Below are positions 1-64,000 of a stretch of 64,000 bases of DNA, one piece after another; the first letter of the stretch is position 1; each line of letters starts with the position of its first letter. The DNA comes from Brachyspira murdochii DSM 12563 (lineage in GTDB: Bacteria; Spirochaetota; Brachyspiria; Brachyspirales; Brachyspiraceae). Where the stretch lies: positions 2,541,510-2,605,509 of the forward strand of contig NC_014150.1 in the NCBI RefSeq assembly GCF_000092845.1. The letters run 5' to 3'. Below the pieces are notes generated by a model. That model was not told where the DNA came from. It saw nothing but the letters and a program-made list of their open reading frames with translations, and ran no database searches. The position numbers and the translations under genes are program-made.

Positions 1-786
1 AGTTGAACCTAAAAGCGATATTAAAAGAGGTTTTTCTTCTATACCAAAACTTTTTAATGACACTGTTTTAAAATGATTAGTTAAAGTTTTGTATGCATAA
101 GAGTATTCAGCAGTATAATTTGCCGTTGTACTATAAAATATATTTGAAAACTTATTTTTTATCTCTTTTATAATTATACTTTCTGAAACGGATTCTATAG
201 TCATAATCTCTTTTGGAGAAAATCTTATAATCTCTTCTATAAGTTCATTAATAATTTCTTTTACAGCTTCATTTTGATTTTCTAAATTAGAGTTTATTTC
301 TGAAGCGTAAAGCTCGCCTGTAGAAATATCGCATATAGATAAAGCTGCATTTTTTTCGCTTTTTGAAACTATTATAGAGGCTAGATAATTATTGCTTTTT
401 GATTCTAAATATTTATTTTCTGAAATAGTACCCGGTGTTATAACCTGAGTAACTTCTCTTTTTACAATACCTTTTGCTGTTTTTGGGTCTTCCATTTGAT
501 CGCATATAGCAATTTTCATTCCAGATTTAACTAACTTTGATAAATAGTTATCTATTGCATGATAAGGAACTCCAGCCATAGGTACATTAGCTCTTTTGGT
601 GAGGGTAAGTCCTAATATATCTGACACTACTTTTGCATCATCAAAAAATACTTCATAAAAATCACCCATTCTAAAAAGTAGTATGCTGTCATTATATTTA
701 TCTTTAATTTCTTTATACTGCCTCATCATAGGGGTGAGTTTTTGAGTTTCTTCTTTATTATCGCTTCCAAAAAATGTTTCCTGCAT
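1..786 (-). CDS. mutS: DNA mismatch repair protein MutS, N-terminal part (cut by window edge)
   Basis: Recognises mismatched DNA at the start of methyl-independent mismatch repair. The visible 262 residues start MQETFFG and hold MutS domain I with the mismatch-binding Phe-x-Glu motif in MGDFYEVFFDDA, followed by LTKRANVPMAGVPYHA and the ICDQMEDP and VITPGTIS stretches typical of the family, then part of the connector domain. The reading frame stays open to base 1, so the ATPase domain lies outside the window. Family assignment is by motif recognition and is secure. Confidence 0.95.
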   Translation of the reverse strand, partial: MQETFFGSDNKEETQKLTPMMRQYKEIKDKYNDSILLFRMGDFYEVFFDDAKVVSDILGLTLTKRANVPMAGVPYHAIDNYLSKLVKSGMKIAICDQMEDPKTAKGIVKREVTQVITPGTISENKYLESKSNNYLASIIVSKSEKNAALSICDISTGELYASEINSNLENQNEAVKEIINELIEEIIRFSPKEIMTIESVSESIIIKEIKNKFSNIFYSTTANYTAEYSYAYKTLTNHFKTVSLKSFGIEEKPLLISLLGST

Positions 787-932
787 TATATTTATCCGTT
801 TATAATTTTTTAATTAGTATAATATATTTTTATTCTTTAATCAAATTTGAATCAAACTATGATTAAAAAATATGAAATTAAAAGATTATAGGCATTAATA
901 AATTGGGTTTTGAAACAAGTATAATGTAGATT

Positions 933-1766
933 TTATAAATATGAATATGCTTTTATATAATTGGCTAATAAAAGAGAAATAATAAATGATAATAATATTA
1001 TTATAGAAATTATAATAAACATTTGGATTTTAAATGTAAAGAAAATAGTTATTACAATAAAAGATATTATTAATGAAAAAATCAAAGATATTATATAAGC
1101 AATATTTACAAATATAAATCTGCTCCAAGGATTCATAAACTTAGATGACATTATATTAAAAACTGATAGTATAGCTGATGACAATAAAGAGTTTGATATA
1201 CTTAATAAAATAATAATGTATTTAGCTTCATAAAATAAATATAATGATATAAAAGCCGATGTATAGAGAAATGATATTAATAATATATTTGAAATAGATT
1301 TAATACTAAAAAAGCGTTTATCTCCATTTATAAAAATTTTTTCTAATATGAAATATACTGTATTAGCTAGTATTATAGAAATAAAATTCATAATAGGAAG
1401 AAGTGCGTATATATAATTAAATACTACTGATTTATTAAAAACATTTTTTGTAATTAAAATATATAAAATTAATGATATAACAAAACCAATAAAAGAAAAT
1501 AGAGTTTTATTTTTAATTTCTTTCTTGTAATTTTTAAAAATATTAGTATAAACTGTACGGGAATTGATAAACATGAATACTGAAAATAAACTAAATAAAT
1601 ATACGGCATTAAATATTATATTTATATTGAGTAATGCTGTTAAATTTATTAAAGCTGATATTAAAGAGATTATTAAATTAACTCTTCCTTTGTATTTATA
1701 TATTGGAGATGCATATTTGTTCATAATATTATTATATACTTTTTTAAAAGTAAAAATTTTCAGCAT
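933..1766 (-). CDS. hypothetical polytopic membrane protein
   Basis: A 277-residue protein made mostly of Ile, Leu, Phe and Ser, with about eight hydrophobic stretches separated by short Lys/Asn-rich loops. The first 30 residues are cytoplasmic-looking and basic, and a second possible start (MNKYASPIY) lies 14 codons in. No catalytic motif or family could be recognised. It shares its direction with the ankyrin gene upstream, 31 bases away, so the two may be co-transcribed. An inner-membrane location is inferred from composition only. Confidence 0.6.
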   Translation of the reverse strand: MLKIFTFKKVYNNIMNKYASPIYKYKGRVNLIISLISALINLTALLNINIIFNAVYLFSLFSVFMFINSRTVYTNIFKNYKKEIKNKTLFSFIGFVISLILYILITKNVFNKSVVFNYIYALLPIMNFISIILANTVYFILEKIFINGDKRFFSIKSISNILLISFLYTSAFISLYLFYEAKYIIILLSISNSLLSSAILSVFNIMSSKFMNPWSRFIFVNIAYIISLIFSLIISFIVITIFFTFKIQMFIIISIIILLSFIISLLLANYIKAYSYL

Positions 1767-1797
1767 ATATAATTTTAAGCTGCATAATAAAAATCAA

Positions 1798-2685
1798 TTA
1801 TCTGAAAAAACCAGCTATATTTTCAATAAATCCTGATATTGCATAGAATATAAAAGATGGTATAGCAACTATAATTATAAGTAGAAGTATAAAAATAGGG
1901 TATAATATATCATTAAATATTTTACTAAAAATTAATTTTATATTATATGTAAATCCTCCTTGATATGCTTTTTTTCCATTATTATTTTTTATGTTTTTAT
2001 CTGCATTATTTTCCATCAAAAGGGATATAACTTTTTTTTCCATATCAATATTTCTATATCTATTATTTTTTTTATATGAAATTTTATGAAGTGCAGTATC
2101 TCCGTCATTATTTTGTAAATTAATATTTACTGCGTTTTTTATAAGCATTTCAATAATATCATATTCTTCTGTTCCTATATTATCTCTAGAAAGTATATGG
2201 TGAAGTATACCATTTCCGTCATTATCTTGTATATTAATATTTGTTGCTCCTAGATTTATAAGTGTTTCAATTTTATATTTACTATCTGGAACTCCTATAA
2301 TTTCACTTGTAGAGAATTTAGGTTTACGATGTGAGTCGTAGGACTTACTTACATCAAGTATAAGGCTTTTTCCTGCTTCATTTTTCTCGTTAATATTCAT
2401 TCCATTATCTAATAAAACTTTTACGAAATTAGAGAAATTATTAGTGCTTAAATTAGGTATATAGTCATACCACTCATAGCTACTATTCGTTATAGAGTAG
2501 GTTATATATTCTTTATTGTTTTCCATATTTTCAATTACATATTTAAACTCATCAAGATTTTCAGAATATACTGATTGTGCTAATGCTGATTCTTTATTTG
2601 TTGCCGCTAATTTCTTAAAATCTTCACTCACTTGAGCATAAGAAATGCACGAACTGATAATAAATATAATAATGACTTTCATCAT
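1798..2685 (-). CDS. secreted/membrane ankyrin-repeat protein
   Basis: About 295 residues. The open frame extends further upstream, but the ATG at 2685 (or 2682) follows AAGAG at a good distance and opens a signal peptide (MMKVIIIFIISSCISYA then QVSED), so I use that start. The middle holds at least three ankyrin-type helices with the loops INEKNEAGKSLILDV, INIQDNDGNGILHHIL and INLQNNDGDTALHKI. The C-terminus has one long hydrophobic helix (ILYPIFILLLIIIVAIP). Ankyrin repeats mediate protein contacts. Export and C-terminal anchoring would place the repeats in the periplasm; the partner is unknown. Confidence 0.75.
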   Translation of the reverse strand: MMKVIIIFIISSCISYAQVSEDFKKLAATNKESALAQSVYSENLDEFKYVIENMENNKEYITYSITNSSYEWYDYIPNLSTNNFSNFVKVLLDNGMNINEKNEAGKSLILDVSKSYDSHRKPKFSTSEIIGVPDSKYKIETLINLGATNINIQDNDGNGILHHILSRDNIGTEEYDIIEMLIKNAVNINLQNNDGDTALHKISYKKNNRYRNIDMEKKVISLLMENNADKNIKNNNGKKAYQGGFTYNIKLIFSKIFNDILYPIFILLLIIIVAIPSFIFYAISGFIENIAGFFR

Positions 2686-2809
2686 AAATCTCTTTTTAAT
2701 TGCATATTTTTCGTAATTATACGTCATATAGGTATGCTTGTCAAATATATGTTTCATAAATTGAATTTTAGAAAATAATTTTTTTATATATTAATTATAA
2801 TAATAAACT

Positions 2810-3268
2810 TTATTTATCTATTTTCGGCGATACATATATATTATTTTTTTTCAATTTAAAAGCAAATGTAATTATAACTATTGCTAAAACTATAAATATA
2901 AAAGCCAAAATTAATGTATATTTATTAGGTTCATTTATAATAGTTTGCGATTTAGTATCATAAAATATTTCTGTTTTTGAATTAATTGATAAATTATTAT
3001 TATTATCTTCTAAATATGAATTGGTAATTATGATATTTTTTCCTTCATATAAAAAACTGTAAACTACATTTGCAAATTTTCTTTTTTTAATAGTGCCGTA
3101 TTCATAGTGATTTATACTTTCTATATTGGCATCAATTTTTATTATACTGCTGTTATTATTATAAAATCTTATATTAAGAAATATAATTATAAATGCTGCA
3201 AATATAAACATTAATCCTATAAAAAAAAGAGTTATTTTATATTTTATTATTTTGTATTTATTATTCAT
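2810..3268 (-). CDS. small membrane protein, DUF3592-like topology
   Basis: 152 residues with one hydrophobic helix near the N-terminus (ITLFFIGLMFIFAAFIIIF), a roughly 80-residue extracytoplasmic beta-rich part, and a second helix near the C-terminus. The middle contains the pattern VVYSFLYEGKNI ... TEIFYDTKSQT, which resembles the Y-x-V-x-G and V-x-YDP signatures of DUF3592 proteins. The function of that family is unknown. Assignment is by pattern only. Confidence 0.55.
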   Translation of the reverse strand: MNNKYKIIKYKITLFFIGLMFIFAAFIIIFLNIRFYNNNSSIIKIDANIESINHYEYGTIKKRKFANVVYSFLYEGKNIIITNSYLEDNNNNLSINSKTEIFYDTKSQTIINEPNKYTLILAFIFIVLAIVIITFAFKLKKNNIYVSPKIDK

Positions 3269-3406
3269 AATAATATATAATAATATATTTTAGTTTTTAA
3301 ATAAACTATCATTAAGTAAAAAATGATAATTAATTAATTGATTTTTTATATTCTATAGTATAGTATTTTCTATATTGTAAAATAATTAAATAAAAGGATT
3401 AGTTTC

Positions 3407-5011
3407 ATGAAAAAGATTTTTTGTTTATCTTTATTATTAATTGGATTTATATTTGCTTCATGTTCTTCTTCCAATAATAATGACAATGAAGGATTATTTA
3501 TCAATGTAGGACCTGAACCAAAAACAATAGACCCAATTTTAAATATAGCAGCAGATGCTTCAGTTTATATAGTTCATGCTTTTGAAGGGCTTGCTTCTAA
3601 AGATAAAAATGGTTTAATAACTGCAGGTGCGGCAGAAAGATGGGATATAAGCGATGATGGACTTACATATGTATTTCATTTAAGAACTAACGGCAAATGG
3701 TCTGACGGTACACCATTAACTGCAAATGACTTTGTATATTCTTGGCAAAGGGCAGTTGATCCTAAAACGGCAAGCGAATACAGTTATCAGTTTGAGCCTG
3801 TAAAAAATGCTATGTCCATTAATGCTGGAAAAATGGAATTGAATACTTTAGGAATAAAAGCTATTGATGATTATACTTTAGAAGTAACATTAGAAAAACC
3901 TACTGCTTATTTCTTGGAATTAACTGCTTTTCCTACATTCTATCCAGTAAAAAAAGATATAATAGAACAATACGGTGAAAGTTGGACTATGAAGCCTGAA
4001 ACTTATATAGGAAATGGTCCTTATGTAATGATAGAGAGAAACATTGATAATAACATAGTAATGACAAAAAATACTAATTATTGGAATTATTCTTCTTTAG
4101 TTCCTGAAAAAATTACTTTTGTACTTATGGATAATGCCGCAGCTTCTGTTGCAGGTATTAAAGAAGGTTCTTTGCATTTTTCTGACAGAGTGCCTGCTCA
4201 GGATATTGATACTTTGAGAGCCGAAGGGCTTTTGCAGTTAGTAAACCGTTTGGGAACATACTATTATGCTGTTAATCATACTAATGATGTTTTAAAAGAT
4301 GACAGAGTGAGAAAGGCATTATCACTTGCTATAGACAGAAACTATATAGTTGACAATATAGTTAAAGCTGGTACTCCTGCAGGAGCTTTTGTACCTTATG
4401 GGGCCCCTGATGTTAATGGCGATTTTAGAGAGGTAGGCGGTGATTATATAAGTGTAAAAGCTGAAGACTATCAAAAAAATGTAGAAGAGGCTAAAAGATT
4501 AATGGCAGAAGCAGGATATGCTAATGGAGAAGGTTTTCCAGTACTTCAGTTTTTAGTAGATTCTAACAGAGAGATTCCGACCTTTGAAGCAGTACAGCAA
4601 ATGTGGAAAGAGCATTTAGGTGTTGACAGTACCATAAGTCAGCAGGAATGGGCCGTATTTTTGCAGACTTTATATACAGATAAAAATTATCAAATAGGAA
4701 GAAGCGGCTGGACAGCAGATTATAATGATCCTATGACATTTTTAGGAATGTTTTTAAGCTACAGTCCCCAAAACCATGCATTATTTACAAATAAGGAATA
4801 TGACAGTCTTCTTCAAACTGCCATGAATACAATAGATCAAACTGTCAGAATGGATGCTATGCATAAGGCTGAAAAAATATTTATGGATAATGATGTTATA
4901 ATACCTTTATATTTTTATGCTACTCCTACATTGATAAGCCCTAAATTAAAGGATATTGTTTTTGACAGCTTAGCTATGCATAAGTTTTTCTATGCTTATA
5001 TAGAAAAATAA
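3407..5011 (+). CDS. oppA: oligopeptide ABC transporter substrate-binding lipoprotein (OppA family)
   Basis: 534 residues, close to the usual family length. The N-terminus is a lipoprotein signal with lipobox FASC, so Cys19 is lipidated. The mature protein carries SBP_bac_5 hallmarks: GPEPKTIDPIL, AFEGLASKDKNG, AERWDISDDGLTYVFHLR, WSDGTPLTANDFVYSW and the RKALSLAIDR block. It binds peptides and hands them to an Opp-type permease. No permease gene is adjacent, so it is a lone binding protein here. A strong SD-like AAAAGGA precedes the ATG, and a perfect 12-bp hairpin follows the stop. Confidence 0.92.
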   Translation: MKKIFCLSLLLIGFIFASCSSSNNNDNEGLFINVGPEPKTIDPILNIAADASVYIVHAFEGLASKDKNGLITAGAAERWDISDDGLTYVFHLRTNGKWSDGTPLTANDFVYSWQRAVDPKTASEYSYQFEPVKNAMSINAGKMELNTLGIKAIDDYTLEVTLEKPTAYFLELTAFPTFYPVKKDIIEQYGESWTMKPETYIGNGPYVMIERNIDNNIVMTKNTNYWNYSSLVPEKITFVLMDNAAASVAGIKEGSLHFSDRVPAQDIDTLRAEGLLQLVNRLGTYYYAVNHTNDVLKDDRVRKALSLAIDRNYIVDNIVKAGTPAGAFVPYGAPDVNGDFREVGGDYISVKAEDYQKNVEEAKRLMAEAGYANGEGFPVLQFLVDSNREIPTFEAVQQMWKEHLGVDSTISQQEWAVFLQTLYTDKNYQIGRSGWTADYNDPMTFLGMFLSYSPQNHALFTNKEYDSLLQTAMNTIDQTVRMDAMHKAEKIFMDNDVIIPLYFYATPTLISPKLKDIVFDSLAMHKFFYAYIEK

Positions 5012-5036
5012 TTTTTATTTTATAAAAATTTATAAA

Positions 5037-5074
5037 AATAACTGCAGTAGTACAAAATTACAACTGCAGTTATT
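5037..5074 (+). terminator. hairpin terminator after oppA
   Basis: AATAACTGCAGT and ACTGCAGTTATT form a perfect 12-bp stem with a 14-nt loop, 25 bases after the oppA stop. The following tract is only weakly T-rich, so it may also act as a stability hairpin. Confidence 0.65.
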
Positions 5075-5186
5075 TAATAAAATTTACTTGACTTAATACT
5101 TTCTTTTAAGAATTTATTATCTAAAATAAAATTATAATATAATTTTTTTAGTATTAACTACGAAACTAATAATGGAGTAATTTAAT

Positions 5187-5681
5187 ATGTATGTAGAAAA
5201 TGTTCACATAAAGAATTTTACTGTATTCAGAGATTGTAGAATAAATTTTTTTAATGGAATATGTCAATAACATAATTGTTTTTATTGAAGTAAAAAATTA
5301 TAATAAAAAATATTTGGAACTTGAAACAGAAGAAGAAAAAATAATTTCTTTTCAAAATTTGCGTATAAAAAACAAGAAGATGGATATTCTTATACTTATG
5401 ATTGTATACAAAAAGCAAGAGATACATTTATAAGAGAATATTCATCAAATAGATTAGGATTAAATATACATTATTATGTTATTGTTTCTATGCCTAACAA
5501 TATTCCAAAGTTTATATTAAGAAATATGCGTAAAGATTTGGAGCGTAACTTACCTATTTTTTCAAATATCGATAGATCATTATATATTAATCAGTTTATA
5601 CACACTTCCAACGTTTTAACAGAATATTCTTGGAATAATTATATAAAAAACATATTGGGTATTGAAGTTAATTTTTATTAG
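5187..5681 (+). pseudogene. decayed gene: SMC/RecF-like N-terminus plus unknown C-terminal part
   Basis: The first frame starts MYVENVHIKNFTVFRD, the typical opening of AAA/SMC-type ATPases, but stops after 27 codons. Another frame continues with VFIEVKNYNKKYLELE. Near 5365 the reading shifts again to KQEDGYSYTYDCIQKAR and runs through MPNNIPKFILRNMRKDL to a stop at 5681. The pieces join only if one stop and at least one frameshift are removed and the ATP-binding motifs have been deleted, so this looks like a gene remnant. SD AATGGAG lies upstream of the first ATG. Confidence 0.55.
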
Positions 5682-5798
5682 AAAATATTATTTGAAATTA
5701 ACATAATAATAAAATTCGCTTGATTTAATAATAATTTATGATAATGTTATAGCGATTTTATTATATTTTAATAAAAAAAATAAAAATTAGAGGATTAT

Positions 5799-7415
5799 AT
5801 GAACACTAAATACATATTTGTAACAGGCGGTGTTGTATCTGGTTTAGGCAAGGGTATAACAGCAGCTTCACTAGGAAGACTTTTAAAGGCTAGAGGATTA
5901 AGCGTAACTATACAGAAATTTGACCCTTATATAAATGTAGATCCAGGTACTATGAGTCCTTTTCAGCATGGTGAAGTTTTTGTTACTGATGACGGAGCGG
6001 AAACTGATTTGGATATAGGGCATTATGAGAGATTTATAGACGAGAACTTAAATAAATACAGCAATGTTACTACTGGTAAAATATATCAGCATGTTATAAA
6101 TATGGAAAGAGAAGGTAAATACTTAGGAGAAACTGTTCAGGTTATACCTCATATTACTAATGAAATAAAAAGAAGAATATACAGAGAAAATGATACTAAA
6201 AAAACGGATATAGTGATTACTGAAATAGGAGGAACTATTGGAGATATAGAGTCTCTTCCTTATATAGAAGCTATAAGACAGGTGAAAACACAGTTAGGTC
6301 AGGATAATGTACTTTATATACATGTAACTTTAATACCTTTTATAAAATCTTCAGAGGAAATCAAAACAAAACCTACTCAGCATAGTGTTAAAGAACTTAT
6401 GCAAAGCGGTATCATACCTGATATTGTAGTTTGCAGAACTAGTCAGCATTTGCAGGAGTCGCATAAAAAAAAGATAGCATTATTCTGTAATGTACCTAAA
6501 GATAATGTGTTTGAAAACTTTGATGAGCCTAATATATACGGAGTGCCTTTAATGCTTGAAGCTCAGGGACTTTCTGATGTGGTATGCAGACATTTTAAAT
6601 TAGAAACTGCTAAAATAGATTTAACTAATTGGACTGATTTGGTATGTAAGCAGAAAAATATAGCTATACAGAATGATAAAGTGAAGATTGCTATAGTAGG
6701 AAAATATGTTTCTATGAAAGATGCTTATATTTCTTTAACAGAGGCATTAAATCATGGCGGAATATACAATGATGTTAATGTTGATATAGATTGGATATCT
6801 GCTGAGGATTTAGAAGATATTGAAGATATATCAAAATATTTTCAAGGTGTTCATGGACTTATTATACCGGGAGGATTTGGCGAGAGAGGACTTGAAGGTA
6901 AAATAGAAGCTATTAAATATGCTAGAGAAAACAAAATACCTTATTTCGGAATATGCTTGGGTATGCAGCTTATGAGTGTAGAGTTTGCAAGAAATGTACT
7001 ACAACTTGAAGATGCTAATACTATAGAAGTTAATGAAAATGTTAAAAATCCTATTATTACGCTTATGGAAGAGCAGAAAAAAAATATATTAAAAGGCGGT
7101 ACAATGCGTCTTGGTGCTTTTGACTGTGATATAAAAGAAGGAAGTTTGGCACATAAATTATATGGAAAAACTACTATAAGTGAAAGACATAGACATAGAT
7201 ATGAGTTTAATAATGCATATACTGATAAAATGGAGAAAGCAGGATTTATTATCACAGGAAAATTAAAAAATGGTAATCTGGTTGAAATAGCAGAAGTAAA
7301 GGATCATCCTTATATGATAGGTGTTCAGTTCCACCCAGAATTAAAATCTAGGATTACCAATCCGCATCCTTTGTTTGTAGGATTTATAGAGGCAGCTAAA
7401 AAATTTAGAAAGTAA
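5799..7415 (+). CDS. pyrG: CTP synthase
   Basis: Makes CTP from UTP, ATP and glutamine in the cytoplasm. 538 residues, the standard length. The N-terminal synthetase domain opens with [21 protein letters not shown] (P-loop) and contains the [24 protein letters not shown] block. The C-terminal class I amidotransferase domain has IPGGFGERG, the nucleophile elbow FGICLGMQ (Cys near residue 385) and the GVQFHPE triad segment. The SD is AGAGGA, 6 bases before the ATG. A hairpin terminator follows, so it is probably a single-gene unit. Confidence 0.98.
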
Positions 7416-7436
7416 AAATTAATATTTTTATAAATA

Positions 7437-7468
7437 GGCATGCTTACAAATTAGCATGCCGTTTTTTA
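7437..7468 (+). terminator. rho-independent terminator of pyrG
   Basis: GGCATGCT / AGCATGCC, an 8-bp stem with an 8-nt loop, followed by GTTTTTTA. It lies 21 bases after the pyrG stop. Confidence 0.85.
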
Positions 7469-7559
7469 TATATATTTTGTTGAAAATGAATTTTTGAAAT
7501 TTAAAATATTTACTTGTATTTAAGAGTTCTTTATATAAATTTTTAGTTATATGTTAATA

Positions 7560-8078
7560 TCATTTAAAATCTTTATAGAGCATACTTGGCTGAACATCGG
7601 TATTATTTTGATATTTACTGCTAGTATATTCTTCATATTCTCCGTCTATAGTGTGATAATAAAGCTGGGCTATCTCTACATTAGGATATATGATAATAGG
7701 TTTTATGCAAAATATTTCCAAAGTCCAATATCCTGCAAAACCTACATCTCCGAAACCAGCTGTAATATGAATAAATATTCCAAGTCTTCCTATAGATGAA
7801 CGTCCTTCTATCATAGGTACATAGTTTTTTGTATTTGTATATTCAAAAGTGCGTCCGAGATATAATTCATTAGGCTTTAATTCATATCCGCTTTCTGGTA
7901 TTATTATTTCTTCTGCCTCATTGGGTTTTTTCATATCAAGAACTTTGTCTTTATATACTAAAAGTTTATTATGAAGTCTTACATTATAGCTGTTTGAATT
8001 TAATTGTTTTCTATTAAATGGTTCTATTATTATATCTTTACCTATATTTTTTTCTATTTGAAGCCCAGACAAAATCAT
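7560..8078 (-). CDS. dcd: dCTP deaminase (Dcd/DUT family)
   Basis: 172 residues, the usual trimeric Dcd length. Key family blocks are visible: SYNVRLHNKLLVY, the ELYLGRTFEY strand, EGRSSIGRLGIF, the HITAGFGDVGFAGYWTLEI block with the catalytic Glu, and IAQLYYH. It deaminates dCTP to dUTP (or dUMP in the bifunctional form) for thymidylate synthesis. It converges on pyrG and diverges from pgi. The choice between mono- and bifunctional activity cannot be made by eye. Confidence 0.9.
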   Translation of the reverse strand: MILSGLQIEKNIGKDIIIEPFNRKQLNSNSYNVRLHNKLLVYKDKVLDMKKPNEAEEIIIPESGYELKPNELYLGRTFEYTNTKNYVPMIEGRSSIGRLGIFIHITAGFGDVGFAGYWTLEIFCIKPIIIYPNVEIAQLYYHTIDGEYEEYTSSKYQNNTDVQPSMLYKDFK

Positions 8079-8189
8079 CTATCTTTATCCTATATACAGT
8101 ATTTTATTTTAGAAATTATAATTATTTTCTTTATTTTTCGGTATTATTATAGTATAATTTACTCACTAAAATAAAACTATGGAGTTATT

Positions 8190-9521
8190 ATGATATCTAT
8201 AAATTATAAAAATGTGTTGTCTTTTTTAAGAGAACATGAATTGGAATATTTATCTGACTTTGCAAAATATGCTAATGAACTTTTAGAAAATAAAAAGGGT
8301 GCTGGTAATGATTTTTTAGGCTGGGTTGATTTACCTGCAGAAGCTTTAAAAATGGTTAGTGAAATCGATAACTTGGCTAAAGAAATAAGAGAGAATGCTG
8401 AAGTATTGGTTTCAGTTGGTATAGGAGGTTCTTATTTGGGAGGTAAAGCTGTAATCGAATCATTTTTAAATCCTTTTGCTCAGGCTAAAAAAGGTAATAC
8501 TCAGGTGGTATATGCTGGTCATAATATGAACGGTGAATATTTTAAGCATTTACTCGATTATTTGGAAGGCAAAGATTTTTATATCAATGTAATATCTAAA
8601 AGCGGTACTACAACTGAACCTGCTATAGCTTTTAGAATGCTTAAAGAATATGCTGAAAAAAGATACGGAAAAGAAGGAGCTTCTAAAAGAATAATAGCTA
8701 CTACAGATAAGGCTAAAGGAGCTTTAAAAACATTATCCAATGAAAATAAATACAGAACTTTTGTTATACCTGATGATGTAGGCGGAAGATATTCTGTACT
8801 TACTCCAGTAGGACTTATACCTATTGCCGTTGCTGGTATAAATATAGAAGAGTTTGTTAAAGGTTTTGATGCTATGGCTAAATTAACTAAAGAAATGGAT
8901 TATAAGAAAAATCCTTCTATGTTATATGCTATGCTTAGAAATGCACTTTATACTAAAGGATACAGTACAGAAATAATGGTTAATTATATACCTAGAATGC
9001 ATTATATATCAGAATGGTGGAAACAATTGTACGGAGAAAGCGAAGGTAAAGATAAAAAGGGAATATTCCCTGCTTCTGTTGATTTTTCTACTGATTTGCA
9101 TTCTTTGGGTCAGTTTATACAGGACGGTAAAAGAGGATTATTTGAAACTGTTATAAGAGTTGATAAAGAAGATATTGATTTAAAAATACAAAAAGAAGCA
9201 TCAGATTTAGACGGACTTAATTATTTAGACGGAAAATCTTTGCATGAAATAAATAAATCAGCATTAGAAGCTACAGTATTAGCCCATGTTGACGGAGGCG
9301 TACCGAATATAATAGTAGATATTGATAAAATTACTCCTTTCACTATAGGAGAGCTTTTGTATTTCTTTGAAAAAGCATGCGGTATATCAGGTTATATGCT
9401 TGGAGTTAATCCGTTTGACCAACCGGGTGTAGAAGAGTATAAGAAAAACATGTTTGCTATGCTTGGCAAAAAAGGCTATGAAGAGATGGGTAAAACTTTA
9501 AGAGCAAGATTAGAAAAATAA
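8190..9521 (+). CDS. pgi: glucose-6-phosphate isomerase
   Basis: Interconverts glucose-6-phosphate and fructose-6-phosphate in glycolysis. At 443 residues it is the short bacterial form. SIS-fold motifs are clear: SVGIGGSYLGGKAV, VISKSGTTTEPA, the signature DDVGGRYSVLTPVGL, and QLYGESEGKDKKGIFP. The catalytic Lys/His region GVNPFDQPGVEEYKK sits near the C-terminus. It feeds the same hexose phosphate pool as glmS further right. The SD is ATGGAGTT before the ATG, and a strong bidirectional terminator follows. Confidence 0.97.
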   Translation: MISINYKNVLSFLREHELEYLSDFAKYANELLENKKGAGNDFLGWVDLPAEALKMVSEIDNLAKEIRENAEVLVSVGIGGSYLGGKAVIESFLNPFAQAKKGNTQVVYAGHNMNGEYFKHLLDYLEGKDFYINVISKSGTTTEPAIAFRMLKEYAEKRYGKEGASKRIIATTDKAKGALKTLSNENKYRTFVIPDDVGGRYSVLTPVGLIPIAVAGINIEEFVKGFDAMAKLTKEMDYKKNPSMLYAMLRNALYTKGYSTEIMVNYIPRMHYISEWWKQLYGESEGKDKKGIFPASVDFSTDLHSLGQFIQDGKRGLFETVIRVDKEDIDLKIQKEASDLDGLNYLDGKSLHEINKSALEATVLAHVDGGVPNIIVDIDKITPFTIGELLYFFEKACGISGYMLGVNPFDQPGVEEYKKNMFAMLGKKGYEEMGKTLRARLEK

Positions 9522-9540
9522 TAATATTGTATTATAAAAG

Positions 9541-9574
9541 AAAGAGGCTTTAATATATAAAAGCCTCTTTTTTA
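9541..9574. terminator. bidirectional terminator between pgi and the BioD-like gene
   Basis: AAAGAGGCTT / AAGCCTCTTT, a perfect 10-bp stem with a 10-nt loop, A-rich on the left and T-rich on the right. It serves both convergent genes. Confidence 0.88.
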
Positions 9575-9578
9575 TTTG

Positions 9579-10244
9579 TTAAAATAACTCTTTAACAATA
9601 TCAGGGTATTTCACTATTTCTATTTTTTTATTTTCCGGAGTATTATCAAATTCTGTTGTATGTACTTTTATAGGATTTATCTGCCTTCTTATATATTCTA
9701 TGACACTCTCTGAAACGAATACATCTTTTTTTATATTTATGACTATAAAAGGAACTTTGAATCCTCTTGTGTGGAATAATTCTACTTGTTCTAAAGATGT
9801 ATGTATAAGATTGGAATCATACTCTATAACAGGTATTATATGCACTTCATTTTCTTTTTCTATATCAAGTATCAAGTCCATAAAGTTATAGTTTTCTTTT
9901 ATAGGGCAGTAGAGAGATAATGATTCAAAAACCATATAATCATAGATATTTTTATTTTCATCTATCAAGTCAGTAATATCTCTTTCATCAATTTTTGTAT
10001 TAATACTATGCATGGGAGATATATTTCCATTTGCAGCATAAGAAACAAATATTTCTGAAGCTTTTAGATTAGTAGTATTTTTTATATATTCGCAGTCAAA
10101 TAATTTATTGTCTCTTACTTCCATAACAAAAGGTTTGTAATAGCATACTTTCTTATCAAACATTTTTAATGATGATACTATATGAGAGGAAAGATAAGTT
10201 TTTCCTACATGGTTTTTATCAGATATAATACAAAATATTTTCAT
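9579..10244 (-). CDS. BioD-like (dethiobiotin synthetase fold) P-loop protein
   Basis: 221 residues from the ATG at 10244, preceded by AAGGGTG. The P-loop is ISDKNHVGKTYLSSHI, matching the deviant Walker A of BioD and related AAA_26 proteins. CYYKPFVMEV then matches the BioD segment that follows strand 2. True BioD residues for diaminopelargonate binding are not obvious, and there is no other bio gene nearby, so biotin synthesis is possible but not proven. It lies 27 bases before the GH57 stop in the same direction as that gene and could be its operon partner. Confidence 0.6.
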   Translation of the reverse strand: MKIFCIISDKNHVGKTYLSSHIVSSLKMFDKKVCYYKPFVMEVRDNKLFDCEYIKNTTNLKASEIFVSYAANGNISPMHSINTKIDERDITDLIDENKNIYDYMVFESLSLYCPIKENYNFMDLILDIEKENEVHIIPVIEYDSNLIHTSLEQVELFHTRGFKVPFIVINIKKDVFVSESVIEYIRRQINPIKVHTTEFDNTPENKKIEIVKYPDIVKELF

Positions 10245-10270
10245 CAAACACCCTTAAAATTAAATATATT

Positions 10271-12391
10271 TTAAATATCTTTAACAGAAGCTTTAATTTT
10301 ATATTTTATTTTCTCTCCCGCTTTTAATGATATTTTTTTACAGCATACTATTGTGGAGTTTTGATAATTCATTTCAAGTTTATCAACAGCATCGGATATA
10401 GTATAGTTAGGCATATACAAGAATGAAGTTTCTTCACTGCTTTCTATCATCACATTTATTTTTATGTATCCTTCATCAGCCATAGCAAAAGAAGTACCTG
10501 TATACTCACCAATATCAGAAAGATTATCTGATATTCTCACCCCTCCGCCTATATAATATCTGTCTTTTTCCTGTCCTGCAAGAAGTGTTATATTATTTTC
10601 TAATGCATATATAAACTCTGTATCTTCATTAGATTTATTTTCAATAATAACATCAAGAGAGAAAGTACCGTCATTATTTATTACGTATCTTTTTATCAAA
10701 TGAACATCTTTACCATTAGCTTTTGAAGTTTTTTCAAAAGAAACTGTAGCATAATCTTTATTAATGAGATTTTCTAGTATATTGTAATACTCTTCATAAA
10801 ATGATGCATTCTCTTCATATTTTAATAATTGGAATTCTTCTGCAGTAGGCATTTTATTTAAGAAGTGATCTACTCCGAAAACTTTTTCATTTTTATCAAA
10901 TACTAAATATTTAGCTATTTTTTCATCAACTTTTTTTGCTATTTCATGTATGGATACATGTTCATTGCCGTTATTATTAGTATCTGCATTTTTCATAGCC
11001 TCTATATGATAAGCCTCTTTTCTTCTTTTTAGACAGTCTATTAAATTTATAGGATTTTCTTTTTTTATATCCCATTCTATTATAGAGCCGCTTAAAGAAT
11101 GCAAAATGAAATCGGCACTTTCTGATGAAATCATAACTTCATCTCTTCCGTCCATATCAAAATCCATATTATGACTTAAGAAATGTTTTCTTCCATATAC
11201 TTTTTCTAAAGATATTGTTGTTGCTTTTATTAGATTGGCATATGTTTCATGTCTTAAATTATTTAAATAAAGTCCTCCAAATGTACCATGCCAATAAGGG
11301 CAGTTGCATTGTCCTTTTAATAAATAGTTTAAAGCAATTTCTTTTTCTTTGTAGTTGGATTCTGTAATTTCGCCTATAAGATTGGAAGTAAATATCATTC
11401 TCTTATTCATTCTGTTGCTTTCAGAATATTTATAAAAATAATTTCTCCAAAATCCGCCTCTCATAAATCTAGTTATTATTTCATTATTTTCATCTTTTTT
11501 AAGCTCTTGCTGTTTTTTATGGAATTCATACTGAGTTTCAGCAGGAAGTACCCAAGTAAGCATTTCTTCATAAGAGCCTGTAGGTATATATATTTTTGAA
11601 ACAGGTGCATGACGCTCCATATATTCACTGTATGTTGTTGTTATGATAGTATCTTTTTCTTTTGTAAGTGCTTCAAAGAATTTTTCAAGCCATTTATCTT
11701 CATATACCCATTTTTGAGTACCAGGCCAATCCCCGTATTTTTCTCCGTCATCGTGCAAAACTACAACTCTGTTTCCATCTTCTGTTGCTATTGATTTTAA
11801 ATACTCAATAGATTTTTCTACGTCTCTAAAAGGTATAAGGTAGCGAAGTTCTTGTGATATAGGAAATATATTAAGTTTATAGCTTTCATTATCAGTAATA
11901 AAATATCCGAACATATTTTTTGTGTCTATTCCTGTAGTTAAAAACTGAGAATCATCAAGCATTATATATTTAATACCGTTTTTGGCTAAATTTTTAACTA
12001 ATGTAGGCTCCCATACTCTTTCAGCAAGCCAAGCTCCTTTAGGTGTTAAATTAAATTTATCTTCTATATATTCATTTAATCTTTTTATCTGTATGTCTTT
12101 ATCTTTATCAGGTATTGAAGGCATTATAGGCTCATAAAAACCGCCGCTTTGAAGTTCTATTCTATTATCATCTGCCAATTTTTTTAATGCTTCTATATGT
12201 TCTGGGTGATGTTTTTCTATCCATTCTAACAGACAGCCTGTATAGTGAAAATTAAATTTTATATCTTTATATTTTGTGAGTATATCCAAAAAAGGTTTAT
12301 ATGCTTTTTGGTATGTGCTTTCAAATACAAAGTCAAAATTACCTACTGGCTGATGATTATGATTGCCTAGTATTAAGTTAATAGTTTTCAT
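10271..12391 (-). CDS. glycoside hydrolase family 57 (4-alpha-glucanotransferase / alpha-amylase type)
   Basis: 706 residues. The N-terminal GH57 (beta/alpha)7 barrel has NHNHQPVG (motif 1), GGFYEPIM (motif 2), WLAERVWEP with the likely nucleophile Glu124 (motif 3) and HDDGEKYGDWPGT with the likely acid Asp214 (motif 4). These positions match Thermococcus 4-alpha-glucanotransferase almost exactly (established knowledge). The C-terminal beta-sandwich has GGVRISDNLSD and related strands. It remodels or degrades alpha-glucans or maltodextrins in the cytoplasm (no signal peptide). Transferase versus hydrolase cannot be decided from sequence alone. Confidence 0.88.
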   Translation of the reverse strand: MKTINLILGNHNHQPVGNFDFVFESTYQKAYKPFLDILTKYKDIKFNFHYTGCLLEWIEKHHPEHIEALKKLADDNRIELQSGGFYEPIMPSIPDKDKDIQIKRLNEYIEDKFNLTPKGAWLAERVWEPTLVKNLAKNGIKYIMLDDSQFLTTGIDTKNMFGYFITDNESYKLNIFPISQELRYLIPFRDVEKSIEYLKSIATEDGNRVVVLHDDGEKYGDWPGTQKWVYEDKWLEKFFEALTKEKDTIITTTYSEYMERHAPVSKIYIPTGSYEEMLTWVLPAETQYEFHKKQQELKKDENNEIITRFMRGGFWRNYFYKYSESNRMNKRMIFTSNLIGEITESNYKEKEIALNYLLKGQCNCPYWHGTFGGLYLNNLRHETYANLIKATTISLEKVYGRKHFLSHNMDFDMDGRDEVMISSESADFILHSLSGSIIEWDIKKENPINLIDCLKRRKEAYHIEAMKNADTNNNGNEHVSIHEIAKKVDEKIAKYLVFDKNEKVFGVDHFLNKMPTAEEFQLLKYEENASFYEEYYNILENLINKDYATVSFEKTSKANGKDVHLIKRYVINNDGTFSLDVIIENKSNEDTEFIYALENNITLLAGQEKDRYYIGGGVRISDNLSDIGEYTGTSFAMADEGYIKINVMIESSEETSFLYMPNYTISDAVDKLEMNYQNSTIVCCKKISLKAGEKIKYKIKASVKDI

Positions 12392-12525
12392 TATTATGCC
12401 CTGCCTGATTAAAAATTTATTACTTATAATTTCGTAATAATAGAAATTTTAATTAACATAATTCTATACTAAATAATGCTTTTTGTAAAGTCACTATTAT
12501 ATTTATAGTATTACTTCAAACAGTA

Positions 12526-12553
12526 TTGACTTTATTTTTTTATGATTTAAAAT
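12526..12553 (+). promoter_or_regulatory. probable promoter of glmS
   Basis: TTGACT, a 16-bp spacer, then TAAAAT, about 73 bases before the glmS ATG. It matches the vegetative sigma consensus well for the -35 box and moderately for the -10 box. Confidence 0.4.
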
Positions 12554-12626
12554 ATACGATTATCAAAAATAGGCTATTTTTAAAAAATAATGTTTTTGAT
12601 AAAATTTATTATTTTGGGAATTTTTT

Positions 12627-14450
12627 ATGTGCGGAATAGTTGGATATATAGGACATAATGATAATGCTATTAATATATTAATGGAAGGACTTTCATCTTT
12701 GGAGTATAGGGGATATGATTCTGCAGGTATATCTATAGTTGATTCAAAAAATGATATTATAACTTTTAAGGCAGAAGGAAAACTCGAGAATTTGAGACAT
12801 ATTGTTCAGGATAATATATCCTCAAATATAGGAATAGGTCATACTAGATGGGCAACGCATGGGGCTCCTTCTGATATTAATGCCCACCCGCATTTTACTG
12901 AAAGGCTTTCTCTTGTTCATAACGGTATTATAGAAAATTATAAAGATATAAAAAAAGATTTAGTAGCTAAGGGATATAAATTCCTTTCTGAAACTGATAC
13001 TGAAGTGGCGGCAAATTTAATAGATTCATTATATGATGGTGATCCTCTAATAGCTATAAAAAAAGCAGTTAACATAATAGAAGGATCCTATGCTTTTGCT
13101 ATAATATTTAAAGATGATATTAATAAAGTATATGCTGTAAGAAAGTCAGCTCCTTTAATAGCAGCATTGGGTCATAATGAAAACTTTTTAGCTTCTGATA
13201 TACCAGCAATATTGAAATACACTAATAAATACATTCTAATAGAAGAAAATAATATTGCTGTTTTGGAAAGAAACAAAATAAATATATACGATGAAAACTT
13301 AAAAGAAATTGATTATAAAATACTTGAGGCCAATTGGACTGTAGAGCAGGCAGAGAAATGCGGATATGATCATTTTATGCTTAAAGAAATTAATGAACAG
13401 CCTAAAGCACTTCTTGATACTATAGAGCCTAGAATAGTTCAGGGTGTTCCGGATTTTGAAAGGGACGGTATAACTGATAAAAGTTTTTGGAAGTTTTTTG
13501 ATAGGGTTTATATAGTAGGCTGCGGTACTTCTATGCATGCTGCTATGATAGGAAAAAGGCTTATAGAAGATAATTGCAGAATACCTGTAGAATGCGAAAT
13601 AGCTTCTGAGTTTAGATATAAAAATCCTATACTAACAGAAAAAACTTTATCAATATTTATATCACAGTCTGGAGAAACTGCTGATACTTTAGCAGCTTTG
13701 AATTTGGTTAAAGATAAAGGATACAAAACTTTAGCTATAGTAAATGTTAATGGATCTTCTATTGCTAGGAATGCTGATTATGTGATATATACTTATGCAG
13801 GACCTGAAATATCAGTAGCTTCAACAAAGGCTTATTCTGTACAGATGGCCATAATGTATTTAATAACTTTTAAGATAATATTAGAGAGAAAAATAAAAGA
13901 TAATGATTATATAAAACTTCTTATAAAAAATTTGCTTAATACTATAGACTCTATAAAAGATGTGCTTAATATGAGCGATGCTATAAAAGATTTATGTATA
14001 GATTATAAAGAAGCAAGCAGTATATTTTTTATAGGGAGAGATTTGGACTATTATCAGGTTATGGAAGGGGCTTTAAAAATGAAAGAGATTAGCTATATTC
14101 ACTGCGAGGCATATGCAGGAGGCGAGCTTAAACATGGTGCTATATCTCTTATAACCGATAATACTCCAGTTGTGGCATTGGCTATACAGGAGAAAATATT
14201 AAGTAAAATGATAAGCAATACAAAAGAGGTAATATCTAGGGGAGCTAATGTTCTTTTATTTGCCAAAGAAGATATTGATATAGATAAAGATGCCTACAGA
14301 AAAATAGTATATCTTCCGAAAGTAGAGGATATGTTTATGCCTATAGTGTCTATAGCAGCATTACAATTATTAGCTTATCATACTGCTGTTATAAGGGGAT
14401 GCGATGTAGATAAGCCTAGAAATTTGGCTAAGAGTGTAACTGTAGAATAG
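12627..14450 (+). CDS. glmS: glutamine-fructose-6-phosphate aminotransferase (isomerizing)
   Basis: Makes glucosamine-6-phosphate, the first step to UDP-GlcNAc. 607 residues, the standard length. Cys2 in MCGIVGYIG is the N-terminal nucleophile of the class II amidotransferase domain, with GHTRWATHG and SLVHNGIIENY following. Two SIS domains follow, with FISQSGETADTLAAL and the VASTKAYSVQ loop, and the end is DKPRNLAKSVTVE with the conserved Lys needed for the sugar site. It is the last clear host gene before the prophage. Confidence 0.98.
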   Translation: MCGIVGYIGHNDNAINILMEGLSSLEYRGYDSAGISIVDSKNDIITFKAEGKLENLRHIVQDNISSNIGIGHTRWATHGAPSDINAHPHFTERLSLVHNGIIENYKDIKKDLVAKGYKFLSETDTEVAANLIDSLYDGDPLIAIKKAVNIIEGSYAFAIIFKDDINKVYAVRKSAPLIAALGHNENFLASDIPAILKYTNKYILIEENNIAVLERNKINIYDENLKEIDYKILEANWTVEQAEKCGYDHFMLKEINEQPKALLDTIEPRIVQGVPDFERDGITDKSFWKFFDRVYIVGCGTSMHAAMIGKRLIEDNCRIPVECEIASEFRYKNPILTEKTLSIFISQSGETADTLAALNLVKDKGYKTLAIVNVNGSSIARNADYVIYTYAGPEISVASTKAYSVQMAIMYLITFKIILERKIKDNDYIKLLIKNLLNTIDSIKDVLNMSDAIKDLCIDYKEASSIFFIGRDLDYYQVMEGALKMKEISYIHCEAYAGGELKHGAISLITDNTPVVALAIQEKILSKMISNTKEVISRGANVLLFAKEDIDIDKDAYRKIVYLPKVEDMFMPIVSIAALQLLAYHTAVIRGCDVDKPRNLAKSVTVE

Positions 14451-14630
14451 TGTTTTTGTGTTTTAATTTAGTATATGCCTAAACAAATATAGTTTGTAAT
14501 ATTTGGCTAAGTGTACATAGTGAGCATTCTGAGTGTATTTGTAAAGGTAGATTAAATTTTATATATTACAATACATTTAATATGTATTTTTTTAATATAA
14601 AGTTATAGCAATTGCATTTTATGCGAAGTG

Positions 14631-14685
14631 TGCCGACGAAGTACTCCTGCGGCTGAAGGAAGTACAGTTAGGTATGTCGTTGGCA
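14631..14685. other. GC-rich nested hairpin in AT-rich intergenic DNA
   Basis: TGCCGACG at 14631 pairs with CGTTGGCA at 14678-14685 (one G-U). Inside it, TACTCCT at 14642 pairs with AGGAAGTA at 14657-14664 (one bulge). The block stands out by composition from its surroundings. It could be a structured RNA or a dispersed repeat; no gene starts directly after it. Confidence 0.4.
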
Positions 14686-15291
14686 AAAACTTGCGTGTGC
14701 GGTAAAAAAGTTAATAATTTCTATGAAAAGTGCATCAGTTGATAAAATAAAATTGTTCCAGTATATACTAAATTTAATAATTTATTTCATATGTAAAATA
14801 TAATTTAGTATTATTTTTAGACTTGCACTTTTTTGGCTCTTTGGGAGAAGTATGCCGTTCTATGTGCCATAGATAAGCGAATCTGGAAAAAATTAATAAA
14901 AAATTGATAAACTTAAAAGTTTAACGAATTTTTTAAAATCTATAAGAAAGCGGTACAAGGCTTTATTTTTATTGCAAGACAAAATACAAGCAGGAATCAA
15001 ACTATTTGAGAGATAGTTTTTCACACTTGTACCGCATTTCAAGCTTATTAAAATTAAAGAACAATTACTGTTATTTTTCTTCTGAGCATACAACTCTTTT
15101 GAAGATAGTATTATACTTCTATCCACTTTCATATTGATTCCTTTAATGCTTCAAAAGTTTCTCAGGCTTTTGTTTTTGATGCATTTTATAATTTGTCTTG
15201 CGTTAACTAATATACACAAAATAATTTTAAAGTCAACAAAATAAAAAAAATTTTTAAAACTAATTTTTTAATAAAATAAATTTGATTTTTT

Positions 15292-15372
15292 AGTAGGTAG
15301 GTGGGTAGGTTTGTATGCAGTTTTTGGCACATTTCTTGCAGTAGGTTAACTACTACTACTTACCTACCTACT
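15292..15372. repeat. inverted repeat with telomere-like AGGT units
   Basis: AGTAGGTAGGT at 15292-15302 and ACCTACCTACT at 15362-15372 are a perfect 11-bp inverted pair. The left arm continues GGGTAGG and the inner right flank contains AACTACTACTACTT. It lies in gene-free DNA left of the integrase. Its role is unknown; recombination or transcription termination are options. Confidence 0.6.
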
Positions 15373-15657
15373 TTTTAACTTTCTTTTTGATTTAAAGATT
15401 TTAAAAATAAAAAATTAGAAAACATAGTTATCTAGTATTTATAAAAAAGCCGTGTTTTTGAAGTTTTTTAATCAGGCATACATAAATCTATATTAAACCT
15501 AAAAAAGCCCTAAAAACAAGCCTCTACGCTTCAAATAAAACCATTCAAATCAAAAATCAAAACTCAATTTTTAATGATGTTATCGCAATAGCATAAATTA
15601 AAAATTAAAATAGCTCCTAATAGAAAAAAGGCAGTAAATAAAATCATAATTTTTTAT

Positions 15658-15874
15658 AGTAAAGTGTGCAAAACGTGCATGTTCATTTCGAGCATCTTAA
15701 CTAGTAAAGTGTACAAAGCGTGCATGTTCATTTCGAGCATCTTACCAGTAAAGTGTACAAAGTGTGCATGTTCATTTCGAGCATCTTACCAGTAAAGTGT
15801 ACAAAGTGTGCATGTTCATTTCGTGCATCTTACCAGTAAAGCGTACAAAGTGTGCATGTTCATTTCGTGCATCT
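15658..15874. repeat. five tandem copies of a 44-bp repeat beside the integrase gene
   Basis: Copies begin at 15658, 15703, 15747, 15791 and 15835 (the first is 45 bp, the last is missing its final bases). Each begins AGTAAAGTGTACAAAG and contains GTGCATGTTCATTTCG. Copies differ at a few positions only, with no unique spacers, so this is a tandem array and not CRISPR. The array ends 111 bases beyond the integrase stop. Iterated protein-binding (arm) sites for the recombinase are possible but unproven. Confidence 0.9.
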
Positions 15875-15985
15875 CATAAAAAATACCAAATCAATTATAA
15901 AAAGTTAAATCAAAAAGTTTTTATTCTTCAGGAATATATTATTTATAAATATCATAATATAGTATGGTATTTATATATAGCCTAG

Positions 15986-17134
15986 CTATCTATTTTTTAT
16001 ACTCAGTTTATCAATCCTGTTATTAAGCTCATTCATTTTGATGACTATTGTATTAAGTGTATTTGTTATATTTTCTTGAAAGTCATTTTTTATATTTTTG
16101 ATTTCATTATCTCTATTTATTTTTTCTGTATTTGCTTTATTGAATGGGTGATTACTCATTGCATTTTTTATCATATTCATAAGCACATAAATATATCTGC
16201 TCGTTGTTGTATTAATATTTGAATGTCCCATCATCTTGCTTATTAAATAAGTTTCTGTTCCGCTTTCTGCCATATCAGTTGCAAAACCACGTCTAAAAGA
16301 ATGGCAGGTTATTTTTACCTTATTTCTTTTTGATATTACTCTCATAATCATAGTCATAGTTTCTATTGCTAAATCCTGACCATTATTTTTTATAAAAAGA
16401 TTATTCTGTTCTTTAATTTTATTTTTTCTTAATATCTCATCACGCTCTGCTATATAATCAATTAATACATCTTTGATCATATCAGAAAAAACAACTATGC
16501 GAGGCTTACTTCCTTTGGTTTTATAAATAGTTATAGTTTTGTTTTCAAGATTAATATTTCTAATATCTATTCCTGCAGTTTCCTTTCTGCGAATGCCTGT
16601 GTTTGACATTAAAAGCATCATTAAAATATTTCTTTGATTTGTGAAACTTTCTTTTGAAGTTCTTTCTATTTTTTTTATGATATCTAAAGTTTGATTTGCT
16701 TTTATCACCAACTGCTCTTTTATTATTGGCTTTGGTCTTTTTATATCATCAAAAGTATCTATCAATATTTTAGCTTCTATTATTTTTTTCTTATGCAAAA
16801 ACTTCAGATAACTTTTAACAACATTTATTCTGCAGTTGATAATATCAGATGATAATTGATGTTCTGTTTGGTATGATATATATTTTTCTAATAATTCTTT
16901 ATTTATATTTTTGTATAGAACTTCAGTACTACAAATATATAGATAATCTTTTTCAGCGAAAATAGAATAATCATTATCTTGCTTAATTATGAACTTAAAA
17001 AAATATATAATATTATTTTTATAAGTTTTTACAGTTGATGGGCTTTTATCTATAGAAAGATAATCAGAAAATTGAATAATAAAATTGACATCTTTGGAAT
17101 AATCATAAAGATTATATTTTTCAGCATTAAGCAT
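15986..17134 (-). CDS. tyrosine recombinase / phage-type integrase 1
   Basis: About 382 residues from the ATG at 17134; an earlier ATG at 17149 overlaps the GGAG that looks like the ribosome site, so I prefer 17134. The N-terminal SAM-like DNA-binding domain (DYLSIDKSPSTVKTYKNNI) precedes the catalytic domain. Active-site residues are visible: Arg in NTGIRRKETAGI, Lys in TKGSKPR, HSFRRG (His-x-x-Arg), the later His in MMGHSN, and the Tyr nucleophile in TSRYIYV. A coiled-coil tail follows, which is unusual for an integrase. It is a candidate for integrating this prophage or a separate left-end element. Confidence 0.88.
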   Translation of the reverse strand: MLNAEKYNLYDYSKDVNFIIQFSDYLSIDKSPSTVKTYKNNIIYFFKFIIKQDNDYSIFAEKDYLYICSTEVLYKNINKELLEKYISYQTEHQLSSDIINCRINVVKSYLKFLHKKKIIEAKILIDTFDDIKRPKPIIKEQLVIKANQTLDIIKKIERTSKESFTNQRNILMMLLMSNTGIRRKETAGIDIRNINLENKTITIYKTKGSKPRIVVFSDMIKDVLIDYIAERDEILRKNKIKEQNNLFIKNNGQDLAIETMTMIMRVISKRNKVKITCHSFRRGFATDMAESGTETYLISKMMGHSNINTTTSRYIYVLMNMIKNAMSNHPFNKANTEKINRDNEIKNIKNDFQENITNTLNTIVIKMNELNNRIDKLSIKNR

Positions 17135-17136
17135 AA

Positions 17137-17199
17137 AAAACAACTCCATTTTTATTCTAAAAAATTTGCTTGACTTTTGAAAAAGAATAGAGTTGTTTT
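17137..17199. promoter_or_regulatory. inverted repeat across the integrase 1 start region
   Basis: AAAACAACTC...ATTCT (17137-17158) and AGAAT...GAGTTGTTTT (17184-17199) form a broken palindrome around TTGCTTGACTTTT. It overlaps the integrase start and upstream region, so it could be an operator or part of a recombination site. Confidence 0.45.
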
Positions 17200-17314
17200 C
17201 TTAGATGTAATTATTATCGTCTTAAATAATTTTTCATTAAATATTTTTATATAATTATTGACAAAGTCATTTTATTTTATTAAATTTTTAGTAAACAATA
17301 GAAGTGAGGGTTAT

Positions 17315-18073
17315 ATGTTAATAGCATTTATGATATTTATTTTTATAATAGTTATAGCTAGTTTTTTATATAGTTTTACTTTCTCTAAAAAATCAAATGT
17401 TGAAAAAGTTAATAGCAATGATCACATAGAAATTACTTTTGAATATAATGAACCTAGAAAAACAGGTAAATTATTAAGGGACTTTCCTGCTAATTATACC
17501 ATAATAGATGTTGAAACTACAGGATTAAAACCTAGAGAAGATAAGATAATAGAAATAGGAGCCATTAAATATAGAGATAATAAAGAAATAGATTATTTTT
17601 CAACTTTAGTAAAAGTAGATTATATTCCAAACTTTATAAGTTCATACACAAATATTACTAATAAAATGGTAAAAAATGCACCTAGAGTAGATGAAGCTAT
17701 AAAACAATTTTATGATTTTGTAGGGGATGATATATTAGTTGGTTATAATGTTCCATTTGATATAAAGTTTTTATATGATGCTTTATATGAAGTTAGTAAT
17801 GGAGAACTTTTATTAAATAATGATTTTATTGATGTTATGTATATAGCTAAAAGAGTATTAAAAGATTTAGAAAATTATAAGCAAGTAACAGTTGCATCAT
17901 ATTATAACATTAGTATAGATAATTTGCATAGAGCTATGGGAGATTGTAAATTATGCAGTGCTATATATGAATGTTTACAAAAAGATATACTTGAAAAATG
18001 GGGAGCATTTAATAAGTTCTACAAAAAATATCCGAAAATAAAAAATAAGATTGAAAATAACAAAAATGAATAA
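17315..18073 (+). CDS. membrane-anchored DnaQ/PolC-type 3'-5' exonuclease
   Basis: 252 residues from the ATG at 17315, which follows GTGAGGG; the longer frame back to 17258 relies on a TTG. One N-terminal transmembrane helix (LIAFMIFIFIIVIASFLYSF) is followed by a DEDDh exonuclease domain: ExoI IIDVETTGLKP, ExoII GYNVPFDIKFLYDA, ExoIII HRAMGDCKLCSAIY. Such domains degrade DNA or RNA 3' ends. An N-terminal membrane anchor is unusual for the family. Whether it is host or prophage cargo is unclear, because it sits between the integrase and the lysis end of the phage. Confidence 0.85.
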   Translation: MLIAFMIFIFIIVIASFLYSFTFSKKSNVEKVNSNDHIEITFEYNEPRKTGKLLRDFPANYTIIDVETTGLKPREDKIIEIGAIKYRDNKEIDYFSTLVKVDYIPNFISSYTNITNKMVKNAPRVDEAIKQFYDFVGDDILVGYNVPFDIKFLYDALYEVSNGELLLNNDFIDVMYIAKRVLKDLENYKQVTVASYYNISIDNLHRAMGDCKLCSAIYECLQKDILEKWGAFNKFYKKYPKIKNKIENNKNE

Positions 18074-18169
18074 TTCTTTTGCTATTCATATTGATTGCCT
18101 ATTTTTATGAAAAAGTTTAAAATTAATTTATATTAATTTCTAAAAACCATAAATTATATTTTTATTCTC

Positions 18170-18204
18170 AAGGGCAGGAGTTTAAGCTTCGCCCTTATTT
18201 TTTA
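18170..18204 (+). terminator. terminator after the exonuclease gene
   Basis: AAGGGC (18170-18175) pairs with GCCCTT (18191-18196) and is followed by ATTTTTT. It lies about 100 bases after the stop. Confidence 0.75.
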
Positions 18205-18369
18205 TATTCAGTCATAATCAATAAAAAAGATTAATAAAGATTATAGTATAAAGTTTTTTTCTTAAAAGAAATCATAAACCTTAATATTTTGTATATATGG
18301 TATAGAATAAAAAATATTTTTTTAATCTGATAAAAAAATATTTTTACTAAATAAAAAAGGAGGTAAATT

Positions 18370-18456
18370 ATGACTTTTAATTTAGAAAAAGCTATTAGAG
18401 CAATATTTGTTATAGTTAATACCGTAATTGCTCTAATAGACATATTCAAAGATTAA
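18370..18456 (+). CDS. 28-residue hydrophobic peptide (peptide A)
   Basis: ATG at 18370 follows an excellent SD (AAAAGGAGGT, 8 bases before). The peptide begins MTFNLEKAIRAI, has one hydrophobic helix (IFVIVNTVIALIDIF) and ends KD. The coding sequence contains a perfect 13-bp inverted repeat (CTATTAGAGCAAT 18392-18404 / ATTGCTCTAATAG 18427-18439). A second hairpin follows at 18477. Length, SD and topology closely match peptide B at 41565, and an RHH gene follows in both places. It resembles type I toxin peptides or small phage membrane proteins; function is inferred only. Confidence 0.6.
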   Translation: MTFNLEKAIRAIFVIVNTVIALIDIFKD

Positions 18457-18476
18457 GGTTAATACCTTATTAAAAG

Positions 18477-18504
18477 CACCAAATATAGAGCAATATATTT
18501 GGTG
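18477..18504 (+). terminator. perfect 11-bp hairpin between peptide A and the RHH gene
   Basis: CACCAAATATA and TATATTTGGTG with a 6-nt loop. No strong T-tract follows, so it may attenuate or stabilise rather than terminate fully. Confidence 0.5.
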
Positions 18505-18547
18505 TTAAAATTATAATATTAAAATAAATAATATCAAGGAGTTGTAT

Positions 18548-18733
18548 ATGGCTAATGAATTAGAAAAAAAAGAAGAGTTAAAAAAAGCACCCAAAAAACT
18601 GCACTGGGCTTTTACAGCCCCAGAAGAATGTATTAATGAAATGAAAGACTATGCAAGAAAGTACAATATGTCTTTAGGCGAATATATAGAGGCTATTCAT
18701 AAAAGATATTTAGAAAGCATACAAAAAAAATAA
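18548..18733 (+). CDS. small ribbon-helix-helix-like protein
   Basis: 61 residues. The ATG at 18548 follows AAGGAG by 6 bases; the open frame from an upstream TTG is not needed. A charged Lys/Glu N-terminus (ELEKKEELKKAPKK) precedes an RHH-like core: strand LHWAFTAPEE, helix CINEMKDYARKYN, turn MS, helix LGEYIEAIHKRYLE. RHH proteins are DNA-binding dimers, often antitoxins or phage regulators. It lies 91 bases after peptide A in the same direction, suggesting a two-gene unit. The same peptide/RHH order recurs at 41.6-42.0 kb. Confidence 0.55.
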   Translation: MANELEKKEELKKAPKKLHWAFTAPEECINEMKDYARKYNMSLGEYIEAIHKRYLESIQKK

Positions 18734-18746
18734 TAAAAAAATACAA

Positions 18747-18803
18747 GGCTGAAACTTGGCAAAGTTACAGCCCTTAATCCAACATATTAGTGAGTCTAAT
18801 ATG
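18747..18803. terminator. two hairpins after the RHH gene
   Basis: GGCTG/CAGCC (18747-18751 / 18768-18772) and a perfect 8-bp stem CATATTAG/CTAATATG (18783-18790 / 18796-18803). They probably end the rightward transcript. Confidence 0.45.
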
Positions 18804-18965
18804 CAAAAACTAAACCATATTTATTTTATATTAATAATTAATAATATCAATATAAAATATATTAATAAAAAATAGAGCAGAACTTTAAAAAAGCTCTGCC
18901 CATAAAACATTTTATTATAATTTAGGAGAAAAAAATGGTAGATGAATAGTAATATTGATTATTTA

Positions 18966-19190
18966 TTATTTATCGCCTTCAAACTTTGACTGATAACTTT
19001 TAAATCCAGCAAGTCCAAGCAAACCACCCATCAAAAATGGAAGAGCTTCACCAAGCCTAACATCTTTAGAAAAAACCAAAAACGCTATACAAACAAGCAT
19101 AACCGCCGAACCTAATAAGCTGATTAAACGCATACTAGAAAGATGGCCAGTCTTTGAACATAGAAGTAAATCTTTAAAGGTATTAAACAT
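18966..19190 (-). CDS. holin-like small membrane protein
   Basis: 74 residues, with two hydrophobic segments (LISLLGSAVMLVCIAFLVF and ALPFLMGGLLGLAGF) around a short loop, a basic start and a charged tail. This topology and the motif SSMRLISLLGSA resemble small phage holin or inner-membrane proteins of tailed phages. It is the last gene of the leftward late operon, near the lysis genes. Other small phage membrane proteins look the same, so the holin role is inferred. Confidence 0.5.
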   Translation of the reverse strand: MFNTFKDLLLCSKTGHLSSMRLISLLGSAVMLVCIAFLVFSKDVRLGEALPFLMGGLLGLAGFKSYQSKFEGDK

Positions 19191-19248
19191 AAATAACCTC
19201 TGTAATAATTTTTTAATATAAAAAACTTAAAAATAAAAAATTGGGAGC

Positions 19249-19272
19249 ATCTGCTTGATTTATCAAGCAGAT
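19249..19272. terminator. perfect 10-bp hairpin between late genes
   Basis: ATCTGCTTGA / TCAAGCAGAT with a TTTA loop, in the spacer between two small membrane protein genes. It is one of many strong hairpins between the leftward phage genes. Confidence 0.55.
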
Positions 19273-19339
19273 ACTTAAAGCGGACAATTTTTTATATATA
19301 AAATAAAAAGTAAATCTTTTAATACGTTCATAATGCGTC

Positions 19340-19555
19340 CTACGAAATTACAGCTATAAAAAACATCACACATCCGTAAGTTAATTTAATAAAATAATAT
19401 ATTGATGTTTTTTCTTTAATAAGAGCTTTTAATCTCTCAGTAAAAGTTCCTTCAATCTCATTCATAAACTTGTTATAGTATTTTACTATTCTAATGAAAG
19501 TAAAAACTACCATAACACCTATTAAAAAAATTAATATTAATTTAAACATATTCAC
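19340..19555 (-). CDS. small two-helix membrane protein
   Basis: 71 residues. The first helix is FKLILIFLIGVMVVFTFI, followed by a charged amphipathic middle (KYYNKFMNEIEGTFTERLKALIKE) and a second helix IKLTYGCVMFFIAVI ending at the C-terminus. The SD AGGAG lies just upstream of the start. No family was recognised. Position in the lysis end of the late operon makes a holin or antiholin possible. Confidence 0.5.
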   Translation of the reverse strand: MNMFKLILIFLIGVMVVFTFIRIVKYYNKFMNEIEGTFTERLKALIKEKTSIYYFIKLTYGCVMFFIAVIS

Positions 19556-19564
19556 TCCTTAAAA

Positions 19565-20056
19565 CTATTTATAAACTTTTAATTTTTCTGCTATTATCTT
19601 AAAACTATTAATAAATACCTCTTTTATTTTTTCTCTGTTATTTTCTAATTCTGTTATTTTACTTTCTTTTACTTCAAATAAAGTTCCTATCTGCTTGTTT
19701 TGATTATTGAACATATAAACAGTTTCAATAGGAAGATTCTCACTTTCTATAACTTCTGATATTTGCCTAGCCATACCGTAAACATTAACATCAAATAAAT
19801 AACTAAAATATATATACGGATGGAAATATTCATCTTCAATATGACCTTCGCAGCACTGACTAGTTTTATATCCTTTTTTGTTTAACTCTAAAATGATATC
19901 TGCTATATTTTTATCAATGCGTATAAAATGTATTAATTCTCCGCATTGACAAATCATTTTATCTTCATAAAGAGTATTGCACTTAGGACAAAAATTATAA
20001 TGCTCTTTACTGTTTAAAATATTATGTTTAAATAATGTATCAAATTGTCTATTCAT
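19565..20056 (-). CDS. phage protein with N-terminal zinc ribbon
   Basis: 163 residues. Four Cys (23, 26, 36, 38; CPKC and CQCG) form a probable zinc ribbon. A conserved-looking block LNKKGYKTSQCCEGHIEDEYFHPYIYFS then follows, which resembles small phage/bacterial proteins with a GY-T-x-C-GH motif. The C-terminal third is helical and charged. I know of no established function. It lies between the tail-fibre gene and the small membrane proteins with spacings of 9-12 bases, so it is in the same operon. Confidence 0.5.
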   Translation of the reverse strand: MNRQFDTLFKHNILNSKEHYNFCPKCNTLYEDKMICQCGELIHFIRIDKNIADIILELNKKGYKTSQCCEGHIEDEYFHPYIYFSYLFDVNVYGMARQISEVIESENLPIETVYMFNNQNKQIGTLFEVKESKITELENNREKIKEVFINSFKIIAEKLKVYK

Positions 20057-20068
20057 TATTATATCCTT

Positions 20069-20968
20069 TTAAATTGCTGGCTGTTTAGGACATTCAAAAT
20101 ATATAATATTTTCTTTATTTGCTATTAATCCATTAATTGCTATATAAGCATAAAGAGGTCTTTGATTTACAGTTTGTATTGTATATCCTGAATATTCATA
20201 GCCTTTGCCATTTTCAAAAAAATCTTCTATATTGCAATTTACATAAAAATTAACAGTTGTGTTTGGTGGGGTTATTGAGCCTTTTAAAATATATTTTCCA
20301 CCTATTAAGTGAATACCAAAATCCTCTGACATATTGTATCTAACAGAATTAGCATATCCTATATCATAAGGACATATTACATTAGGATTGTATATTTTAT
20401 CTGAGCTTATATTAATATTTGCCGATTGATTTTTACCCAATATAAAACATATATATAAATAATTATTTTGATAAACTGAGAAATATTGTGTTCCAGTTGT
20501 TTGATTCATTATTAAACCAACTAATTTTCTAGCATCTATATTTAATGTTTTATTAACTCTTATAACAGATGCTTCTGCTGAACTTATAAGTTCAATAGTT
20601 CCAAGAAGATATAAAGAACCATCACTTTTTTTTATTAATTTTACTTGGCTTAAATCTCCAAAGCAATTACTATTAATTTCTATATCAGATTCTCCATTAT
20701 TTAAAGTAATTGTAGTCTTTTCAAATGAATATACTTCCTCTTCAAAAGTTTCTCCAGTATCAGAAGGCGGTTTAATCACAGAGCCGCTTTCCAAAGCAAG
20801 CAGACGTTCATGAATATCTTTTATAGTTGCAACAGGAGCTTCATTAGCTTGTCCTCCTTTTATTTTTTCTATATTTGATATTATTTGATTAATATCTTCT
20901 GCATACACAGTTTCTTCGCTTTGCCTTGCAGATACTTCTTTATATTCGTTAGGTTTACTTAAAGCCAT
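20069..20968 (-). CDS. putative tail fibre / receptor-binding protein
   Basis: 299 residues. The N-terminal 70 residues (PNEYKEVSARQSEETVYAED ... INQIISNIEKIKGG) resemble the phage-attachment end of short tail fibres, with a helical segment ending ERLLALESG. The rest is beta-rich, with no Cys and many Ser/Asn, consistent with a fibre shaft and tip. Location after the spanin genes is unusual for a fibre but common for late moron-like fibre genes. Function is inferred from composition and position. Confidence 0.5.
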   Translation of the reverse strand: MALSKPNEYKEVSARQSEETVYAEDINQIISNIEKIKGGQANEAPVATIKDIHERLLALESGSVIKPPSDTGETFEEEVYSFEKTTITLNNGESDIEINSNCFGDLSQVKLIKKSDGSLYLLGTIELISSAEASVIRVNKTLNIDARKLVGLIMNQTTGTQYFSVYQNNYLYICFILGKNQSANINISSDKIYNPNVICPYDIGYANSVRYNMSEDFGIHLIGGKYILKGSITPPNTTVNFYVNCNIEDFFENGKGYEYSGYTIQTVNQRPLYAYIAINGLIANKENIIYFECPKQPAI

Positions 20969-20996
20969 ATAAAACTCCTAAAAACATGGATGTTTT

Positions 20997-21033
20997 TATA
21001 CAGCTGCTACACGGAGGTAAAAGCAGCTGTATA
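20997..21033. terminator. perfect 12-bp hairpin upstream of the fibre gene
   Basis: TATACAGCTGCT and AGCAGCTGTATA with a 13-nt loop, between the spanin genes and the fibre gene. It is strong enough to attenuate or process the leftward transcript. Confidence 0.6.
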
Positions 21034-21041
21034 CATATTAT

Positions 21042-21287
21042 TTATTTTTTATATAAGTAATAATTCGTTCCTACTTGTATGTTGTACCAGAGCTGCCATT
21101 CTCCTATCTTTATAATGCTTTCTTGGTATCTTCTCATTAAATCTTGCCGATTTGTTACGGACTTGATTATAAATATTTTTGGCGGTGTAGAAAGCGGTAC
21201 TTTGACATATTTTGTTTTTGTACTGCATGAAGTTAATATCATTAAAATACTTATAAAAATTATTAGATATATTATTAAATGTTTCAT
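21042..21287 (-). CDS. outer-membrane lipoprotein spanin subunit (Rz1-like), embedded
   Basis: 81 residues. The signal peptide MKHLIIYLIIFISILMILTSC ends in a lipobox LTSC (Cys21), leaving a mature protein of 61 residues that includes VPLSTPP. AAGGACAG lies 4 bases upstream of the ATG as ribosome site. The gene lies almost wholly inside the i-spanin frame (21049-21588) in another frame and ends 7 bases beyond it. This is the classic Rz/Rz1 nesting. With its partner it would fuse inner and outer membranes at lysis. Confidence 0.72.
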   Translation of the reverse strand: MKHLIIYLIIFISILMILTSCSTKTKYVKVPLSTPPKIFIIKSVTNRQDLMRRYQESIIKIGEWQLWYNIQVGTNYYLYKK

Positions 21288-21588
21288 TTTCTGTCCTTGT
21301 CAGTAATTCTTCATCTATATTTTTAATCATTAAACTAGAATTACTAAAACTATTTTGAAACTTCTCATTTTCTTTAATAAATAATATTTCATTTTGAAGC
21401 GTTTGATTATTAAGCTCCAAGCCCTTAATATCTTCCTGATACTGAGCAATCTCTTTTTCTTTTTTATGTATTTCACTGTCTTTAGCAGCTATTAATACTA
21501 TAAAAATAGAAACTATTAAAACCATTATGACTGCTATAATGATTTTTTTGTTTATTTTGGACAAAAAGCCCGTTATTATTGTAATCAT
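21049..21588 (-). CDS. inner-membrane spanin subunit (Rz-like)
   Basis: 179 residues, with one N-terminal transmembrane helix (IIIAVIMVLIVSIFIVLIAA) followed by a long coiled coil (DSEIHKKEKEIAQYQEDI ... LNNQTLQNEILFIKE), the i-spanin layout. The last 80 codons overlap the Rz1-like lipoprotein gene in another frame. It follows the endolysin and a holin-like gene. Sequence similarity between spanins is always low, so the call rests on topology, nesting and position. Confidence 0.68.
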   Translation of the reverse strand: MITIITGFLSKINKKIIIAVIMVLIVSIFIVLIAAKDSEIHKKEKEIAQYQEDIKGLELNNQTLQNEILFIKENEKFQNSFSNSSLMIKNIDEELLTRTENETFNNISNNFYKYFNDINFMQYKNKICQSTAFYTAKNIYNQVRNKSARFNEKIPRKHYKDRRMAALVQHTSRNELLLI

Positions 21589-21664
21589 ATATACTCCTAT
21601 TATTATATTTTTTAATCTTTTTTATTTAATAAAATAAAGAATAGCTTTTATTATTACTATGCTC

Positions 21665-21714
21665 AAAAAAGCCTATAAGTAAATCGATAATAAATTATCG
21701 ATTTGGCTTTTTTT
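21665..21714. repeat. nested hairpin element, copy 1 (ATCGATAA type)
   Basis: Outer AAAAAAGCC...GGCTTTTTT encloses a perfect 10-bp stem AAATCGATAA / TTATCGATTT. The same element recurs nearly unchanged at 31929-31978. It lies between the holin-like and spanin genes and has terminator character in both directions. Confidence 0.8.
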
Positions 21715-21724
21715 CACTTTTTTC

Positions 21725-22162
21725 TTATTTAGTAAAATAAAGAACAGCCCCTATTATAGTACCTATTGCTGTAAGAAGTCCTGCTATACCCACAACCGCT
21801 TTTTGAAACTTATGCAAGGTAGCAACAGTAATATTACCTTCTAAACTTTTCTTTATTTCTTTTAATTCTTCATCTATTTTATTTTTATATTCCTGTATTT
21901 CAGTTAAAAAATCTTTTACATGATTTTCCAGCTTTTCTATTCTCAAATCTATTTTGATAAAATCTTCTGACAAATTATCTAAATATGTATCATAGCTTTT
22001 TATATCATTTCTCAGATTTTTAATTTCTTCTTTCACTTCTTCTACTTTATGAATAATACCGTTTCCATTTTTTGTGCCGTCCTCATTATATCCGACTTGA
22101 AGTTCCAAACGGCTTAATCTTTTTTCTAGCATAGTAGTTTTAGTTTCTCTAGTTGTTGCCAT
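21725..22162 (-). CDS. holin-like coiled-coil protein with C-terminal membrane helix
   Basis: 145 residues. Residues from about 10 to 110 are a long charged coiled coil (LEKRLSRLELQVG ... VEEVKEEIKNLRNDIK ... IDEELKEIKKSLEG), and the end is one helix AVVGIAGLLTAIGTIIGAVLYF. This is the layout of XhlA-type lysis accessory proteins and some holins. It starts 5 bases after the endolysin stop, so it belongs to the lysis cassette. Confidence 0.55.
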   Translation of the reverse strand: MATTRETKTTMLEKRLSRLELQVGYNEDGTKNGNGIIHKVEEVKEEIKNLRNDIKSYDTYLDNLSEDFIKIDLRIEKLENHVKDFLTEIQEYKNKIDEELKEIKKSLEGNITVATLHKFQKAVVGIAGLLTAIGTIIGAVLYFTK

Positions 22163-22166
22163 TACT

Positions 22167-22760
22167 TTAACCTTCTAATATTTTTAAAATATTATTATAT
22201 CTTTCTTCTCTGTCTTCAAGTCCATTGTACCCGCCGTTAATAAGTTTAGTAACTCCTTTCACATCGCCTTGACGGGCAAGTAAACCGCAGCCTTTCTCCT
22301 TCCAAAATAATAATGCAATCTCTATAGCATTATTAGGCTCTTTGGCAAGGTCTGGATTATTAACTAAGTCAGCATTTATTTTTTTACCATAGTTTTTATA
22401 ATTATTTTTTCCAGTAAGCTGAATAATGCCTCTGCCTCTATATTTATAGCCTTCATCTTGGCCATTACCCAAACGTCCGCCATAAACAAAGTTGCCAATA
22501 GCCTCAGCTCCCTGAATACATAACTTTTTAGCATTTTCCAAACTTCCAACTCTTTTTTTGAATACCTCAAAAAGCCTTTGCGGAGTGTATCTGAAGCTCT
22601 CTTCAAGTCTTTTATAATTATTGCTTTCATGAGTTGTTTGTGCCAAGAACATAGCAGCTTCTTTTATGTCTGTAATACCATGTTTTTGAAAAGCATTATT
22701 TAATGGTAAAAGCCATTTCTTATTTATACCGATTTTATTTAATGTATTTTCATTTAGCAT
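22167..22760 (-). CDS. GH19 chitinase-like endolysin
   Basis: 197 residues. Family 19 lysozyme features are clear: catalytic Glu45 in AQTTHESNNYK, the FRYTPQRLFEVF helix, and KYRGRGIIQLTGKNNYKNYG with the substrate-binding Gln. It would cut peptidoglycan glycan strands at lysis. No signal peptide is present, so release needs a holin, supplied by neighbours. An AGAGG ribosome site lies before the ATG. The full length is typical for single-domain phage GH19 endolysins. Confidence 0.92.
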   Translation of the reverse strand: MLNENTLNKIGINKKWLLPLNNAFQKHGITDIKEAAMFLAQTTHESNNYKRLEESFRYTPQRLFEVFKKRVGSLENAKKLCIQGAEAIGNFVYGGRLGNGQDEGYKYRGRGIIQLTGKNNYKNYGKKINADLVNNPDLAKEPNNAIEIALLFWKEKGCGLLARQGDVKGVTKLINGGYNGLEDREERYNNILKILEG

Positions 22761-22816
22761 AGATTAAGCCTCTTTATTTTCTATATTGCTGTTATGCTCG
22801 TATTCGCCTAAAAATC

Positions 22817-22838
22817 CCGCTATACTCCAGTATAGCGG
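22817..22838. repeat. nested hairpin element (CCGCTATACT type)
   Basis: A perfect 10-bp stem CCGCTATACT / AGTATAGCGG with a 2-nt loop, flanked by TTCGCCTAAAAAT on the left and CGGCTCAT on the right. This is the same GCC...hairpin...GGC layout as other elements in this prophage but with a different stem sequence. Confidence 0.75.
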
Positions 22839-22865
22839 CGGCTCATACTCGCTTATTATTGCTTA

Positions 22866-23207
22866 TTATTTACTTTCTTCTTTTTTTAATTCATATACTT
22901 TTATATATTCAGTTTTTTGTTTCTCTTTTGCTATTTGGAGTGTTACTTCTCTTTGCTTTAAGACTTTAATCTCTGTTTCTATATTCACTATAGCTTCACT
23001 GTATTGATATGATGTATTTTCATGCATTGATATGTTATATCCGTTATGAACTACTTTGCCTTCATGTTCTTTTAATAATGCAAGAACATCATCTTTTAAA
23101 GCCTCAATATTTTCTTTATTTTTTTTCTCTTCATTTTTCAGTTTTATATATTTTTCTATTAATGAAGTTTCTTTTTTATTTAATTCTGTTATACTTTCTT
23201 TTGCCAT
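22866..23207 (-). CDS. phage coiled-coil protein of unknown function
   Basis: 113 residues, almost entirely charged helix: KETSLIEKYIKLKNEEKKNK, a central small beta part (HEGKVVHNGYNISMHENTSY) and a second helix ending AKEKQKTEYIKVYELKKEE. The helix-hairpin-helix layout with a terminal K-x-x-Y-I-x-V resembles small phage proteins encoded near tail genes, but no name can be given. It is transcribed with the endolysin gene downstream. Confidence 0.5.
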   Translation of the reverse strand: MAKESITELNKKETSLIEKYIKLKNEEKKNKENIEALKDDVLALLKEHEGKVVHNGYNISMHENTSYQYSEAIVNIETEIKVLKQREVTLQIAKEKQKTEYIKVYELKKEESK

Positions 23208-23210
23208 GTT

Positions 23211-23260
23211 TTATCCTTATATCTATATTCATACACTTATATAAAAAAATATAAGGATAA
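23211..23260. repeat. 12-bp inverted repeat upstream of the coiled-coil gene
   Basis: TTATCCTTATAT (23211-23222) and ATATAAGGATAA (23249-23260) are a perfect 12-bp pair with a 26-nt loop. The left arm is 3 bases upstream of the ATG at 23207 and overlaps its SD (AAGGAT on the minus strand), so folding would hide that site. Confidence 0.6.
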
Positions 23261-23280
23261 TTCATTGCCTAAAGAAAAAA

Positions 23281-23670
23281 TTATAAAATATACGGCATTA
23301 TCTGTATCATTGAATCCTGAAGTTCTTTCTTTATACTATTTAATTTTTGGGATACATTACTTTGAGACATTTTTAATTTTTCTGCTATTTCTTTTTGTGT
23401 ATATCCTTTTGCAAGCAGTTCCAGCATTTCTCTTTGATCTTTTTTAAGTAATGCTATTATTATTCTTTTACTGTCTCTATCTTCTACTTTTGAAAGTCCG
23501 AAAGTATATATAACTTTAGAAATATCTGTTTCAAATACATTAAATGTAGCATCAGAATAAATATCATTGTTATTTTTTTTATTTCTTATTGCTTTTTTCA
23601 TATCATCACATAACTCTCTGCATTTATCTCTCTTATGACATAAATTGCAGGTATTAGTATTTTTTTTCAT
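23281..23670 (-). CDS. sigma-region-4-like HTH regulator with Cys-rich N-terminus
   Basis: 129 residues. Cys8, 11, 17 and 21 (CNLCHKRDKCRELC) look like a metal site. The C-terminal half contains DQREMLELLAKGYTQKEIAE followed by KLKMSQSNVSQKLNSIKKEL, a helix-turn-helix of the sigma-70 region 4 / LuxR type. It is embedded in the tail-lysis part of the late operon, an odd place for a regulator. It could be a late transcription activator. It overlaps the preceding small gene by 4 bases (ATGA). Confidence 0.65.
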   Translation of the reverse strand: MKKNTNTCNLCHKRDKCRELCDDMKKAIRNKKNNNDIYSDATFNVFETDISKVIYTFGLSKVEDRDSKRIIIALLKKDQREMLELLAKGYTQKEIAEKLKMSQSNVSQKLNSIKKELQDSMIQIMPYIL

Positions 23671-23867
23671 TTTTTATCTCCTAAATTATTTATATACTCT
23701 GCTATTTTTAAAGCATCATAAGTATTGCAAATATTTTTAATCTTTAATTTTTTTTTCGCAGAATCTATATCATTTTTCAGCTCAATATACTCAGTGTAAT
23801 TATTGCTGTATGCTATATCTTCTAAAGACATATTATCTATTGTAATAACTCCTAAACTCGTAATCAT
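23667..23867 (-). CDS. small phage protein of unknown function
   Basis: 66 residues, no Cys-rich motif apart from one Cys, N-terminus MITSLGVITIDNMSLEDIAY and a helical Lys-rich second half (ELKNDIDSAKKKLKIKNI). Its stop overlaps the start of the sigma-like gene by 4 bases, which argues that it is real and translationally coupled. No family recognised. Confidence 0.5.
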   Translation of the reverse strand: MITSLGVITIDNMSLEDIAYSNNYTEYIELKNDIDSAKKKLKIKNICNTYDALKIAEYINNLGDKK

Positions 23868-23877
23868 AATCTACCCC

Positions 23878-25842
23878 CTATAATTGTCTTAATTTTATAA
23901 TATTGTCAAATATATTAAGTTTAAGTATTTCACACTTACAAGGCTTTATATAATAACTTCCATCTTCTCTTTTATATTCTATCTCTACTATATCAAATAA
24001 CTTTAGAAAATCTAAAGTTTCATAATATTCAAATGTATAATACTCTTTTAATATATATCTGCTTTTCATTATTTCATTAGATAAGCTCACTGCATCTTCT
24101 TTTCTTTTTAATAAAGTTTCAAACTCTTCATGTGCATTTATCCTATGTCTTTTTTTAGCTTCCTCTTCAAAATCAGTATTTTTATATGTTGACTTTAATA
24201 AATCATATTTAATGCTGCAGCTTGATAAATACTCATCACTTTCTACTGTTTTATCAACCCTGCCCATACAGTACTGTTTTATTTTATATTTGGCTTCATT
24301 GCTGCGAAATCTTGTACTGATAAAATCTATTTTATTATTATCTATTTCTAATCTTCCTTGCTCTAAAAAAGAAAGTTCTCCTATCAAATCAAGTGTAGTC
24401 TTTTTATTATCATTATCAAGTAAAACAGCGATTTCTCTTGAACGTTCTTCTTCAATCTGCCAATTTTCTATATTATAATTTTCTTTAATGTATGCTATGT
24501 TTTCATAATCTTCTAAAATCTCTCTAATGAGAGTTAAAGATTTATAAGGCGGTATATCTATTTCTGCATATATCTCATATAAATTATCATTAGTATCTAT
24601 TATAGAATGTACTTGGTTTTTTCCCCTAAAAATTAACTGTCCTTTTTCTTTATCTAATGTCCATACTCTTTGACTTCCTTTTCCATCATTATAATCTTTA
24701 AACTCAGGTATAAATATCTCCAATTCTCCGCTTATAACCTTACCATTTTCACGTTCTATTATTTCATTTTCACTTTCTGGTGTTTCTATAAAATATATAT
24801 GCGGCTTCAATTTATTATTATCAAGCGGATCATTTCTATTAACAATACTCTCTATTGCATGTCTTGAAGTGTCGCATATTTCAAAAACTACTTCAGGAAT
24901 CAAATCAGGATTTAGTATGCTTGGAGTATAATATTTTATAGGTTTTAATTTTACTGTAATGCCATGTCCAGCTGCTAAAGTTCTGCATGTGTCAATTATA
25001 TCTTCACCGCTTTGCACATTCTCTGGGAAGTTCTTTAAGTCAGGATATTCTTTTTCACTGAAAACATTTTTAGGAAGCTCAGCAGAAAAAGAAGCTCTTA
25101 TATCTGATGCTGTTATTGTTACAGTTTCTAAAAAAGCATACTCAGGTTTTTGAATAAAACCAGAGAATATAATTTTTGAATCCGAAAAATCACTGCCGTC
25201 AAATACCTGCCTGACTAAAAATCTATTACCATATAAATTACTAAAATCATCAAAAAGTCCGTCATCATTTCTTAAAGTAACAGACATTTCATTTGTTTGA
25301 ATAGTATCAAATGCAAGTGAATCGCCTTCTATATCCGCTGTATCTATTTCCTCCACTCTAGGCTCTACATACATATTATTTAATTCAGTAATTAGGCGAC
25401 TGCCCGCCTGTGGCGAATTATTATTACTATCAAGCACCGAAGGTGGGCAGGTGTCCCATTCACGTGTGGAGAATAATTTTTTAATATTTATAATAATATT
25501 CTTTTTACTGTAAGGAGTTTCAAAGTTATTAAAATGCACGGCTATATAATTAATATTATCTTTTTTATATTGATAATAAGATTTATTCTGTTTATAAAGA
25601 GCTTCTAAAGAAAATACTTCTATATATCCTCTGTCATTATCCACACTTACAGAGCCAATATTATATAAATTATATAATTCATCTTCTTGAATATTAAATA
25701 ATTCATTAAAATAAGAACTGCTGTATAATGAGTATATTTCATTAATACTTGCAGTCCATACACCTCCGAAAGGTGCAAATATTAATCTAGTATCAGGACT
25801 AGAAATATCAAGCTCTATAATATTAGCAAAACTCTTAAGCAT
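23878..25842 (-). CDS. large tail / baseplate protein
   Basis: 654 residues. The N-terminal quarter ends at an odd Pro/Ser/Asn-rich insert (DTCPPSVLDSNNNSPQAGSR). Then a domain typical of tail-hub or tail-tip proteins begins (ADIEGDSLAFDTIQTNEMSV, LRNDDGLFDDF, RFLVRQVFDGSDFSDSKIIF). The last third is alpha/beta with GRVDKTVESDEYLSSCSIKYD. It lies after the tape measure and distal tail genes, fitting a baseplate hub or adhesion-device component. The insert coincides with a GC-rich inverted repeat in the DNA. Confidence 0.6.
   Translation of the reverse strand: MLKSFANIIELDISSPDTRLIFAPFGGVWTASINEIYSLYSSSYFNELFNIQEDELYNLYNIGSVSVDNDRGYIEVFSLEALYKQNKSYYQYKKDNINYIAVHFNNFETPYSKKNIIINIKKLFSTREWDTCPPSVLDSNNNSPQAGSRLITELNNMYVEPRVEEIDTADIEGDSLAFDTIQTNEMSVTLRNDDGLFDDFSNLYGNRFLVRQVFDGSDFSDSKIIFSGFIQKPEYAFLETVTITASDIRASFSAELPKNVFSEKEYPDLKNFPENVQSGEDIIDTCRTLAAGHGITVKLKPIKYYTPSILNPDLIPEVVFEICDTSRHAIESIVNRNDPLDNNKLKPHIYFIETPESENEIIERENGKVISGELEIFIPEFKDYNDGKGSQRVWTLDKEKGQLIFRGKNQVHSIIDTNDNLYEIYAEIDIPPYKSLTLIREILEDYENIAYIKENYNIENWQIEEERSREIAVLLDNDNKKTTLDLIGELSFLEQGRLEIDNNKIDFISTRFRSNEAKYKIKQYCMGRVDKTVESDEYLSSCSIKYDLLKSTYKNTDFEEEAKKRHRINAHEEFETLLKRKEDAVSLSNEIMKSRYILKEYYTFEYYETLDFLKLFDIVEIEYKREDGSYYIKPCKCEILKLNIFDNIIKLRQL
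25400..25450. repeat. GC-rich inverted repeat inside the baseplate gene
   Basis: CTGCCCGCCT (25400-25409) and AGGTGGGCAG (25441-25450) pair with one G-U and stand out sharply from the AT-rich gene. The frame reads through it as a Pro/Asn/Ser-rich linker. It looks like an in-frame palindromic insertion. Confidence 0.6.
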
Positions 25843-25854
25843 TTTATAAACCTA

Positions 25855-26991
25855 CTATTTCTGCATATACTCTATAACTGCTGAGCCGTCTTGTCCTTTT
25901 TCTCCATTAGCAACAACACCATTGCTGTTACTATTAGTACCTCCATTTCCTCCAGCACCAACTATTATTTTTATTTTACTTGCCGTACCAAGCATAGCTC
26001 TTGTAATATCTACTATAGCAGCACTTCCGCTTCCTCCGCCTGCTGTACCAGTGTATGCTCCTGTTACTACTCCTCCATCCCCTCCATTACCTCCGCTAGC
26101 CAATGTTATATTATTTAATTTTCCGCCTTTTGCTATTCTGTTAGTACTTAATCTATTTAGAGCTTCACCCTGTACCCCTTGAATTAATTTTCCGCTTCCT
26201 GTAGCTACTCCTCCGCTTCCTGCTCTCTCACCAAGTTGTCCATCTATATTTCCTGATTTACCGCCGCCGCCTGCTCCGCAAGTTGTTATAACTTTATCAT
26301 TTATTAATATTTGGGAATTACCTCCTGAAGCTCCTTCAGAACTATAAACACATCCGCCGCCGCCGCCTGAAGTTATATGTACTGTAATGCTATTAACATC
26401 ACTTGGAAAATTAAACTCATGAGTACCAACACCAAAGTTCACTGTTTTTCTTTTTAATGTTTGACCTTTTCTTTCTATATCATTAATGTTCCAATATTTC
26501 TTTTCTACATATCCGCCTAAATTAGCATCATATTTCATTGATATTCTTAAATATTTTTCTGCACATTTTCTTTGAGAATCTAAATTATAAAAGCCTCTGT
26601 TCTCATAATCATAAGTAGGAAATCCATTGCCGACTGTTTCACTATATCCGCCTGCTATTTCTGCTCTTAAATAATCATTGTCTTTATTATTAGAATCCCT
26701 TACTATAACAAGTTTAATAAATCTTAAATCCTGCTTAATTACGCCGCCGCTGCTAATATTATCATTGAGTTTTATATTCTCATTTGTTTCAAATAATCTG
26801 CCTTCAAACTCGCAAATACTTCCTGCTAAAATATCTGGAAGTTCTCTGTCTGTATCACTCCAATGATTTAATTTTATACCGTCAAAAGCAGTATGAAGCA
26901 TACGCATTTTCTGCATAATAATATTCTGCTGTCTATAGCTATCTAATAAATTAGTTGGATTTTCTACTGGTTCTTTAATTACCCTAAACAT
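25855..26991 (-). CDS. tail fibre protein with glycine-rich tip
   Basis: 378 residues. The first 110 residues are homologous to the next gene upstream (27097-27552), sharing YRQQN / TAFDGIKLNHW / GSICEFE-type positions. Residues from about 200 on are very Gly-rich (SGGGGGCVYSSEGASGG, TCGAGGGGKSG, LASGGNGGDGGVV, TAGGGSGSA, IIVGAGGNGG). They resemble Gly-rich phage adhesins that fold as polyglycine-II bundles. It probably sets host-surface specificity. GGAG 7 bases before the ATG supports the start. Confidence 0.68.
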   Translation of the reverse strand: MFRVIKEPVENPTNLLDSYRQQNIIMQKMRMLHTAFDGIKLNHWSDTDRELPDILAGSICEFEGRLFETNENIKLNDNISSGGVIKQDLRFIKLVIVRDSNNKDNDYLRAEIAGGYSETVGNGFPTYDYENRGFYNLDSQRKCAEKYLRISMKYDANLGGYVEKKYWNINDIERKGQTLKRKTVNFGVGTHEFNFPSDVNSITVHITSGGGGGCVYSSEGASGGNSQILINDKVITTCGAGGGGKSGNIDGQLGERAGSGGVATGSGKLIQGVQGEALNRLSTNRIAKGGKLNNITLASGGNGGDGGVVTGAYTGTAGGGSGSAAIVDITRAMLGTASKIKIIVGAGGNGGTNSNSNGVVANGEKGQDGSAVIEYMQK

Positions 26992-27033
26992 TAATATACT
27001 CCATTATTGCTAAGCTCGCCTCACACTATAGGA

Positions 27034-27055
27034 GCGAATAAGCAGGCTTATTCGC
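27034..27055. repeat. nested hairpin element (GCGAATAAGC type)
   Basis: A perfect 10-bp stem GCGAATAAGC / GCTTATTCGC with an AG loop, flanked by GCTCGCC and GGCTCGC. It lies between two paralogous fibre genes and abuts the conserved TAGCAATAATGG sequence before the next start. Confidence 0.8.
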
Positions 27056-27096
27056 TTGTTCGGCTCGCTTAATTCCTGATATGTGTAATTAATTTT

Positions 27097-27552
27097 TTAA
27101 TACACTTCATTATTATAATTGTCTAAATAATATCCATTATATCTATTGCCGTCATAATACATATAGTAAGCTATATATTTATATATCTCTCCATTAACTT
27201 CTTTATAAAATCCGCCAAGCTCTTCATTATAAAAACAATCAAGATTTGTAACCAATTCTGCAATTAAGTTTTTGCCGTTATTAGACAGTTTCAATCTTAT
27301 ATATCTATTTCCTTCATCTTTGCTGTTATCAATAAGTTCTATATCCTCTTTATTTTCATATATGGAATTGCAAAATAAACAAATAGAGCCTTTCATTAAA
27401 GTAGGCGGATATATATCTAAAAAATGATTAAGTTTAATTCCTTCAAAAGCTGTATATAAAAATCTAGTTTTCTTTAATAATTCATTTTGTTTTTTATATC
27501 CCTCTTCAATAGTAAGAGGTATACAGGAAGGCTCATAAATAATCTCAAACAT
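27097..27552 (-). CDS. tail protein, short paralogue of the fibre N-terminus
   Basis: 151 residues. N-terminus MFEIIYEPSCIPLTIEEGYK is followed by KKTRFLYTAFEGIKLNHFLD and KGSICLFCNSIYENKEDIEL, matching the first 110 residues of the downstream Gly-rich fibre protein. The C-terminus is Tyr/Asn-rich (YMYYDGNRYNGYYLDNYNN). It is probably the tail-binding base of a fibre that has lost, or never had, a tip domain. It starts at the stop of the preceding gene (1-base overlap). Confidence 0.6.
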   Translation of the reverse strand: MFEIIYEPSCIPLTIEEGYKKQNELLKKTRFLYTAFEGIKLNHFLDIYPPTLMKGSICLFCNSIYENKEDIELIDNSKDEGNRYIRLKLSNNGKNLIAELVTNLDCFYNEELGGFYKEVNGEIYKYIAYYMYYDGNRYNGYYLDNYNNEVY

Positions 27553-28448
27553 TATTTTATCTCCCTAAATGTAAGCTCTGTAGAATACTGATATAAATCA
27601 TTCTTTCCTTTCTTAAAATCTATTTTATCATTAGTACATACATAAAGCCCTGATTTCATATAATATTTTACAGATACATTTTTTGACTTAATAGTTGAAA
27701 CATTTTTATCTCCATACTTGGATAGTCCGTATTTACTTATATTATATTTTGCTGTTTCCATATTCGATGATTTACTAGCATATTTTGCTTTTCCATATTT
27801 GCTTATATTATATATTGCATATTCTTTATCTGGACTTATTGTTTCTTCTATCCATACTTGAAGAACAAAAGGTTCAAAATTACTAATATCAAAAAAGTTA
27901 ATGATTTTTTCTCTATCATCATTAGTCAGATACGGAAAAGATACTTTCCAAGTATCATATCTTTTAAAAGGAAGTTTTCTATAAAAATAATGACCTGTTA
28001 AAGAAAAATATGGATTATGAGTATAATTAACAGTATGCGTTTTGCTTTTATCATGAGGAGGGAAATCCACGCCTTCGCCTATTATTAAATATCCGCATTC
28101 AAGTATATTGCCGTCTTCATCTTTGATAAAAGTTATTTTGACTTTTATAAACTCTACAGCAGCTATATTATGAATAGCTTGTTTATTTATTATATTAATA
28201 TTATATGTAAGCAGATCATTATTAATATTTGTTATTTCTAATTTTATTTTTTTAGCATTTGTATTAAATATTGCTATTTCATTTATAATGCCGTTTCCTA
28301 ATAGTGTTAAACTTCCTTCACTTTCACTTGCAAACTTTCCAACTTCAAGAGTTTGATAATTAAACATATTAGAAATAGAAAAAAAATCATCTTCACTAGA
28401 GAAAGTATATTCAAAATTATTAAAAATATTATTCCATAATAGCCTCAT
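27552..28448 (-). CDS. distal tail protein candidate
   Basis: 298 residues, placed directly after the tape measure gene (4-base overlap), where distal tail (Dit-like) proteins are encoded. The middle is beta-rich (FSLTGHYFYRKLPFKRYDTW, FEPFVLQVWIEE). Residues near 215-250 contain an internal repeat: YNISKYGKAKY, then YNISKYGLSKYGDK. Repeats of this type are unusual in Dit proteins. Function is inferred from order only. Confidence 0.55.
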   Translation of the reverse strand: MRLLWNNIFNNFEYTFSSEDDFFSISNMFNYQTLEVGKFASESEGSLTLLGNGIINEIAIFNTNAKKIKLEITNINNDLLTYNINIINKQAIHNIAAVEFIKVKITFIKDEDGNILECGYLIIGEGVDFPPHDKSKTHTVNYTHNPYFSLTGHYFYRKLPFKRYDTWKVSFPYLTNDDREKIINFFDISNFEPFVLQVWIEETISPDKEYAIYNISKYGKAKYASKSSNMETAKYNISKYGLSKYGDKNVSTIKSKNVSVKYYMKSGLYVCTNDKIDFKKGKNDLYQYSTELTFREIK

Positions 28449-31400
28449 AATATTCCCCTTTGTGATACTACCTTAACGCCTCGTTTACTTAGATTAAGCA
28501 TTGTGCTTGCAACTATCTTTCCGTCAAGCATCAAATAAACAGGCTGATTGAATATAGTTTCTGACTGTGTATTTACTTCATATATTCCATCATTATTTTT
28601 AGCAGCTTCAAAAATCTGACTTCCTATTTTTGATAGTATTCTATCTTCAAGAGGTATAACCGCTTCATCGCTTGCACCCTCTCCAATTACAGCATTAATT
28701 CCTCCGTTTCTTCTCTCTACAAGTCCGCCTTTTGCCAAGTATTTAGGTTCACTCGGTTTAGCTTGAGATAATGTCGCCAAATTAACAGCACCGCCTGCAA
28801 TAATTCCTGCTAAAGTTGCATAGGCTATTAAAGGCATTGGAAAAGGACCAGCACTCATAGCTGATGCCAATGCACTTATGGCTGCCTGTGCCATAGAAGC
28901 TGACGCCTGAACTAAAGACATTTTCCAGCTTTCCATTTGCGAATTATATTCTAGCTTCATCTTATCATTATTATAGTTTTTCTCTACTTCCATCTGCTTA
29001 GCTTTGGCTTCTTCTTCTATTTGTATTTTAGCTAGTTCTTTTTGTTTCTCTTCAAGTTCAGCTTTTATTCTCTCCTGCTCATAAAGTCCTAAAGCAACTT
29101 TTTGCCTATTCTGTAATTGTTTTATTTCATTTAATAAACTCTGCTTTTGCGAGTCCTCCATTATTCCTATAGCTTCAAGCCTTGCATTTTTTTCTTCTTC
29201 TATCGCTTCTAATGCTGCCTCTTTTCTTTCCTCATTTTTTTCTATTTCAAACTCTATAGCCTGTATTTGCATTTCCTGTATAGCAGAATAAAAATCATTT
29301 GTATATCCTATAGTGTCATTAAGCATTTGAAGCCAATTCGCACTAAAATAATCTGAAAAACTTTGAGTAGGTGTTTTCCAAAGTTCGCCGAACTTCTCTT
29401 TTAATATTTCTACCTGTTCAGTTGTAAGTTCTAATTCATTAGTTATGCTTTCTATTCCGCTTCTTACTATTTCACTTTTCTGTCCCTGCTGTTCAGCTTC
29501 GCTTACTTTATCGCCGAACTCTTCAGCAACAGAAACGCCTCTTTCATAAGCGGATATACTATTTTCTATTTCTTTTACTAATTCAGAAAATCTGTCAGTT
29601 TTGATACTGTCTAATGCGTAGCCGTAATTATCACTTAAATATTTTATTTGATTAGCATTTAAGTTTAGTACCGTACTCATTTCTGTGAGTATAGCACCTA
29701 CTTTGTCTTTTTTAGCTTCTAAAGCCTCAGCATCACTGATTTCAGCTCCCATATTACGAAGATTGCTTACTCTGCGATTTTCCTCTGCCTCTGCTTTTTT
29801 TAGTAAAGCTAAATAATCTTCATAAGTTTTTGTTTTATCTTTTACAGCATCAGATTTACCTTTTATTGCATTAATGCTCTTTTCATTAGCTTCTTTTTCT
29901 TTAGTCTCTAAATCTATTCCATCTCTAGTTAGAGACTGTCTTAAATGCATGCTTTGATTTAAGTCATTTCTTTGTTTTTCTAATGTATTTAATGTATTTT
30001 CTACTTCTGATAATTTTTCATAATCAGAACTCTTTAATATCTCATCATTGGCTTGGCTTTCTCCCATACCAGATGCATATAAAGAACTTCTTAAGTTTTC
30101 AACAGCAGTATTATATATTTTGCTCTTTTCTTCTAATTCTTTTATTTTTGTTTCTATAGTTTGTATTTGTATACTTTCTTCTGCCGTTCTATAGTCTTCT
30201 AACTTCATAGTAGCAGAATCTATATATGTAATTCCGTCTAAAACTACAGTTTTTAAATTAGGATATAGTCTAGTAAGTTTATCAGTTACTTGGTTTAATC
30301 TTTCAGTAGCTGCTGCATCTAACTCTTTGGCACTAGCTAGTTTTTGATACTCTTCAAATAAACCTACATCTTTAAAAGAATTATCATTTAATTCTTTTGT
30401 GCTGTTAGCTAATTGGTTTGAAGTATCTATTAATGCTTTATATTCCTGATTTAATTTATATGCTTTTACTGCTAAAGCACCAAGTCCTACGGTTAAAGCT
30501 GTTATAATACCAACAGGACTTGCAATCATTACTGTATTTAATGCTTTCCAAGCTGTACTTAATCCTTGAATAGAGCTTGCGGCTGTCTTTAATGTAGATA
30601 CCGCATTTTTAAAATCTTTTATAGTTTTCTTAGCTTCTGTTATTCCTTTTGAAAGTCCTACTATACCTTTTAATGCAGGACCAAAGCCTGCTGCTAAAGC
30701 AACAAAGCCTACACTTACTGCCTGCAAAGGTGCTGGCAAGTCGCTGAATGTTTTTATTAAAGATATAATAGTAAGAATCATTTTTTCAGCTATAGGTACT
30801 ATTTTATCTTGCATAACAGGAAGTAAATCTTCATTAACAACAGGAAGTAAACTATTTCCAAGCTCTACTACTAAAGCACTAAGCTCTGCTTTCATTTTTT
30901 CAAACTGTCTTGCTGGACCGTCATCTATTTTTTTGAATGCCTCAGCTGTAGCTCCTGCCGAATTATTCATCTGATCTAAAGCATCTTTAAACTTATCTGC
31001 ATTCTTTCCAGATAAAGCTAAACCAGCATTTGCTGCCTCAACACTGCTGAACATACTAGAAATATCTTTTCCGCTTTTATCAGCTTTTTCAGCAAGCATT
31101 TGAAGAGCTTCCTGTAAAGTTCCTCCTTGCTCTATAAACTCTTTAAAGCTTTTTCCTGCTATTTCTCTAAATGCTATATCTGTAATGCTTCCTTCTTTAT
31201 TAAGTTCTACTAAAGCCTGACGAATCTGTGTTGTTGCAACAGAAGTAGGAGTTCCTTGTGCAGTCATTACAGCAATAGCAGCTCCTATATCTTCAAACTT
31301 CACTCCTAAAGCTGAAGCGGTAGGAATAACATTAAATAAAGATTTTGATAACTGAGTAAAGTCTGTTTTTCCTAGCTTCAGTGTTTGAAACATTATGTCT

Positions 31401-31915
31401 GAAGCTCTATTAGTATTAAGAACTTCTGTTCCATAAGCATTAGTAACAGAAGTAAGTCCGTCAACTGAAGTTTCTAATTCAGCAACACCTGCAATAGCAG
31501 CTTCGCCTGCCGTTTTTAAGAACTCAAATACATTTTCACGTGGAACTCCTGCAGAAAGTGCTTGATAAAGAGCTTTAGTTGTTTCTTCTGGAAGTTTGCC
31601 TATTTCTTTACTAAACGCTAAAGTTTCATTTTTTAATTTTTCAAAACCTTCATTGCTTAATTTAGGAAGAAGAGTAAGAACCTCACGCATTCCATTATCA
31701 AAATCAGTAGCTTTTTTAGTAGCTAATGCAAAAGCTGTTGTCCCTGCTGCTATTGGCACAGTTAAACTTTTAGTAGCTAAAGAACCGAACTTGTCAAAAG
31801 ATTTTCCTATTTTATCAAAGCCTTTTTCTAAGTCTGTTGTTTTATCTTTAAGTTTTCCAAATGCCTCAATAGCTTGAGAAGCATCTGCATTAATATATAC
31901 ATTTAATTTACTCAT
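28445..31915 (-). CDS. tail tape measure protein
   Basis: About 1156 residues from the ATG at 31915 (MSKLNVYINADASQAIEAFG); the open frame continues 5 codons further into a repeat element. The TP901-type core is present (AFALATKKATDFDNGMREVL, ALSAGVPRENVFEFLKTAGE, AYGTEVLNTN), followed by membrane-active hydrophobic stretches and long coiled coils (EFEIEKNEERKEAALEAIEE). The end contains GGLVERRNGGINAVIGEGAS. It sets tail length and helps DNA entry. No clear SD precedes the start; the element flank TAGCAATA does. Confidence 0.92.
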   Translation of the reverse strand: MSKLNVYINADASQAIEAFGKLKDKTTDLEKGFDKIGKSFDKFGSLATKSLTVPIAAGTTAFALATKKATDFDNGMREVLTLLPKLSNEGFEKLKNETLAFSKEIGKLPEETTKALYQALSAGVPRENVFEFLKTAGEAAIAGVAELETSVDGLTSVTNAYGTEVLNTNRASDIMFQTLKLGKTDFTQLSKSLFNVIPTASALGVKFEDIGAAIAVMTAQGTPTSVATTQIRQALVELNKEGSITDIAFREIAGKSFKEFIEQGGTLQEALQMLAEKADKSGKDISSMFSSVEAANAGLALSGKNADKFKDALDQMNNSAGATAEAFKKIDDGPARQFEKMKAELSALVVELGNSLLPVVNEDLLPVMQDKIVPIAEKMILTIISLIKTFSDLPAPLQAVSVGFVALAAGFGPALKGIVGLSKGITEAKKTIKDFKNAVSTLKTAASSIQGLSTAWKALNTVMIASPVGIITALTVGLGALAVKAYKLNQEYKALIDTSNQLANSTKELNDNSFKDVGLFEEYQKLASAKELDAAATERLNQVTDKLTRLYPNLKTVVLDGITYIDSATMKLEDYRTAEESIQIQTIETKIKELEEKSKIYNTAVENLRSSLYASGMGESQANDEILKSSDYEKLSEVENTLNTLEKQRNDLNQSMHLRQSLTRDGIDLETKEKEANEKSINAIKGKSDAVKDKTKTYEDYLALLKKAEAEENRRVSNLRNMGAEISDAEALEAKKDKVGAILTEMSTVLNLNANQIKYLSDNYGYALDSIKTDRFSELVKEIENSISAYERGVSVAEEFGDKVSEAEQQGQKSEIVRSGIESITNELELTTEQVEILKEKFGELWKTPTQSFSDYFSANWLQMLNDTIGYTNDFYSAIQEMQIQAIEFEIEKNEERKEAALEAIEEEKNARLEAIGIMEDSQKQSLLNEIKQLQNRQKVALGLYEQERIKAELEEKQKELAKIQIEEEAKAKQMEVEKNYNNDKMKLEYNSQMESWKMSLVQASASMAQAAISALASAMSAGPFPMPLIAYATLAGIIAGGAVNLATLSQAKPSEPKYLAKGGLVERRNGGINAVIGEGASDEAVIPLEDRILSKIGSQIFEAAKNNDGIYEVNTQSETIFNQPVYLMLDGKIVASTMLNLSKRGVKVVSQRGIL

Positions 31916-31928
31916 TATTGCTAAACTC

Positions 31929-31978
31929 AAAAAAGCCTTTGAGAAAATCGATAATAAATTATCGATTTGGCTTTTTTT
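31929..31978. repeat. nested hairpin element, copy 2 (ATCGATAA type)
   Basis: The same core as at 21665: AAAAAAGCC, then AAATCGATAA / TTATCGATTT, then GGCTTTTTTT. It sits between the tail chaperone and the tape measure start and could attenuate transcription there. Confidence 0.8.
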
Positions 31979-32004
31979 CGTTTTTTATTCCTTTTTTATT
32001 ATTG

Positions 32005-32276
32005 CTAATTATTTACCGTAATAGTTTCTATTTCCCATAAACCTTGTCTTTCTTTTTTTATAGTTTTATTTCCCTGTTTTATTTCAGATGAAGAATTGTT
32101 TGATTTAGTTTTCTCTTCTACTTCTATAATATAAGGCAAATTTAAAGAAGCTGTATAATAGAGCAGAAGTCTTTGCAAACTCATCTCCATCATACAGTCT
32201 TCTGTCCACCCATAGCTATTAGCTAAATGTGCAAATAACTTTATTAATTCTATTTTTATTAGTTTTCTTTTTTTTT
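32005..32276 (-). CDS. T part of the G-T tail chaperone, reached by -1 frameshift
   Basis: The -1 frame after the A9 run (32268-32276) reads AGA AAA CTA ATA and continues open as LIKIELIKLFAHLANSYGW, TEDCMMEMSLQRLLLYYTAS to a stop at 32005. The fusion product would be about 200 residues. The T part has no good ribosome site of its own. Established knowledge: lambda-like tailed phages make a G-T fusion this way at a fixed ratio. Confidence 0.78.
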
Positions 32277-32606
32277 ATCCTCATTAGGAGCATCAATTCC
32301 TGCTTTATAAAAGCCGTCCATTATCATTCTGAATATTTTTATAAGCTGATCATAATTAAAATCTTCTAATATATCTTCTCGGCAGGTATTTTTATCCTGT
32401 CTTTGTATAAGAGGAATTACTATATCTTCTATCACAGTCTGTGAATCAAGAAAACCTTTCTCTGCTATAGACTGGCTATAATCACTTATTTTTAATGCCA
32501 AGCCCACAGGTATATCATTAACATTTATCTTGTATTTGCCAAGTTTGGCATAAACTGCTTTTTTATTACTAAACTCTTCTAAATCTACAATTTCTATATC
32601 TGCCAT
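32259..32606 (-). CDS. tail assembly chaperone (G-like)
   Basis: 115 residues, acidic and helical (DLEEFSNKKAVYAKLGKYKI, EDILEDFNYDQLIKIF), located between major tail protein and tape measure like lambda gpG. The gene ends DKKKEN with an A9-G run in the DNA just before the stop, a slippery site for a -1 frameshift into the next frame. It prevents tape measure aggregation in tail assembly. Confidence 0.8.
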   Translation of the reverse strand: MADIEIVDLEEFSNKKAVYAKLGKYKINVNDIPVGLALKISDYSQSIAEKGFLDSQTVIEDIVIPLIQRQDKNTCREDILEDFNYDQLIKIFRMIMDGFYKAGIDAPNEDKKKEN

Positions 32607-32617
32607 ATTTCAGATCC

Positions 32618-34021
32618 TTATATATTTGCATTTATATTTACTTCTATATCTTTTACAATATCTTCACTGCCTGTTTTTTTAGCTGTGATTTTTAATGTAG
32701 CTGTACCTTCTGCCTTTCCTGTGATAGTGAAAGTTTTAGTTTCAGCTTCATAGCTCACATCAAAAAACTGCTGGTCTGGAGGCTCTACTGTATGTGTTAT
32801 CTCGTCAGCATTTGAAGTTAATACTACAGTATCATTTTCATCTGCTCTTATATCTACATTTGGTTTATCACTTTCTAAAGTTAAAGCTTCTGGAACCGCT
32901 TGTATATTAATAGATATATCTTTAGTAATATCTTCACTGCCTGCTTTTTTAGCTGTGATTTTTAATGTAGCTGTACCTTCTGCCTTTCCTGTAATAGTGA
33001 AAGTTTTAGTTTCAGCTTCATAGCTCACATCAAAAAACTGCTGATCTGGAGGCTCTACTGTATGTGTTATCTCGTCAGCATTTGAAGTTAATGCTACAGT
33101 ATCATTTCCATCTGCTCTTATATCTACATTTGGTTTATCACTTTCTAAAGTTAATGGAACATTAGGTTCACTTTCTGTATCTGATGTTTCCTCTTCTGTA
33201 TCTTTTATTTCTTCTTCATCTTTACCTACAGACTGTTCATCTTCATACCATGCAAGCTGCTCTCCGCTTTGCTGACTGCCTGCTAAAGTCGCTGAGAAAC
33301 TTAATTTCCCTACCAACACATCCTGTGCTTTATCAGAAGGGAAGCTAAACTCTAAGCCGCCTGCTATTGAAGCCTGCGGTAAATATATTCTTAATTCTTT
33401 ACTCTCAGCATTAGTATTAACTATCATTATGCATTTAGGTTTGATTGTAGAACTTTTTCCTCCTGTTGCCATGCGTACCATTTTAGGCATAGTTCTAGTA
33501 TATGTAATAATTAAAGTATCTGTGCTAGGAGATATTTTAGTATCTGTAATTTTTATTCCATTAGTTCCTATTTTTTCGTAGCTTGATTCTTCTATGCGAA
33601 TATTTCCCATAGAGTTTTTCTTTTCTACTTTAGTTATTGTTACTTCGCTTCCGTCTGCATTTCTAAATGGAACTTTTATTTCTTCACCTCTTTTATATGT
33701 ATCTGATTCTACTATATACTGTTTTGTAACTTCTGTTTTACCATCATAGCTGTCTATATTATCTATACCGCCTCTTGCCTCAGCATAGTTTTTGAAATTA
33801 ATTTCTAAACTGTCAAGAGTTAATTCCATTTTATGTTCTGTCACTAAAGTAGCTATAGTTCCTGCATTGTCGCTTTCTATATCTGATGTAGTTATAGTTT
33901 CTTTTACAGCAACACTGCGTGCTGCTCCTATATTTATAAGTTTATCAAATCTATCTCCTATCAAAACTTTGGCACTTCCGTATCTTATTGTTTTTTTTTC
34001 TTGCACACTTGTTTGACTCAT
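32618..34021 (-). CDS. major tail protein with duplicated Ig-like domains
   Basis: 467 residues. The first 265 residues form the tail-tube part (KKTIRYGSAKVLIGDRFDKL, IETLT/ITTSDIESDNAGTIA-like strands). An acidic linker (DEEEIKDTEEETSDTESEP) leads into two almost identical Ig-like domains (residues 290-379 and 380-467), each starting LTLESDKPNVDIRAD and containing FDVSYEAETKTFTITGKAEG. Ig domains on tail tubes often bind host surface sugars (known in other phages). The duplication is 270 bp in DNA and recent. Confidence 0.82.
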   Translation of the reverse strand: MSQTSVQEKKTIRYGSAKVLIGDRFDKLINIGAARSVAVKETITTSDIESDNAGTIATLVTEHKMELTLDSLEINFKNYAEARGGIDNIDSYDGKTEVTKQYIVESDTYKRGEEIKVPFRNADGSEVTITKVEKKNSMGNIRIEESSYEKIGTNGIKITDTKISPSTDTLIITYTRTMPKMVRMATGGKSSTIKPKCIMIVNTNAESKELRIYLPQASIAGGLEFSFPSDKAQDVLVGKLSFSATLAGSQQSGEQLAWYEDEQSVGKDEEEIKDTEEETSDTESEPNVPLTLESDKPNVDIRADGNDTVALTSNADEITHTVEPPDQQFFDVSYEAETKTFTITGKAEGTATLKITAKKAGSEDITKDISINIQAVPEALTLESDKPNVDIRADENDTVVLTSNADEITHTVEPPDQQFFDVSYEAETKTFTITGKAEGTATLKITAKKTGSEDIVKDIEVNINANI

Positions 34022-34055
34022 AATATCTCCTTATTGTTATTATGCTAGCTTTATA

Positions 34056-34427
34056 TTAATATTTATATAATATTTCTATTATTGTCATTGTCTGATATGC
34101 ATTATCTATACGAGAATGGCTTTCATTGCTTATATCACAGCCGCATATCTCAATATTATCTATCTTTTTTTTCAAACTATTAAAATACTTACCTATTTTT
34201 TTCTGAAGAGTTAATGCATGTTCTAAACTTGTAGAATAAACACTAACTTGATAAATATCTCTTGAATATTCAAACTCATATTTAGGATTTGAACTTTGAA
34301 GAGAATAAACTATATAGCTTTTATCATTATCTACATTGCTGTCCTCAACAAAATCCAAATAAACACCTGCCGTTTTTTTATCTTCTTGAGTAAGACTTTT
34401 TAATAATTGATAAATTACTCTATGCAT
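34056..34427 (-). CDS. tail terminator / minor tail protein candidate
   Basis: 123 residues, with IYQVSVYSTSLEHALTLQKK and a C-terminal MTIIEILYKY strand resembling DUF3168-type tail terminator proteins. Gene order (neck protein, this gene, major tail protein) supports that role. It caps the tail tube and joins it to the head. Confidence 0.6.
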   Translation of the reverse strand: MHRVIYQLLKSLTQEDKKTAGVYLDFVEDSNVDNDKSYIVYSLQSSNPKYEFEYSRDIYQVSVYSTSLEHALTLQKKIGKYFNSLKKKIDNIEICGCDISNESHSRIDNAYQTMTIIEILYKY

Positions 34428-34438
34428 ATTTATAAACT

Positions 34439-34897
34439 CTATTTATTATTAGCTTTTTGTATTACTATATTCAAAGCACTTTTGACTGCCTCTTCTATAT
34501 TCTCTCTGTTTGATTCAAATAGAGGTATTAACAAAGGCACTTCATTTTTATATTTATTTCCATATTCATTAAAAAAAGCATAATACCTATCGCCTTGCTC
34601 TTTATACCATTTTATTTTATTTTTCTCAGGTGCTGTGCCTCTTTTTCCGCTAATTGTAGTAATCTTAACATTGCTTTCAGTATTACTCTTTTTGTTTATT
34701 CTTGTTTCTTTTACAGTAAAATATTTATCAAAAGTCCAGCCTCTGCTTTTTGCTTTTGCATTAGCTTCTTTTGCTATTCTTCTAGCTTCTTTTAATGAGG
34801 CTTTTTTTACTTCATTCTTAAAATCAATTCCTAACTCTTCTAAAGTTTTCCTGAACTCATCAAACCCTGTAAGAGTTACTTTATTTTTTTCAGACAT
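34439..34897 (-). CDS. HK97 gp10-like neck/tail completion protein
   Basis: 152 residues, basic N-terminal helix (GFDEFRKTLEELGIDFKNEV, KASLKEARRIAKEANAKAKS), then YYAFFNEYGNKYKNEVPLLI followed by a C-terminal helix. The E-F-G (NEYG) turn and F-x-P-x-L-x-P position are typical of the HK97-gp10 family. It completes the head-tail joint. It lies 1 base from the head-tail adaptor gene. Confidence 0.78.
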   Translation of the reverse strand: MSEKNKVTLTGFDEFRKTLEELGIDFKNEVKKASLKEARRIAKEANAKAKSRGWTFDKYFTVKETRINKKSNTESNVKITTISGKRGTAPEKNKIKWYKEQGDRYYAFFNEYGNKYKNEVPLLIPLFESNRENIEEAVKSALNIVIQKANNK

Positions 34898-34898
34898 A

Positions 34899-35252
34899 TT
34901 ACTCTCTATTGTCAGCTTTTTTATTATTTACTAATTTCTTTATTGTAAATATGCATTCTATATTTTTATATGAAACATTCTCCATATTAATGACTTCATA
35001 GATATCATTTTCACGGTTTATTTTGGCCATCATTCCTTTGGTATCAAACTCTTTGAAATAATGAGTATGTACTTTCAAAGTTCTTGTTAAATCTTTTCTT
35101 TTACCCTGCTGTATATCTTTATATGTTATATCTTCAATAGAGCATTTTACTTTTCTTAATTCTATTAATTCATTACTTCCTGTTCCGTTTCCATTATCTA
35201 TATACTTTGTTCTATAAAAAGTTATAGTATGAATTAATTTTCCAACTTTCAT
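34899..35252 (-). CDS. head-tail adaptor (SPP1 gp16 type)
   Basis: 117 residues. MKVGKLIHTITFYRTKYIDNG opens a small beta-barrel typical of phage head-tail joining proteins, with NGTGSNELIELRKVKCSIED and a late FTIKKL strand. It closes the capsid and links it to the tail. A nested hairpin element lies immediately upstream, and the start lacks a clear SD. Confidence 0.75.
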   Translation of the reverse strand: MKVGKLIHTITFYRTKYIDNGNGTGSNELIELRKVKCSIEDITYKDIQQGKRKDLTRTLKVHTHYFKEFDTKGMMAKINRENDIYEVINMENVSYKNIECIFTIKKLVNNKKADNRE

Positions 35253-35280
35253 TATTGTTATATTCGCCTCGCCTAATAAA

Positions 35281-35304
35281 AGCGAATAAGTAAACTTATT
35301 CGCT
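35281..35304. repeat. nested hairpin element (AGCGAATAAGT type)
   Basis: A perfect 11-bp stem AGCGAATAAGT / ACTTATTCGCT with an AA loop, flanked by CTCGCCTAATAAA and GGCTTGGCTC. It is close to the element at 27034 but with compensating stem changes. Confidence 0.8.
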
Positions 35305-35319
35305 GGCTTGGCTCATCTC

Positions 35320-35760
35320 CTATAGAGTAAACTTTTCCCTTGCAATGGCCAATAATCTATGAACACCTTTCAAAGCAACTTCCTCACTTTGACTGGCTTC
35401 TCCTGTTTTGCTTTCAAAATAATGAGCAGCAAGTCCAAGAATAGCATACCTAACTTCAGGAGGACAATCGGCTCTTTTGTATTCTATTTCATTAGCTTTA
35501 TTACAATAGCCGATTGCACTGTCTAAAGTCAGATGCAGTATATCATCATCATAGTCAATGCCTTCTAAGTTTAGAAACTTTTTGAACTCTGACAAAGTAA
35601 CTACTTTATTATCTTCGCTCGCTACAAGCCCCGACAATCCCGAGTGATTAGTATCACTCGGCGGGCTTTCCGCTTGCTTTTCTTCGTCATCATCACCTTC
35701 TTCGACTACTTTTCTGACATCAATGTCTATACTATTAATATCTTCAGTATCACTGCTCAT
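35320..35760 (-). CDS. head-tail connector protein (gp6-like)
   Basis: 146 residues. The acidic, disordered N-terminus (VRKVVEEGDDDEEKQAES) is followed by a helical domain with LSEFKKFLNLEGIDYDDDIL, HLTLDSAIGYCNKANEIEY and RYAILGLAAHYFESKTGEAS, the layout of phage gp6-like connectors. The segment SPPSDTNHSGLSGL is encoded by a palindromic element (35626-35668) read in frame. Confidence 0.78.
   Translation of the reverse strand: MSSDTEDINSIDIDVRKVVEEGDDDEEKQAESPPSDTNHSGLSGLVASEDNKVVTLSEFKKFLNLEGIDYDDDILHLTLDSAIGYCNKANEIEYKRADCPPEVRYAILGLAAHYFESKTGEASQSEEVALKGVHRLLAIAREKFTL
35626..35668. repeat. nested hairpin element inside the connector gene
   Basis: Outer AAGCCC / GGGCTT and inner CCGAGTGAT / ATCACTCGG with a TAGT loop, all perfect. 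It has the same nested layout as the intergenic elements but is translated in frame in a disordered region. Confidence 0.8.
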
Positions 35761-35784
35761 ATATAAAAGCCTTATTAAAAATTA

Positions 35785-37068
35785 TTAAGCTGCATACGCT
35801 TGATCATTTGGAAGTAATCTTACAAATGCTGATTTTTGAATAGGGGCACCGTCTCCCCAATATCCTACTTGGAAACCTACCTGATTTGTTTTGCTGTATA
35901 ACTCATGCAAAACTTGAAGTTCCATAGACAAGCTGTCAAAAATCCAATAATATTTTAAGTTTGCTAAGAACCCAAAATATTTTGTAGCTTCCAGCTTATC
36001 TTCTATAAAGTCATTTTGCACAACTGGTATACCAAGTAAAATACTAGGCTGTCCCGCTATTAAACTTTCCTGCCAAATAGGACGGTCCTGCTTATCTTTT
36101 AATTTTCTTAAAGCAGCAACTGCTTTTTTATTAAGCATCCATACCGCTCCGTTTTGATATCCGCCTTTCAATCCGCTTACTGCATCTACTAAACCATCAT
36201 AAGTTATAGCAGCACTTGCAGTTCCTACTTTTATATCTCTGTCAGTTGGAATAGCTGCTGTATTATCTGAAGTTTGAGCAAATATACCTAGAGGTTTATC
36301 CTGTCCATTTCCATATAAATAATTATGCTCTAATGTAGAAGCCAATTTATATACTATTCTCTCCTCAACTAAACCTTGAATATCTATGTTGCTTTGCTTT
36401 ATTAATCTTTTACTAAGTTTAACTAACTTAGTTAATTGATTAGCCTTCATTTCTCTTTTTCCAAAAGACATATTTGTATCTTCTGTAACTTCTGCGATTT
36501 CTGCTGTCCAATCAAGATCATTTAAATCACTGTCAAGTGTAGGTATTCCTATGCTTGCATATCCGTTCATAGCAGGAATGATATTTGCTCTTTTTCTTAT
36601 CTGTACTGCATCATCTAAGTCTTTTATAATTTGCTTTACTAGATACTGAGGTGCTATAGTATATCCGCCGCCTTCGGCAACGCCTGCCTGAAGTGTTTCT
36701 CTTATTTCTTTATCATTGCCTGATCTAAACCATCTGTCAACTTTAGCTCTTAATTCAGCTTCGTTATCATCAGCAGATGAATTGTCCAAATTATCAGCTA
36801 AATTTCTTTTATTCATAGAAGATTTAGTTTGAAGTGATAGAAGTTTATCATTTCTCTCTATTTCCTTATTTCTATTTTCTATATTCTTCATTAAAGTATC
36901 TATATCATTATCTAGTTTTGATATATCTTCTTTTTTATTTTCTCTCTCTTCAATACTCATAGCAGAATATGCTTGTCTTTTTTGCATAAGTTCATCAATA
37001 GATTGTAAATCTAAAGCATTTTCATTTTTTAGTTTTTCTATTAAAGCTCTCAATTCTTCTGGTGACAT
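35785..37068 (-). CDS. major capsid protein (HK97 fold)
   Basis: 427 residues. The N-terminal ~110 residues are a charged coiled-coil delta/scaffold domain (RALIEKLKNENALDLQSIDE). The capsid core follows: LQAGVAEGGGYTIAPQYL, RKRANIIPAMNGYASIGIPT, a beta hairpin SFGKREMKANQLTKLVKLSK, VEERIVYKLASTLEHNYLYG and PSILLGIPVVQNDF. The order protease then capsid is standard. AAGGAG precedes the ATG. The scaffold domain is removed by the upstream protease. Confidence 0.93.
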   Translation of the reverse strand: MSPEELRALIEKLKNENALDLQSIDELMQKRQAYSAMSIEERENKKEDISKLDNDIDTLMKNIENRNKEIERNDKLLSLQTKSSMNKRNLADNLDNSSADDNEAELRAKVDRWFRSGNDKEIRETLQAGVAEGGGYTIAPQYLVKQIIKDLDDAVQIRKRANIIPAMNGYASIGIPTLDSDLNDLDWTAEIAEVTEDTNMSFGKREMKANQLTKLVKLSKRLIKQSNIDIQGLVEERIVYKLASTLEHNYLYGNGQDKPLGIFAQTSDNTAAIPTDRDIKVGTASAAITYDGLVDAVSGLKGGYQNGAVWMLNKKAVAALRKLKDKQDRPIWQESLIAGQPSILLGIPVVQNDFIEDKLEATKYFGFLANLKYYWIFDSLSMELQVLHELYSKTNQVGFQVGYWGDGAPIQKSAFVRLLPNDQAYAA

Positions 37069-37087
37069 AATTTGATACTCCTTATTA

Positions 37088-37750
37088 TTATTTATTTTTT
37101 ATTTTTAGATATTTTATTTTTTGTTCATATTCTTTATTTCTATAATCAAAATCATCATTCTCTATAGGTATAGATTTATCAGGCGGTTTTGCCGATAGGC
37201 ACCTACTCGGTGGAATATATACATCTTCATTTTTATGCCTAACATTCGTTTGAGGATAAGCTGGAAATGTTACTAATGATATTTCATGCAAAGTGATTTC
37301 TTCTACTTCACGTATAGGCATTCCGTATTCTTTTAATGTTTCTTTATCATCAATCCAATTATCTCTCACTACTTTGAATCCGAAAGACATCTGCTTTATA
37401 TCGCCTCTGTCCACGCTTTCTTTCAAATCTCTTGCCCAAGTAGTATTTGGCATAGAAACTTCAAAATATAACCCTTTTTCATCTTCTCTTAAAATTAATG
37501 TGCCAGAACTCTTTCTGCCTAGAACATATCTTGTATCATGTCCCCATAAACATACTTGATCATTTTCTAATAATGATTTAGTGAAAGCTCCTCTGTTTAT
37601 ACGCTCTCTAAATAAATCTCCATAGAGAGGCTCACTTAAAGAATTATATACAATAGCATAGCCTCTTAATTTAAGAGGCTCACCTTCTGTGTCTGTACTT
37701 TTTTGAATATTAATATCTATACTTCTAATTTCATTATTACTTGCTGGCAT
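37088..37750 (-). CDS. prohead protease (HK97 gp4 / U35 family)
   Basis: 220 residues. GYAIVYNSLSEPLYGDLF starts the fold; catalytic residues are His in CLWGHD and Ser in KQMSFGFKV, with LHEISLVTFPAYP completing the core. It cleaves capsid scaffold during maturation. The tail segment IPPSRCLSAKPPDK is encoded by a dispersed palindrome (37191-37212). It overlaps the portal stop by 14 bases. Confidence 0.93.
   Translation of the reverse strand: MPASNNEIRSIDINIQKSTDTEGEPLKLRGYAIVYNSLSEPLYGDLFRERINRGAFTKSLLENDQVCLWGHDTRYVLGRKSSGTLILREDEKGLYFEVSMPNTTWARDLKESVDRGDIKQMSFGFKVVRDNWIDDKETLKEYGMPIREVEEITLHEISLVTFPAYPQTNVRHKNEDVYIPPSRCLSAKPPDKSIPIENDDFDYRNKEYEQKIKYLKIKNK
37191..37212. repeat. 22-bp palindromic element inside the protease gene
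   Basis: Starts GCCGATAGG and ends CTCGGTG, folding CCGA-TAGG against CCTA-TCGG. The same 22 bases occur inverted at 47271-47292 inside the ssb gene. Confidence 0.85.
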
Positions 37751-39014
37751 CTTTATATTCCTCTTCTAATTTTTTATTTTCATTATTATTTATATTAAAG
37801 TCTTGATTGCTCTCATTTTCTGAAGTTTCATAAACTGTTTTTATTGGTCTTATTTGCTGAGAAACGAAATACTCATCTCCGTATTCATCATCTACTTCGT
37901 TAAGGTTTTCCAGTATCCGCCATTCATTTCTAGTGAGAACACCATTATTTAATTTTATTTGGTTAGCCTGCTGCCTTGTAAGAGTATCGCCTCTCAAAAG
38001 TCCGTCTAAATTAAACTCTATATTATATTTTTTTCTTTCTAAATTATTTAATAAATAGCCATTCAATGCTTTTTCTATACGAACGCACCACGGTCTTATT
38101 GTGTGCGTTACAAACTCTATACTTTGATGTTCTATATTATTATTTGTACTCCTGCTTAAATCACCAATTAAATGTGGAGGTACACGGAACACTCGGCATA
38201 TTTCCTCTACTGAAAATCTTCTGCTTTCTAAAAACTGTGCATCTGACAAGTTCATTGTGATAGGGTCTATTTTCATTCCTTCTTCAAGAACAACAATACC
38301 TTTTTCCCAAGCATCTCTGAAACTTTCTTTGAGATTTTGTTTGGCTTCTTTGCTTAATTGTTGCGGATGCGAAATAATTGGAACTTTTTTAACACCATTA
38401 GAAAAGAAATCTAATGCAAAATTATCCTGATAAAGTCCAGTAGTTATTTGCTTACGCATCATAGCTATTGGACTGTATCCTATCACTCCGTTCCATCCAA
38501 GTCCTGCTATATGCATAACTTGAGACGGAGATAAAGTAATTATTTCTCCATCATCTGAATATTCAAACATTTTATTGCCGTTTGAATCTCTATATATTTT
38601 AATCTTATTTGAATCTATTAGATAAAGTTCTGTTACTCTGTTGAAATTATCCCTTACTACTTCTACAAAGCCGTTGCCTTGAAGAAGTATTTGAGTGATT
38701 AGACTTTCTATAAATGATACTGATGTGCATTCTTCATTAGGAGCGTCATGCAATAATCTATATAAAGAATGATCTTTAGCTTTTATTTTATTATTTCCAT
38801 TTACTTTATATACAAAAAGCGGTAAAGTAGCTATTGTTTCAGCAATAACTCTCACGCATGCAAATACTGTAGAGAAAGTTAAAGCAGTATTTGGATTGAC
38901 TGCTGATAAAGTTTTATCATTTTGAATTGATAAAAAATTACTGCTGTCAATATAGCTGAAATCAGGAAACAGCCATTTTTTTATATAATTCCTTATATTT
39001 TTTATTACAGACAT
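37737..39014 (-). CDS. portal protein (HK97 family)
   Basis: 425 residues. Typical blocks: ALTFSTVFACVRVIAETIAT, LPLFVYK, HSLYRLLHDAPNEECTS, LLQGNGFVEVVRDN, GLGWNGVIGYSPIAMM, FFSNGVKKVPI and the FRVPPHLIGDL region. It forms the dodecameric DNA gate and head vertex. It starts the leftward late operon and diverges from the terminase genes. Confidence 0.93.
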   Translation of the reverse strand: MSVIKNIRNYIKKWLFPDFSYIDSSNFLSIQNDKTLSAVNPNTALTFSTVFACVRVIAETIATLPLFVYKVNGNNKIKAKDHSLYRLLHDAPNEECTSVSFIESLITQILLQGNGFVEVVRDNFNRVTELYLIDSNKIKIYRDSNGNKMFEYSDDGEIITLSPSQVMHIAGLGWNGVIGYSPIAMMRKQITTGLYQDNFALDFFSNGVKKVPIISHPQQLSKEAKQNLKESFRDAWEKGIVVLEEGMKIDPITMNLSDAQFLESRRFSVEEICRVFRVPPHLIGDLSRSTNNNIEHQSIEFVTHTIRPWCVRIEKALNGYLLNNLERKKYNIEFNLDGLLRGDTLTRQQANQIKLNNGVLTRNEWRILENLNEVDDEYGDEYFVSQQIRPIKTVYETSENESNQDFNINNNENKKLEEEYKDASK

Positions 39015-39034
39015 ATATATATAAAAAAAATATA

Positions 39035-39064
39035 AGGAAATATAAGTTTTATTTTATATTTCCT
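39035..39064. terminator. hairpin in the portal-terminase divergent spacer
   Basis: AGGAAATATAA / TTATATTTCCT is a perfect 11-bp stem with an 8-nt loop, flanked by A-tract and T-tract. It looks like a bidirectional terminator, odd in a divergent region, or an operator. Confidence 0.55.
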
Positions 39065-39143
39065 ATTTTTTTAATGTATTTATAGTCATAAATTATTATA
39101 TTCATTACTATTTAATGAGCATTATTTTTTAATGGAGTCTATT

Positions 39144-39542
39144 ATGCAAAATAAAAATGATAAAAAAAGATATAAAATACAAGCTCCTCCTAATTATTTT
39201 AATAAATATTCTATAAAAAAATGGAAAGAACTTGCACCTATCTTTGCCGAAAAAAATATGCTCGGACCTGCTGACATATCAGCTTTTGAGCTTTTATGTC
39301 TTCATTACGGCGATGCTATGAATCTTTATGAGGCTATGATTAATGAAGGAGGTTCTATAGCTGGTTATTTATCAGGTAAAAACTCTCAGACTATGGGAGA
39401 ATATTTAGCTTATCATAAAGCTATAACGGCATATACAAAAATGCTTACCGAGTTTGGTTTAACTCCTGCTTCAAAAAAGAAAGTACCATATCCTGAAACT
39501 ATAGAAGAGGATGATCCGCTTGAAAAAATGATAAATGGTTAA
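39144..39542 (+). CDS. terminase small subunit (P27 family)
   Basis: 132 residues from the ATG at 39144; the upstream in-frame ATG at 39132 is part of ATGGAG, whose GGAG is the ribosome site. P27 features: YSIKKWKELAPIFAEKNMLG, DISAFELLCLHYGDAMNLY, TMGEYLAYHKAITAYTKMLT and EFGLTPASKKKV. It recognises phage DNA for packaging with the large subunit 8 bases downstream. The terminase pair runs opposite to the other structural genes, which is unusual for this phage type. Confidence 0.92.
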   Translation: MQNKNDKKRYKIQAPPNYFNKYSIKKWKELAPIFAEKNMLGPADISAFELLCLHYGDAMNLYEAMINEGGSIAGYLSGKNSQTMGEYLAYHKAITAYTKMLTEFGLTPASKKKVPYPETIEEDDPLEKMING

Positions 39543-39550
39543 ATAATATA

Positions 39551-41323
39551 ATGTATACCTATGAAGAATATATCAATAAAGTTATAAATAAAGAATTGCC
39601 AGTGTGTCAAGCTGCTTTTTTATCTGTAAAAAGGCATTTGGACGATATAGAAAAATCAAAAAATAATGATTATCCTTTTTATTTTGATGATAATGAAGCT
39701 AAACGTCCTATCATGTTTATACAATCTTTAGTACATACAAAAGGAGAATGGGCAAATCATAATATTATACTAGAGCCTTGGGAACAGTTTATAATAGCAA
39801 GTATATTCGGATGGAGAAGAAAGGAAAATAAACTCAGACGTTACAAAAAAGCATACGTTCAAGTGAGCAGGAAAAATGGAAAAACTACTTTTGCATCTGG
39901 CATTGGTAATTATTGTTTTTTCTGCGACAGTCCTGCAGAGGCTGGAGTTGAAATATATTATATAGCTACTAAAAAAGATCAAGCGAAAATTGCATGGAGC
40001 GAAAGCGAAAGGCAAATAAGAAAAGCAAAAGCTCTTAATAAAGAAGCGATTACATATAAACAAACTTCTACAATTACAAAGAAAAAAGATACTGCATCAA
40101 AATCCAAACCGCTTGGACAGGACAGCAACACTGAAGACGGATTAAATCCTCATTTAGTGATAGTAGATGAGTACCATGCACATCCTGATAATGAACTACT
40201 AAATGTTCTTGAATCTGGAATGGGAGCTAGAAGGCAGCCGCTTGTATTTATAATTACTACTGCTGGTTTTGATAAATCTTCAGTGTGTTTTTCTGAATAT
40301 GAATATGCAAAGCAAATATTAAAAGGTTCATTAAATAATGATGAATACTTTACAATAATATATGAGCCTGACAACATCAATGATATTTGGGTATTTATGT
40401 CCGAATATAAAGAAAAATTAAATAAAAATGAAGATGTTTCTAAGCAGGAAGAATTAATAAATAAAATTATTTTTCAAGCTAATCCTAATATAAATGTTTC
40501 TGTAAAAGACAGTTATCTCAAATCTAGGCTTTTAGAAGGGCTAGATAAACCTATTCAAAGAACTGATATACTTACAAAAAACTTGAATGTTTGGACACAG
40601 GCTAGTGAAGTTTGGATATCTTCTGACAGATGGATTAAATCTTATTCACATCAAAATATAAATATAAATGAATTAAAAGGCAGGAAAGCCTGCATCGGTT
40701 TGGATTTAGCAACTACAAGAGATATAGCAGCTTATGTTTTATGTTTTGATTCTATTGATAATGGTCCGTATATACTTCTGCCTCGCTTCTTTATGCCTAA
40801 AGAAAATATAAGGCAGCGTTCTAAAGAAGACAGAGTGCCTTATGAATTATGGGCTTCGCAAGGTTTAATTACTTTAACAAGCGGTGATATAATAGATTTT
40901 GATGTTATAGAATCCTCAATACTAAATGATGCGAAAGATTTTGAAATTATAGAAATAGCTTATGACCCTTGGAAAGCTATTGAAATAGTAACACACTTAG
41001 AAAGTGAGGGCTTCAAAATGGAACAGGTTAGGCAATCTTTTGCAGTCGGCGGTTTATCTGAAGGAACTTCTTTATTTGAAAAAACTATAGATGAACGAAA
41101 ACTCCTTCATGGTAATAATGCAGTTCTTAATTGGATGATAAGCTGCTGTGAAGTAAAAACGGATGGGAGGGATAATTATTTGCCTGTAAAACCTGACAGA
41201 AGAAGATCATATAAAAGAATAGATGGTGTTGTAGCCTCCATTATGGCTCTTCATAGAGTGATTAAAAATCATTTTGAAGATACTAAAAGTATTTATGAAA
41301 CTGAAGGCGTTTTTACATTATAA
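39551..41323 (+). CDS. terminase large subunit
   Basis: 590 residues. ATPase: Walker A SRKNGKTTF (about 106-114) and Walker B HLVIVDEYHAHP (about 201-212), with the coupling region VFIITTAGFDKS. Nuclease: KACIGLDLATTRDIAAYVL, IEIAYDPWKAIEIVTHL and the late KPDRRRSYKRIDGVVA give acidic metal ligands. It cuts and translocates DNA into proheads. The small subunit is directly upstream, and a C-rich candidate cos region lies downstream. Confidence 0.95.
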   Translation: MYTYEEYINKVINKELPVCQAAFLSVKRHLDDIEKSKNNDYPFYFDDNEAKRPIMFIQSLVHTKGEWANHNIILEPWEQFIIASIFGWRRKENKLRRYKKAYVQVSRKNGKTTFASGIGNYCFFCDSPAEAGVEIYYIATKKDQAKIAWSESERQIRKAKALNKEAITYKQTSTITKKKDTASKSKPLGQDSNTEDGLNPHLVIVDEYHAHPDNELLNVLESGMGARRQPLVFIITTAGFDKSSVCFSEYEYAKQILKGSLNNDEYFTIIYEPDNINDIWVFMSEYKEKLNKNEDVSKQEELINKIIFQANPNINVSVKDSYLKSRLLEGLDKPIQRTDILTKNLNVWTQASEVWISSDRWIKSYSHQNININELKGRKACIGLDLATTRDIAAYVLCFDSIDNGPYILLPRFFMPKENIRQRSKEDRVPYELWASQGLITLTSGDIIDFDVIESSILNDAKDFEIIEIAYDPWKAIEIVTHLESEGFKMEQVRQSFAVGGLSEGTSLFEKTIDERKLLHGNNAVLNWMISCCEVKTDGRDNYLPVKPDRRRSYKRIDGVVASIMALHRVIKNHFEDTKSIYETEGVFTL

Positions 41324-41345
41324 TAATATCACTAATTTTATAAGT

Positions 41346-41446
41346 ACCCCCTAATAAAAAAATTATCGCCATGCACAAAAGACTCCCCACTCGTTGCACC
41401 GATTGAAAGCCTGTAGAGATTTTCCCCACCCCCCGCCAAGCAAATA
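41346..41446. other. C-rich stretch after terminase, candidate cos/packaging region
   Basis: The block holds three separate C runs (CCCCC near 41347, CTCCCCACTC near 41383, TTTCCCCACCCCCCGCC near 41421), exceptional in this AT-rich DNA, plus GCACAAAAGACT near 41374. Cohesive-end sites of P27/HK97-type phages are often GC-rich and next to terminase. No gene was seen here. Confidence 0.4.
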
Positions 41447-41503
41447 TAAATCACTTATAATTTTGTTAAAGAAAAAAAGTTATTAATTTTAATTGAAAAA
41501 TAG

Positions 41504-41531
41504 TTGACATTTTTTCAAGATATGCTATAAT
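41504..41531 (+). promoter_or_regulatory. near-perfect promoter for peptide B
   Basis: Exact TTGACA (41504-41509), a 16-bp spacer and exact TATAAT (41526-41531). It is the strongest promoter seen in the window. Transcription would begin about 25 bases before the peptide start. Confidence 0.85.
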
Positions 41532-41557
41532 ATAATTAATCCTAGATAAAAGGAGGA

Positions 41558-41714
41558 AATAATTATGGAAGTCTTAACTTTCATAGCTACAATTATTGAT
41601 ATAATGACCCTTATCGTAATTGTGGTTAAGCTGATAAAGATTAAAAAATAATTTTTATTAGCTTACGAAAGGGAGCTGAGTTTGCCGACTTGGCTCCTGA
41701 CTTCCATAGTTATT
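41558..41714 (+). promoter_or_regulatory. long-range RNA pairing that hides the peptide B start
   Basis: 41558-41573 (includes the spacer, ATG and next two codons) can pair with 41699-41714 over 16 bp with one G-U; TATGGAAGTC and GACTTCCATA are exact. Directly before the 3' arm, 41671-41681 and 41688-41698 form an 11-bp hairpin (GGGAGC...GCTCC core). The fold would keep the mRNA silent until processed. Confidence 0.65.
41565..41651 (+). CDS. 28-residue hydrophobic peptide (peptide B), type I toxin-like
   Basis: The SD AAAAGGAGG lies 8 bases before the ATG, nearly identical to peptide A. The product starts MEVLTFIATIID, has one hydrophobic helix (IMTLIVIVVKLI) and a basic end (KIKK). Both peptides have exactly 28 codons. 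The start codon region can pair with sequence 135 bases downstream (see the regulatory feature), as in hok/fst-type toxin mRNAs. A pore-forming or membrane-depolarising role is inferred; a small phage regulator peptide is the alternative. Confidence 0.65.
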   Translation: MEVLTFIATIIDIMTLIVIVVKLIKIKK

Positions 41715-41743
41715 ATTATATATATAATATAGGAGTTGTCAAG

Positions 41744-41833
41744 ATGTTAACAACTATAAATGCAATATTATCTTTAGTATCATTATCACTTAATATAGCA
41801 GTTTTAGTTCTTTTATTTAAAAGAGGTAATTAA
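41744..41833 (+). CDS. 29-residue hydrophobic peptide (peptide C)
   Basis: AGGAG lies 8 bases before the ATG. The product starts MLTTINAILSL, is hydrophobic through VSLSLNIAVLVLLF and ends KRGN. Its stop overlaps the next ATG (TAATG), so it is translationally coupled to the RHH gene. That coupling and the SD make it real. One membrane helix; function unknown. Confidence 0.6.
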   Translation: MLTTINAILSLVSLSLNIAVLVLLFKRGN

Positions 41834-42039
41834 TGGATAATAAAAAAAATACTCATGGTGGTGCTAGAATTGGAGCTGGCAGAAAAAAGAAAGATGATAA
41901 GGATAAAAAGCCTAGCTATAGAATATCTTTTAGATTAAATGAAGAAGAAAATAAAATGCTTGAAGAAGCCGCAAAAAAAGAAGGAATGAGCATAGGACAA
42001 TATGCTAGAAAATGTGCTTTGGAGAAATTTAAAATATAA
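41833..42039 (+). CDS. ribbon-helix-helix DNA-binding protein
   Basis: 68 residues. N-terminus with HGGARIGAGRKKKDDK (the common G-A-G-R-K basic leader) followed by YRISFRLNEEENKMLEEAAK and EGMSIGQYARKCALEKF, a standard RHH/CopG-like core. It could repress the promoter at 41504 as antitoxin or regulate the nuclease genes downstream. It is coupled to peptide C. Confidence 0.75.
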   Translation: MDNKKNTHGGARIGAGRKKKDDKDKKPSYRISFRLNEEENKMLEEAAKKEGMSIGQYARKCALEKFKI

Positions 42040-42066
42040 CAAATAAATAATTTATATATATTAGGT

Positions 42067-42090
42067 GTTGCGATAATAAAGGTTATCGTA
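42067..42090. repeat. left bracket hairpin of the nuclease cassette
   Basis: GTTGCGATAA (42067-42076), 6-nt loop, TTATCGTA (42083-42090). The 10-base left arm and the TTATCG core are repeated at 46067-46092. It lies just before the first cassette gene and overlaps its leader. Confidence 0.7.
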
Positions 42091-42102
42091 TTGGAATTCA
42101 TT

Positions 42103-44121
42103 ATGTATGTAAAAAAAGAAAGTAAATTAATAAAAGTAAATGGAAGATTAATAACAAATTCTTTAGTAGATAAAAGCAATACTTTTTTAGCTTTATGTGA
42201 ACTTATAAATAATTCTATTCAAGCATCTGCAAATAATATAGAAATAAATATGACATCTGATTCTGAAGGTGAAATGATAAAAGATAGTATAACTTCTTTA
42301 TCAATAAAAGACGATGGAGAAGGTGTATCTCTTAGTGATTTTCAAAAGAAAATATTAGAAATAGCTACAGACATAAAACCTAAAGGAAAAGGAACAGGAA
42401 GATTTTCAGTCTTTCAATTTGGTAAAACTGCTTATTTTGAAACAGTTTCTTATGATAAAATTTTAAATAATTATACAAAGACATCATGTACATTAAATTT
42501 AAATGAACTTCAAAATGGATATATAGATAAAGAAGTAGAACTTGAAAGTTATATTTTTAATTCAAAAAAGGATACATATTTTTTTATAGAAGTAAGAGAC
42601 ATATTTACTAAAGATTATGAAAATTATAACAGTAGAAAACATAAAATTTGTGATGCATTAAAAACAGAAAATATAGGTTTATCATTATTTACTATGTATC
42701 CTATAGAAATGTTAGATAAAAATATTCAATTTTTTGTAAATGGTATAAAAATTGATACTAAAAACTATCAGTTGGATAGAAACAAATTTGAAAGACAATA
42801 TAACGATTATTCAATAGAATATGATGTTATAGAACATAAGTCTAAAAAAAAGAAAGAAGAAAAAGTACTTTGTATAAGAACTGAAAATAACAATATAAAA
42901 AATATATTAAATTATTTTGATATAGAAATGGATATACCTTATAAAGAAAAATCGGAAGTTAGTTGGCATATATATGTGGATTCTGAATACATAGATAAAA
43001 ATGTAGAATCATTTGAAAATATAGATTTAAAGGATATGAATATTGATGTAAAAAATTTTTTAAATCAAATAGAAACAGATATCAAAAATTTTTTCTTAAA
43101 TAATTATGAAGAATATTTTAATTTTAGAGATAAACTAATAAAAAATGATAACTATCCATATAAAAACAATATTAGTTCATCTAAAAGTAAAGAAATAGCA
43201 TTTATACAAATAGCGTATTCTATAGAAGATAAATATAAATTATTGTCATCTAATAATAAAGATTTGATGAAAATTATTTATCCATTATTAGATGGTTGTT
43301 TAGATAATCCAAATTTAAAAAAAATAATTAATAGTATTAATACGCTAAAAAAAGAACACATCAAACAATTTGAAGAATTAATAGATAAAACAGAATTAGA
43401 TGAAGTTATAACTTTTTCTGATAATGTTGCTAATAAAATGGCATTTTTAGATTTTTTACATGAAATTAATTATAGTGATGATATATCTAAATATATATTA
43501 GAACGTAAACAGTTACATAAAGTACTAGAGAAAAATTTATGGATATTTGGAGAACAATATATTTATAGTAGTGCTATAATAGAAAGTGATACTAATTTAG
43601 GAAAAAATTTAGAACGATTACGAGCAAATATTATGAAAAATAATTGTGAAGAGTTTGATGAAATAAAATCAGATGATAATATAACAAAAATAACAGATTT
43701 ATTCTTTTATTCAGACTTTAAATTTAATAAAAAACATGAGGTATTAGTTGTAGAATTAAAGAGACCTAGTGTTAAATTGGGTAATAAAGAAATTGAACAA
43801 GTAAAAAGATATGGATCTGAGATATCAAAATCCAGTAGTATAAGTAAACAAAATGTAAATTTTAAAATCATATTAATAGGTTCAAGTATTAATGAAGATG
43901 ATGCAATATATATAAGCAATAATGAACCATTATATAAAACAGGAAATATTGAAATATGGGTAATGAACTGGGCTGATTTAATAAAAGAAAATAGAGATAA
44001 ATTAACTTATATGAGTAATGAAATAAAAGTTAAAGATAATTATATATTAAATAATATTGAAAAAAAATATCCTGAAATAAACTTCAATAATATTAAATTG
44101 AAGTTAAATGTGAAAAAATAA
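42103..44121 (+). CDS. GHKL ATPase fused to Shedu-like PD-(D/E)xK nuclease
   Basis: 672 residues from the ATG at 42103; the open frame begins at an upstream TTG. The N-terminal ATPase has the N-box LALCELINNSIQA (Glu33, Asn36/37), the G1 box KDDGEGVS (Asp70-Gly74) and the G2 box KGKGTGRFSVFQFG (95-108), as in Hsp90/MutL/MORC. The C-terminus has LEKNLWIFGEQYI (476-488), then Asp532 in ITDLFFYSDF and Glu551-x-Lys553 in VVELKRPSVKL. This is the DUF4263/Shedu nuclease pattern. It probably cuts DNA under ATP control in phage defence. The gene is strikingly AT-rich (7 G+C of 60 at 43081-43140). Confidence 0.72.
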   Translation: MYVKKESKLIKVNGRLITNSLVDKSNTFLALCELINNSIQASANNIEINMTSDSEGEMIKDSITSLSIKDDGEGVSLSDFQKKILEIATDIKPKGKGTGRFSVFQFGKTAYFETVSYDKILNNYTKTSCTLNLNELQNGYIDKEVELESYIFNSKKDTYFFIEVRDIFTKDYENYNSRKHKICDALKTENIGLSLFTMYPIEMLDKNIQFFVNGIKIDTKNYQLDRNKFERQYNDYSIEYDVIEHKSKKKKEEKVLCIRTENNNIKNILNYFDIEMDIPYKEKSEVSWHIYVDSEYIDKNVESFENIDLKDMNIDVKNFLNQIETDIKNFFLNNYEEYFNFRDKLIKNDNYPYKNNISSSKSKEIAFIQIAYSIEDKYKLLSSNNKDLMKIIYPLLDGCLDNPNLKKIINSINTLKKEHIKQFEELIDKTELDEVITFSDNVANKMAFLDFLHEINYSDDISKYILERKQLHKVLEKNLWIFGEQYIYSSAIIESDTNLGKNLERLRANIMKNNCEEFDEIKSDDNITKITDLFFYSDFKFNKKHEVLVVELKRPSVKLGNKEIEQVKRYGSEISKSSSISKQNVNFKIILIGSSINEDDAIYISNNEPLYKTGNIEIWVMNWADLIKENRDKLTYMSNEIKVKDNYILNNIEKKYPEINFNNIKLKLNVKK

Positions 44122-44167
44122 TTATTAATTATATATTAATATAAAATAAATATTTTGGGAATACATT

Positions 44168-46027
44168 ATGGAATATGAAAAACTTATTACAAAATTAGCA
44201 TATGATTATAACATATTTAATAAAGATTCTAGTATAGAAAATATTTTAGAGCTTTTTAAAGATACAAATGAAATTAGTATTAAAGAATTAAATTTATTAA
44301 TATTCATTATTATCAATGAAAAAAGTTACTCTAATTTTTGTAAAGAATTAAAAAATATAACTAACATATATTCAGATGAACAATTAAGTAGTCTATTTTT
44401 AAGTTTTATAGCAATTGCTAATTCTGATAGCATAGATATCACTATGCAGTATAGAAATAAATTAGAAAATGAAAAAGAATTAAATATGGTATCTATGACA
44501 AATAGTAATATAAAATTAGAAAATAATTATTTTTCATGTAATGATATTATTGACACTACTGTAGATCTTTTAGACTTTAATTTTAAATTATTTAAGTATA
44601 TAACTAACAATAAGGAAATAATATCATCTACTATCAATTATATGAATATTGATCTAGTAAGAGAAAATAATAAATTTTTAATTTTAAAAACTATTTATGA
44701 ATATATATGTTTTGAAAATGCATTTTTATCTGAAGTTAGTATTTATAAATATAAAATAGAATATAAAGATAAGTTTCATATATTAAAATATATTAATTTA
44801 TTGAAGGTTAATGAAAAATTAATATCTTCTCTAATGAATACTCATAACTTGAAAATATATTATTTTGATAACATATACATAGAAAATTTAAAAATAAACG
44901 AAATGACTGGTGAAATATTTTTTGATATAGAAAAAAAGTCGGTAAAAAATATGTATATAGAAGGTAGAATGAAATTATATATAAATAGTTTAGTAATATA
45001 CCATTATTACTATGATAAAAATTATAATGATATGGCACTAAATTTTTTCAGAGTGTTTATTGCATTAGATTATATACTATACAATGTATCAAATTATATA
45101 ACTGATACAAAGCATAATATCAATTTTTATTTATTTAAAATAAATAAAAAATTACTATCTGAATATTGTACAAAAATAACTAATTTAGATAGTAATATTT
45201 GTGATGATATAATAGAATATTTAACTTATGATAATAAATCTAGTTTTTGGAATAAACCTTTAATAAAAAATGGTGATTTTTATCATTTATTAATTACACC
45301 TATAAAATATGGCAATATTATATTTATTGTAGATGAATATATGAATAATAAAACAACTTGTTTTAAAGATAAAAAAGGAAATCTATTTGAAAAATTTGTC
45401 GTAGATGAAATTACACTTCTATTATCTGAAAAAAAATTTTTTTATAAAATAGATCATGGTAAATATAAAATTTCTAAAAAAGAGATGGAGGAAATAGATT
45501 TTATATTAGAAACAAAAAATACAATTATAGTAGCTGAAATTAAATGTATTAGATATCCATTTAATTCACAGTTAATACAAAGATATGAAACTATTATTAA
45601 TAAAGCGGTTGATCAAATAATAAGAAAAACTACATTTTTAATAAAAAATAATAAAAAATTTCAAAATAAAAAAATTTCATTTCAAAATAAAAAAATTATT
45701 AAATGTGTTATAACAAATTATAGTTTATTTTCTGGAACAGAAAGATCTGGAGTTTATATTATAGATATAAATATGCTTCGTAAATATATTAATGTTGGTA
45801 AAGAAGGATTTATCAAGTATGACTTAAGTACTAGAGAAAAACATGAAATAGCTAAAAACTTATATAATACTGAAGATGAATTTTCTAATAACTTTGAAAT
45901 ATATTTTATGAGCTCAAATTCTTTTTATGAAGATAGAATTAAAATAATAACTAAGAAATTAAAAATAGGAAATTTTGAAATATCTATACCTACAATAATA
46001 GAGAATAAATTGTTTCATTACGAATAA
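44168..46027 (+). CDS. large protein with C-terminal PD-(D/E)xK nuclease domain, cassette partner
   Basis: 619 residues. The first ~390 are helical and match no family known to me. The C-terminal part has the nuclease core: Glu408 in GNLFEKFVVDEI, Asp444 in MEEIDFILET and Glu457-x-Lys459 in IIVAEIKCIRYPF, then a helix RYETIINKAVDQIIRK, as in NERD-like or restriction-type nucleases. It lies 46 bases after the ATPase-nuclease gene with its own GGGA ribosome site, so the two are likely one operon. It is very AT-rich. A joint defence role is inferred. Confidence 0.62.
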   Translation: MEYEKLITKLAYDYNIFNKDSSIENILELFKDTNEISIKELNLLIFIIINEKSYSNFCKELKNITNIYSDEQLSSLFLSFIAIANSDSIDITMQYRNKLENEKELNMVSMTNSNIKLENNYFSCNDIIDTTVDLLDFNFKLFKYITNNKEIISSTINYMNIDLVRENNKFLILKTIYEYICFENAFLSEVSIYKYKIEYKDKFHILKYINLLKVNEKLISSLMNTHNLKIYYFDNIYIENLKINEMTGEIFFDIEKKSVKNMYIEGRMKLYINSLVIYHYYYDKNYNDMALNFFRVFIALDYILYNVSNYITDTKHNINFYLFKINKKLLSEYCTKITNLDSNICDDIIEYLTYDNKSSFWNKPLIKNGDFYHLLITPIKYGNIIFIVDEYMNNKTTCFKDKKGNLFEKFVVDEITLLLSEKKFFYKIDHGKYKISKKEMEEIDFILETKNTIIVAEIKCIRYPFNSQLIQRYETIINKAVDQIIRKTTFLIKNNKKFQNKKISFQNKKIIKCVITNYSLFSGTERSGVYIIDINMLRKYINVGKEGFIKYDLSTREKHEIAKNLYNTEDEFSNNFEIYFMSSNSFYEDRIKIITKKLKIGNFEISIPTIIENKLFHYE

Positions 46028-46092
46028 TAATACCTCTGCGTAAGCTTTGTGTAGTATTATTATATAGTTGCGATAACATAAATTATCGCAAC
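46025..46092. repeat. right bracket: two hairpins after the nuclease cassette
   Basis: TAATAATAC / GTATTATTA (46025-46033 / 46044-46052), then the perfect 10-bp hairpin GTTGCGATAA / TTATCGCAAC (46067-46076 / 46083-46092). The second shares its left arm and loop length with the hairpin at 42067, exactly 4000 bases away. Confidence 0.7.
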
Positions 46093-46099
46093 ACTGTAT

Positions 46100-46228
46100 C
46101 TAATTGATATAATCTAAAATAAGTTTTTTAATATACTTACGTACGCTCATATTATTTTCTTTAGCTAATCTTTTTAATAGCTTATATTCTTTATAATTAA
46201 ATCTGCAAACTACTAATCTTTTTTTCAT
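46100..46228 (-). CDS. 42-residue RHH-like protein (excisionase/regulator candidate)
   Basis: Not large enough for usual ORF cut-offs. ATG at 46228 overlaps the recombinase stop (TAATG), with GGAGGT 6 bases before. The product has strand RLVVCRFNYKE, helix YKLLKRLAKEN, turn NMS and helix VRKYIKKLILDY, an RHH core with nothing else. Small basic DNA-binding proteins coupled to integrases often act as excisionase or as integrase regulators. Confidence 0.6.
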   Translation of the reverse strand: MKKRLVVCRFNYKEYKLLKRLAKENNMSVRKYIKKLILDYIN

Positions 46229-47175
46229 TATTCTACCTCCAAACTTTTTAAGTATATTCCTGTTATAGCTATACTGCTATGATTTAATGCCTGTCTAATG
46301 AGTTCTATATCTTTGGTTTGTTTGTATAAAGTAACAGCAAAATAATGCCTTATATCATGTATAGAATATGCAGCTTTTATTTTACCTTGCTGATATAAAC
46401 GCTTTGAACTTCTATAAAAAATGTTTCTTATCACTTCAGAACTTTTATTTTTGAAAGGATTATTAAAAGAAAGATTATTCTGTTTCGCTCTGCGGGCTTT
46501 AGCCAATAATTTAATAACTTTATCTGTAACTTTCCAGCTTATTTCCTTGCCTTTTGAATATGAATAATATTTGTTATTTCTTATTTCTAGTTTAGGTAAA
46601 GCACCAACACGTACTCCGCATTCCATTATAAAAATGATGGCCACTTTTATAAGAGGATCTGCTATATCTTTAATTATTAATTCAATTTCTTTTTTAGTTG
46701 GGACTTCAAGTCTTTTTTTGTTCTTCACAGGCGGACGAGTTTTTGTACCTCGAAAAGGATTTTTCATAAACGGATATCTTCTCTCTAAAAAAGAAAAGAA
46801 AGAGGAACATGAAGAAACTAATGCACGTATACTTAAATTAGAAAGTTCACTTGAATTGACTTCCGTTATAAAATCATCAGCTTCTCTTGCTTTAATAAAT
46901 AAAATATTTTTCTTATTCATTTTGCAGTATTCCTCTAGTTTATTAAGTCCGTTTCTATATTGTCTTTTTGTGTGATTGCTTTTTGTTTTTGAACATTGCT
47001 TAAAAAAGTTTTCTTTTTCTATTTCATAATCTATCTGTTTAATAAGCTGCTCTTCTTTCATATAGTCAAGTATATTTAAGTAGTTAGCTTGCTTAATGAG
47101 AAGTTCCGCTTGTTTTTCTGTTATTATATTATTATTGTTTTGTACTATTAATTTATTATTGCTTTTAGAAGCCAT
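46228..47175 (-). CDS. tyrosine recombinase 2
   Basis: 315 residues. The N-terminal core-binding domain includes TKSNHTKRQYRNGLNKLEEY. The catalytic domain has Arg in MECGVRVGALPKLEI, Lys in YSKGKEISWKV, HDIRHYFAV (His-x-x-Arg-His), LNHSSIAITG and the Tyr in IYLKSLE close to the C-terminus. It is the last large gene of the leftward early operon and is followed by a coupled tiny RHH gene. It may be the actual prophage integrase, with integrase 1 belonging to another element, or the reverse. Confidence 0.87.
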   Translation of the reverse strand: MASKSNNKLIVQNNNNIITEKQAELLIKQANYLNILDYMKEEQLIKQIDYEIEKENFFKQCSKTKSNHTKRQYRNGLNKLEEYCKMNKKNILFIKAREADDFITEVNSSELSNLSIRALVSSCSSFFSFLERRYPFMKNPFRGTKTRPPVKNKKRLEVPTKKEIELIIKDIADPLIKVAIIFIMECGVRVGALPKLEIRNNKYYSYSKGKEISWKVTDKVIKLLAKARRAKQNNLSFNNPFKNKSSEVIRNIFYRSSKRLYQQGKIKAAYSIHDIRHYFAVTLYKQTKDIELIRQALNHSSIAITGIYLKSLEVE

Positions 47176-47253
47176 GTTTATACCTTTTTATTAAATTAAA
47201 GACAAAAGCCTTCATTTAATAAAAAGAATATAAACTTTTATAACTATGTATTA

Positions 47254-47661
47254 TTAAAACGGTACCTCCTCACCGAGTAGGTGCCTATCGGCATCATCTT
47301 CCTGACTATTATTTTCTACTGCATTATTCACATCTTTTTTATCAGCAAGCATCTGCATTGACTGCATAATTATTCTCACTTTAGATTTAGTAGTGTTTGT
47401 ATTTTTATCCTGCCATCTTTCCTGCCTTAGTGTTCCGCATATTAAAACTTGCTTTCCTTTTATAAGATATTTACTTACTGTTTCTGCTAATTTTCCAAAA
47501 GCTACTATATCAAAATAATTTACTTCTGTAGTATTTTTTGTAATTACATAATAATTGTTTGCTATAGAAAACTCAGCAATTTCCATTCCTCCTTGTGTAT
47601 ATTTTCGCTGCGGGTCAGCAGTTAGCCTTCCTATTAATGTTACAATGTTATGATCGCTCAT
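47254..47661 (-). CDS. ssb: single-stranded DNA-binding protein
   Basis: 135 residues. OB fold: NIVTLIGRLTADPQRKYTQG, AEFSIANNYYV, NYFDIVAFGKLAETVSKYLI, KGKQVLICGTLRQERWQDKN. The C-terminal tip is GEEVPF, the usual acidic partner-binding tail. The residues just before it (DADRHLLGE) are encoded by a dispersed palindrome (47271-47292). It protects ssDNA in phage replication. Confidence 0.95.
   Translation of the reverse strand: MSDHNIVTLIGRLTADPQRKYTQGGMEIAEFSIANNYYVITKNTTEVNYFDIVAFGKLAETVSKYLIKGKQVLICGTLRQERWQDKNTNTTKSKVRIIMQSMQMLADKKDVNNAVENNSQEDDADRHLLGEEVPF
47271..47292. repeat. 22-bp palindromic element inside ssb
   Basis: Exact inverse copy of 37191-37212 (starts CACCGAG, ends TATCGGC), read here in a different frame next to the essential SSB tail. 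Confidence 0.85.
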
Positions 47662-47687
47662 TATATTTCACTCCATATTAATTAATG

Positions 47688-48185
47688 TTATTCATATTCT
47701 ATATAATCCCTAATTAAAATATTGCTGCATTTGCCATGCTTAATTCTTTTTATAGTATTAATTAAAAGCCTGTTTTCAAGTCCTTTATCAATTTTGAATG
47801 CACCGCTTTTTTTCTGTATTTTAAAATTACCATTATCATAATACCATATTAATCCCCATCCGATAGGTAAGTCCTCTTTTTTTATTAATCCTTCAGGACA
47901 TACATAATATCTATTTGTACCTATAGAAGATTTAAAAGTTTCTATACGCATTTTACTATCTAATTTATAAACTATCCTATGTGGTTTTAATAAATCCCTT
48001 CTAAAATCTTTTATATCTGTTTTTATTTCATAAAGAGTTGTATTTGAATAGTTATCAAATATTAATACATCAGGATTTTCCTTCACTAATAAACATTTAT
48101 ATTCTATCAAAGCAATACTTTCCAAAAAATATTTAGCTGTAAGACAGCATAGATCCGAATGTGTTATTTTTTTTATTTTTTTCAT
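47688..48185 (-). CDS. MmcB-like PD-(D/E)xK nuclease-family protein
   Basis: 165 residues. KENPDVLIFDNYSNTTLYEI followed by KTDIKDFRRDLLKPHRIVYK gives Asp...Glu-x-Lys and the D-F-R-x-D-x-x-K pattern of MmcB-type DNA repair nucleases; NRYYVCPEGLIKKEDLPIGW and GLIW continue that fold. It probably processes DNA in phage recombination or repair, next to ssb. Confidence 0.7.
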   Translation of the reverse strand: MKKIKKITHSDLCCLTAKYFLESIALIEYKCLLVKENPDVLIFDNYSNTTLYEIKTDIKDFRRDLLKPHRIVYKLDSKMRIETFKSSIGTNRYYVCPEGLIKKEDLPIGWGLIWYYDNGNFKIQKKSGAFKIDKGLENRLLINTIKRIKHGKCSNILIRDYIEYE

Positions 48186-48207
48186 TTTACTATACCTATT
48201 TCATTGC

Positions 48208-48378
48208 TTAAAAGTTTAGCTTTATTAATATATCACAAAGTAAAGAAGCAATATTTGATAAAAAGAAACAAAGTAAATAGAAAGCCTTAGCTATATCATT
48301 TTTTGATGTTATACTAATAAAAATACATATAACACTAAATATTCCAAAACTTATAGAACCTATTTGATAAACCATCAT
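48208..48378 (-). CDS. 56-residue two-helix membrane protein
   Basis: ATG at 48378 overlaps the stop of the preceding gene (ATGATG arrangement), so translation is coupled. The product has helix one (GSISFGIFSVICIFISI), a short polar turn TSKNDIAK and helix two (AFYLLCFFLSNIASLLCDIL). No family recognised. It fills the gap between two early genes. Confidence 0.5.
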   Translation of the reverse strand: MMVYQIGSISFGIFSVICIFISITSKNDIAKAFYLLCFFLSNIASLLCDILIKLNF

Positions 48379-48605
48379 TTTATAACCTTATTCAATATAT
48401 TTTCTATTGCCTGCATATAAAACCCCAAACTATGATGACACTCCAATCTCTCATTATTTATAGTTAAAAATAATTCATTTTTCTTTTTTACTTTTTTATA
48501 ACTAACATTAATATTTTTGTATTTATATTTTAATATTCCTAGAATATCATTCATTCTTCTGAACTCATCATTTACATCATTATAATTAATAATCGCTTTA
48601 ATCAT
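48375..48605 (-). CDS. small early phage protein
   Basis: 76 residues, alpha/beta: FRRMNDILGILKYKYKNINV, then a Lys-rich strand pair (KKVKKKNELFLTINNERLEC) and a C-terminal helix LGFYMQAIENILNKVIK. No family recognised. It is in a tight row of small early genes with spacings of 3-4 bases. Confidence 0.5.
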   Translation of the reverse strand: MIKAIINYNDVNDEFRRMNDILGILKYKYKNINVSYKKVKKKNELFLTINNERLECHHSLGFYMQAIENILNKVIK

Positions 48606-48608
48606 TTT

Positions 48609-48809
48609 TTATATCTCTACTATATCAAATAATGAGCTTAGAACATTATAATATTTATTATATTCATCTTCTGAATCACATTCTATTGTTGTAGGCAATC
48701 CGCTATCTAAAGTAAATATCCTTATGCTCTTTTTATTTTCATCAAAATAAATATTTGATATACAGTTTATATTTATTAAATATTTTTTAATAAAAATACC
48801 TTTCAGCAT
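48609..48809 (-). CDS. small early phage protein
   Basis: 66 residues, beta-rich start (IKKYLININCISNIYFDENK, SIRIFTLDSGLPTTIEC) and a helical end (EDEYNKYYNVLSSLFDIVEI). The layout resembles small PH-like or YcfA-like folds but no family can be named. It is packed between two other small early genes. Confidence 0.5.
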   Translation of the reverse strand: MLKGIFIKKYLININCISNIYFDENKKSIRIFTLDSGLPTTIECDSEDEYNKYYNVLSSLFDIVEI

Positions 48810-48812
48810 AAA

Positions 48813-49007
48813 TTACTCCTCATATTCACAAACAATCGTTATTGGAATACCCATATACTTTGATAAACCTTCTAAGCATGATATACAAAGTTTACCTTCT
48901 TTTTCTTTCTCTTTTTCTATACCATCTTTATCTTTATATTTAATATTTATTTGTCCTTCCAATATCTCATCATCATTTATATTTTTTTTACATATATCAC
49001 AAATCAT
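48813..49007 (-). CDS. small zinc-ribbon protein
   Basis: 64 residues with Cys3, Cys6 (CDIC) and Cys41, Cys44 (CISC) as a probable zinc ribbon, an acidic/basic linker (YKDKDGIEKEKEKEGK) and a short C-terminal strand. Typical of small phage early proteins; target unknown. Confidence 0.55.
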   Translation of the reverse strand: MICDICKKNINDDEILEGQINIKYKDKDGIEKEKEKEGKLCISCLEGLSKYMGIPITIVCEYEE

Positions 49008-49037
49008 TTTTACACTCCGTTTTTTATTATTTAAGGT

Positions 49038-49757
49038 TTATATATCTTTTATTAATTCCAACATTTTATTGCACTTTTTTTCTATCCGAAGTCTTTCACC
49101 GCATCTATTTAAAATATATCCGAGTGTATAAAACCTATCAAAAACTTCCATACTTAATGTATTGCAATGCTGTATTAAAGCAGAAGCTCCTATTAAGTTT
49201 AATTGTATAAATGACATATATACACACATCAAATCTAAATCATTAATATTCCATATTAATTTTTCTGCATAATTATAGCCTAATTCTTCTACTATCTGAC
49301 ATGAAGCTATAACAATTCCTCCGCTTCCTGCTGCTGGTTCATTGCAGTAAATAAAAGATTTACTTTCCAATAATGATTTATCAAAATTAATTTTATTCAT
49401 ACAGTATGATAATTCATAAGGTGTAAAAAATTGACCTTTGAAATCATTTTTTAATTCAAGTTCTTGAAATAAAACTCCTAATACATCCTGATATCTGTTA
49501 CTCTGGTATTCATTTACTAATCCTAATTTAAATGCATTAAAAAACTCCATTTCATTTTCATCATAAGCAACAGCAATTTTTTTAAATTGTTCTATTCTTT
49601 TTTCCTTATCTTCCATATTAAGACTTATTCCTATTGCAATATTTAATGCTGTCATAGCTATAAAATCATAAAATACTTTAGCTATTGTATGTTTATAAGC
49701 AACATTCTTTAATATGTTATACAGATTTTTATATTTAGATGATTTTAATTTATTCAT
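49038..49757 (-). CDS. N6-adenine methylase-like protein lacking the catalytic motif
   Basis: 239 residues. The type I HsdM-like core is recognisable: GVLFQELELKNDFKGQFFTP, then YELSYCM, motif I FIYCNEPAAGSGGIVIA and DLDLMCVYMSFIQLNLIGAS. The catalytic motif (D/N-P-P-Y/F) expected after this point is absent; HCNTLSMEVFDRFY stands there instead. Similar shortened proteins are common in phages. It may bind SAM or DNA without methylating. Confidence 0.7.
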   Translation of the reverse strand: MNKLKSSKYKNLYNILKNVAYKHTIAKVFYDFIAMTALNIAIGISLNMEDKEKRIEQFKKIAVAYDENEMEFFNAFKLGLVNEYQSNRYQDVLGVLFQELELKNDFKGQFFTPYELSYCMNKINFDKSLLESKSFIYCNEPAAGSGGIVIASCQIVEELGYNYAEKLIWNINDLDLMCVYMSFIQLNLIGASALIQHCNTLSMEVFDRFYTLGYILNRCGERLRIEKKCNKMLELIKDI

Positions 49758-50191
49758 TTTTTATTTCCCTTATTCTTTTTTATATATTTATACAAAGTTT
49801 CTTTATTATCTTTGACTTTATATAATATATCCAAAACAACATCTTCAGGTTTTTTCTTAGTGTTTATAGCAGTTTGATATATAAGTGTTGCATATCCTAT
49901 TAAAATATCTTCATAGCTGCCTTTGGTTTTTATCAGGGTTTGATTTTCTTTTGTATTATCAAATATTATAATAGTGTCTTTCATTATATCTTTCCATTTA
50001 TCATATTCATATATCTTGTTTTTATTATTAAGTTCTTCTATAATTAAATCTATTTTTTCCCTATCTTCTTCAGATTGTTTAAACTCCCATGAATAAGGCT
50101 CTTCTAAATCGATAAGTTTAATAAAATGCTTTTTAATAATCAAAAAGCATTTTATTGCCTTCGCTATCAACTTTATCACCATCTGCATCAA
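49754..50191 (-). CDS. early phage protein of unknown function
   Basis: Up to 145 residues; the frame overlaps the preceding gene by 59 bases, so a TTG near 50143 (protein starting LIIKKHFIKLIDLEEP) may be the true start. The body is helical and charged (EEDREKIDLIIEELNNKNKI, YEDILIGYATLIYQTAINTK) and ends in a Lys-rich tail. It overlaps the methylase-like gene by 4 bases. Confidence 0.5.
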   Translation of the reverse strand: MMQMVIKLIAKAIKCFLIIKKHFIKLIDLEEPYSWEFKQSEEDREKIDLIIEELNNKNKIYEYDKWKDIMKDTIIIFDNTKENQTLIKTKGSYEDILIGYATLIYQTAINTKKKPEDVVLDILYKVKDNKETLYKYIKKNKGNKK

Positions 50192-50987
50192 AATCCCAAT
50201 TATTTATATTATCAGTATCTACACTTAATGGATCTTCATCTTCATCTATTATTTTATAATTAGACTGTTCTTCATCTTCTGAGAAAGACATTATCTCATT
50301 GTTTTCTTTTAATGTTTCTTCAAAAGATTTATTTTCTCTTTTATCAATTTCTTTTTGTATATCTTCTTTATAATGATCATTCATTGTAACTTTATTCAAT
50401 TCTTTTAACTCATCAATAGTAAGCTCTGATAGTCTTCTGCCCTGTGTTATTTTATTTTCAAGCTCTCTGCTTTTATTAAACTTCCTGCCTTGTAAAATAT
50501 GTTTTGCAGTTTCTGTGGTATTATATAAAGCTGATAATTCTTTATCTAATGGAATTATTTTCTCAAGTTCTTCGTCTGTCAGTTCATTGTATGCTCTGCC
50601 ATTTGTTATAGATTGTATTTTATTTTCAAGCTCAGTTTTTCTTGATATTTCTTTTATTGGTTTTTCTACTTCTTCTATATTGTTATCATCAATATATTCA
50701 CCTCGTTTTTTCAATTCTTCTATAACTCTATTTCTATATCCTTCTTGTAAATTATAATTTGAAAGATATTGTTTTAATGAAATAGTATTTATTAGAATCC
50801 ATACAGTTCCTTTGTACTCACCTATAGGACATACAGAAAAATCAATATTTTCTTTTTTCTCATTGCTGCTATTTTTTGATATAAACCTCTGTATAGCATT
50901 CATAATAGTATTAGCTTCTGCTTTATTGTCAGACTTAAAAGTTATGCCAAAAAGTCCATTATCTTCTACAAAGTTTAGCTCTCTCAT
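50133..50987 (-). CDS. early phage protein with internal helical repeat
   Basis: 284 residues. The N-terminal 100 residues are alpha/beta (FVEDNGLFGITFKSDNKAEA, VWILINTISLKQYLS). Two similar helical units follow (ELENKIQSITNGRAYNELTD and ELENKITQGRRLSELTIDEL), then a very acidic tail (DEDEDPLSVDTDNINNWDFD). No family recognised; the position between replication genes and the methylase-like gene suggests recombination or nucleoprotein work. Confidence 0.5.
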   Translation of the reverse strand: MRELNFVEDNGLFGITFKSDNKAEANTIMNAIQRFISKNSSNEKKENIDFSVCPIGEYKGTVWILINTISLKQYLSNYNLQEGYRNRVIEELKKRGEYIDDNNIEEVEKPIKEISRKTELENKIQSITNGRAYNELTDEELEKIIPLDKELSALYNTTETAKHILQGRKFNKSRELENKITQGRRLSELTIDELKELNKVTMNDHYKEDIQKEIDKRENKSFEETLKENNEIMSFSEDEEQSNYKIIDEDEDPLSVDTDNINNWDFDADGDKVDSEGNKMLFDY

Positions 50988-51217
50988 TCTTCATTCCTTT
51001 TTTCTAATTCCGTTTTTAATCTTACTGCCTCTTTTATAATATCAATAAAACCATCAGCAGGTACATTTTCTTTATTGGTTACAAAGTATATAAACTCAGT
51101 CAACAAATAAATAGTATCTTCGCTGCTAATATTTTTAGCATCGATAATAATACGTTCTTCTTTATTATCTCGTTCTATATGTATATATTGTTTTTGACTA
51201 TCTATTTTCATAATCAT
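50984..51217 (-). CDS. small early phage protein
   Basis: 77 residues, N-terminal strands (SQKQYIHIERDNKEERIIID), a helix EDTIYLLTEFIYFVTN and a C-terminal helix IDIIKEAVRLKTELEKRN. It overlaps the next gene by 4 bases. No family recognised. Confidence 0.5.
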   Translation of the reverse strand: MIMKIDSQKQYIHIERDNKEERIIIDAKNISSEDTIYLLTEFIYFVTNKENVPADGFIDIIKEAVRLKTELEKRNEE

Positions 51218-51223
51218 ATCCTA

Positions 51224-51493
51224 TTAATAATCTTTCTTTTTATTTCCAAAAGCTCCATCTTCTTTTGCTGTTTTTCTGCTATGACACCTTTTGCATAAAG
51301 CCTGCAGATTATTTTTATCATAAAACAGAGGATCATCTTCGCTTTCTATTCTTTTTATATGGTCCACATGTTCAGCAAAGTTATGGCATTCCTCAAAGTT
51401 TTTGCAAAGCGGATTTTCTTTCAAAAAACTTTCTCTAAAAGCACGCCATTTTTTGCTTTTGTATCTTTTATATGCTTTTTCATCTCTTCTCAT
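51224..51493 (-). CDS. HNH endonuclease
   Basis: 89 residues. KKWRAFRESFLKENPLC leads to the HNH core: HVDHIKRIES (His45), the central Asn62 in KNNLQALCKRCHSRK, Cys67/Cys70 and His71 with Cys30/Cys36 for zinc. In HK97-like phages HNH proteins assist terminase at cos. Here the gene lies in the early module, about 10 kb from terminase in the map. It starts directly after a hairpin element and has no clear SD. Confidence 0.88.
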   Translation of the reverse strand: MRRDEKAYKRYKSKKWRAFRESFLKENPLCKNFEECHNFAEHVDHIKRIESEDDPLFYDKNNLQALCKRCHSRKTAKEDGAFGNKKKDY

Positions 51494-51523
51494 TGCTGCT
51501 ATGTTCGAACCCGCCTAATATAC

Positions 51524-51545
51524 CCGAGCAAACAAGTTTACTCGG
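51524..51545. repeat. nested hairpin element (CCGAGCAAAC type)
   Basis: CCGAGCAAAC / GTTTACTCGG (one mismatch) with an AA loop, enclosed by AACCCGCC and GGCGGTTT. It sits between the HNH and Nmad1-like genes. Confidence 0.75.
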
Positions 51546-51555
51546 CGGCGGTTTC

Positions 51556-51846
51556 TCACTTTCCTCCTTTATTACTACCTTGTTCTTTTAGATAAATACT
51601 AAAAAGAACTGCATAGCCTGCTATATCAAATACAGTATCAATAATACTTTCCTCTACCATTGGCTTTTCTTTTGATAGTATAAGAGTTTTTAATCTGTTT
51701 AATTTATCTTCTATTCTTATTAATCCTATGCTTATACCGTACTCATGCAATGTTTTATCATAACTATTTCCATAATCTTTATTCTTCTTAATTAATAAGT
51801 TTTTAAGCTCTTCACATTCATTAATAATTAAATCTTCTTTATTCAT
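51556..51846 (-). CDS. nucleotide-modification-associated protein (Nmad1/DUF1599-like)
   Basis: 96 residues. ELKNLLIKKNKDYGNSYDKT followed by GISIGLIRIEDKLNRLKTLI and ESIIDTVFDIAGYAVLFSIY matches the all-helical DUF1599 family, which often co-occurs with modified-base pathways in phages (established for the family; activity here is inferred). Confidence 0.72.
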   Translation of the reverse strand: MNKEDLIINECEELKNLLIKKNKDYGNSYDKTLHEYGISIGLIRIEDKLNRLKTLILSKEKPMVEESIIDTVFDIAGYAVLFSIYLKEQGSNKGGK

Positions 51847-51880
51847 TTTTTACCTCCTGATTTTTGAACATCTTATTTAC

Positions 51881-51905
51881 AAGTTATCAACATTGTTGAC
51901 AACTT
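51881..51905. promoter_or_regulatory. near-perfect palindrome upstream of the Nmad1-like gene
   Basis: AAGTTATCAAC, ATT, GTTGACAACTT, with one mismatch per arm pair. It lies 35 bases upstream of the Nmad1-like start and could be an operator or hairpin. Confidence 0.5.
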
Positions 51906-51917
51906 ATAAACATAGAA

Positions 51918-52025
51918 TTATTCATTATTAGCTATCTCATCTTCTATATCAGTTAGCACTGATTCAAAATCTTCATATTTTCCTCTTTTAATAAAATCTT
52001 ATATAAATAATCAAAATAATATTTT
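51918..52025 (-). pseudogene. ATG-less reading frame between early genes
   Basis: A frame reads SKYFDYLYKILLKRGKYEDF then ESVLTDIEDEIANNE to a stop at 51918 and looks like real protein, but has no ATG, GTG or TTG start after the upstream stop. It is probably the tail of a truncated gene. Confidence 0.35.
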
Positions 52026-52031
52026 GACTAT

Positions 52032-52883
52032 TTAAGCAGTTATTAATTCTTTATACTTCTGCATTTCTATTTCTATAATTTTCAAGTTTAATAGTCTGCT
52101 TGTAAGTCTGCCTTTCATATATTCAGAATCAGTTTTTTTATTCAAACTCTTTAATAAATCATCATAGCTTTTATTTGATGTCAGTATCACAGTTTTTTCT
52201 CCGCTTCTTATATTATCAAATATTTTATAGTATCCATCTATGGCATAATGAAAACCTACGCTGTCAATATCATCTATCATAATAATATCTGCATTTTTGG
52301 CATTATCTATTTTTTTATCAATAGCAGCTTTCATATCTTTATCTTTAGCATTTTGATTAAATAAGTTTTTATGCAAATCTTCAAAATGGCTAGCCTTCAT
52401 ATACATTACTTTGATGTTATTAATAGCATATATCTGCCATAACATTTTTAGCATTGTAGTTTTACCTGTTCCGCTCTTCCCTCTGAAATATAATGACATT
52501 GTACTTCCTACATTCAAATATTTTTTTATAGAATTAATCAGCTCAGTTTGATTAAATCTTTTTGCAAAAATATCCAAAGTTATTTCATTATCTAATGTGC
52601 CGAATACTAAATTATATGTTTTTATAAGGTTATCAATTCTTTCTATCTTTTCTGATATTTTAGTTTTTTCATCGCTTACACAGTCGCACATAGTAGGCAG
52701 ACTGTATCGTCTTCCTGAAAAACTTAAATCATCTGGAACTTTTAGAAATCCATACTCATCACATTTAGTACATTTTGGGTCTTTTCCGTCCCTTGCTATT
52801 TTTTTTAATTCTTCCAAATATTTTTTATAGCTTTGCAGACAATATCCGTTATCCGCAATTTGCAATTTGTGAATACGCATCAT
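52032..52883 (-). CDS. DnaC-like helicase loader ATPase
   Basis: 283 residues. Cys pairs (CTKCDEYG and MCDC) form a probable zinc site in the N-terminal part. The AAA+ core has Walker A YFRGKSGTGKTTMLKM, Walker B ADIIMIDDIDSV and sensor 1 VILTSNKSY, with Arg-finger region RLTSRLL. It loads the host replicative helicase on the phage origin, with the initiator encoded upstream. The start overlaps the initiator stop by 35 bases; other ATGs nearby are possible. Confidence 0.85.
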   Translation of the reverse strand: MMRIHKLQIADNGYCLQSYKKYLEELKKIARDGKDPKCTKCDEYGFLKVPDDLSFSGRRYSLPTMCDCVSDEKTKISEKIERIDNLIKTYNLVFGTLDNEITLDIFAKRFNQTELINSIKKYLNVGSTMSLYFRGKSGTGKTTMLKMLWQIYAINNIKVMYMKASHFEDLHKNLFNQNAKDKDMKAAIDKKIDNAKNADIIMIDDIDSVGFHYAIDGYYKIFDNIRSGEKTVILTSNKSYDDLLKSLNKKTDSEYMKGRLTSRLLNLKIIEIEMQKYKELITA

Positions 52884-53739
52884 CTAGGTTTCCTCCTTCT
52901 TCTATAATTTTTAATAAATAATTCAGTTTATCAATTCCGCTTGGTATTGTGTATTTTTTTGTTTCTTCGCTTTGAGTTTTATTTTCTTTGTTATCATTAT
53001 TTTTTGTACTTTCATTTTTTTGGCATAAAGCCATTTTCAATAAATCCTGCAGTTTCATAGCATATCTTTTTTCTACTGGTAATTTATAAAATGCATTTTT
53101 TGTAATTTCTAAAACATCATCAATATTGTTATTTACTCTGTTTTTAAAGATTTTTATTAAATGCATTTTATAAGGAGCTCTTGCCGAGTAGTCTAATTTT
53201 TCAAGCAATAATTCTTCATACAATTTTTTAAACTTTTCTAAAAACTCATTTTGAAGCTGAAGCTCTTTTATCTCTTTATCATCTGTTAAAAGTTTTGCAG
53301 GATATATTGGATTTTCGTCCACATCTTCATTAAACAAACTAGGCTCATCATATATCACAGTAACAGGAGCTTCGAGATTCTGAAGTTTTTTATCTTCTTC
53401 TTTCAGCTCTTCAATTTTATTTTTCAAATTAGTAAAGTCATATACTAATCCTACTTTTATACATCGTTTGTCTTTATATGTTCTTGCTATTTTTATTTTC
53501 AAATAGCCTTTTGCCTGCAGGCTTTTTCTTTGTCTTGTGCATCTTCTGCTGATATCTTTATCTCTAATTTCATTAAAATCTTTATTTACTAAATGAAATA
53601 TCCAGCATATAAACTCAAACTCGCTTGTTGTTAATCCTAGTCTAGTTCTATATTCAAGCACTTCAAAAGGTGTTGTTAACAAATCTGCAGGATAATCTAT
53701 TTTTCCGTAAAGTGCCGAAAACTTTTCTAACTCTGCCAT
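52849..53739 (-). CDS. phage replication initiator (DnaD/winged-helix type)
   Basis: 296 residues. The N-terminal winged-helix part (FEVLEYRTRLGLTTSEFEFI, DKDISRRCTRQRKSLQAKGY) resembles replisome organiser proteins, and a helical C-terminal part with coiled coil (NKIEELKEEDKKLQ) follows. Directly upstream of a helicase loader, it is probably the origin-binding initiator. Its ATG overlaps the stop of a 16-codon leader peptide. Confidence 0.68.
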   Translation of the reverse strand: MAELEKFSALYGKIDYPADLLTTPFEVLEYRTRLGLTTSEFEFICWIFHLVNKDFNEIRDKDISRRCTRQRKSLQAKGYLKIKIARTYKDKRCIKVGLVYDFTNLKNKIEELKEEDKKLQNLEAPVTVIYDEPSLFNEDVDENPIYPAKLLTDDKEIKELQLQNEFLEKFKKLYEELLLEKLDYSARAPYKMHLIKIFKNRVNNNIDDVLEITKNAFYKLPVEKRYAMKLQDLLKMALCQKNESTKNNDNKENKTQSEETKKYTIPSGIDKLNYLLKIIEEGGNLDDAYSQIANCG

Positions 53740-53789
53740 TATTCTATACCGCCTAATATATTTTTATAAGTCAATTTTCGTACTAACAT
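53739..53789 (-). CDS. 16-codon leader peptide coupled to the initiator
   Basis: GGAGGC lies 6 bases before the ATG at 53789. The product is MLVRKLTYKNILGGIE and its stop overlaps the initiator ATG (TAATG). The initiator has no separate good SD, so this mini-gene probably feeds ribosomes to it. Confidence 0.5.
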   Translation of the reverse strand: MLVRKLTYKNILGGIE

Positions 53790-54024
53790 TAAACTGCCTC
53801 CGTGATTGTATTTTTTTAAAAATATTCCTCCTTCTGCAGTGATAAAAATTATTAATGCAAAGAACTGCCCGAATGATTTAAATAAATTTATGCTGCATTT
53901 GTTTTTGATATTTTTTAGCAGGAATGCTAATTGATGAAATAAACTCTGTTCTTTATCTAAAAAAGTCAAGCATAACTTTTTAGTTGCAATTATTATCGAG
54001 ATTTTTAAGGATTGTTGTTGTTTT
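53790..54024. other. right prophage end, no gene supported
   Basis: Holds the promoter region of the early operon and the junction to host DNA. A frame extending the leader peptide upstream to 53969 depends on a TTG and has no SD. GCTTGACTTTTTTAGATAAAG (minus strand, near 53970) resembles the sequence upstream of integrase 1. Confidence 0.4.
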
Positions 54025-54062
54025 AAATCTAGTATGTTTTTTAAGCATACTAGATTTTTTAA
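54025..54062 (+). terminator. strong terminator at the right prophage junction
   Basis: AAATCTAGTATG / CATACTAGATTT, a perfect 12-bp stem with a 9-nt loop, followed by TTTTT on the plus strand. Confidence 0.82.
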
Positions 54063-54274
54063 TTTATCGATTTGTATTTTGAGAGAAGATTGTAAAACTC
54101 GTACCGCTTTCCATAGTCTTAGAAAATTCGTTAAAATTAAAAATTTTCAGTATATACCTAAATACAGATTGTCAAAAGTAAATCATAAATATTAAAAAAT
54201 CTATTAATTAAGAATTTTACATTATTTTAATATGGTATATAATAATTCTTCAAAATGAGAGGTAATAAGAAACT

Positions 54275-56275
54275 ATGGCATTAATGTTAAATGAAGAACA
54301 AAGACAGGCAGTAGAACATATAAACGGTCCGTTGCTTGCATTAGCAGGAGCTGGAAGCGGAAAAACTAGAGTTATCACAGAGAGAATAGCATATTTAATA
54401 AAACATGGAGTGCTTCCTAGTCAGATACTTGCTGTTACATTCACAAATAAAGCAGCTTCAGAGATGCGTGAACGTATAACAAAACTATTAAAAGAAAAAC
54501 CTAAACAATTAGTAGTAAGCACATTTCACTCATTCTGTGTTAGGGTGTTAAAAGGTGATATTGAAAAATTGGGATATAAAAGTAATTTCAGTATATATTC
54601 TTCATCTGACAGCAGAACTCTTATACGTAATATTTTGAGAGAAATAAAGATTAATACTCTCAATTATGATGAAAATTTATTTGCTTGGTATATTGATAGA
54701 TTTAAAAATAATTTGATGAAGCCTTATGAGGTAGAGCCTCATGATGATCTCGAGAAACAAGCAAAGAGAGTGTACGAAGTTTATCAGAATTATTTGAAAG
54801 GATATAACGCTGTTGATTTTAATGATCTTATCAACCTCACAATAGATTTATATATAGAGTTCCCAGAAGTTCTGAATAAATATCAGGAAAGATTCAGATA
54901 TATTATGGTTGATGAATATCAGGACACTAATTTTGCACAATATAAACTTACAAGTCTTTTAGCATCAAAATACAGAAATATTGCTGTAGTAGGTGATGAT
55001 GACCAGAGTATATATGCATTCAGAGGTGCTGATGTATCAAATATACTTTCTTTTGAGAATGAGTATCCTGATGCTAAAATAGTAACTCTTACAAAAAACT
55101 ACAGAAGTACAAAGGCTATACTTGAAGCAGCACATTCTGTAATAAGCAATAATACTCAAAGAAAAAATAAAGAGGTAGTTGCAGAAGGTGATGAAGGAAT
55201 ACCTCCTACAATAATGCCATGCGAAGATGAAAGAGAAGAGGCTCAGTTTGTAGCAGATTCTATTATTAATTATTCTATAAGCAAAAGATTAAATTATGAA
55301 GACTTTGCTGTTCTTTTTAGAATGAATGCTCAGTCGAGACTTTTTGAAGAGGCTTTTAGACTTAGAGGACTTCCTTATACAGTAGTCGGAGCTTTTCAAT
55401 TTTATGAACGTAAAGAGATTAAAGACATATTAGCATATCTTAATTTGTTTGTTAATCCTGAAGATGAAGTTTCTCTGCTTAGAGTTATAAATATACCTAA
55501 AAGAGGAATAGGGGCGGTTGCTATAAATAATCTTAATGAAGCTAGTATAAAAAATGGTGTTTCATTATATCAGACTTTGCTTAATTATGAAAGTATGGAA
55601 GATATTTCTCCTAAAGCAAAAGCTGGTATAAAAGATTTTCTTGAGATTATAGAGCATTATCATAATTTATTTACAGTTGATAAAAACGATATTGAACGTC
55701 CTAAACTATACGAAAACATAAATAAGTTTTTAGATGTTATAGCATATCATAATGAAATCTTAAACTCTAGCGATACCAAAGAGCAGGGGGCAAAAAAAAT
55801 GGAGAATGTTGAGTCCCTCATGAACGGCATACTTGAATATGAGAAATCTAATAAAAATGCTACTTTAAAAAATTATTTGGACAGAATACTTCTTATGAGT
55901 ATAGAGGAGCAAAATGATGATGAGGAAAAAAAGAAAGGCATTATGCTTATGAGTATACATGCTGCTAAAGGGCTTGAGTTTCCTTATGTTTATATATGCG
56001 GTATGGAGGATGGTATTATGCCGCATCATAAAAGTTCATCTGATGAAATGGGAATAGAAGAAGAAAGGCGTCTTTGTTATGTTGCTATGACAAGGGCTAA
56101 AAAGCATTTAACTCTTACATACTGCAGAAGCAGAACAAAAATGGGAAAAAAAGTAGAATGCACTCCTTCAATATTTTTAGAAGAGATGAGTGAAAATTTG
56201 CCTGAGGAAATGTCTATGAATGAAGAGGAGTTTTTCTCAAACTTAAAAGCTTCATTAAAACCAGAAAATAAATAG
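54275..56275 (+). CDS. pcrA: ATP-dependent DNA helicase PcrA/UvrD
   Basis: 666 residues. Superfamily 1A motifs in order: LNEEQRQAVEHINGPLLALA then GAGSGKTRVI (motif I), TFTNKAASEMRERI (Ia), FNDLI and VDEYQDTNFAQY (II), VVGDDDQSIYAFRGA (III), LTKNYRST (IV), MSIHAAKGLEF (V) and CYVAMTRAKKHLTL (VI). It works in excision repair and replication restart. Slightly shorter than E. coli UvrD. It is the first host gene right of the prophage. Confidence 0.96.
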   Translation: MALMLNEEQRQAVEHINGPLLALAGAGSGKTRVITERIAYLIKHGVLPSQILAVTFTNKAASEMRERITKLLKEKPKQLVVSTFHSFCVRVLKGDIEKLGYKSNFSIYSSSDSRTLIRNILREIKINTLNYDENLFAWYIDRFKNNLMKPYEVEPHDDLEKQAKRVYEVYQNYLKGYNAVDFNDLINLTIDLYIEFPEVLNKYQERFRYIMVDEYQDTNFAQYKLTSLLASKYRNIAVVGDDDQSIYAFRGADVSNILSFENEYPDAKIVTLTKNYRSTKAILEAAHSVISNNTQRKNKEVVAEGDEGIPPTIMPCEDEREEAQFVADSIINYSISKRLNYEDFAVLFRMNAQSRLFEEAFRLRGLPYTVVGAFQFYERKEIKDILAYLNLFVNPEDEVSLLRVINIPKRGIGAVAINNLNEASIKNGVSLYQTLLNYESMEDISPKAKAGIKDFLEIIEHYHNLFTVDKNDIERPKLYENINKFLDVIAYHNEILNSSDTKEQGAKKMENVESLMNGILEYEKSNKNATLKNYLDRILLMSIEEQNDDEEKKKGIMLMSIHAAKGLEFPYVYICGMEDGIMPHHKSSSDEMGIEEERRLCYVAMTRAKKHLTLTYCRSRTKMGKKVECTPSIFLEEMSENLPEEMSMNEEEFFSNLKASLKPENK

Positions 56276-56831
56276 TACTGTAATTTAATTAAAATCAAAT
56301 TTTAATAAAAAGACTTGTTCCAAAACTAAATTTATTAATTTTATAAGTTTTTAATTTAGTATTTTTAAGTTATGTTTGGGTAGCTTTACACAAACCAAAG
56401 TTATTTTATGTCTGTGATTAAGGTACAGCCCGCATTCGGAGAGAACTAAAAGAATTATATTTTATACAACTTATAAAATATTTTATTATATAATAATTAA
56501 ATTATATAGTTGAACATAAAATACAAACATAGCAGCATATCAGATATGAACAGTTTTTTACAAATAAATAATACATACTCAAGCTATAGTTTAAATTTTT
56601 AAATAATTTTTTATATAAATTAATATTATTATATATGAATAATATTTTGTTATAGCATAACTTTTCATGCAAAACGCTTCATAAACAAAGTAAGATATAT
56701 AAAAATATAATTAATATTCCTCTTTCAAAATTAATAGATTATTTCAAACGATTAATTCTAATTTTCAAAATTAAAATATAAGTAAACACTATGATGTTTA
56801 TTATAAAAAATTAAATTTAAGGAGTTCAAAT
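56276..56831. other. intergenic region, nothing recognised
   Basis: Very AT-rich; no frame with SD and protein-like composition. A slightly GC-richer patch near 56420-56450 (GTACAGCCCGCATTCGGAG) may be a fragment of a dispersed host repeat. Confidence 0.4.
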
Positions 56832-57166
56832 ATGAACAAAAAACTATTAAGTATTCTATCAATTTTATTTTTATTTAGTTTGTTAGTAATAAGCGATACA
56901 ACAGGTACAGCTGCATCTGTGGTACTTATGAGTATAAAAATAATAATATTACATAATATAGTGCAACAGTAGATGCAGATGGTATAGTAGTATCTTCTTC
57001 TGTAGGAGGATCTTTCAGTGTTGATAGTTTAGGCAATAGTAGTTTAACGAAAATATCAGATAATAATTATAAAAGCGGCTCTAGTGATTATCAATATTTT
57101 GAATTTACTGATGATACTCTTACAATAACTAAAAGTGATAACTCTAACAAAAAAACAGTACAATAA
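56832..57166 (+). pseudogene. decayed secreted/lipoprotein gene
   Basis: Good SD (AAGGAG) and signal peptide MNKKLLSILSILFLFSLLVI, but the frame stops after 46 codons. A shift of frame near 56920 gives CGTYEYKNNNIT, an in-frame TAA, then YSATVDADGIVVSSSVGG and FSVDSLGNSSLTKISDNNYK to a natural end at 57166. One frameshift plus one stop separate it from an intact small beta-rich lipoprotein gene. Confidence 0.6.
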
Positions 57167-57190
57167 ATATACTAAAAGTTTTATAAAAAT

Positions 57191-57216
57191 AAGGGGCTAT
57201 AAAAAGCCTCTTTTTT
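57191..57216 (+). terminator. terminator after the decayed gene
   Basis: AAGGGGCT / AGCCTCTT (one mismatch/G-U) with a 6-nt loop, followed by TTTTTT. Confidence 0.7.
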
Positions 57217-57273
57217 ATTTTAATTATGATTATCTAAAGATTTAAAAAATTACTAAAAATATTTTTTATACTA

Positions 57274-57301
57274 TTGACATTATTTATATTTGTATTATGT
57301 T
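57274..57301 (+). promoter_or_regulatory. candidate upstream promoter of potABCD
   Basis: TTGACA, 16-bp spacer, TATGTT. It would give a leader of roughly 190 bases. Confidence 0.45.
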
Positions 57302-57367
57302 GATTAATTAATAATAAATGATTTATGCAATAGCTCGAGTAATGGATATTCTTTTAAGGTGTATCTG

Positions 57368-57398
57368 TTGACTAAGAAAGGCTTATTATTTCTATAAT
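57368..57398 (+). promoter_or_regulatory. candidate proximal promoter of potABCD
   Basis: TTGACT, 19-bp spacer (long), TATAAT. Transcription would start just before the structured leader. Confidence 0.4.
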
Positions 57399-57416
57399 TA
57401 GCTAGAACGAAAAAAA

Positions 57417-57490
57417 CCCTATGCGGGTAAGCGATATGTTATATACATGTAAATTTTACGGAGGCTGTTGCAAATATACGCATAGGGGGT
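57417..57490 (+). promoter_or_regulatory. structured leader covering the potA ribosome site
   Basis: CCCTATGCG (57417-57425) pairs perfectly with CGCATAGGG (57479-57487); the right arm runs into AGGGGGT, the potA ribosome site 7 bases before the ATG. The 53-nt interior has small hairpins (ATGT-TATAT-ACAT, GTAA-ATT-TTAC) and GGAGGCTGTTGC. It does not match any riboswitch I know. A polyamine-responsive or translational control element is plausible. Confidence 0.6.
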
Positions 57491-57496
57491 CATTTT

Positions 57497-58555
57497 ATGA
57501 GCGGTAATATTATCGTGTCTTTAAAAAATATCAATGTTTCATATGAAGAAAACTCCATATTAGAAAACTTAAGTCTTGATATAAAAGATAAAGAATTTTT
57601 AACTCTTTTAGGTCCATCAGGCTGCGGAAAAACTACCATACTAAGAACTATAGCAGGTTTTATAAAGCCTGATTCTGGAGAGGTTCTTTTTGACGGCAAA
57701 GTTATAAATGATACTCCTCCTTATAAAAGAGAAGTTAATACTGTTTTTCAGCGTTATGCATTATTTCCTCATCTTAATGTATTTGAAAATATAGCATTCG
57801 GACTTAATCTTAAAAAAGTTCCTAAATCAGAAATTAAAGAGAGAGTTTATCAGATGCTAAAAATGGTAAACTTAGAAAATTACGGAAATAGAAATATAGC
57901 AAGACTTTCAGGCGGTCAGCAGCAGAGAGTAGCTATTGCAAGGGCATTAATTAATAAGCCTAGAGTTTTACTTCTTGATGAACCTTTGGGGGCATTGGAT
58001 TTAAAACTCAGAAAAGAAATGCAGATAGAGTTAAAAAAGATTCAGCAGTCATTAGAAATTACTTTTGTATATGTAACTCATGATCAAGAAGAGGCTCTCA
58101 CTATGAGCGATACAGTTGCTGTTATGAAAGACGGAGAAATACTTCAGATTGGCACTCCTGAAGATATATATAATGAGCCTAAGAATGCATTTATAGCAGA
58201 TTTTATAGGCGAGAGTAATATTATAGATGGTATTATGCATGATGATTATATTGTAGAGTTTGCTGGGTATGTATTTGACTGTGTAGATAAGGGTTTTGAA
58301 AAGTTAGAAAAAGTTGATGTTGTTATACGTCCTGAAGATATAATAGTAGTACCTCCTGAAAGTGCTAATATATCTGGTTTGGTGGAATCTGCTATATTTA
58401 AGGGTGTGCATTTTGAAATGATACTCGATGCCCATGGTTATAAATGGATAATACATTCTACAGAAAAATGGGAGGCTGGCACTGAAATAGGAATTGATGT
58501 TGCAAAAGAAAATATTCATATAATGAAAAAAACAGCTAAAGAGGTGATAATATGA
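57497..58555 (+). CDS. potA: spermidine/putrescine ABC transporter ATPase PotA
   Basis: 352 residues. Walker [20 protein letters not shown]-loop [13 protein letters not shown], signature [17 protein letters not shown], Walker [17 protein letters not shown] and the H-loop [13 protein letters not shown]. The C-terminal TOBE domain has [11 protein letters not shown]. It powers polyamine import with PotB and PotC. It overlaps potB by 4 bases (ATGA). Confidence 0.96.
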
Positions 58556-59361
58556 AAACAAAAATACCTGCAGTACCTTATTTGATTTGGACATTAGTTT
58601 TTGTATTAGTTCCTCTTTTTCTAGTTATATATTTTGCTTTTACAAATCAGAAAGGTGATTTTACATTAGACAATTTTGCTAATGCTGCTTCTTTTACTCC
58701 AGTTATAGTGCGTTCTGTTATACTTGCAGCTGTTTCTACTTTAATATGCTTAATACTTGCCTATCCTTTATCATATTATATATCAAGGCAGGAGAAAACT
58801 ATTCAGCATGCCCTTATAATGCTTGTAATGCTTCCTATGTGGATGAACTTTCTTCTTAGAACTTATGCTTGGATGACTATACTTGAAAACAATGGACTTA
58901 TCAATAGAGCTTTGCTTTTTATGGGGCTTTCTCCAGTAAAACTTATTAATACTCAGGCAGCAGTTTTAATAGGTATGGTTTATAACTATCTTCCCTTTAT
59001 GATACTTCCTCTTTACTCTGTAATGACAAAGATACATAGCAGTTTGATAGAGGCTTCTCAGGATTTGGGTGCTAATTCTTTTAATGTATTTACTAAAATA
59101 ATTTTTCCATTAAGTATTCCGGGTATGGCGGCAGGCGTTACAATGGTATTTGTGGCGGCAGTTAGTACATTTGTTATTTCGCGTATGCTTGGAGGAGGAT
59201 CTAATATACTTATAGGCGATTTGATAGAGATGCAGTTTTTAGGAATGTCTTATAATCCTAATTTGGGTTCTGCTGTAAGTTTGGTATTAATAGTAATATC
59301 TTTATGTGCTATTGCTCTTATGCAGCAGATATATGAAGATGATGATGGTATGTTTTTGTAA
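58552..59361 (+). CDS. potB: polyamine ABC transporter permease PotB
   Basis: 269 residues, six predicted membrane helices starting [20 protein letters not shown]. The EAA loop [28 protein letters not shown] is clear (the two parts are contiguous). It forms the channel with PotC. It is followed 12 bases later by potC. Confidence 0.94.
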
Positions 59362-59373
59362 GGATATGCTGTT

Positions 59374-60180
59374 ATGATAAAGAAAATTCTCTCAAGAGGC
59401 TATATTGCTTTTATATTTCTATTTTTATATGCTCCTATAGCTATACTCATTTTCTTTTCATTTAATAAAGCTAGAGGGAGAGGTGTATTTACTGGATTTA
59501 CTTTGAATTGGTATAAAGAGCTTTTTTCTAATGATTTGATATTAAGTTCATTTGTTAATACTTTAATAGTAGCTTCTGTATCTTCTATACTAGCTACTAT
59601 ACTTGGTACTATGGCCGCTATTGGAATAAACAGTTTTAATAAAAAAATGAAAAGTGCTGTTATGGGCATTACCTATATATCTATAATAAACCCAGAAATA
59701 GTAACTGGTATATCTTTAATGCTTTTATTTGTTATAATGAAATTAAAATTCGGTTTTACAACTTTGATACTTGCTCATATAACTTTTAATGTTCCTTATG
59801 TTATACTTAATGTACTTCCAAAATTAAGACAGCAGGATAATAGTTTGTATGAGGCGGCTTTGGATTTGGGATGCACTCCTTCTCAGGCATTTTGGAAAGT
59901 GGTGATACCTGATATACTTCCGGGTATACTTGCTGGTTTTTTAATGGCTTTAACTTATTCATTAGATGATTTTGTTGTAAGTTATTTTACTTCTGGAATT
60001 ACTTCGCAGACTTTGCCTATAACTATTTATTCTATGACTAGAAAGCGTGTAAGTCCGGAGATTAATGCTATATCTACTGTTATATTTATAGTTGTGCTTG
60101 TAAGTTTAGTTATAATGAATTTGAAAGAGATAAAAAAAGAAAAATATTTGATTCAGCTAAAAAGAAAAAGAAGTAAATAA
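59374..60180 (+). CDS. potC: polyamine ABC transporter permease PotC
   Basis: 268 residues, six helices; the first is GYIAFIFLFLYAPIAILIFF. The EAA loop LYEAALDLGCTPSQAFWKVV precedes IPDILPGILAG, and SLDDFVVSYFTSG is the typical PotC segment. It pairs with PotB. Confidence 0.95.
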   Translation: MIKKILSRGYIAFIFLFLYAPIAILIFFSFNKARGRGVFTGFTLNWYKELFSNDLILSSFVNTLIVASVSSILATILGTMAAIGINSFNKKMKSAVMGITYISIINPEIVTGISLMLLFVIMKLKFGFTTLILAHITFNVPYVILNVLPKLRQQDNSLYEAALDLGCTPSQAFWKVVIPDILPGILAGFLMALTYSLDDFVVSYFTSGITSQTLPITIYSMTRKRVSPEINAISTVIFIVVLVSLVIMNLKEIKKEKYLIQLKRKRSK

Positions 60181-60233
60181 AAAAAATAAATAAAAAAGAT
60201 AATAAAAATTATATTTTGAAGGATAAAATAAAA

Positions 60234-61436
60234 ATGAAAAAAAAAGTTTTTGCTGTTTTAATGTTAATTGCCTTATCAGCAAGTGCTCAAACTGTTGACC
60301 TTAGCGTCTTTGATACTAATTATTACCATAAGTATAAAGGACAAAATCTATCGGTTAATGTTTATAACTGGGGCGAGTATATATCTGACGGTTCTGACGG
60401 CTCTCTTGATGTAAATAAAACTTTTGAGGAGCTTACTGGAATAAAAGTTAACTACTCCACTTTTGCCTCTAATGAAGAGATGTATGTAAAATTAAAAGTA
60501 GGAGGTATTCAGTATGATGTTATTATACCTTCAGACTATATGATAGAAAGACTTATTAATGAAAAATTAATTCAGAAATTAAATTATAATAATATACCAG
60601 CTCATACCAATATAGCTAATAGATTTAAAAACCTTCCTTTTGATCCTACAGGTGAGTATTCTTTAGCTTATACTTGGGGAGTAACTGGAATAGTTTATAA
60701 TAGACAAATGGTAACTGAAAATGAAGCTGATATAGATTGGGATATACTTTTTGATAAAAAATATAAAGGTCAGATACTTATGTATTATAACCCTAGAGAT
60801 GCTTTTGCAATAGCTCAGGCTTATTTAGGTTATTCGTTAAATACTACTAATGAAACAGAATTAAGAGAATGTGCAAGACTATTAAAAGAACAAAAACCTT
60901 TGGTACAGTCTTATGTAATGGACGAAATATACGACAAAATGGAAGCGGGTGAGGCAGCCCTTGGTGTTTATTATGCGGGTGATTCTCTTTCTATGATGGC
61001 AAGCAATCATGATTTAAATTTTGTTATACCTAAAAAAGGTGCTAATTTATTTGTAGATTCTATATGCATACCTTCAAACTCAGGTTCTCCGGAATTGGCT
61101 GAAATGTATATTAATTTCCTTTGCGAGCCTCAAATAGCTTTGGCTAATATAGAATATATTAATTATGCATCTCCTAATGACGGAGCTATCGCTATAATGA
61201 GCAGCGAAACTAAAAATAATAAAATAATATATCCAAATCAGGAAACTTTAGATAACTGCGAAGTTTATATAACATTGCCTGATGATACTAATATATTAAT
61301 GGAAGATTTATGGAATGAAATACTTTCTAATGATAATGCTTATAAAGGATGGGTAATACCTGTTGCTTTGGGTGTTATAGTAGTTCTTTGTGCTGTTATA
61401 ATAATACTTCGTAAAATGAAAAAAAGGGAAAATTAA
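60234..61436 (+). CDS. potD: polyamine-binding protein PotD with C-terminal membrane anchor
   Basis: 400 residues from the ATG at 60234 (AAGGA upstream). Signal peptide KKKVFAVLMLIALSASA, then the PotD fold: LSVNVYNWGEYISDGSDGSL, FEELTGIKVNYSTFASNEEM, GGIQYDVIIPSDYMIERLI, YTWGVTGIVYNRQMV. A hydrophobic helix (WVIPVALGVIVVLCAVIIIL) plus RKMKKREN ends the protein, so it is probably tethered to the inner membrane. Usual PotD is soluble or a lipoprotein. Confidence 0.93.
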   Translation: MKKKVFAVLMLIALSASAQTVDLSVFDTNYYHKYKGQNLSVNVYNWGEYISDGSDGSLDVNKTFEELTGIKVNYSTFASNEEMYVKLKVGGIQYDVIIPSDYMIERLINEKLIQKLNYNNIPAHTNIANRFKNLPFDPTGEYSLAYTWGVTGIVYNRQMVTENEADIDWDILFDKKYKGQILMYYNPRDAFAIAQAYLGYSLNTTNETELRECARLLKEQKPLVQSYVMDEIYDKMEAGEAALGVYYAGDSLSMMASNHDLNFVIPKKGANLFVDSICIPSNSGSPELAEMYINFLCEPQIALANIEYINYASPNDGAIAIMSSETKNNKIIYPNQETLDNCEVYITLPDDTNILMEDLWNEILSNDNAYKGWVIPVALGVIVVLCAVIIILRKMKKREN

Positions 61437-61450
61437 TTAAGTAATTTTAT

Positions 61451-61491
61451 AAACTCCAAGTATATTGTTATATATGCTTGGAGTTTTTTAT
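61451..61491 (+). terminator. terminator of the pot operon
   Basis: AAACTCCAAG / CTTGGAGTTT, a 10-bp stem extended by AT pairs, followed by TTTTT. Confidence 0.88.
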
Positions 61492-61580
61492 TTATAAAAA
61501 ATACAAATTAATTTTGTTTTTTATATTGACAAAAAATAATAATTAATTAAAATATATTTAAGTTTAAATAAATGAAGGTT

Positions 61581-61611
61581 ATAAAAGTCTGATTTCTTAT
61601 TGGACTTTTAT
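61581..61611. promoter_or_regulatory. 9-bp inverted repeat upstream of the TetR gene
   Basis: ATAAAAGTC / GACTTTTAT with a 13-nt centre. It could be part of the promoter control or a terminator. Confidence 0.45.
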
Positions 61612-61619
61612 TTTGAAGC

Positions 61620-61640
61620 AAAATGAACATTGTTCATTTT
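61620..61640. promoter_or_regulatory. TetR-type operator palindrome
   Basis: AAAATGAAC-ATT-GTTCATTTT, perfect 9-base half-sites, 19 bases upstream of the TetR start. Its position suits autorepression and control of the ABC gene behind it. Confidence 0.7.
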
Positions 61641-61658
61641 ATACTATTTGGGGAATTA

Positions 61659-62216
61659 ATGAATAATATTGTAACTTCAAAAGAAGATATACTAAAAGCG
61701 AGCAGAGAATTAATAAAAAGAAAAGGACTTAATGCTATTAATATGCGTTCTGTTGCTGATGAGGCTAATATTGCTGTAGGATCTATTTATAATTATTTTA
61801 AGTCAAAAGAAGAGCTGACTATTGCAGTTATTGTAAGCGTATGGGCTGATATATTTCATTCTTCGGATATTTGTCTGGAGTCTGATAGTTTTATTGACAG
61901 TATAGATTCCATTTTTAAAATTTTAGAAAAAGGGGAGAAAAAATACCCTCATTTTTTTGCTTTGCATTCTACTATAATATTTGGAAAAAATAAGGATAAG
62001 GGTGTAAATGTAATGATGAATATGATAAAGCATATTAAAGATAGTATGTACAAAACTATTATAAATGATAAAAATATAAGAGAATATGCTTTTAATGATA
62101 ATCTTAGTGCTGAAAAGTTTATAGATATAATATTTTCATTTATAATGGATTCTATGATAAAGGGAAATTATGATAGTTCTTCTATAAAAGAGATTATTAA
62201 GAGGACTATTTATTGA
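61659..62216 (+). CDS. TetR-family transcriptional regulator
   Basis: 185 residues from the ATG at 61659; an upstream ATG at 61623 lies inside the operator and is unlikely. HTH: KASRELIKRKGLNAINMRSV, then ADEANIAVGSIYNYFKSKEE, the classical TetR signature. The helical C-terminal ligand domain is unlike named subfamilies. It probably represses itself and the ABC exporter 31 bases downstream. Confidence 0.92.
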   Translation: MNNIVTSKEDILKASRELIKRKGLNAINMRSVADEANIAVGSIYNYFKSKEELTIAVIVSVWADIFHSSDICLESDSFIDSIDSIFKILEKGEKKYPHFFALHSTIIFGKNKDKGVNVMMNMIKHIKDSMYKTIINDKNIREYAFNDNLSAEKFIDIIFSFIMDSMIKGNYDSSSIKEIIKRTIY

Positions 62217-62247
62217 TATATAAAAAATAAAATAAAGGAAAAAGTTT

Positions 62248-63996
62248 ATGATTAATAAAAGGCTTATTGCTTTGATGGGATATGCCAAAAAATATATAGC
62301 TTGGCATGTTATAATACAGCTTGTTAATCTGGCACTTAATATAACAGCCGTATTTTTTATGGCTGATATTATACAAAAGGCTTCTAATGGAAATATAACA
62401 AAAGAAGATATTATAAAGTTATGCATAGCTATTTTTGTAATAATAGTATTAAGATTCAGATTTACTGTTTTAATGTCAAAAATGTCATACTATGCTTCTG
62501 GAAGAGTTAAGCAGACTTTAATAGAAAAAATATATTCAAAACTACTCACACTTGGAAGCAGATATAAAGAAAAATTTTCTACAAGCGAAATAGTGCAAAT
62601 ATCTATGGAGGGAGTTGATCAGTTAGAAACTTATTTTGGAAGATATTTGCCTCAGTTTTTTTATAGTATGATAGCTCCTATAGTGCTTTTTGCTGTGCTT
62701 TCTACTATAAGTATAAAGTCAGCTGTTATACTTTTAATATGTGTTCCTCTAATACCTATATCAATTATTGCTATAGTAAAAATTGCTAAAAGAATACTAA
62801 AAAAATATTGGGGAAGCTACAGCGATTTGGGAGAGATGTTTTTAGAAGATGTACAGGGACTTACTACTTTAAAAATATATAAAGCTGATGAAAATAAGAA
62901 TAAAGAGATGAATATAGAAGCTGAAAAGTTTAGAATTGCTACTATGAATCTTTTATTTATGCAGCTTAATTCTACAACTATAATGGATATAATAGCATAT
63001 GGCGGTGCTGCTTTGGGAGTTATAATTTCTGTACTTGAATATATGAAAGGAAATATTAATATTGCCGGCACATTTACTATAATAATGCTTTCTGCCGAGT
63101 TTTTTATTCCATTAAGACTTTTAGGTTCATTCTTTCACATTGCTATGAATGGAATATCTGCAAGCGATAAGATGTTTGAAATACTTGATATGAAAGATGA
63201 TGATAAAAGAGTAAATAAAATTAATAAAAATAATGAAGAGATTACTTTTAAAGATGTTAGTTTTGCATACAATGAAGATAAAACTATATTAAAAGATATT
63301 AATATGACTATAAAAGAAAAATCATTTGTTTCTATAGTTGGTATTTCAGGTTCTGGAAAAAGCACTATTGCTGGGATTATATCATTAAGAAATGAAAATT
63401 ATAAAGGCTCTGTTAAGATTGGAGATATAGAAATTTCTACGATAGATAAAGATGATTTATACAAAAGAATAGTTGTAGTTGATCATAACAGTTATTTATT
63501 TGAAGGCACTGTATATGATAATTTAAAAATGGCTGGAGATAATATAACAGAAAATCAGATGAATGAGGTATTAAAAAAAGTTGAGCTTTATGATTTTTTA
63601 CAGTCTGAAGACGGACTTAATACAAAGATAATGGAAAAGGCTGCAAATTTATCTGGAGGACAGAAACAGAGATTGGCATTAGCAAGGGCTATACTTCTTA
63701 AAGGGGACATATATATATTTGATGAAGCTACTTCTAATGTTGATGTTGAAAGTGAAGAGAGTATTATGAAAGTGATAAGAGATATTGCCAAAGAAAAAAC
63801 TGTTATATTAATATCTCATAGGCTTTATAACTCTATGCTTTCAGATAAAATATACTTCTTAAAAGACGGAGTGATAAAAGAAGAAGGTACACATAATGAG
63901 TTAATGAATATAAATGGAGAGTATGCTAAAGTTTTTAATGAGCAGACCAATTTAGAGAGCATAACAAAAGGAGATAGTTTAAGAATAGCTATATAA
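62248..63996 (+). CDS. ABC exporter half-transporter (CydDC/MsbA-like)
   Basis: 582 residues: a six-helix membrane domain (starting YIAWHVIIQLVNLALNITAV) and a nucleotide-binding domain with Walker A VGISGSGKSTIAG, signature NLSGGQKQRLALARAILL and Walker B IYIFDEATSNVD followed by the H-loop ISHRL. The TM part resembles CydD-type heterodimeric exporters, which need a partner; that gene could follow just outside the window. Substrate unknown. AAAGGA precedes the ATG. Confidence 0.88.
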   Translation: MINKRLIALMGYAKKYIAWHVIIQLVNLALNITAVFFMADIIQKASNGNITKEDIIKLCIAIFVIIVLRFRFTVLMSKMSYYASGRVKQTLIEKIYSKLLTLGSRYKEKFSTSEIVQISMEGVDQLETYFGRYLPQFFYSMIAPIVLFAVLSTISIKSAVILLICVPLIPISIIAIVKIAKRILKKYWGSYSDLGEMFLEDVQGLTTLKIYKADENKNKEMNIEAEKFRIATMNLLFMQLNSTTIMDIIAYGGAALGVIISVLEYMKGNINIAGTFTIIMLSAEFFIPLRLLGSFFHIAMNGISASDKMFEILDMKDDDKRVNKINKNNEEITFKDVSFAYNEDKTILKDINMTIKEKSFVSIVGISGSGKSTIAGIISLRNENYKGSVKIGDIEISTIDKDDLYKRIVVVDHNSYLFEGTVYDNLKMAGDNITENQMNEVLKKVELYDFLQSEDGLNTKIMEKAANLSGGQKQRLALARAILLKGDIYIFDEATSNVDVESEESIMKVIRDIAKEKTVILISHRLYNSMLSDKIYFLKDGVIKEEGTHNELMNINGEYAKVFNEQTNLESITKGDSLRIAI

Positions 63997-64000
63997 AATA

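Follow-up and report, generated by a model that had tools for sequence, protein, structure and literature searches.

Replication of lambdoid phages starts at several repeated binding sites for an initiator, the O protein, which lie beside an AT-rich stretch. According to the accessible text of one report, the number of these iterons varies (4 or 6), and their sequences hardly differ among the phages it compares (PMC7466680); the accessible text of another reports competition by extra origin copies in lambda (PMC4488673). A second kind of system pairs DnaD or DnaD-like initiators with a loader of the DnaC/DnaI type. Tandem direct repeats are also found in temperate phages as actinophage parS loci with diversifying ParB, as set out in the available part of PMC7157519. 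For Brachyspira, the available part of Hafstrom 2011 describes three related prophages in B. murdochii, pM1-pM3, and pP1 of B. pilosicoli (PMC3163572). A literature search on Brachyspira prophages and phages, including parts of PMC3163572 and PMC8845278, turned up no arrays like the one reported here, which is not proof of absence; in the accessible text of PMC3163572 the array is unmentioned, and the sole match to "repeat" concerns ankyrin.

Here we analysed a 64,000-nt stretch of Brachyspira murdochii DSM 12563 DNA (the window), in which a tandem array sits within a ~39-kb prophage bounded by inverted repeats (Table 1). Our best explanation, held tentatively at a probability of about 0.45, is that the array constitutes the iterons of the prophage replication origin, bound by a DnaD-like initiator encoded by the same element. 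The sequences show the layout of the locus, a core word common to the arrays, complete turnover of the units, a resemblance in fold and co-variation in one group out of two, whereas excision, binding, unwinding and origin activity are inferred. The locus resembles the lambdoid origin in its repeated putative sites, its candidate initiator and, less distinctly, an AT-rich stretch beside the array. Unlike the lambda origin, which lies inside the O gene, the array is at the prophage end opposite the initiator gene, and its unit is replaced wholesale between elements, whereas the lambda-type iterons compared in that report are nearly constant. The N-terminal winged helix of the candidate fits DnaD best and a loader gene is adjacent, as in DnaD systems; it differs from these in its 13-20% identity to DnaD chains, in having no Pfam DnaD match and in a recognition helix that varies between near-identical phages.

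Table 1. Features of the prophage discussed in the text (window positions)
Feature	Positions	Strand	Remarks
Small ORF crossing the left end	14893-15132	-	79 aa; no Pfam match
Left prophage end	14920-14932	+	TTTAACGAATTTT, then GCGGTACAAG
Conserved promoter-like site	15209-15236	-	TTGACT-16-TATATT; in 20/21 leaders
Sigma54-like promoter	15325-15339	+	TGGCACATTTCTTGC; faces array; inverted simple-repeat arms on either side
Block kept in both phage groups	15465-15597		CTCTACGCTTCAAATAAAGCC ... TTATCGCAA
Tandem array, class c1	15658-15874		4.9 x 44 bp, imperfect dyad unit; proposed iterons
AT-rich gap, array to integrase stop	15875-15985		82.9% AT; candidate unwinding element
Integrase 1, tyrosine recombinase (PF00589)	15986-17149	-	
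DnaC-like helicase loader	52032-52883	-	
Proposed replication initiator	52849-53739	-	DnaD-like winged helix, variable recognition helix
Right prophage end, inverted copy	54098-54135	-	CTCGTACCGCTTTCC ... AAAATTCGTTAAA

The array and its surroundings in the prophage

A sequence-only reading of this DNA had reported five 44-bp tandem repeats starting 111 bases after the integrase stop, and both statements proved correct. TRF resolves 4.9 copies with a period of 44 (95% matches, score 369), and a repeat search gave five copies of 43 nt that match the reference copy at 84-95% identity, at spacings of 45, 44, 44 and 44; because the integrase ORF is on the minus strand, the gap between its stop and the array is 111 bp. 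Searching the whole genome (3,241,804 bases) with the right half-unit at up to 3 mismatches returned five matches, every one inside the array, and the reversed-pattern control returned none; at the sensitivity used, the array is unique in its own genome. Rfam gave no matches at the gathering threshold in the window, and a known RNA or tRNA was rejected as the identity of the array, none being detected there. Elsewhere in the prophage, TRF marks a near-perfect 270-bp tandem duplication (32645-33154; 96% matches, 1.9 copies) that overlaps a phage ORF (32618-34021).

The prophage carries genes for portal, capsid, protease, terminase, tail tape-measure protein, GH19 lysin and SSB. Its ends, at 14920 and 54135, are inverted copies of TTTAACGAATTTT...GCGGTACRAG; their joining would give a symmetric site of the type used by tyrosine recombinases, and these inverted repeats are likely the integrase core sites. 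Left flanks mostly differ between elements, which points to integration at many sites, although 000c and 015b have a common one. This genome holds three prophages of the family (that of the window, hereafter WIN, 000b and 000c), which probably correspond to pM1-pM3. All three contain GHKL-ATPase and NERD-nuclease cargo, possibly a defence pair (42091-46027 in the window; 99-100% identical over 92-100% of the length), to which the other stretches, some of them incomplete, gave a single match, 36% to the first gene, in 010. A second tyrosine recombinase, mid-phage (46228-47175), has counterparts in eight further elements (004a, 000b, 000c, 004b, 007, 010, 025 and 019), 74-100% identical along the entire protein. 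Just outside the left end lies a dispersed repeat (14553-14831) with many matches in most genomes of the genus, at 68-91% among those listed.

The gene content also bears on a partition-like site, which the sequence-only reading had raised. As a parS-like partition or incompatibility site of a plasmid-like phase, the array would have its parallel in the actinophage loci, likewise tandem repeats in temperate phages. Here, however, a Pfam scan of 36 distinct proteins of the window, 32 from the prophage, matched no ParA or ParB family, the elements examined are integrated, and units measure 23-55 bp rather than the 8 bp of actinophage parS, leaving this reading very improbable.

Next to the array, the 100 bp directly past the array interval used are 86% AT (a value reached by 2.4% of 783 intervals in this prophage), against 61% for the array itself. 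The corresponding right-hand 100 bp are 79-86% AT in 9/11 elements (74% in 007, 76% in 010), with a background of 72-75% and left flanks of 76-82%; the flank TCAATTATAAAAAGTTAAATCAAAAAGTTTT of the gap is conserved in related elements. Some elements carry small cassettes between array and integrase (L018, L037, L014, L017, L038), containing terminator-like hairpins (GGGTAAGG...CCTTACCC) and, judged by eye, a short RHH-like protein and small hydrophobic ORFs; the interval is an insertion hot spot. An integron with an attC array was considered, small cassettes being present in some elements, and rejected: the integrase is Xer-like and scores 55.8 bits against TIGR02249, whose cut-off is 265.

On the other side of the array, the leader contains two promoter-like sites. 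The sigma54-like pattern occurs in 9/10 leaders of group A, the phage group of the window, and in 0/11 of group B; the tenth group A leader, 022a, is one spacer base off, and a sigma-54 gene is present in the B. murdochii genome. The arms around this site (15290-15380) vary by element (GTAGGTAGG, GTAGTAGTGG, GTCAGTCTG), yet remain roughly complementary. The second site reads leftward and, in the integrated prophage, aims into host DNA; the initiator gene would come within its reach, across the attachment site, only once circularization has joined the ends. With conserved promoter-like sites in the same leader, the array might instead be an operator or enhancer cluster through which the winged-helix candidate or another phage regulator controls either promoter, and hence the lysis-lysogeny choice. 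The available text of a paper on B. hyodysenteriae prophages does call a winged helix-turn-helix protein, which may or may not be our candidate, a transcriptional regulator (PMC8845278), and in group B the array does not track the initiator. We nevertheless consider such a role unlikely, given that the array is placed ~420 bp upstream of the early promoter (15209-15236) and that the best fold match of the protein is DnaD, with a loader gene alongside.

Array replacement at a fixed position

To place the array among its relatives, we used 22 integrase loci from 26 Brachyspira genomes (at least 50% identity over most of the protein); two further integrase matches (G006:C2 and G025:C3:5-460) are partial. 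Array position is fixed in all 22, with the integrase stop on one side and the conserved leader on the other, and TRF detects arrays in this place in 19/22, the remainder comprising single units (022a and 002b) and irregular short modules (019). Periods differ between elements (23, 43-45 or 55 bp). Class c1 (44 bp) is found in WIN, 004a, 014a, 002a and 022a, class c2 (55 bp) in 005a and 022b, and class c3 (45 bp) in 000b and 015a; group B arrays, beside integrases that are ~50% identical, have several kinds of unit, of 23 bp or of 43-44 bp. Around these completely different units the leader blocks and right flank are conserved, and this wholesale replacement of the array at a fixed spot is the unusual part.

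Within class c1, copy number runs from about 1 to 7 among prophages, which fits both the variable-number locus that the sequence-only reading had suggested and an array of repeated binding sites. A DNA search of the 26 genomes with the c1 array found matches in five, each at an integrase locus and none at an unrelated one. Arrays other than c1 were located through the integrase, so that their neighbourhood is no independent evidence. No genome has two elements of one array class, which holds for 8 genomes with at least two arrays and is not significant (hand estimate about 0.37). IMG/VR yielded two integrase loci and one initiator locus; the partner was absent from each of these records, and none linked an array with an initiator; a phage collection search gave no matches.

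The unrelated arrays nevertheless have a word in common. With no word set beforehand, a search detected CAAAATG in 9/10 array classes (60 shuffles gave a mean of 4.4 and a maximum of 7) and CAAARTG in 10/10 (mean 6.0, maximum 8), the ten class representatives being chosen by hand and two of them, 018a and 005b, having 26% of their 8-mers in common. CAAARTG, here picked after inspection, is found at least once in 21/21 arrays against 0.01-0.09 expected. The arrays of tandem short units share this word; in 018a and 004b it is confined to the last partial unit, and in 000c-type arrays to the terminal flank. This word in all classes, the fixed position and the group A concordance described below argue against a functionless, fast-turning tandem repeat near an AT-rich spot; we regard that reading as quite improbable, even though copy number varies within one class and group B units are replaced wholesale with the winged helix little changed.

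Folding of the repeats touches on whether they serve the integrase, as accessory (arm-type) or structure-specific sites. Compared with shuffles, folding is stronger for the whole array (z -4.7) and for the units of c1, c3, 018a and 024 (z -2.9 to -5.0), with a less clear difference for 007 and 005b (z -2.3); c2, 025, 000c and 010 units have no notable folding (z -0.7, -1.2, -1.1 and 0.6). Since several units fold no better than shuffles and others clearly do, hairpin (structure-specific) recognition was rejected as a general rule. The array does lie beside the integrase in 22/22 loci, although these were located through the integrase, and integrases that are 97% identical (WIN/000b and WIN/005a) face arrays sharing no 8-mers. 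Sequence-specific integrase binding is disfavoured because the units wholly differ beside such integrases and conserved flanks; moreover, inverted core-like repeats, likely the core sites, are at the prophage ends. Binding sites for the recombinase, another proposal of the sequence-only reading, are accordingly highly unlikely.

A DnaD-like candidate initiator

Homologues of the candidate initiator occur in 16/26 genomes of the genus, in 25 element stretches, with three truncated or interrupted (018b, 002d and 010). The right-end motif was found by pattern in 21/25 stretches, the right ends of 000c and 015d align in BLAST to a leader as well, and the left ends of the 009 and 005d stretches were not found by the end pattern. 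The predicted model is a weak one, with a mean pLDDT of 52; it shows a winged helix at residues ~31-118, for which N-terminal domains of DnaD are the top structural matches (Foldseek probability 0.99-1.00, E 0.005-0.03, with no match reaching E 0.001). VIA-align to DnaD gave Z 9.5 and an rmsd of 3.0 over 93 residues, and other winged helices came next at Z 7.5, so that the margin of DnaD is modest. The variable segment of the protein is the recognition helix and wing. Against Pfam, Phage_rep_O was matched by 6/13 homologues (best E 0.051) and outscored by the implausible TAFII55_N (8/13, best 0.0098). The loader gene directly follows the initiator gene; judged by homology and fold resemblance, the same element encodes both a candidate initiator and a loader.

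On the origin reading, the phage would excise and its ends join, which would place the array about 1.1 kb from the start of the initiator gene [(15658-14920) + (54135-53739)]. The initiator would then bind the repeated units through its winged helix and open the adjacent AT-rich stretch, and the DnaC-like loader would be recruited and place the helicase.

Co-variation of array and winged helix

Judging from sequence comparison, array class and the DNA-binding domain of the candidate initiator tend to change together, in one of the two groups. In group A, array class matches winged-helix type in 6/6 placed prophages. The pairs are contiguous in WIN, 004a and 000b and were connected through adjacent flanks in other genomes for 022a+022d, 005a+005c and 002a+002c; among the matches listed, the distance between the 005a and 005c flanks is 0.7-2.5 kb in 8/9 genomes having both and 36 kb in G018. 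In addition, 005d was joined to 005b by empty sites. The arrays of 015a, 022b and 014a are unplaced, the 015a and 015c halves being at different sites. Array similarity follows the winged helix (r = 0.98, p = 0.067; partial 0.056), in contrast to the C-terminal part (r = 0.39, p = 0.27), significance being limited by n = 6. A possible exception is G022, in which both initiators are T1 and one of two arrays is class 2, its partner being unplaced.

Pairwise comparisons separate the two parts of the protein. WIN and 002a/002c have the same array class and a winged helix 100% identical, with a C-terminal part at 76%, whereas for WIN and 000b the C-terminal part is 98% and the winged helix 71% identical, and the arrays have no common 8-mer. 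The latter two are nearly identical over the replication genes and diverge at the DNA-binding domain, the array and the cassettes beyond: identity dips to 66% across the recognition region (53480-53579) and 24-56% across the array (15619-15868), is 74-100% in between (81-100% up to 15568) and drops to 0-4% beyond 15919, where 000b carries cassettes. In the control comparison, WIN and 004a are 92-100% identical except beyond 15919 and in one interval within the array (33%), where copy number differs. WIN and 000b are also unlike in tail and cargo genes.

In group B, by contrast, array and winged helix are not associated across 7 elements, 019 being excluded (r = -0.26, p = 0.97). The array is identical in 004b and 018a, whose winged helices are at 83% identity, 004b and 025 have winged helices 99% identical and unrelated arrays, and 000c, 007 and 018a, at 96-97%, have three unrelated arrays. 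This mismatch could reflect binding based on the core word, exchange of arrays faster than that of initiators, or another binding protein, and because the pairing fails in this group the initiator link is a best guess. Two genes are present in 004b and 018a alone of ten elements, one encoding an adenine methyltransferase of the D12 type and the other a protein of 281 aa with no Pfam match; the gene in the place of the latter in the window (20069-20968) is 34% identical over 42% between WIN and 004a, despite their same array class.

A bolder form of the origin reading, which we consider doubtful, is a hypervariable origin. Unrelated arrays would be swapped in at a fixed spot with flanks and integrase nearly unchanged, the initiator would re-tune mainly its recognition helix, and sister prophages, such as the three in this genome, would keep separate origin identities and avoid mutual initiator titration. 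If true, these elements form a natural series of matched initiator/origin variants in near-identical phage backgrounds, making initiator-iteron specificity, and selection by sister-prophage competition, directly testable.

One other potential array partner, a small protein (18542-18733) taken as ribbon-helix-helix by eye only, was rejected because 014a, 000b and 007, whose arrays fall into three classes, have it at 96-100% identity. Finally, and in favour of the origin reading, a 25.5-kb contig (G006:C2) encodes a stand-alone 145-aa winged-helix homologue corresponding to the initiator N-terminal domain (L175:2913-3350), immediately next to the conserved block and an array.

Follow-up and report, generated by a model that had tools for sequence, protein, structure and literature searches.

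A conserved structured RNA ahead of the Brachyspira potABCD operon as a candidate polyamine-responsive riboswitch

The potABCD operon of Brachyspira murdochii is preceded by a folded RNA of ~165–190 nucleotides, larger than the 74 nucleotides first noted, that spans positions 57326–57489 of the forward strand of the window (the whole stretch of 64,000 nucleotides analyzed here). Comparison with homologues indicates a conserved structured domain backed by covariation, one of the properties looked for in a riboswitch, and makes the leader a promising candidate for a new riboswitch that responds to polyamine. It would act as a cis-regulatory RNA in which two crossing helices, P1 and P6, control translation of potA. 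By a narrow balance, we think it probable that the leader is a cis-acting translational switch for potABCD through which polyamine shuts off import.

Results

The downstream genes are all on the forward strand and comprise potA (57497–58555), which encodes the ATP-binding protein of a polyamine importer and exceeds the NCBIfam potA cut-off (TIGR01187), and potB, potC and potD of the same operon (58552–61436). PotD matches solved spermidine/putrescine-binding proteins, and by these protein matches the operon encodes a polyamine importer. A spermidine synthase family match is present in the same genome. At its C terminus, PotD (60216–61436) has a hydrophobic segment that gives way to a basic tail (VIPVALGVIVVLCAVIIILRKMKKREN), which suggests a membrane-anchored binding protein, and the listed TTG start of potD may be too far upstream, MKKKVFAV being the likelier start. 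A similar C terminus is found in a second PotD-like protein (48% identity) encoded elsewhere in the genome (about 1727798; L079, 5227–6456); over the 8 kb read there, no potABC genes adjoin its gene, which also lacks the leader RNA. On the other side of the leader, between the upstream helicase gene and the terminator, an apparent small secreted-protein gene at 56833–57166 is broken by a frameshift, reading MNKKLLSILSILFLFSLL... and then ATVDADGIVVSSSVGG... in another frame.

A predicted sigma-70-type promoter, TTGACA-N16-TATGTT, lies at 57274–57301 on the forward strand (10 of 12 matches) and is conserved in Brachyspira leaders; from it, transcription would be expected to start near 57308, giving a ~190-nucleotide leader. 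Two candidate promoters had been proposed, and it is the upstream one, with its genus-conserved TTGACA at 57274, that stands. The second, which would give a leader of ~90 nucleotides, was discarded: its “−35” TTGACT is located within an invariant RNA stretch, and its “−10” falls in the variable hairpin P3 and is missing in several species. No terminator was found between the promoter and potA, and translational control is therefore favored.

In leader alignments, a conserved block runs from GCAATAGC (57327) through GGGGG (57489) and thus begins far 5′ of the stem that was originally reported. The first covariance model, R1, scores 57326–57489 at 185.6 bits (E 1.8e-38), this sequence being itself a member of the R1 alignment. 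Folding of the single sequence stands out only modestly (z about −2.3 to −2.6 for pieces of 78–92 nucleotides), so weight is placed on the comparative evidence. The initial annotation had described an unrecognized structured leader of potABCD that fits no known riboswitch class, and apart from its size this description is borne out by strong conservation, by covariation and by a scan of the window and five homologous loci, in which no Rfam 15 family reached the gathering threshold. The best sub-threshold Rfam match (E 4.5) is inside potA and unrelated, and the SAM-I family gave no leader match, whether at the gathering threshold or with E allowed up to 5. In the open-licence literature searched, no description of the element was found, which is not proof that none exists.

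The helix that first drew attention to the leader, P6, is a perfect 9-bp stem enclosing 53 nucleotides, in which the 5′ arm CCCTATGCG (57417–57425), an anti-Shine-Dalgarno sequence, is fully complementary to the 3′ arm CGCATAGGG (57479–57487). The 3′ arm does enter the potA ribosome site, as had been proposed, since it overlaps the Shine-Dalgarno sequence GGGGG (57485–57489), 7 nucleotides before the potA ATG (57497). At the same place, homologues have GGGGG, GGGAG or GGAG, and the distance from this region to the potA start is variable. Among dinucleotide shuffles of the leader, 9.4% contain a perfect 9-bp stem whose loop does not exceed 70 nucleotides, and only 0.05% contain one with at least five G/C on an arm. 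Across 23 distinct homologues, P6 is paired in 99.5% of cells; eight of its nine pairs are invariant, and the ninth shows one wobble and one mismatch, both from the sister genus. P6 is so nearly invariant that covariation is unable to test it. Lack of covariation in the stem had been named in advance as grounds for rejecting the leader, and none was seen; because the stem is invariant and its 3′ arm doubles as the ribosome site, that rule is not cleanly applicable here. The stem itself is therefore retained from the earlier picture, but it is merely the 3′ edge of 57326–57489, and that picture overlooked the diagnostic helix, P1.

P1 pairs the 5′ arm GCAATAGCT (57327–57335) with the 3′ arm GGCTGTTGC (57463–57471), which is located within the P6 loop. 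In a MAFFT alignment built without structure, P1 covaries best among 125 candidate helices. In a model-guided alignment, which is biased towards P1, the helix shows two-sided changes in four of nine pairs with 98% of cells paired; in the same alignment, the whole structure scores above almost every shuffle, and pairing falls from 97.6% to 45% or less when the partners are shifted by one to three columns. Both arms are changed in homologue L051 (AUCGGCAG and UUGCUGAU) and still form 8 bp, which is reached by 0.4% of shuffles, and the L051 arms pair better with each other than with arms swapped in from other species. Homologue L050 keeps a 5-bp P1, UCGGU/ACCGA, which is weak on its own, and the sister genus retains P1 with a different sequence. 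On this comparative evidence, P1 is backed by compensatory changes. As the 3′ arm of P1 lies inside the P6 loop, the two helices cross, and they would form either a pseudoknot or mutually exclusive structures.

Between the arms of P1, the consensus fold contains a P2 hairpin (TAATGGATAT/GTATCTGTTG, 57340–57370), which is mostly invariant and so weakly tested, and a P3 hairpin (57380–57403) of variable length whose pairing is kept in most species. For the 3′ strand of P2, pairing with CGACGAG instead was considered, and a comparison of own and swapped strands gave no clear support for it. An alternative hairpin, ACCC-TATGC-GGGT (57416–57428), is incompatible with full P6; it is invariant in Brachyspira, and its CCC/GGG is kept in the sister genus. 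The P4/P5 region (57430–57462) is a variable subdomain (72% identity) that is shortened in the subgroup to which the B. murdochii window belongs (L001–L004). A P4 loop pairing, TGCAG:CTGCG, is plausible in most species and is lost in this subgroup, which lacks both the CTGCGTTTTATACG stretch and the TGCAG of the P2 loop presumed to be its partner. This loss is a natural deletion and is informative on whether the CTGCGTTTTATACG–TGCAG contact is needed. A local pairing in the fold of the region originally noted, GCGATA:TGTTGC, was rejected as subgroup-specific, being kept in neither L024 nor the sister genus.

The element is so far known from two genera, Brachyspira and one sister genus. An early DNA search located it in 24 of the first 25 Brachyspira genomes, and the covariance-model search in 25 of 26 Brachyspira species and both sister-genus genomes, with one convincing copy per genome; the sole Brachyspira genome without a match has potD on a contig that stops before potA. 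In every carrier, sister genus included, the element is directly upstream of potA. The third genus of the family has neither this PotD nor the leader RNA, and a second model that includes the sister genus (R2) gave no other convincing match among 393 genomes of the phylum. Three weak extra covariance-model matches (E 0.13–0.29) were taken as noise. A match in another family (L052, E 0.012) was attributed to chance: its alignment covers P1-like and tail letters only and omits the core, it does not precede a pot gene, and it is lost once the sister genus is added to the model. A BLAST search of plasmids with the element gave no match. A sequence-pattern scan of genome contigs found Brachyspira only, with a pattern too strict even for the sister genus, and is therefore no evidence of absence from other phyla.

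The core blocks have 96–99% mean identity between Brachyspira species, compared with 69% at potA third codon positions, and the spacer before the element has 63%. Three of the near-invariant strands, GACTAAGAA, GAACGAAAAAA and GCGACGAG, are drawn unpaired, as would be expected of a ligand- or partner-binding core. Such long unpaired strands would suit a regulatory protein or small RNA that frees or blocks the ribosome site. This explanation is rather doubtful, given that no partner gene consistently adjoins the element in the loci examined and that crossing helices connected to the ribosome site are a usual trait of metabolite-sensing leaders. The same degree of identity, found in unpaired and paired blocks alike, bears on the idea of an RNA thermometer or passive stability structure: P6 masks the Shine-Dalgarno sequence and would melt with heat, but neither role needs this conservation or the long-range helix P1, and we regard both as very improbable.

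Conservation of the short frame ATGGATATTCTTTGCAGGTGTATCTGTTGA (MDILCRCIC) also bears on whether a leader peptide is translated there, with polyamine acting on the ribosome. Leaders of this kind are known at polyamine genes, E. coli speFL being the example cited in PMC10319736, and the frame is open in most Brachyspira. Control by this uORF was nevertheless rejected because the frame is lost or changed in four homologues (truncated in L002 and L003, without its start in L051, and with another frame and end in L050). In addition, no Shine-Dalgarno sequence precedes it and its third codon positions vary no more than the remainder, making a leader peptide highly unlikely.

Discussion

In the mechanism that we propose for the potABCD leader as a translational switch, P1 would bring the 5′ end of the element together with the bases that immediately precede the ribosome site. 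In the free fold, P1, P2 and the ACCC/GGGT hairpin would form and the Shine-Dalgarno sequence would be accessible; in the masked fold, P6 would form, with P1 retained as a pseudoknot or replaced, and CCCTATGCG would hide the Shine-Dalgarno sequence. With the pseudoknot ignored, the predicted energies of the two folds are ~0.3–5 kcal/mol apart in nearly all Brachyspira; on the same terms, L024 and L051 favor the masked fold by about 8–10 kcal/mol and L050 is even. The likeliest signal would be intracellular polyamine, spermidine or putrescine, binding the conserved core and stabilizing the masked fold, such that potABCD import would be turned off when polyamine is plentiful. The comparisons establish the element, its conservation, P1, its placement at potA and the overlap of P6 with the Shine-Dalgarno sequence; the switching, the direction of control and the ligand are what we infer here, feedback repression of import by polyamine being the simplest logic.

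Polyamine sensing appears consistent with the exclusive association of the element with potABCD, but gene association alone does not name a ligand. The same RNA could be a riboswitch for a polyamine precursor, a SAM-related metabolite or a metal ion; all the structural evidence fits such ligands equally, polyamine being indicated by gene association only. We consider a non-polyamine ligand unlikely, as the element was found only at potABCD, whose proteins match polyamine importers. With polyamine as the preferred ligand, the leader may represent a riboswitch class not seen before, in which a distinct pseudoknotted aptamer with no relation to SAM-I would recognize spermidine or putrescine and control translation of the importer, a reading that we hold tentatively and at somewhat less than an even chance.

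Convincing natural polyamine riboswitches are few. In a 2023 report, the evidence for earlier polyamine-riboswitch claims was judged unconvincing, and the riboswitch described there, located at biosynthesis genes, is a variant of SAM-I (PMC10853860). Spirochaete riboswitches are almost uncharacterized, with one studied case named, and polyamine import is reported to be essential in Borrelia (PMC10319736). If our reading is true, a leader with a fold of its own that stays with the polyamine importer throughout a whole genus of gut spirochaetes would be a solution reached independently. The hypothesis can be tested directly, using a short RNA and inexpensive ligands.

Several known systems resemble the potABCD leader in part. 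The potC RNA motif RF01751 is likewise a candidate structured RNA named for a pot-type transporter gene, but it is listed as marine only (PMC2864571) and gave no Rfam match to the potABCD leader. The potE (WRC-18-1) motif of Veillonella, another candidate structured RNA, also precedes a gene for a polyamine transporter, but it is ~200 nucleotides from the gene, with poor covariation support and no obvious expression platform (PMC8632094). The 5′ RNA of Borrelia burgdorferi potB belongs to a spirochaete potABCD and is spermidine-responsive after transcription initiation; unlike the Brachyspira element, it starts within potA and its regulated 3′ end is inside the potB frame (PMC10319736). The spermidine riboswitch shares with our proposal spermidine sensing, off-switch logic and polyamine genes, but it is a SAM-I aptamer variant that acts by transcription termination at biosynthesis genes (PMC10853860), whereas the potABCD leader matches no Rfam family, is without a terminator and has a transporter as its target.

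The closest system in topology, and the comparison is at that level, is the odc1 (uORF-25-1) motif of alpha-proteobacteria (PMC8632094). That motif, in another phylum and before ornithine decarboxylase, has a conserved 11-codon uORF with paired UUG starts; no conserved short frame of this type was found just before the main start in potABCD leaders. Both RNAs adjoin a polyamine gene, have the ribosome site in the 3′ shoulder of a large-loop hairpin and pair the 5′ end with the loop in a pseudoknot (PMC8632094). In the potABCD leader, P6 provides the ribosome-site hairpin and P1 the pairing from the 5′ end to the loop, and the two helices may form simultaneously.
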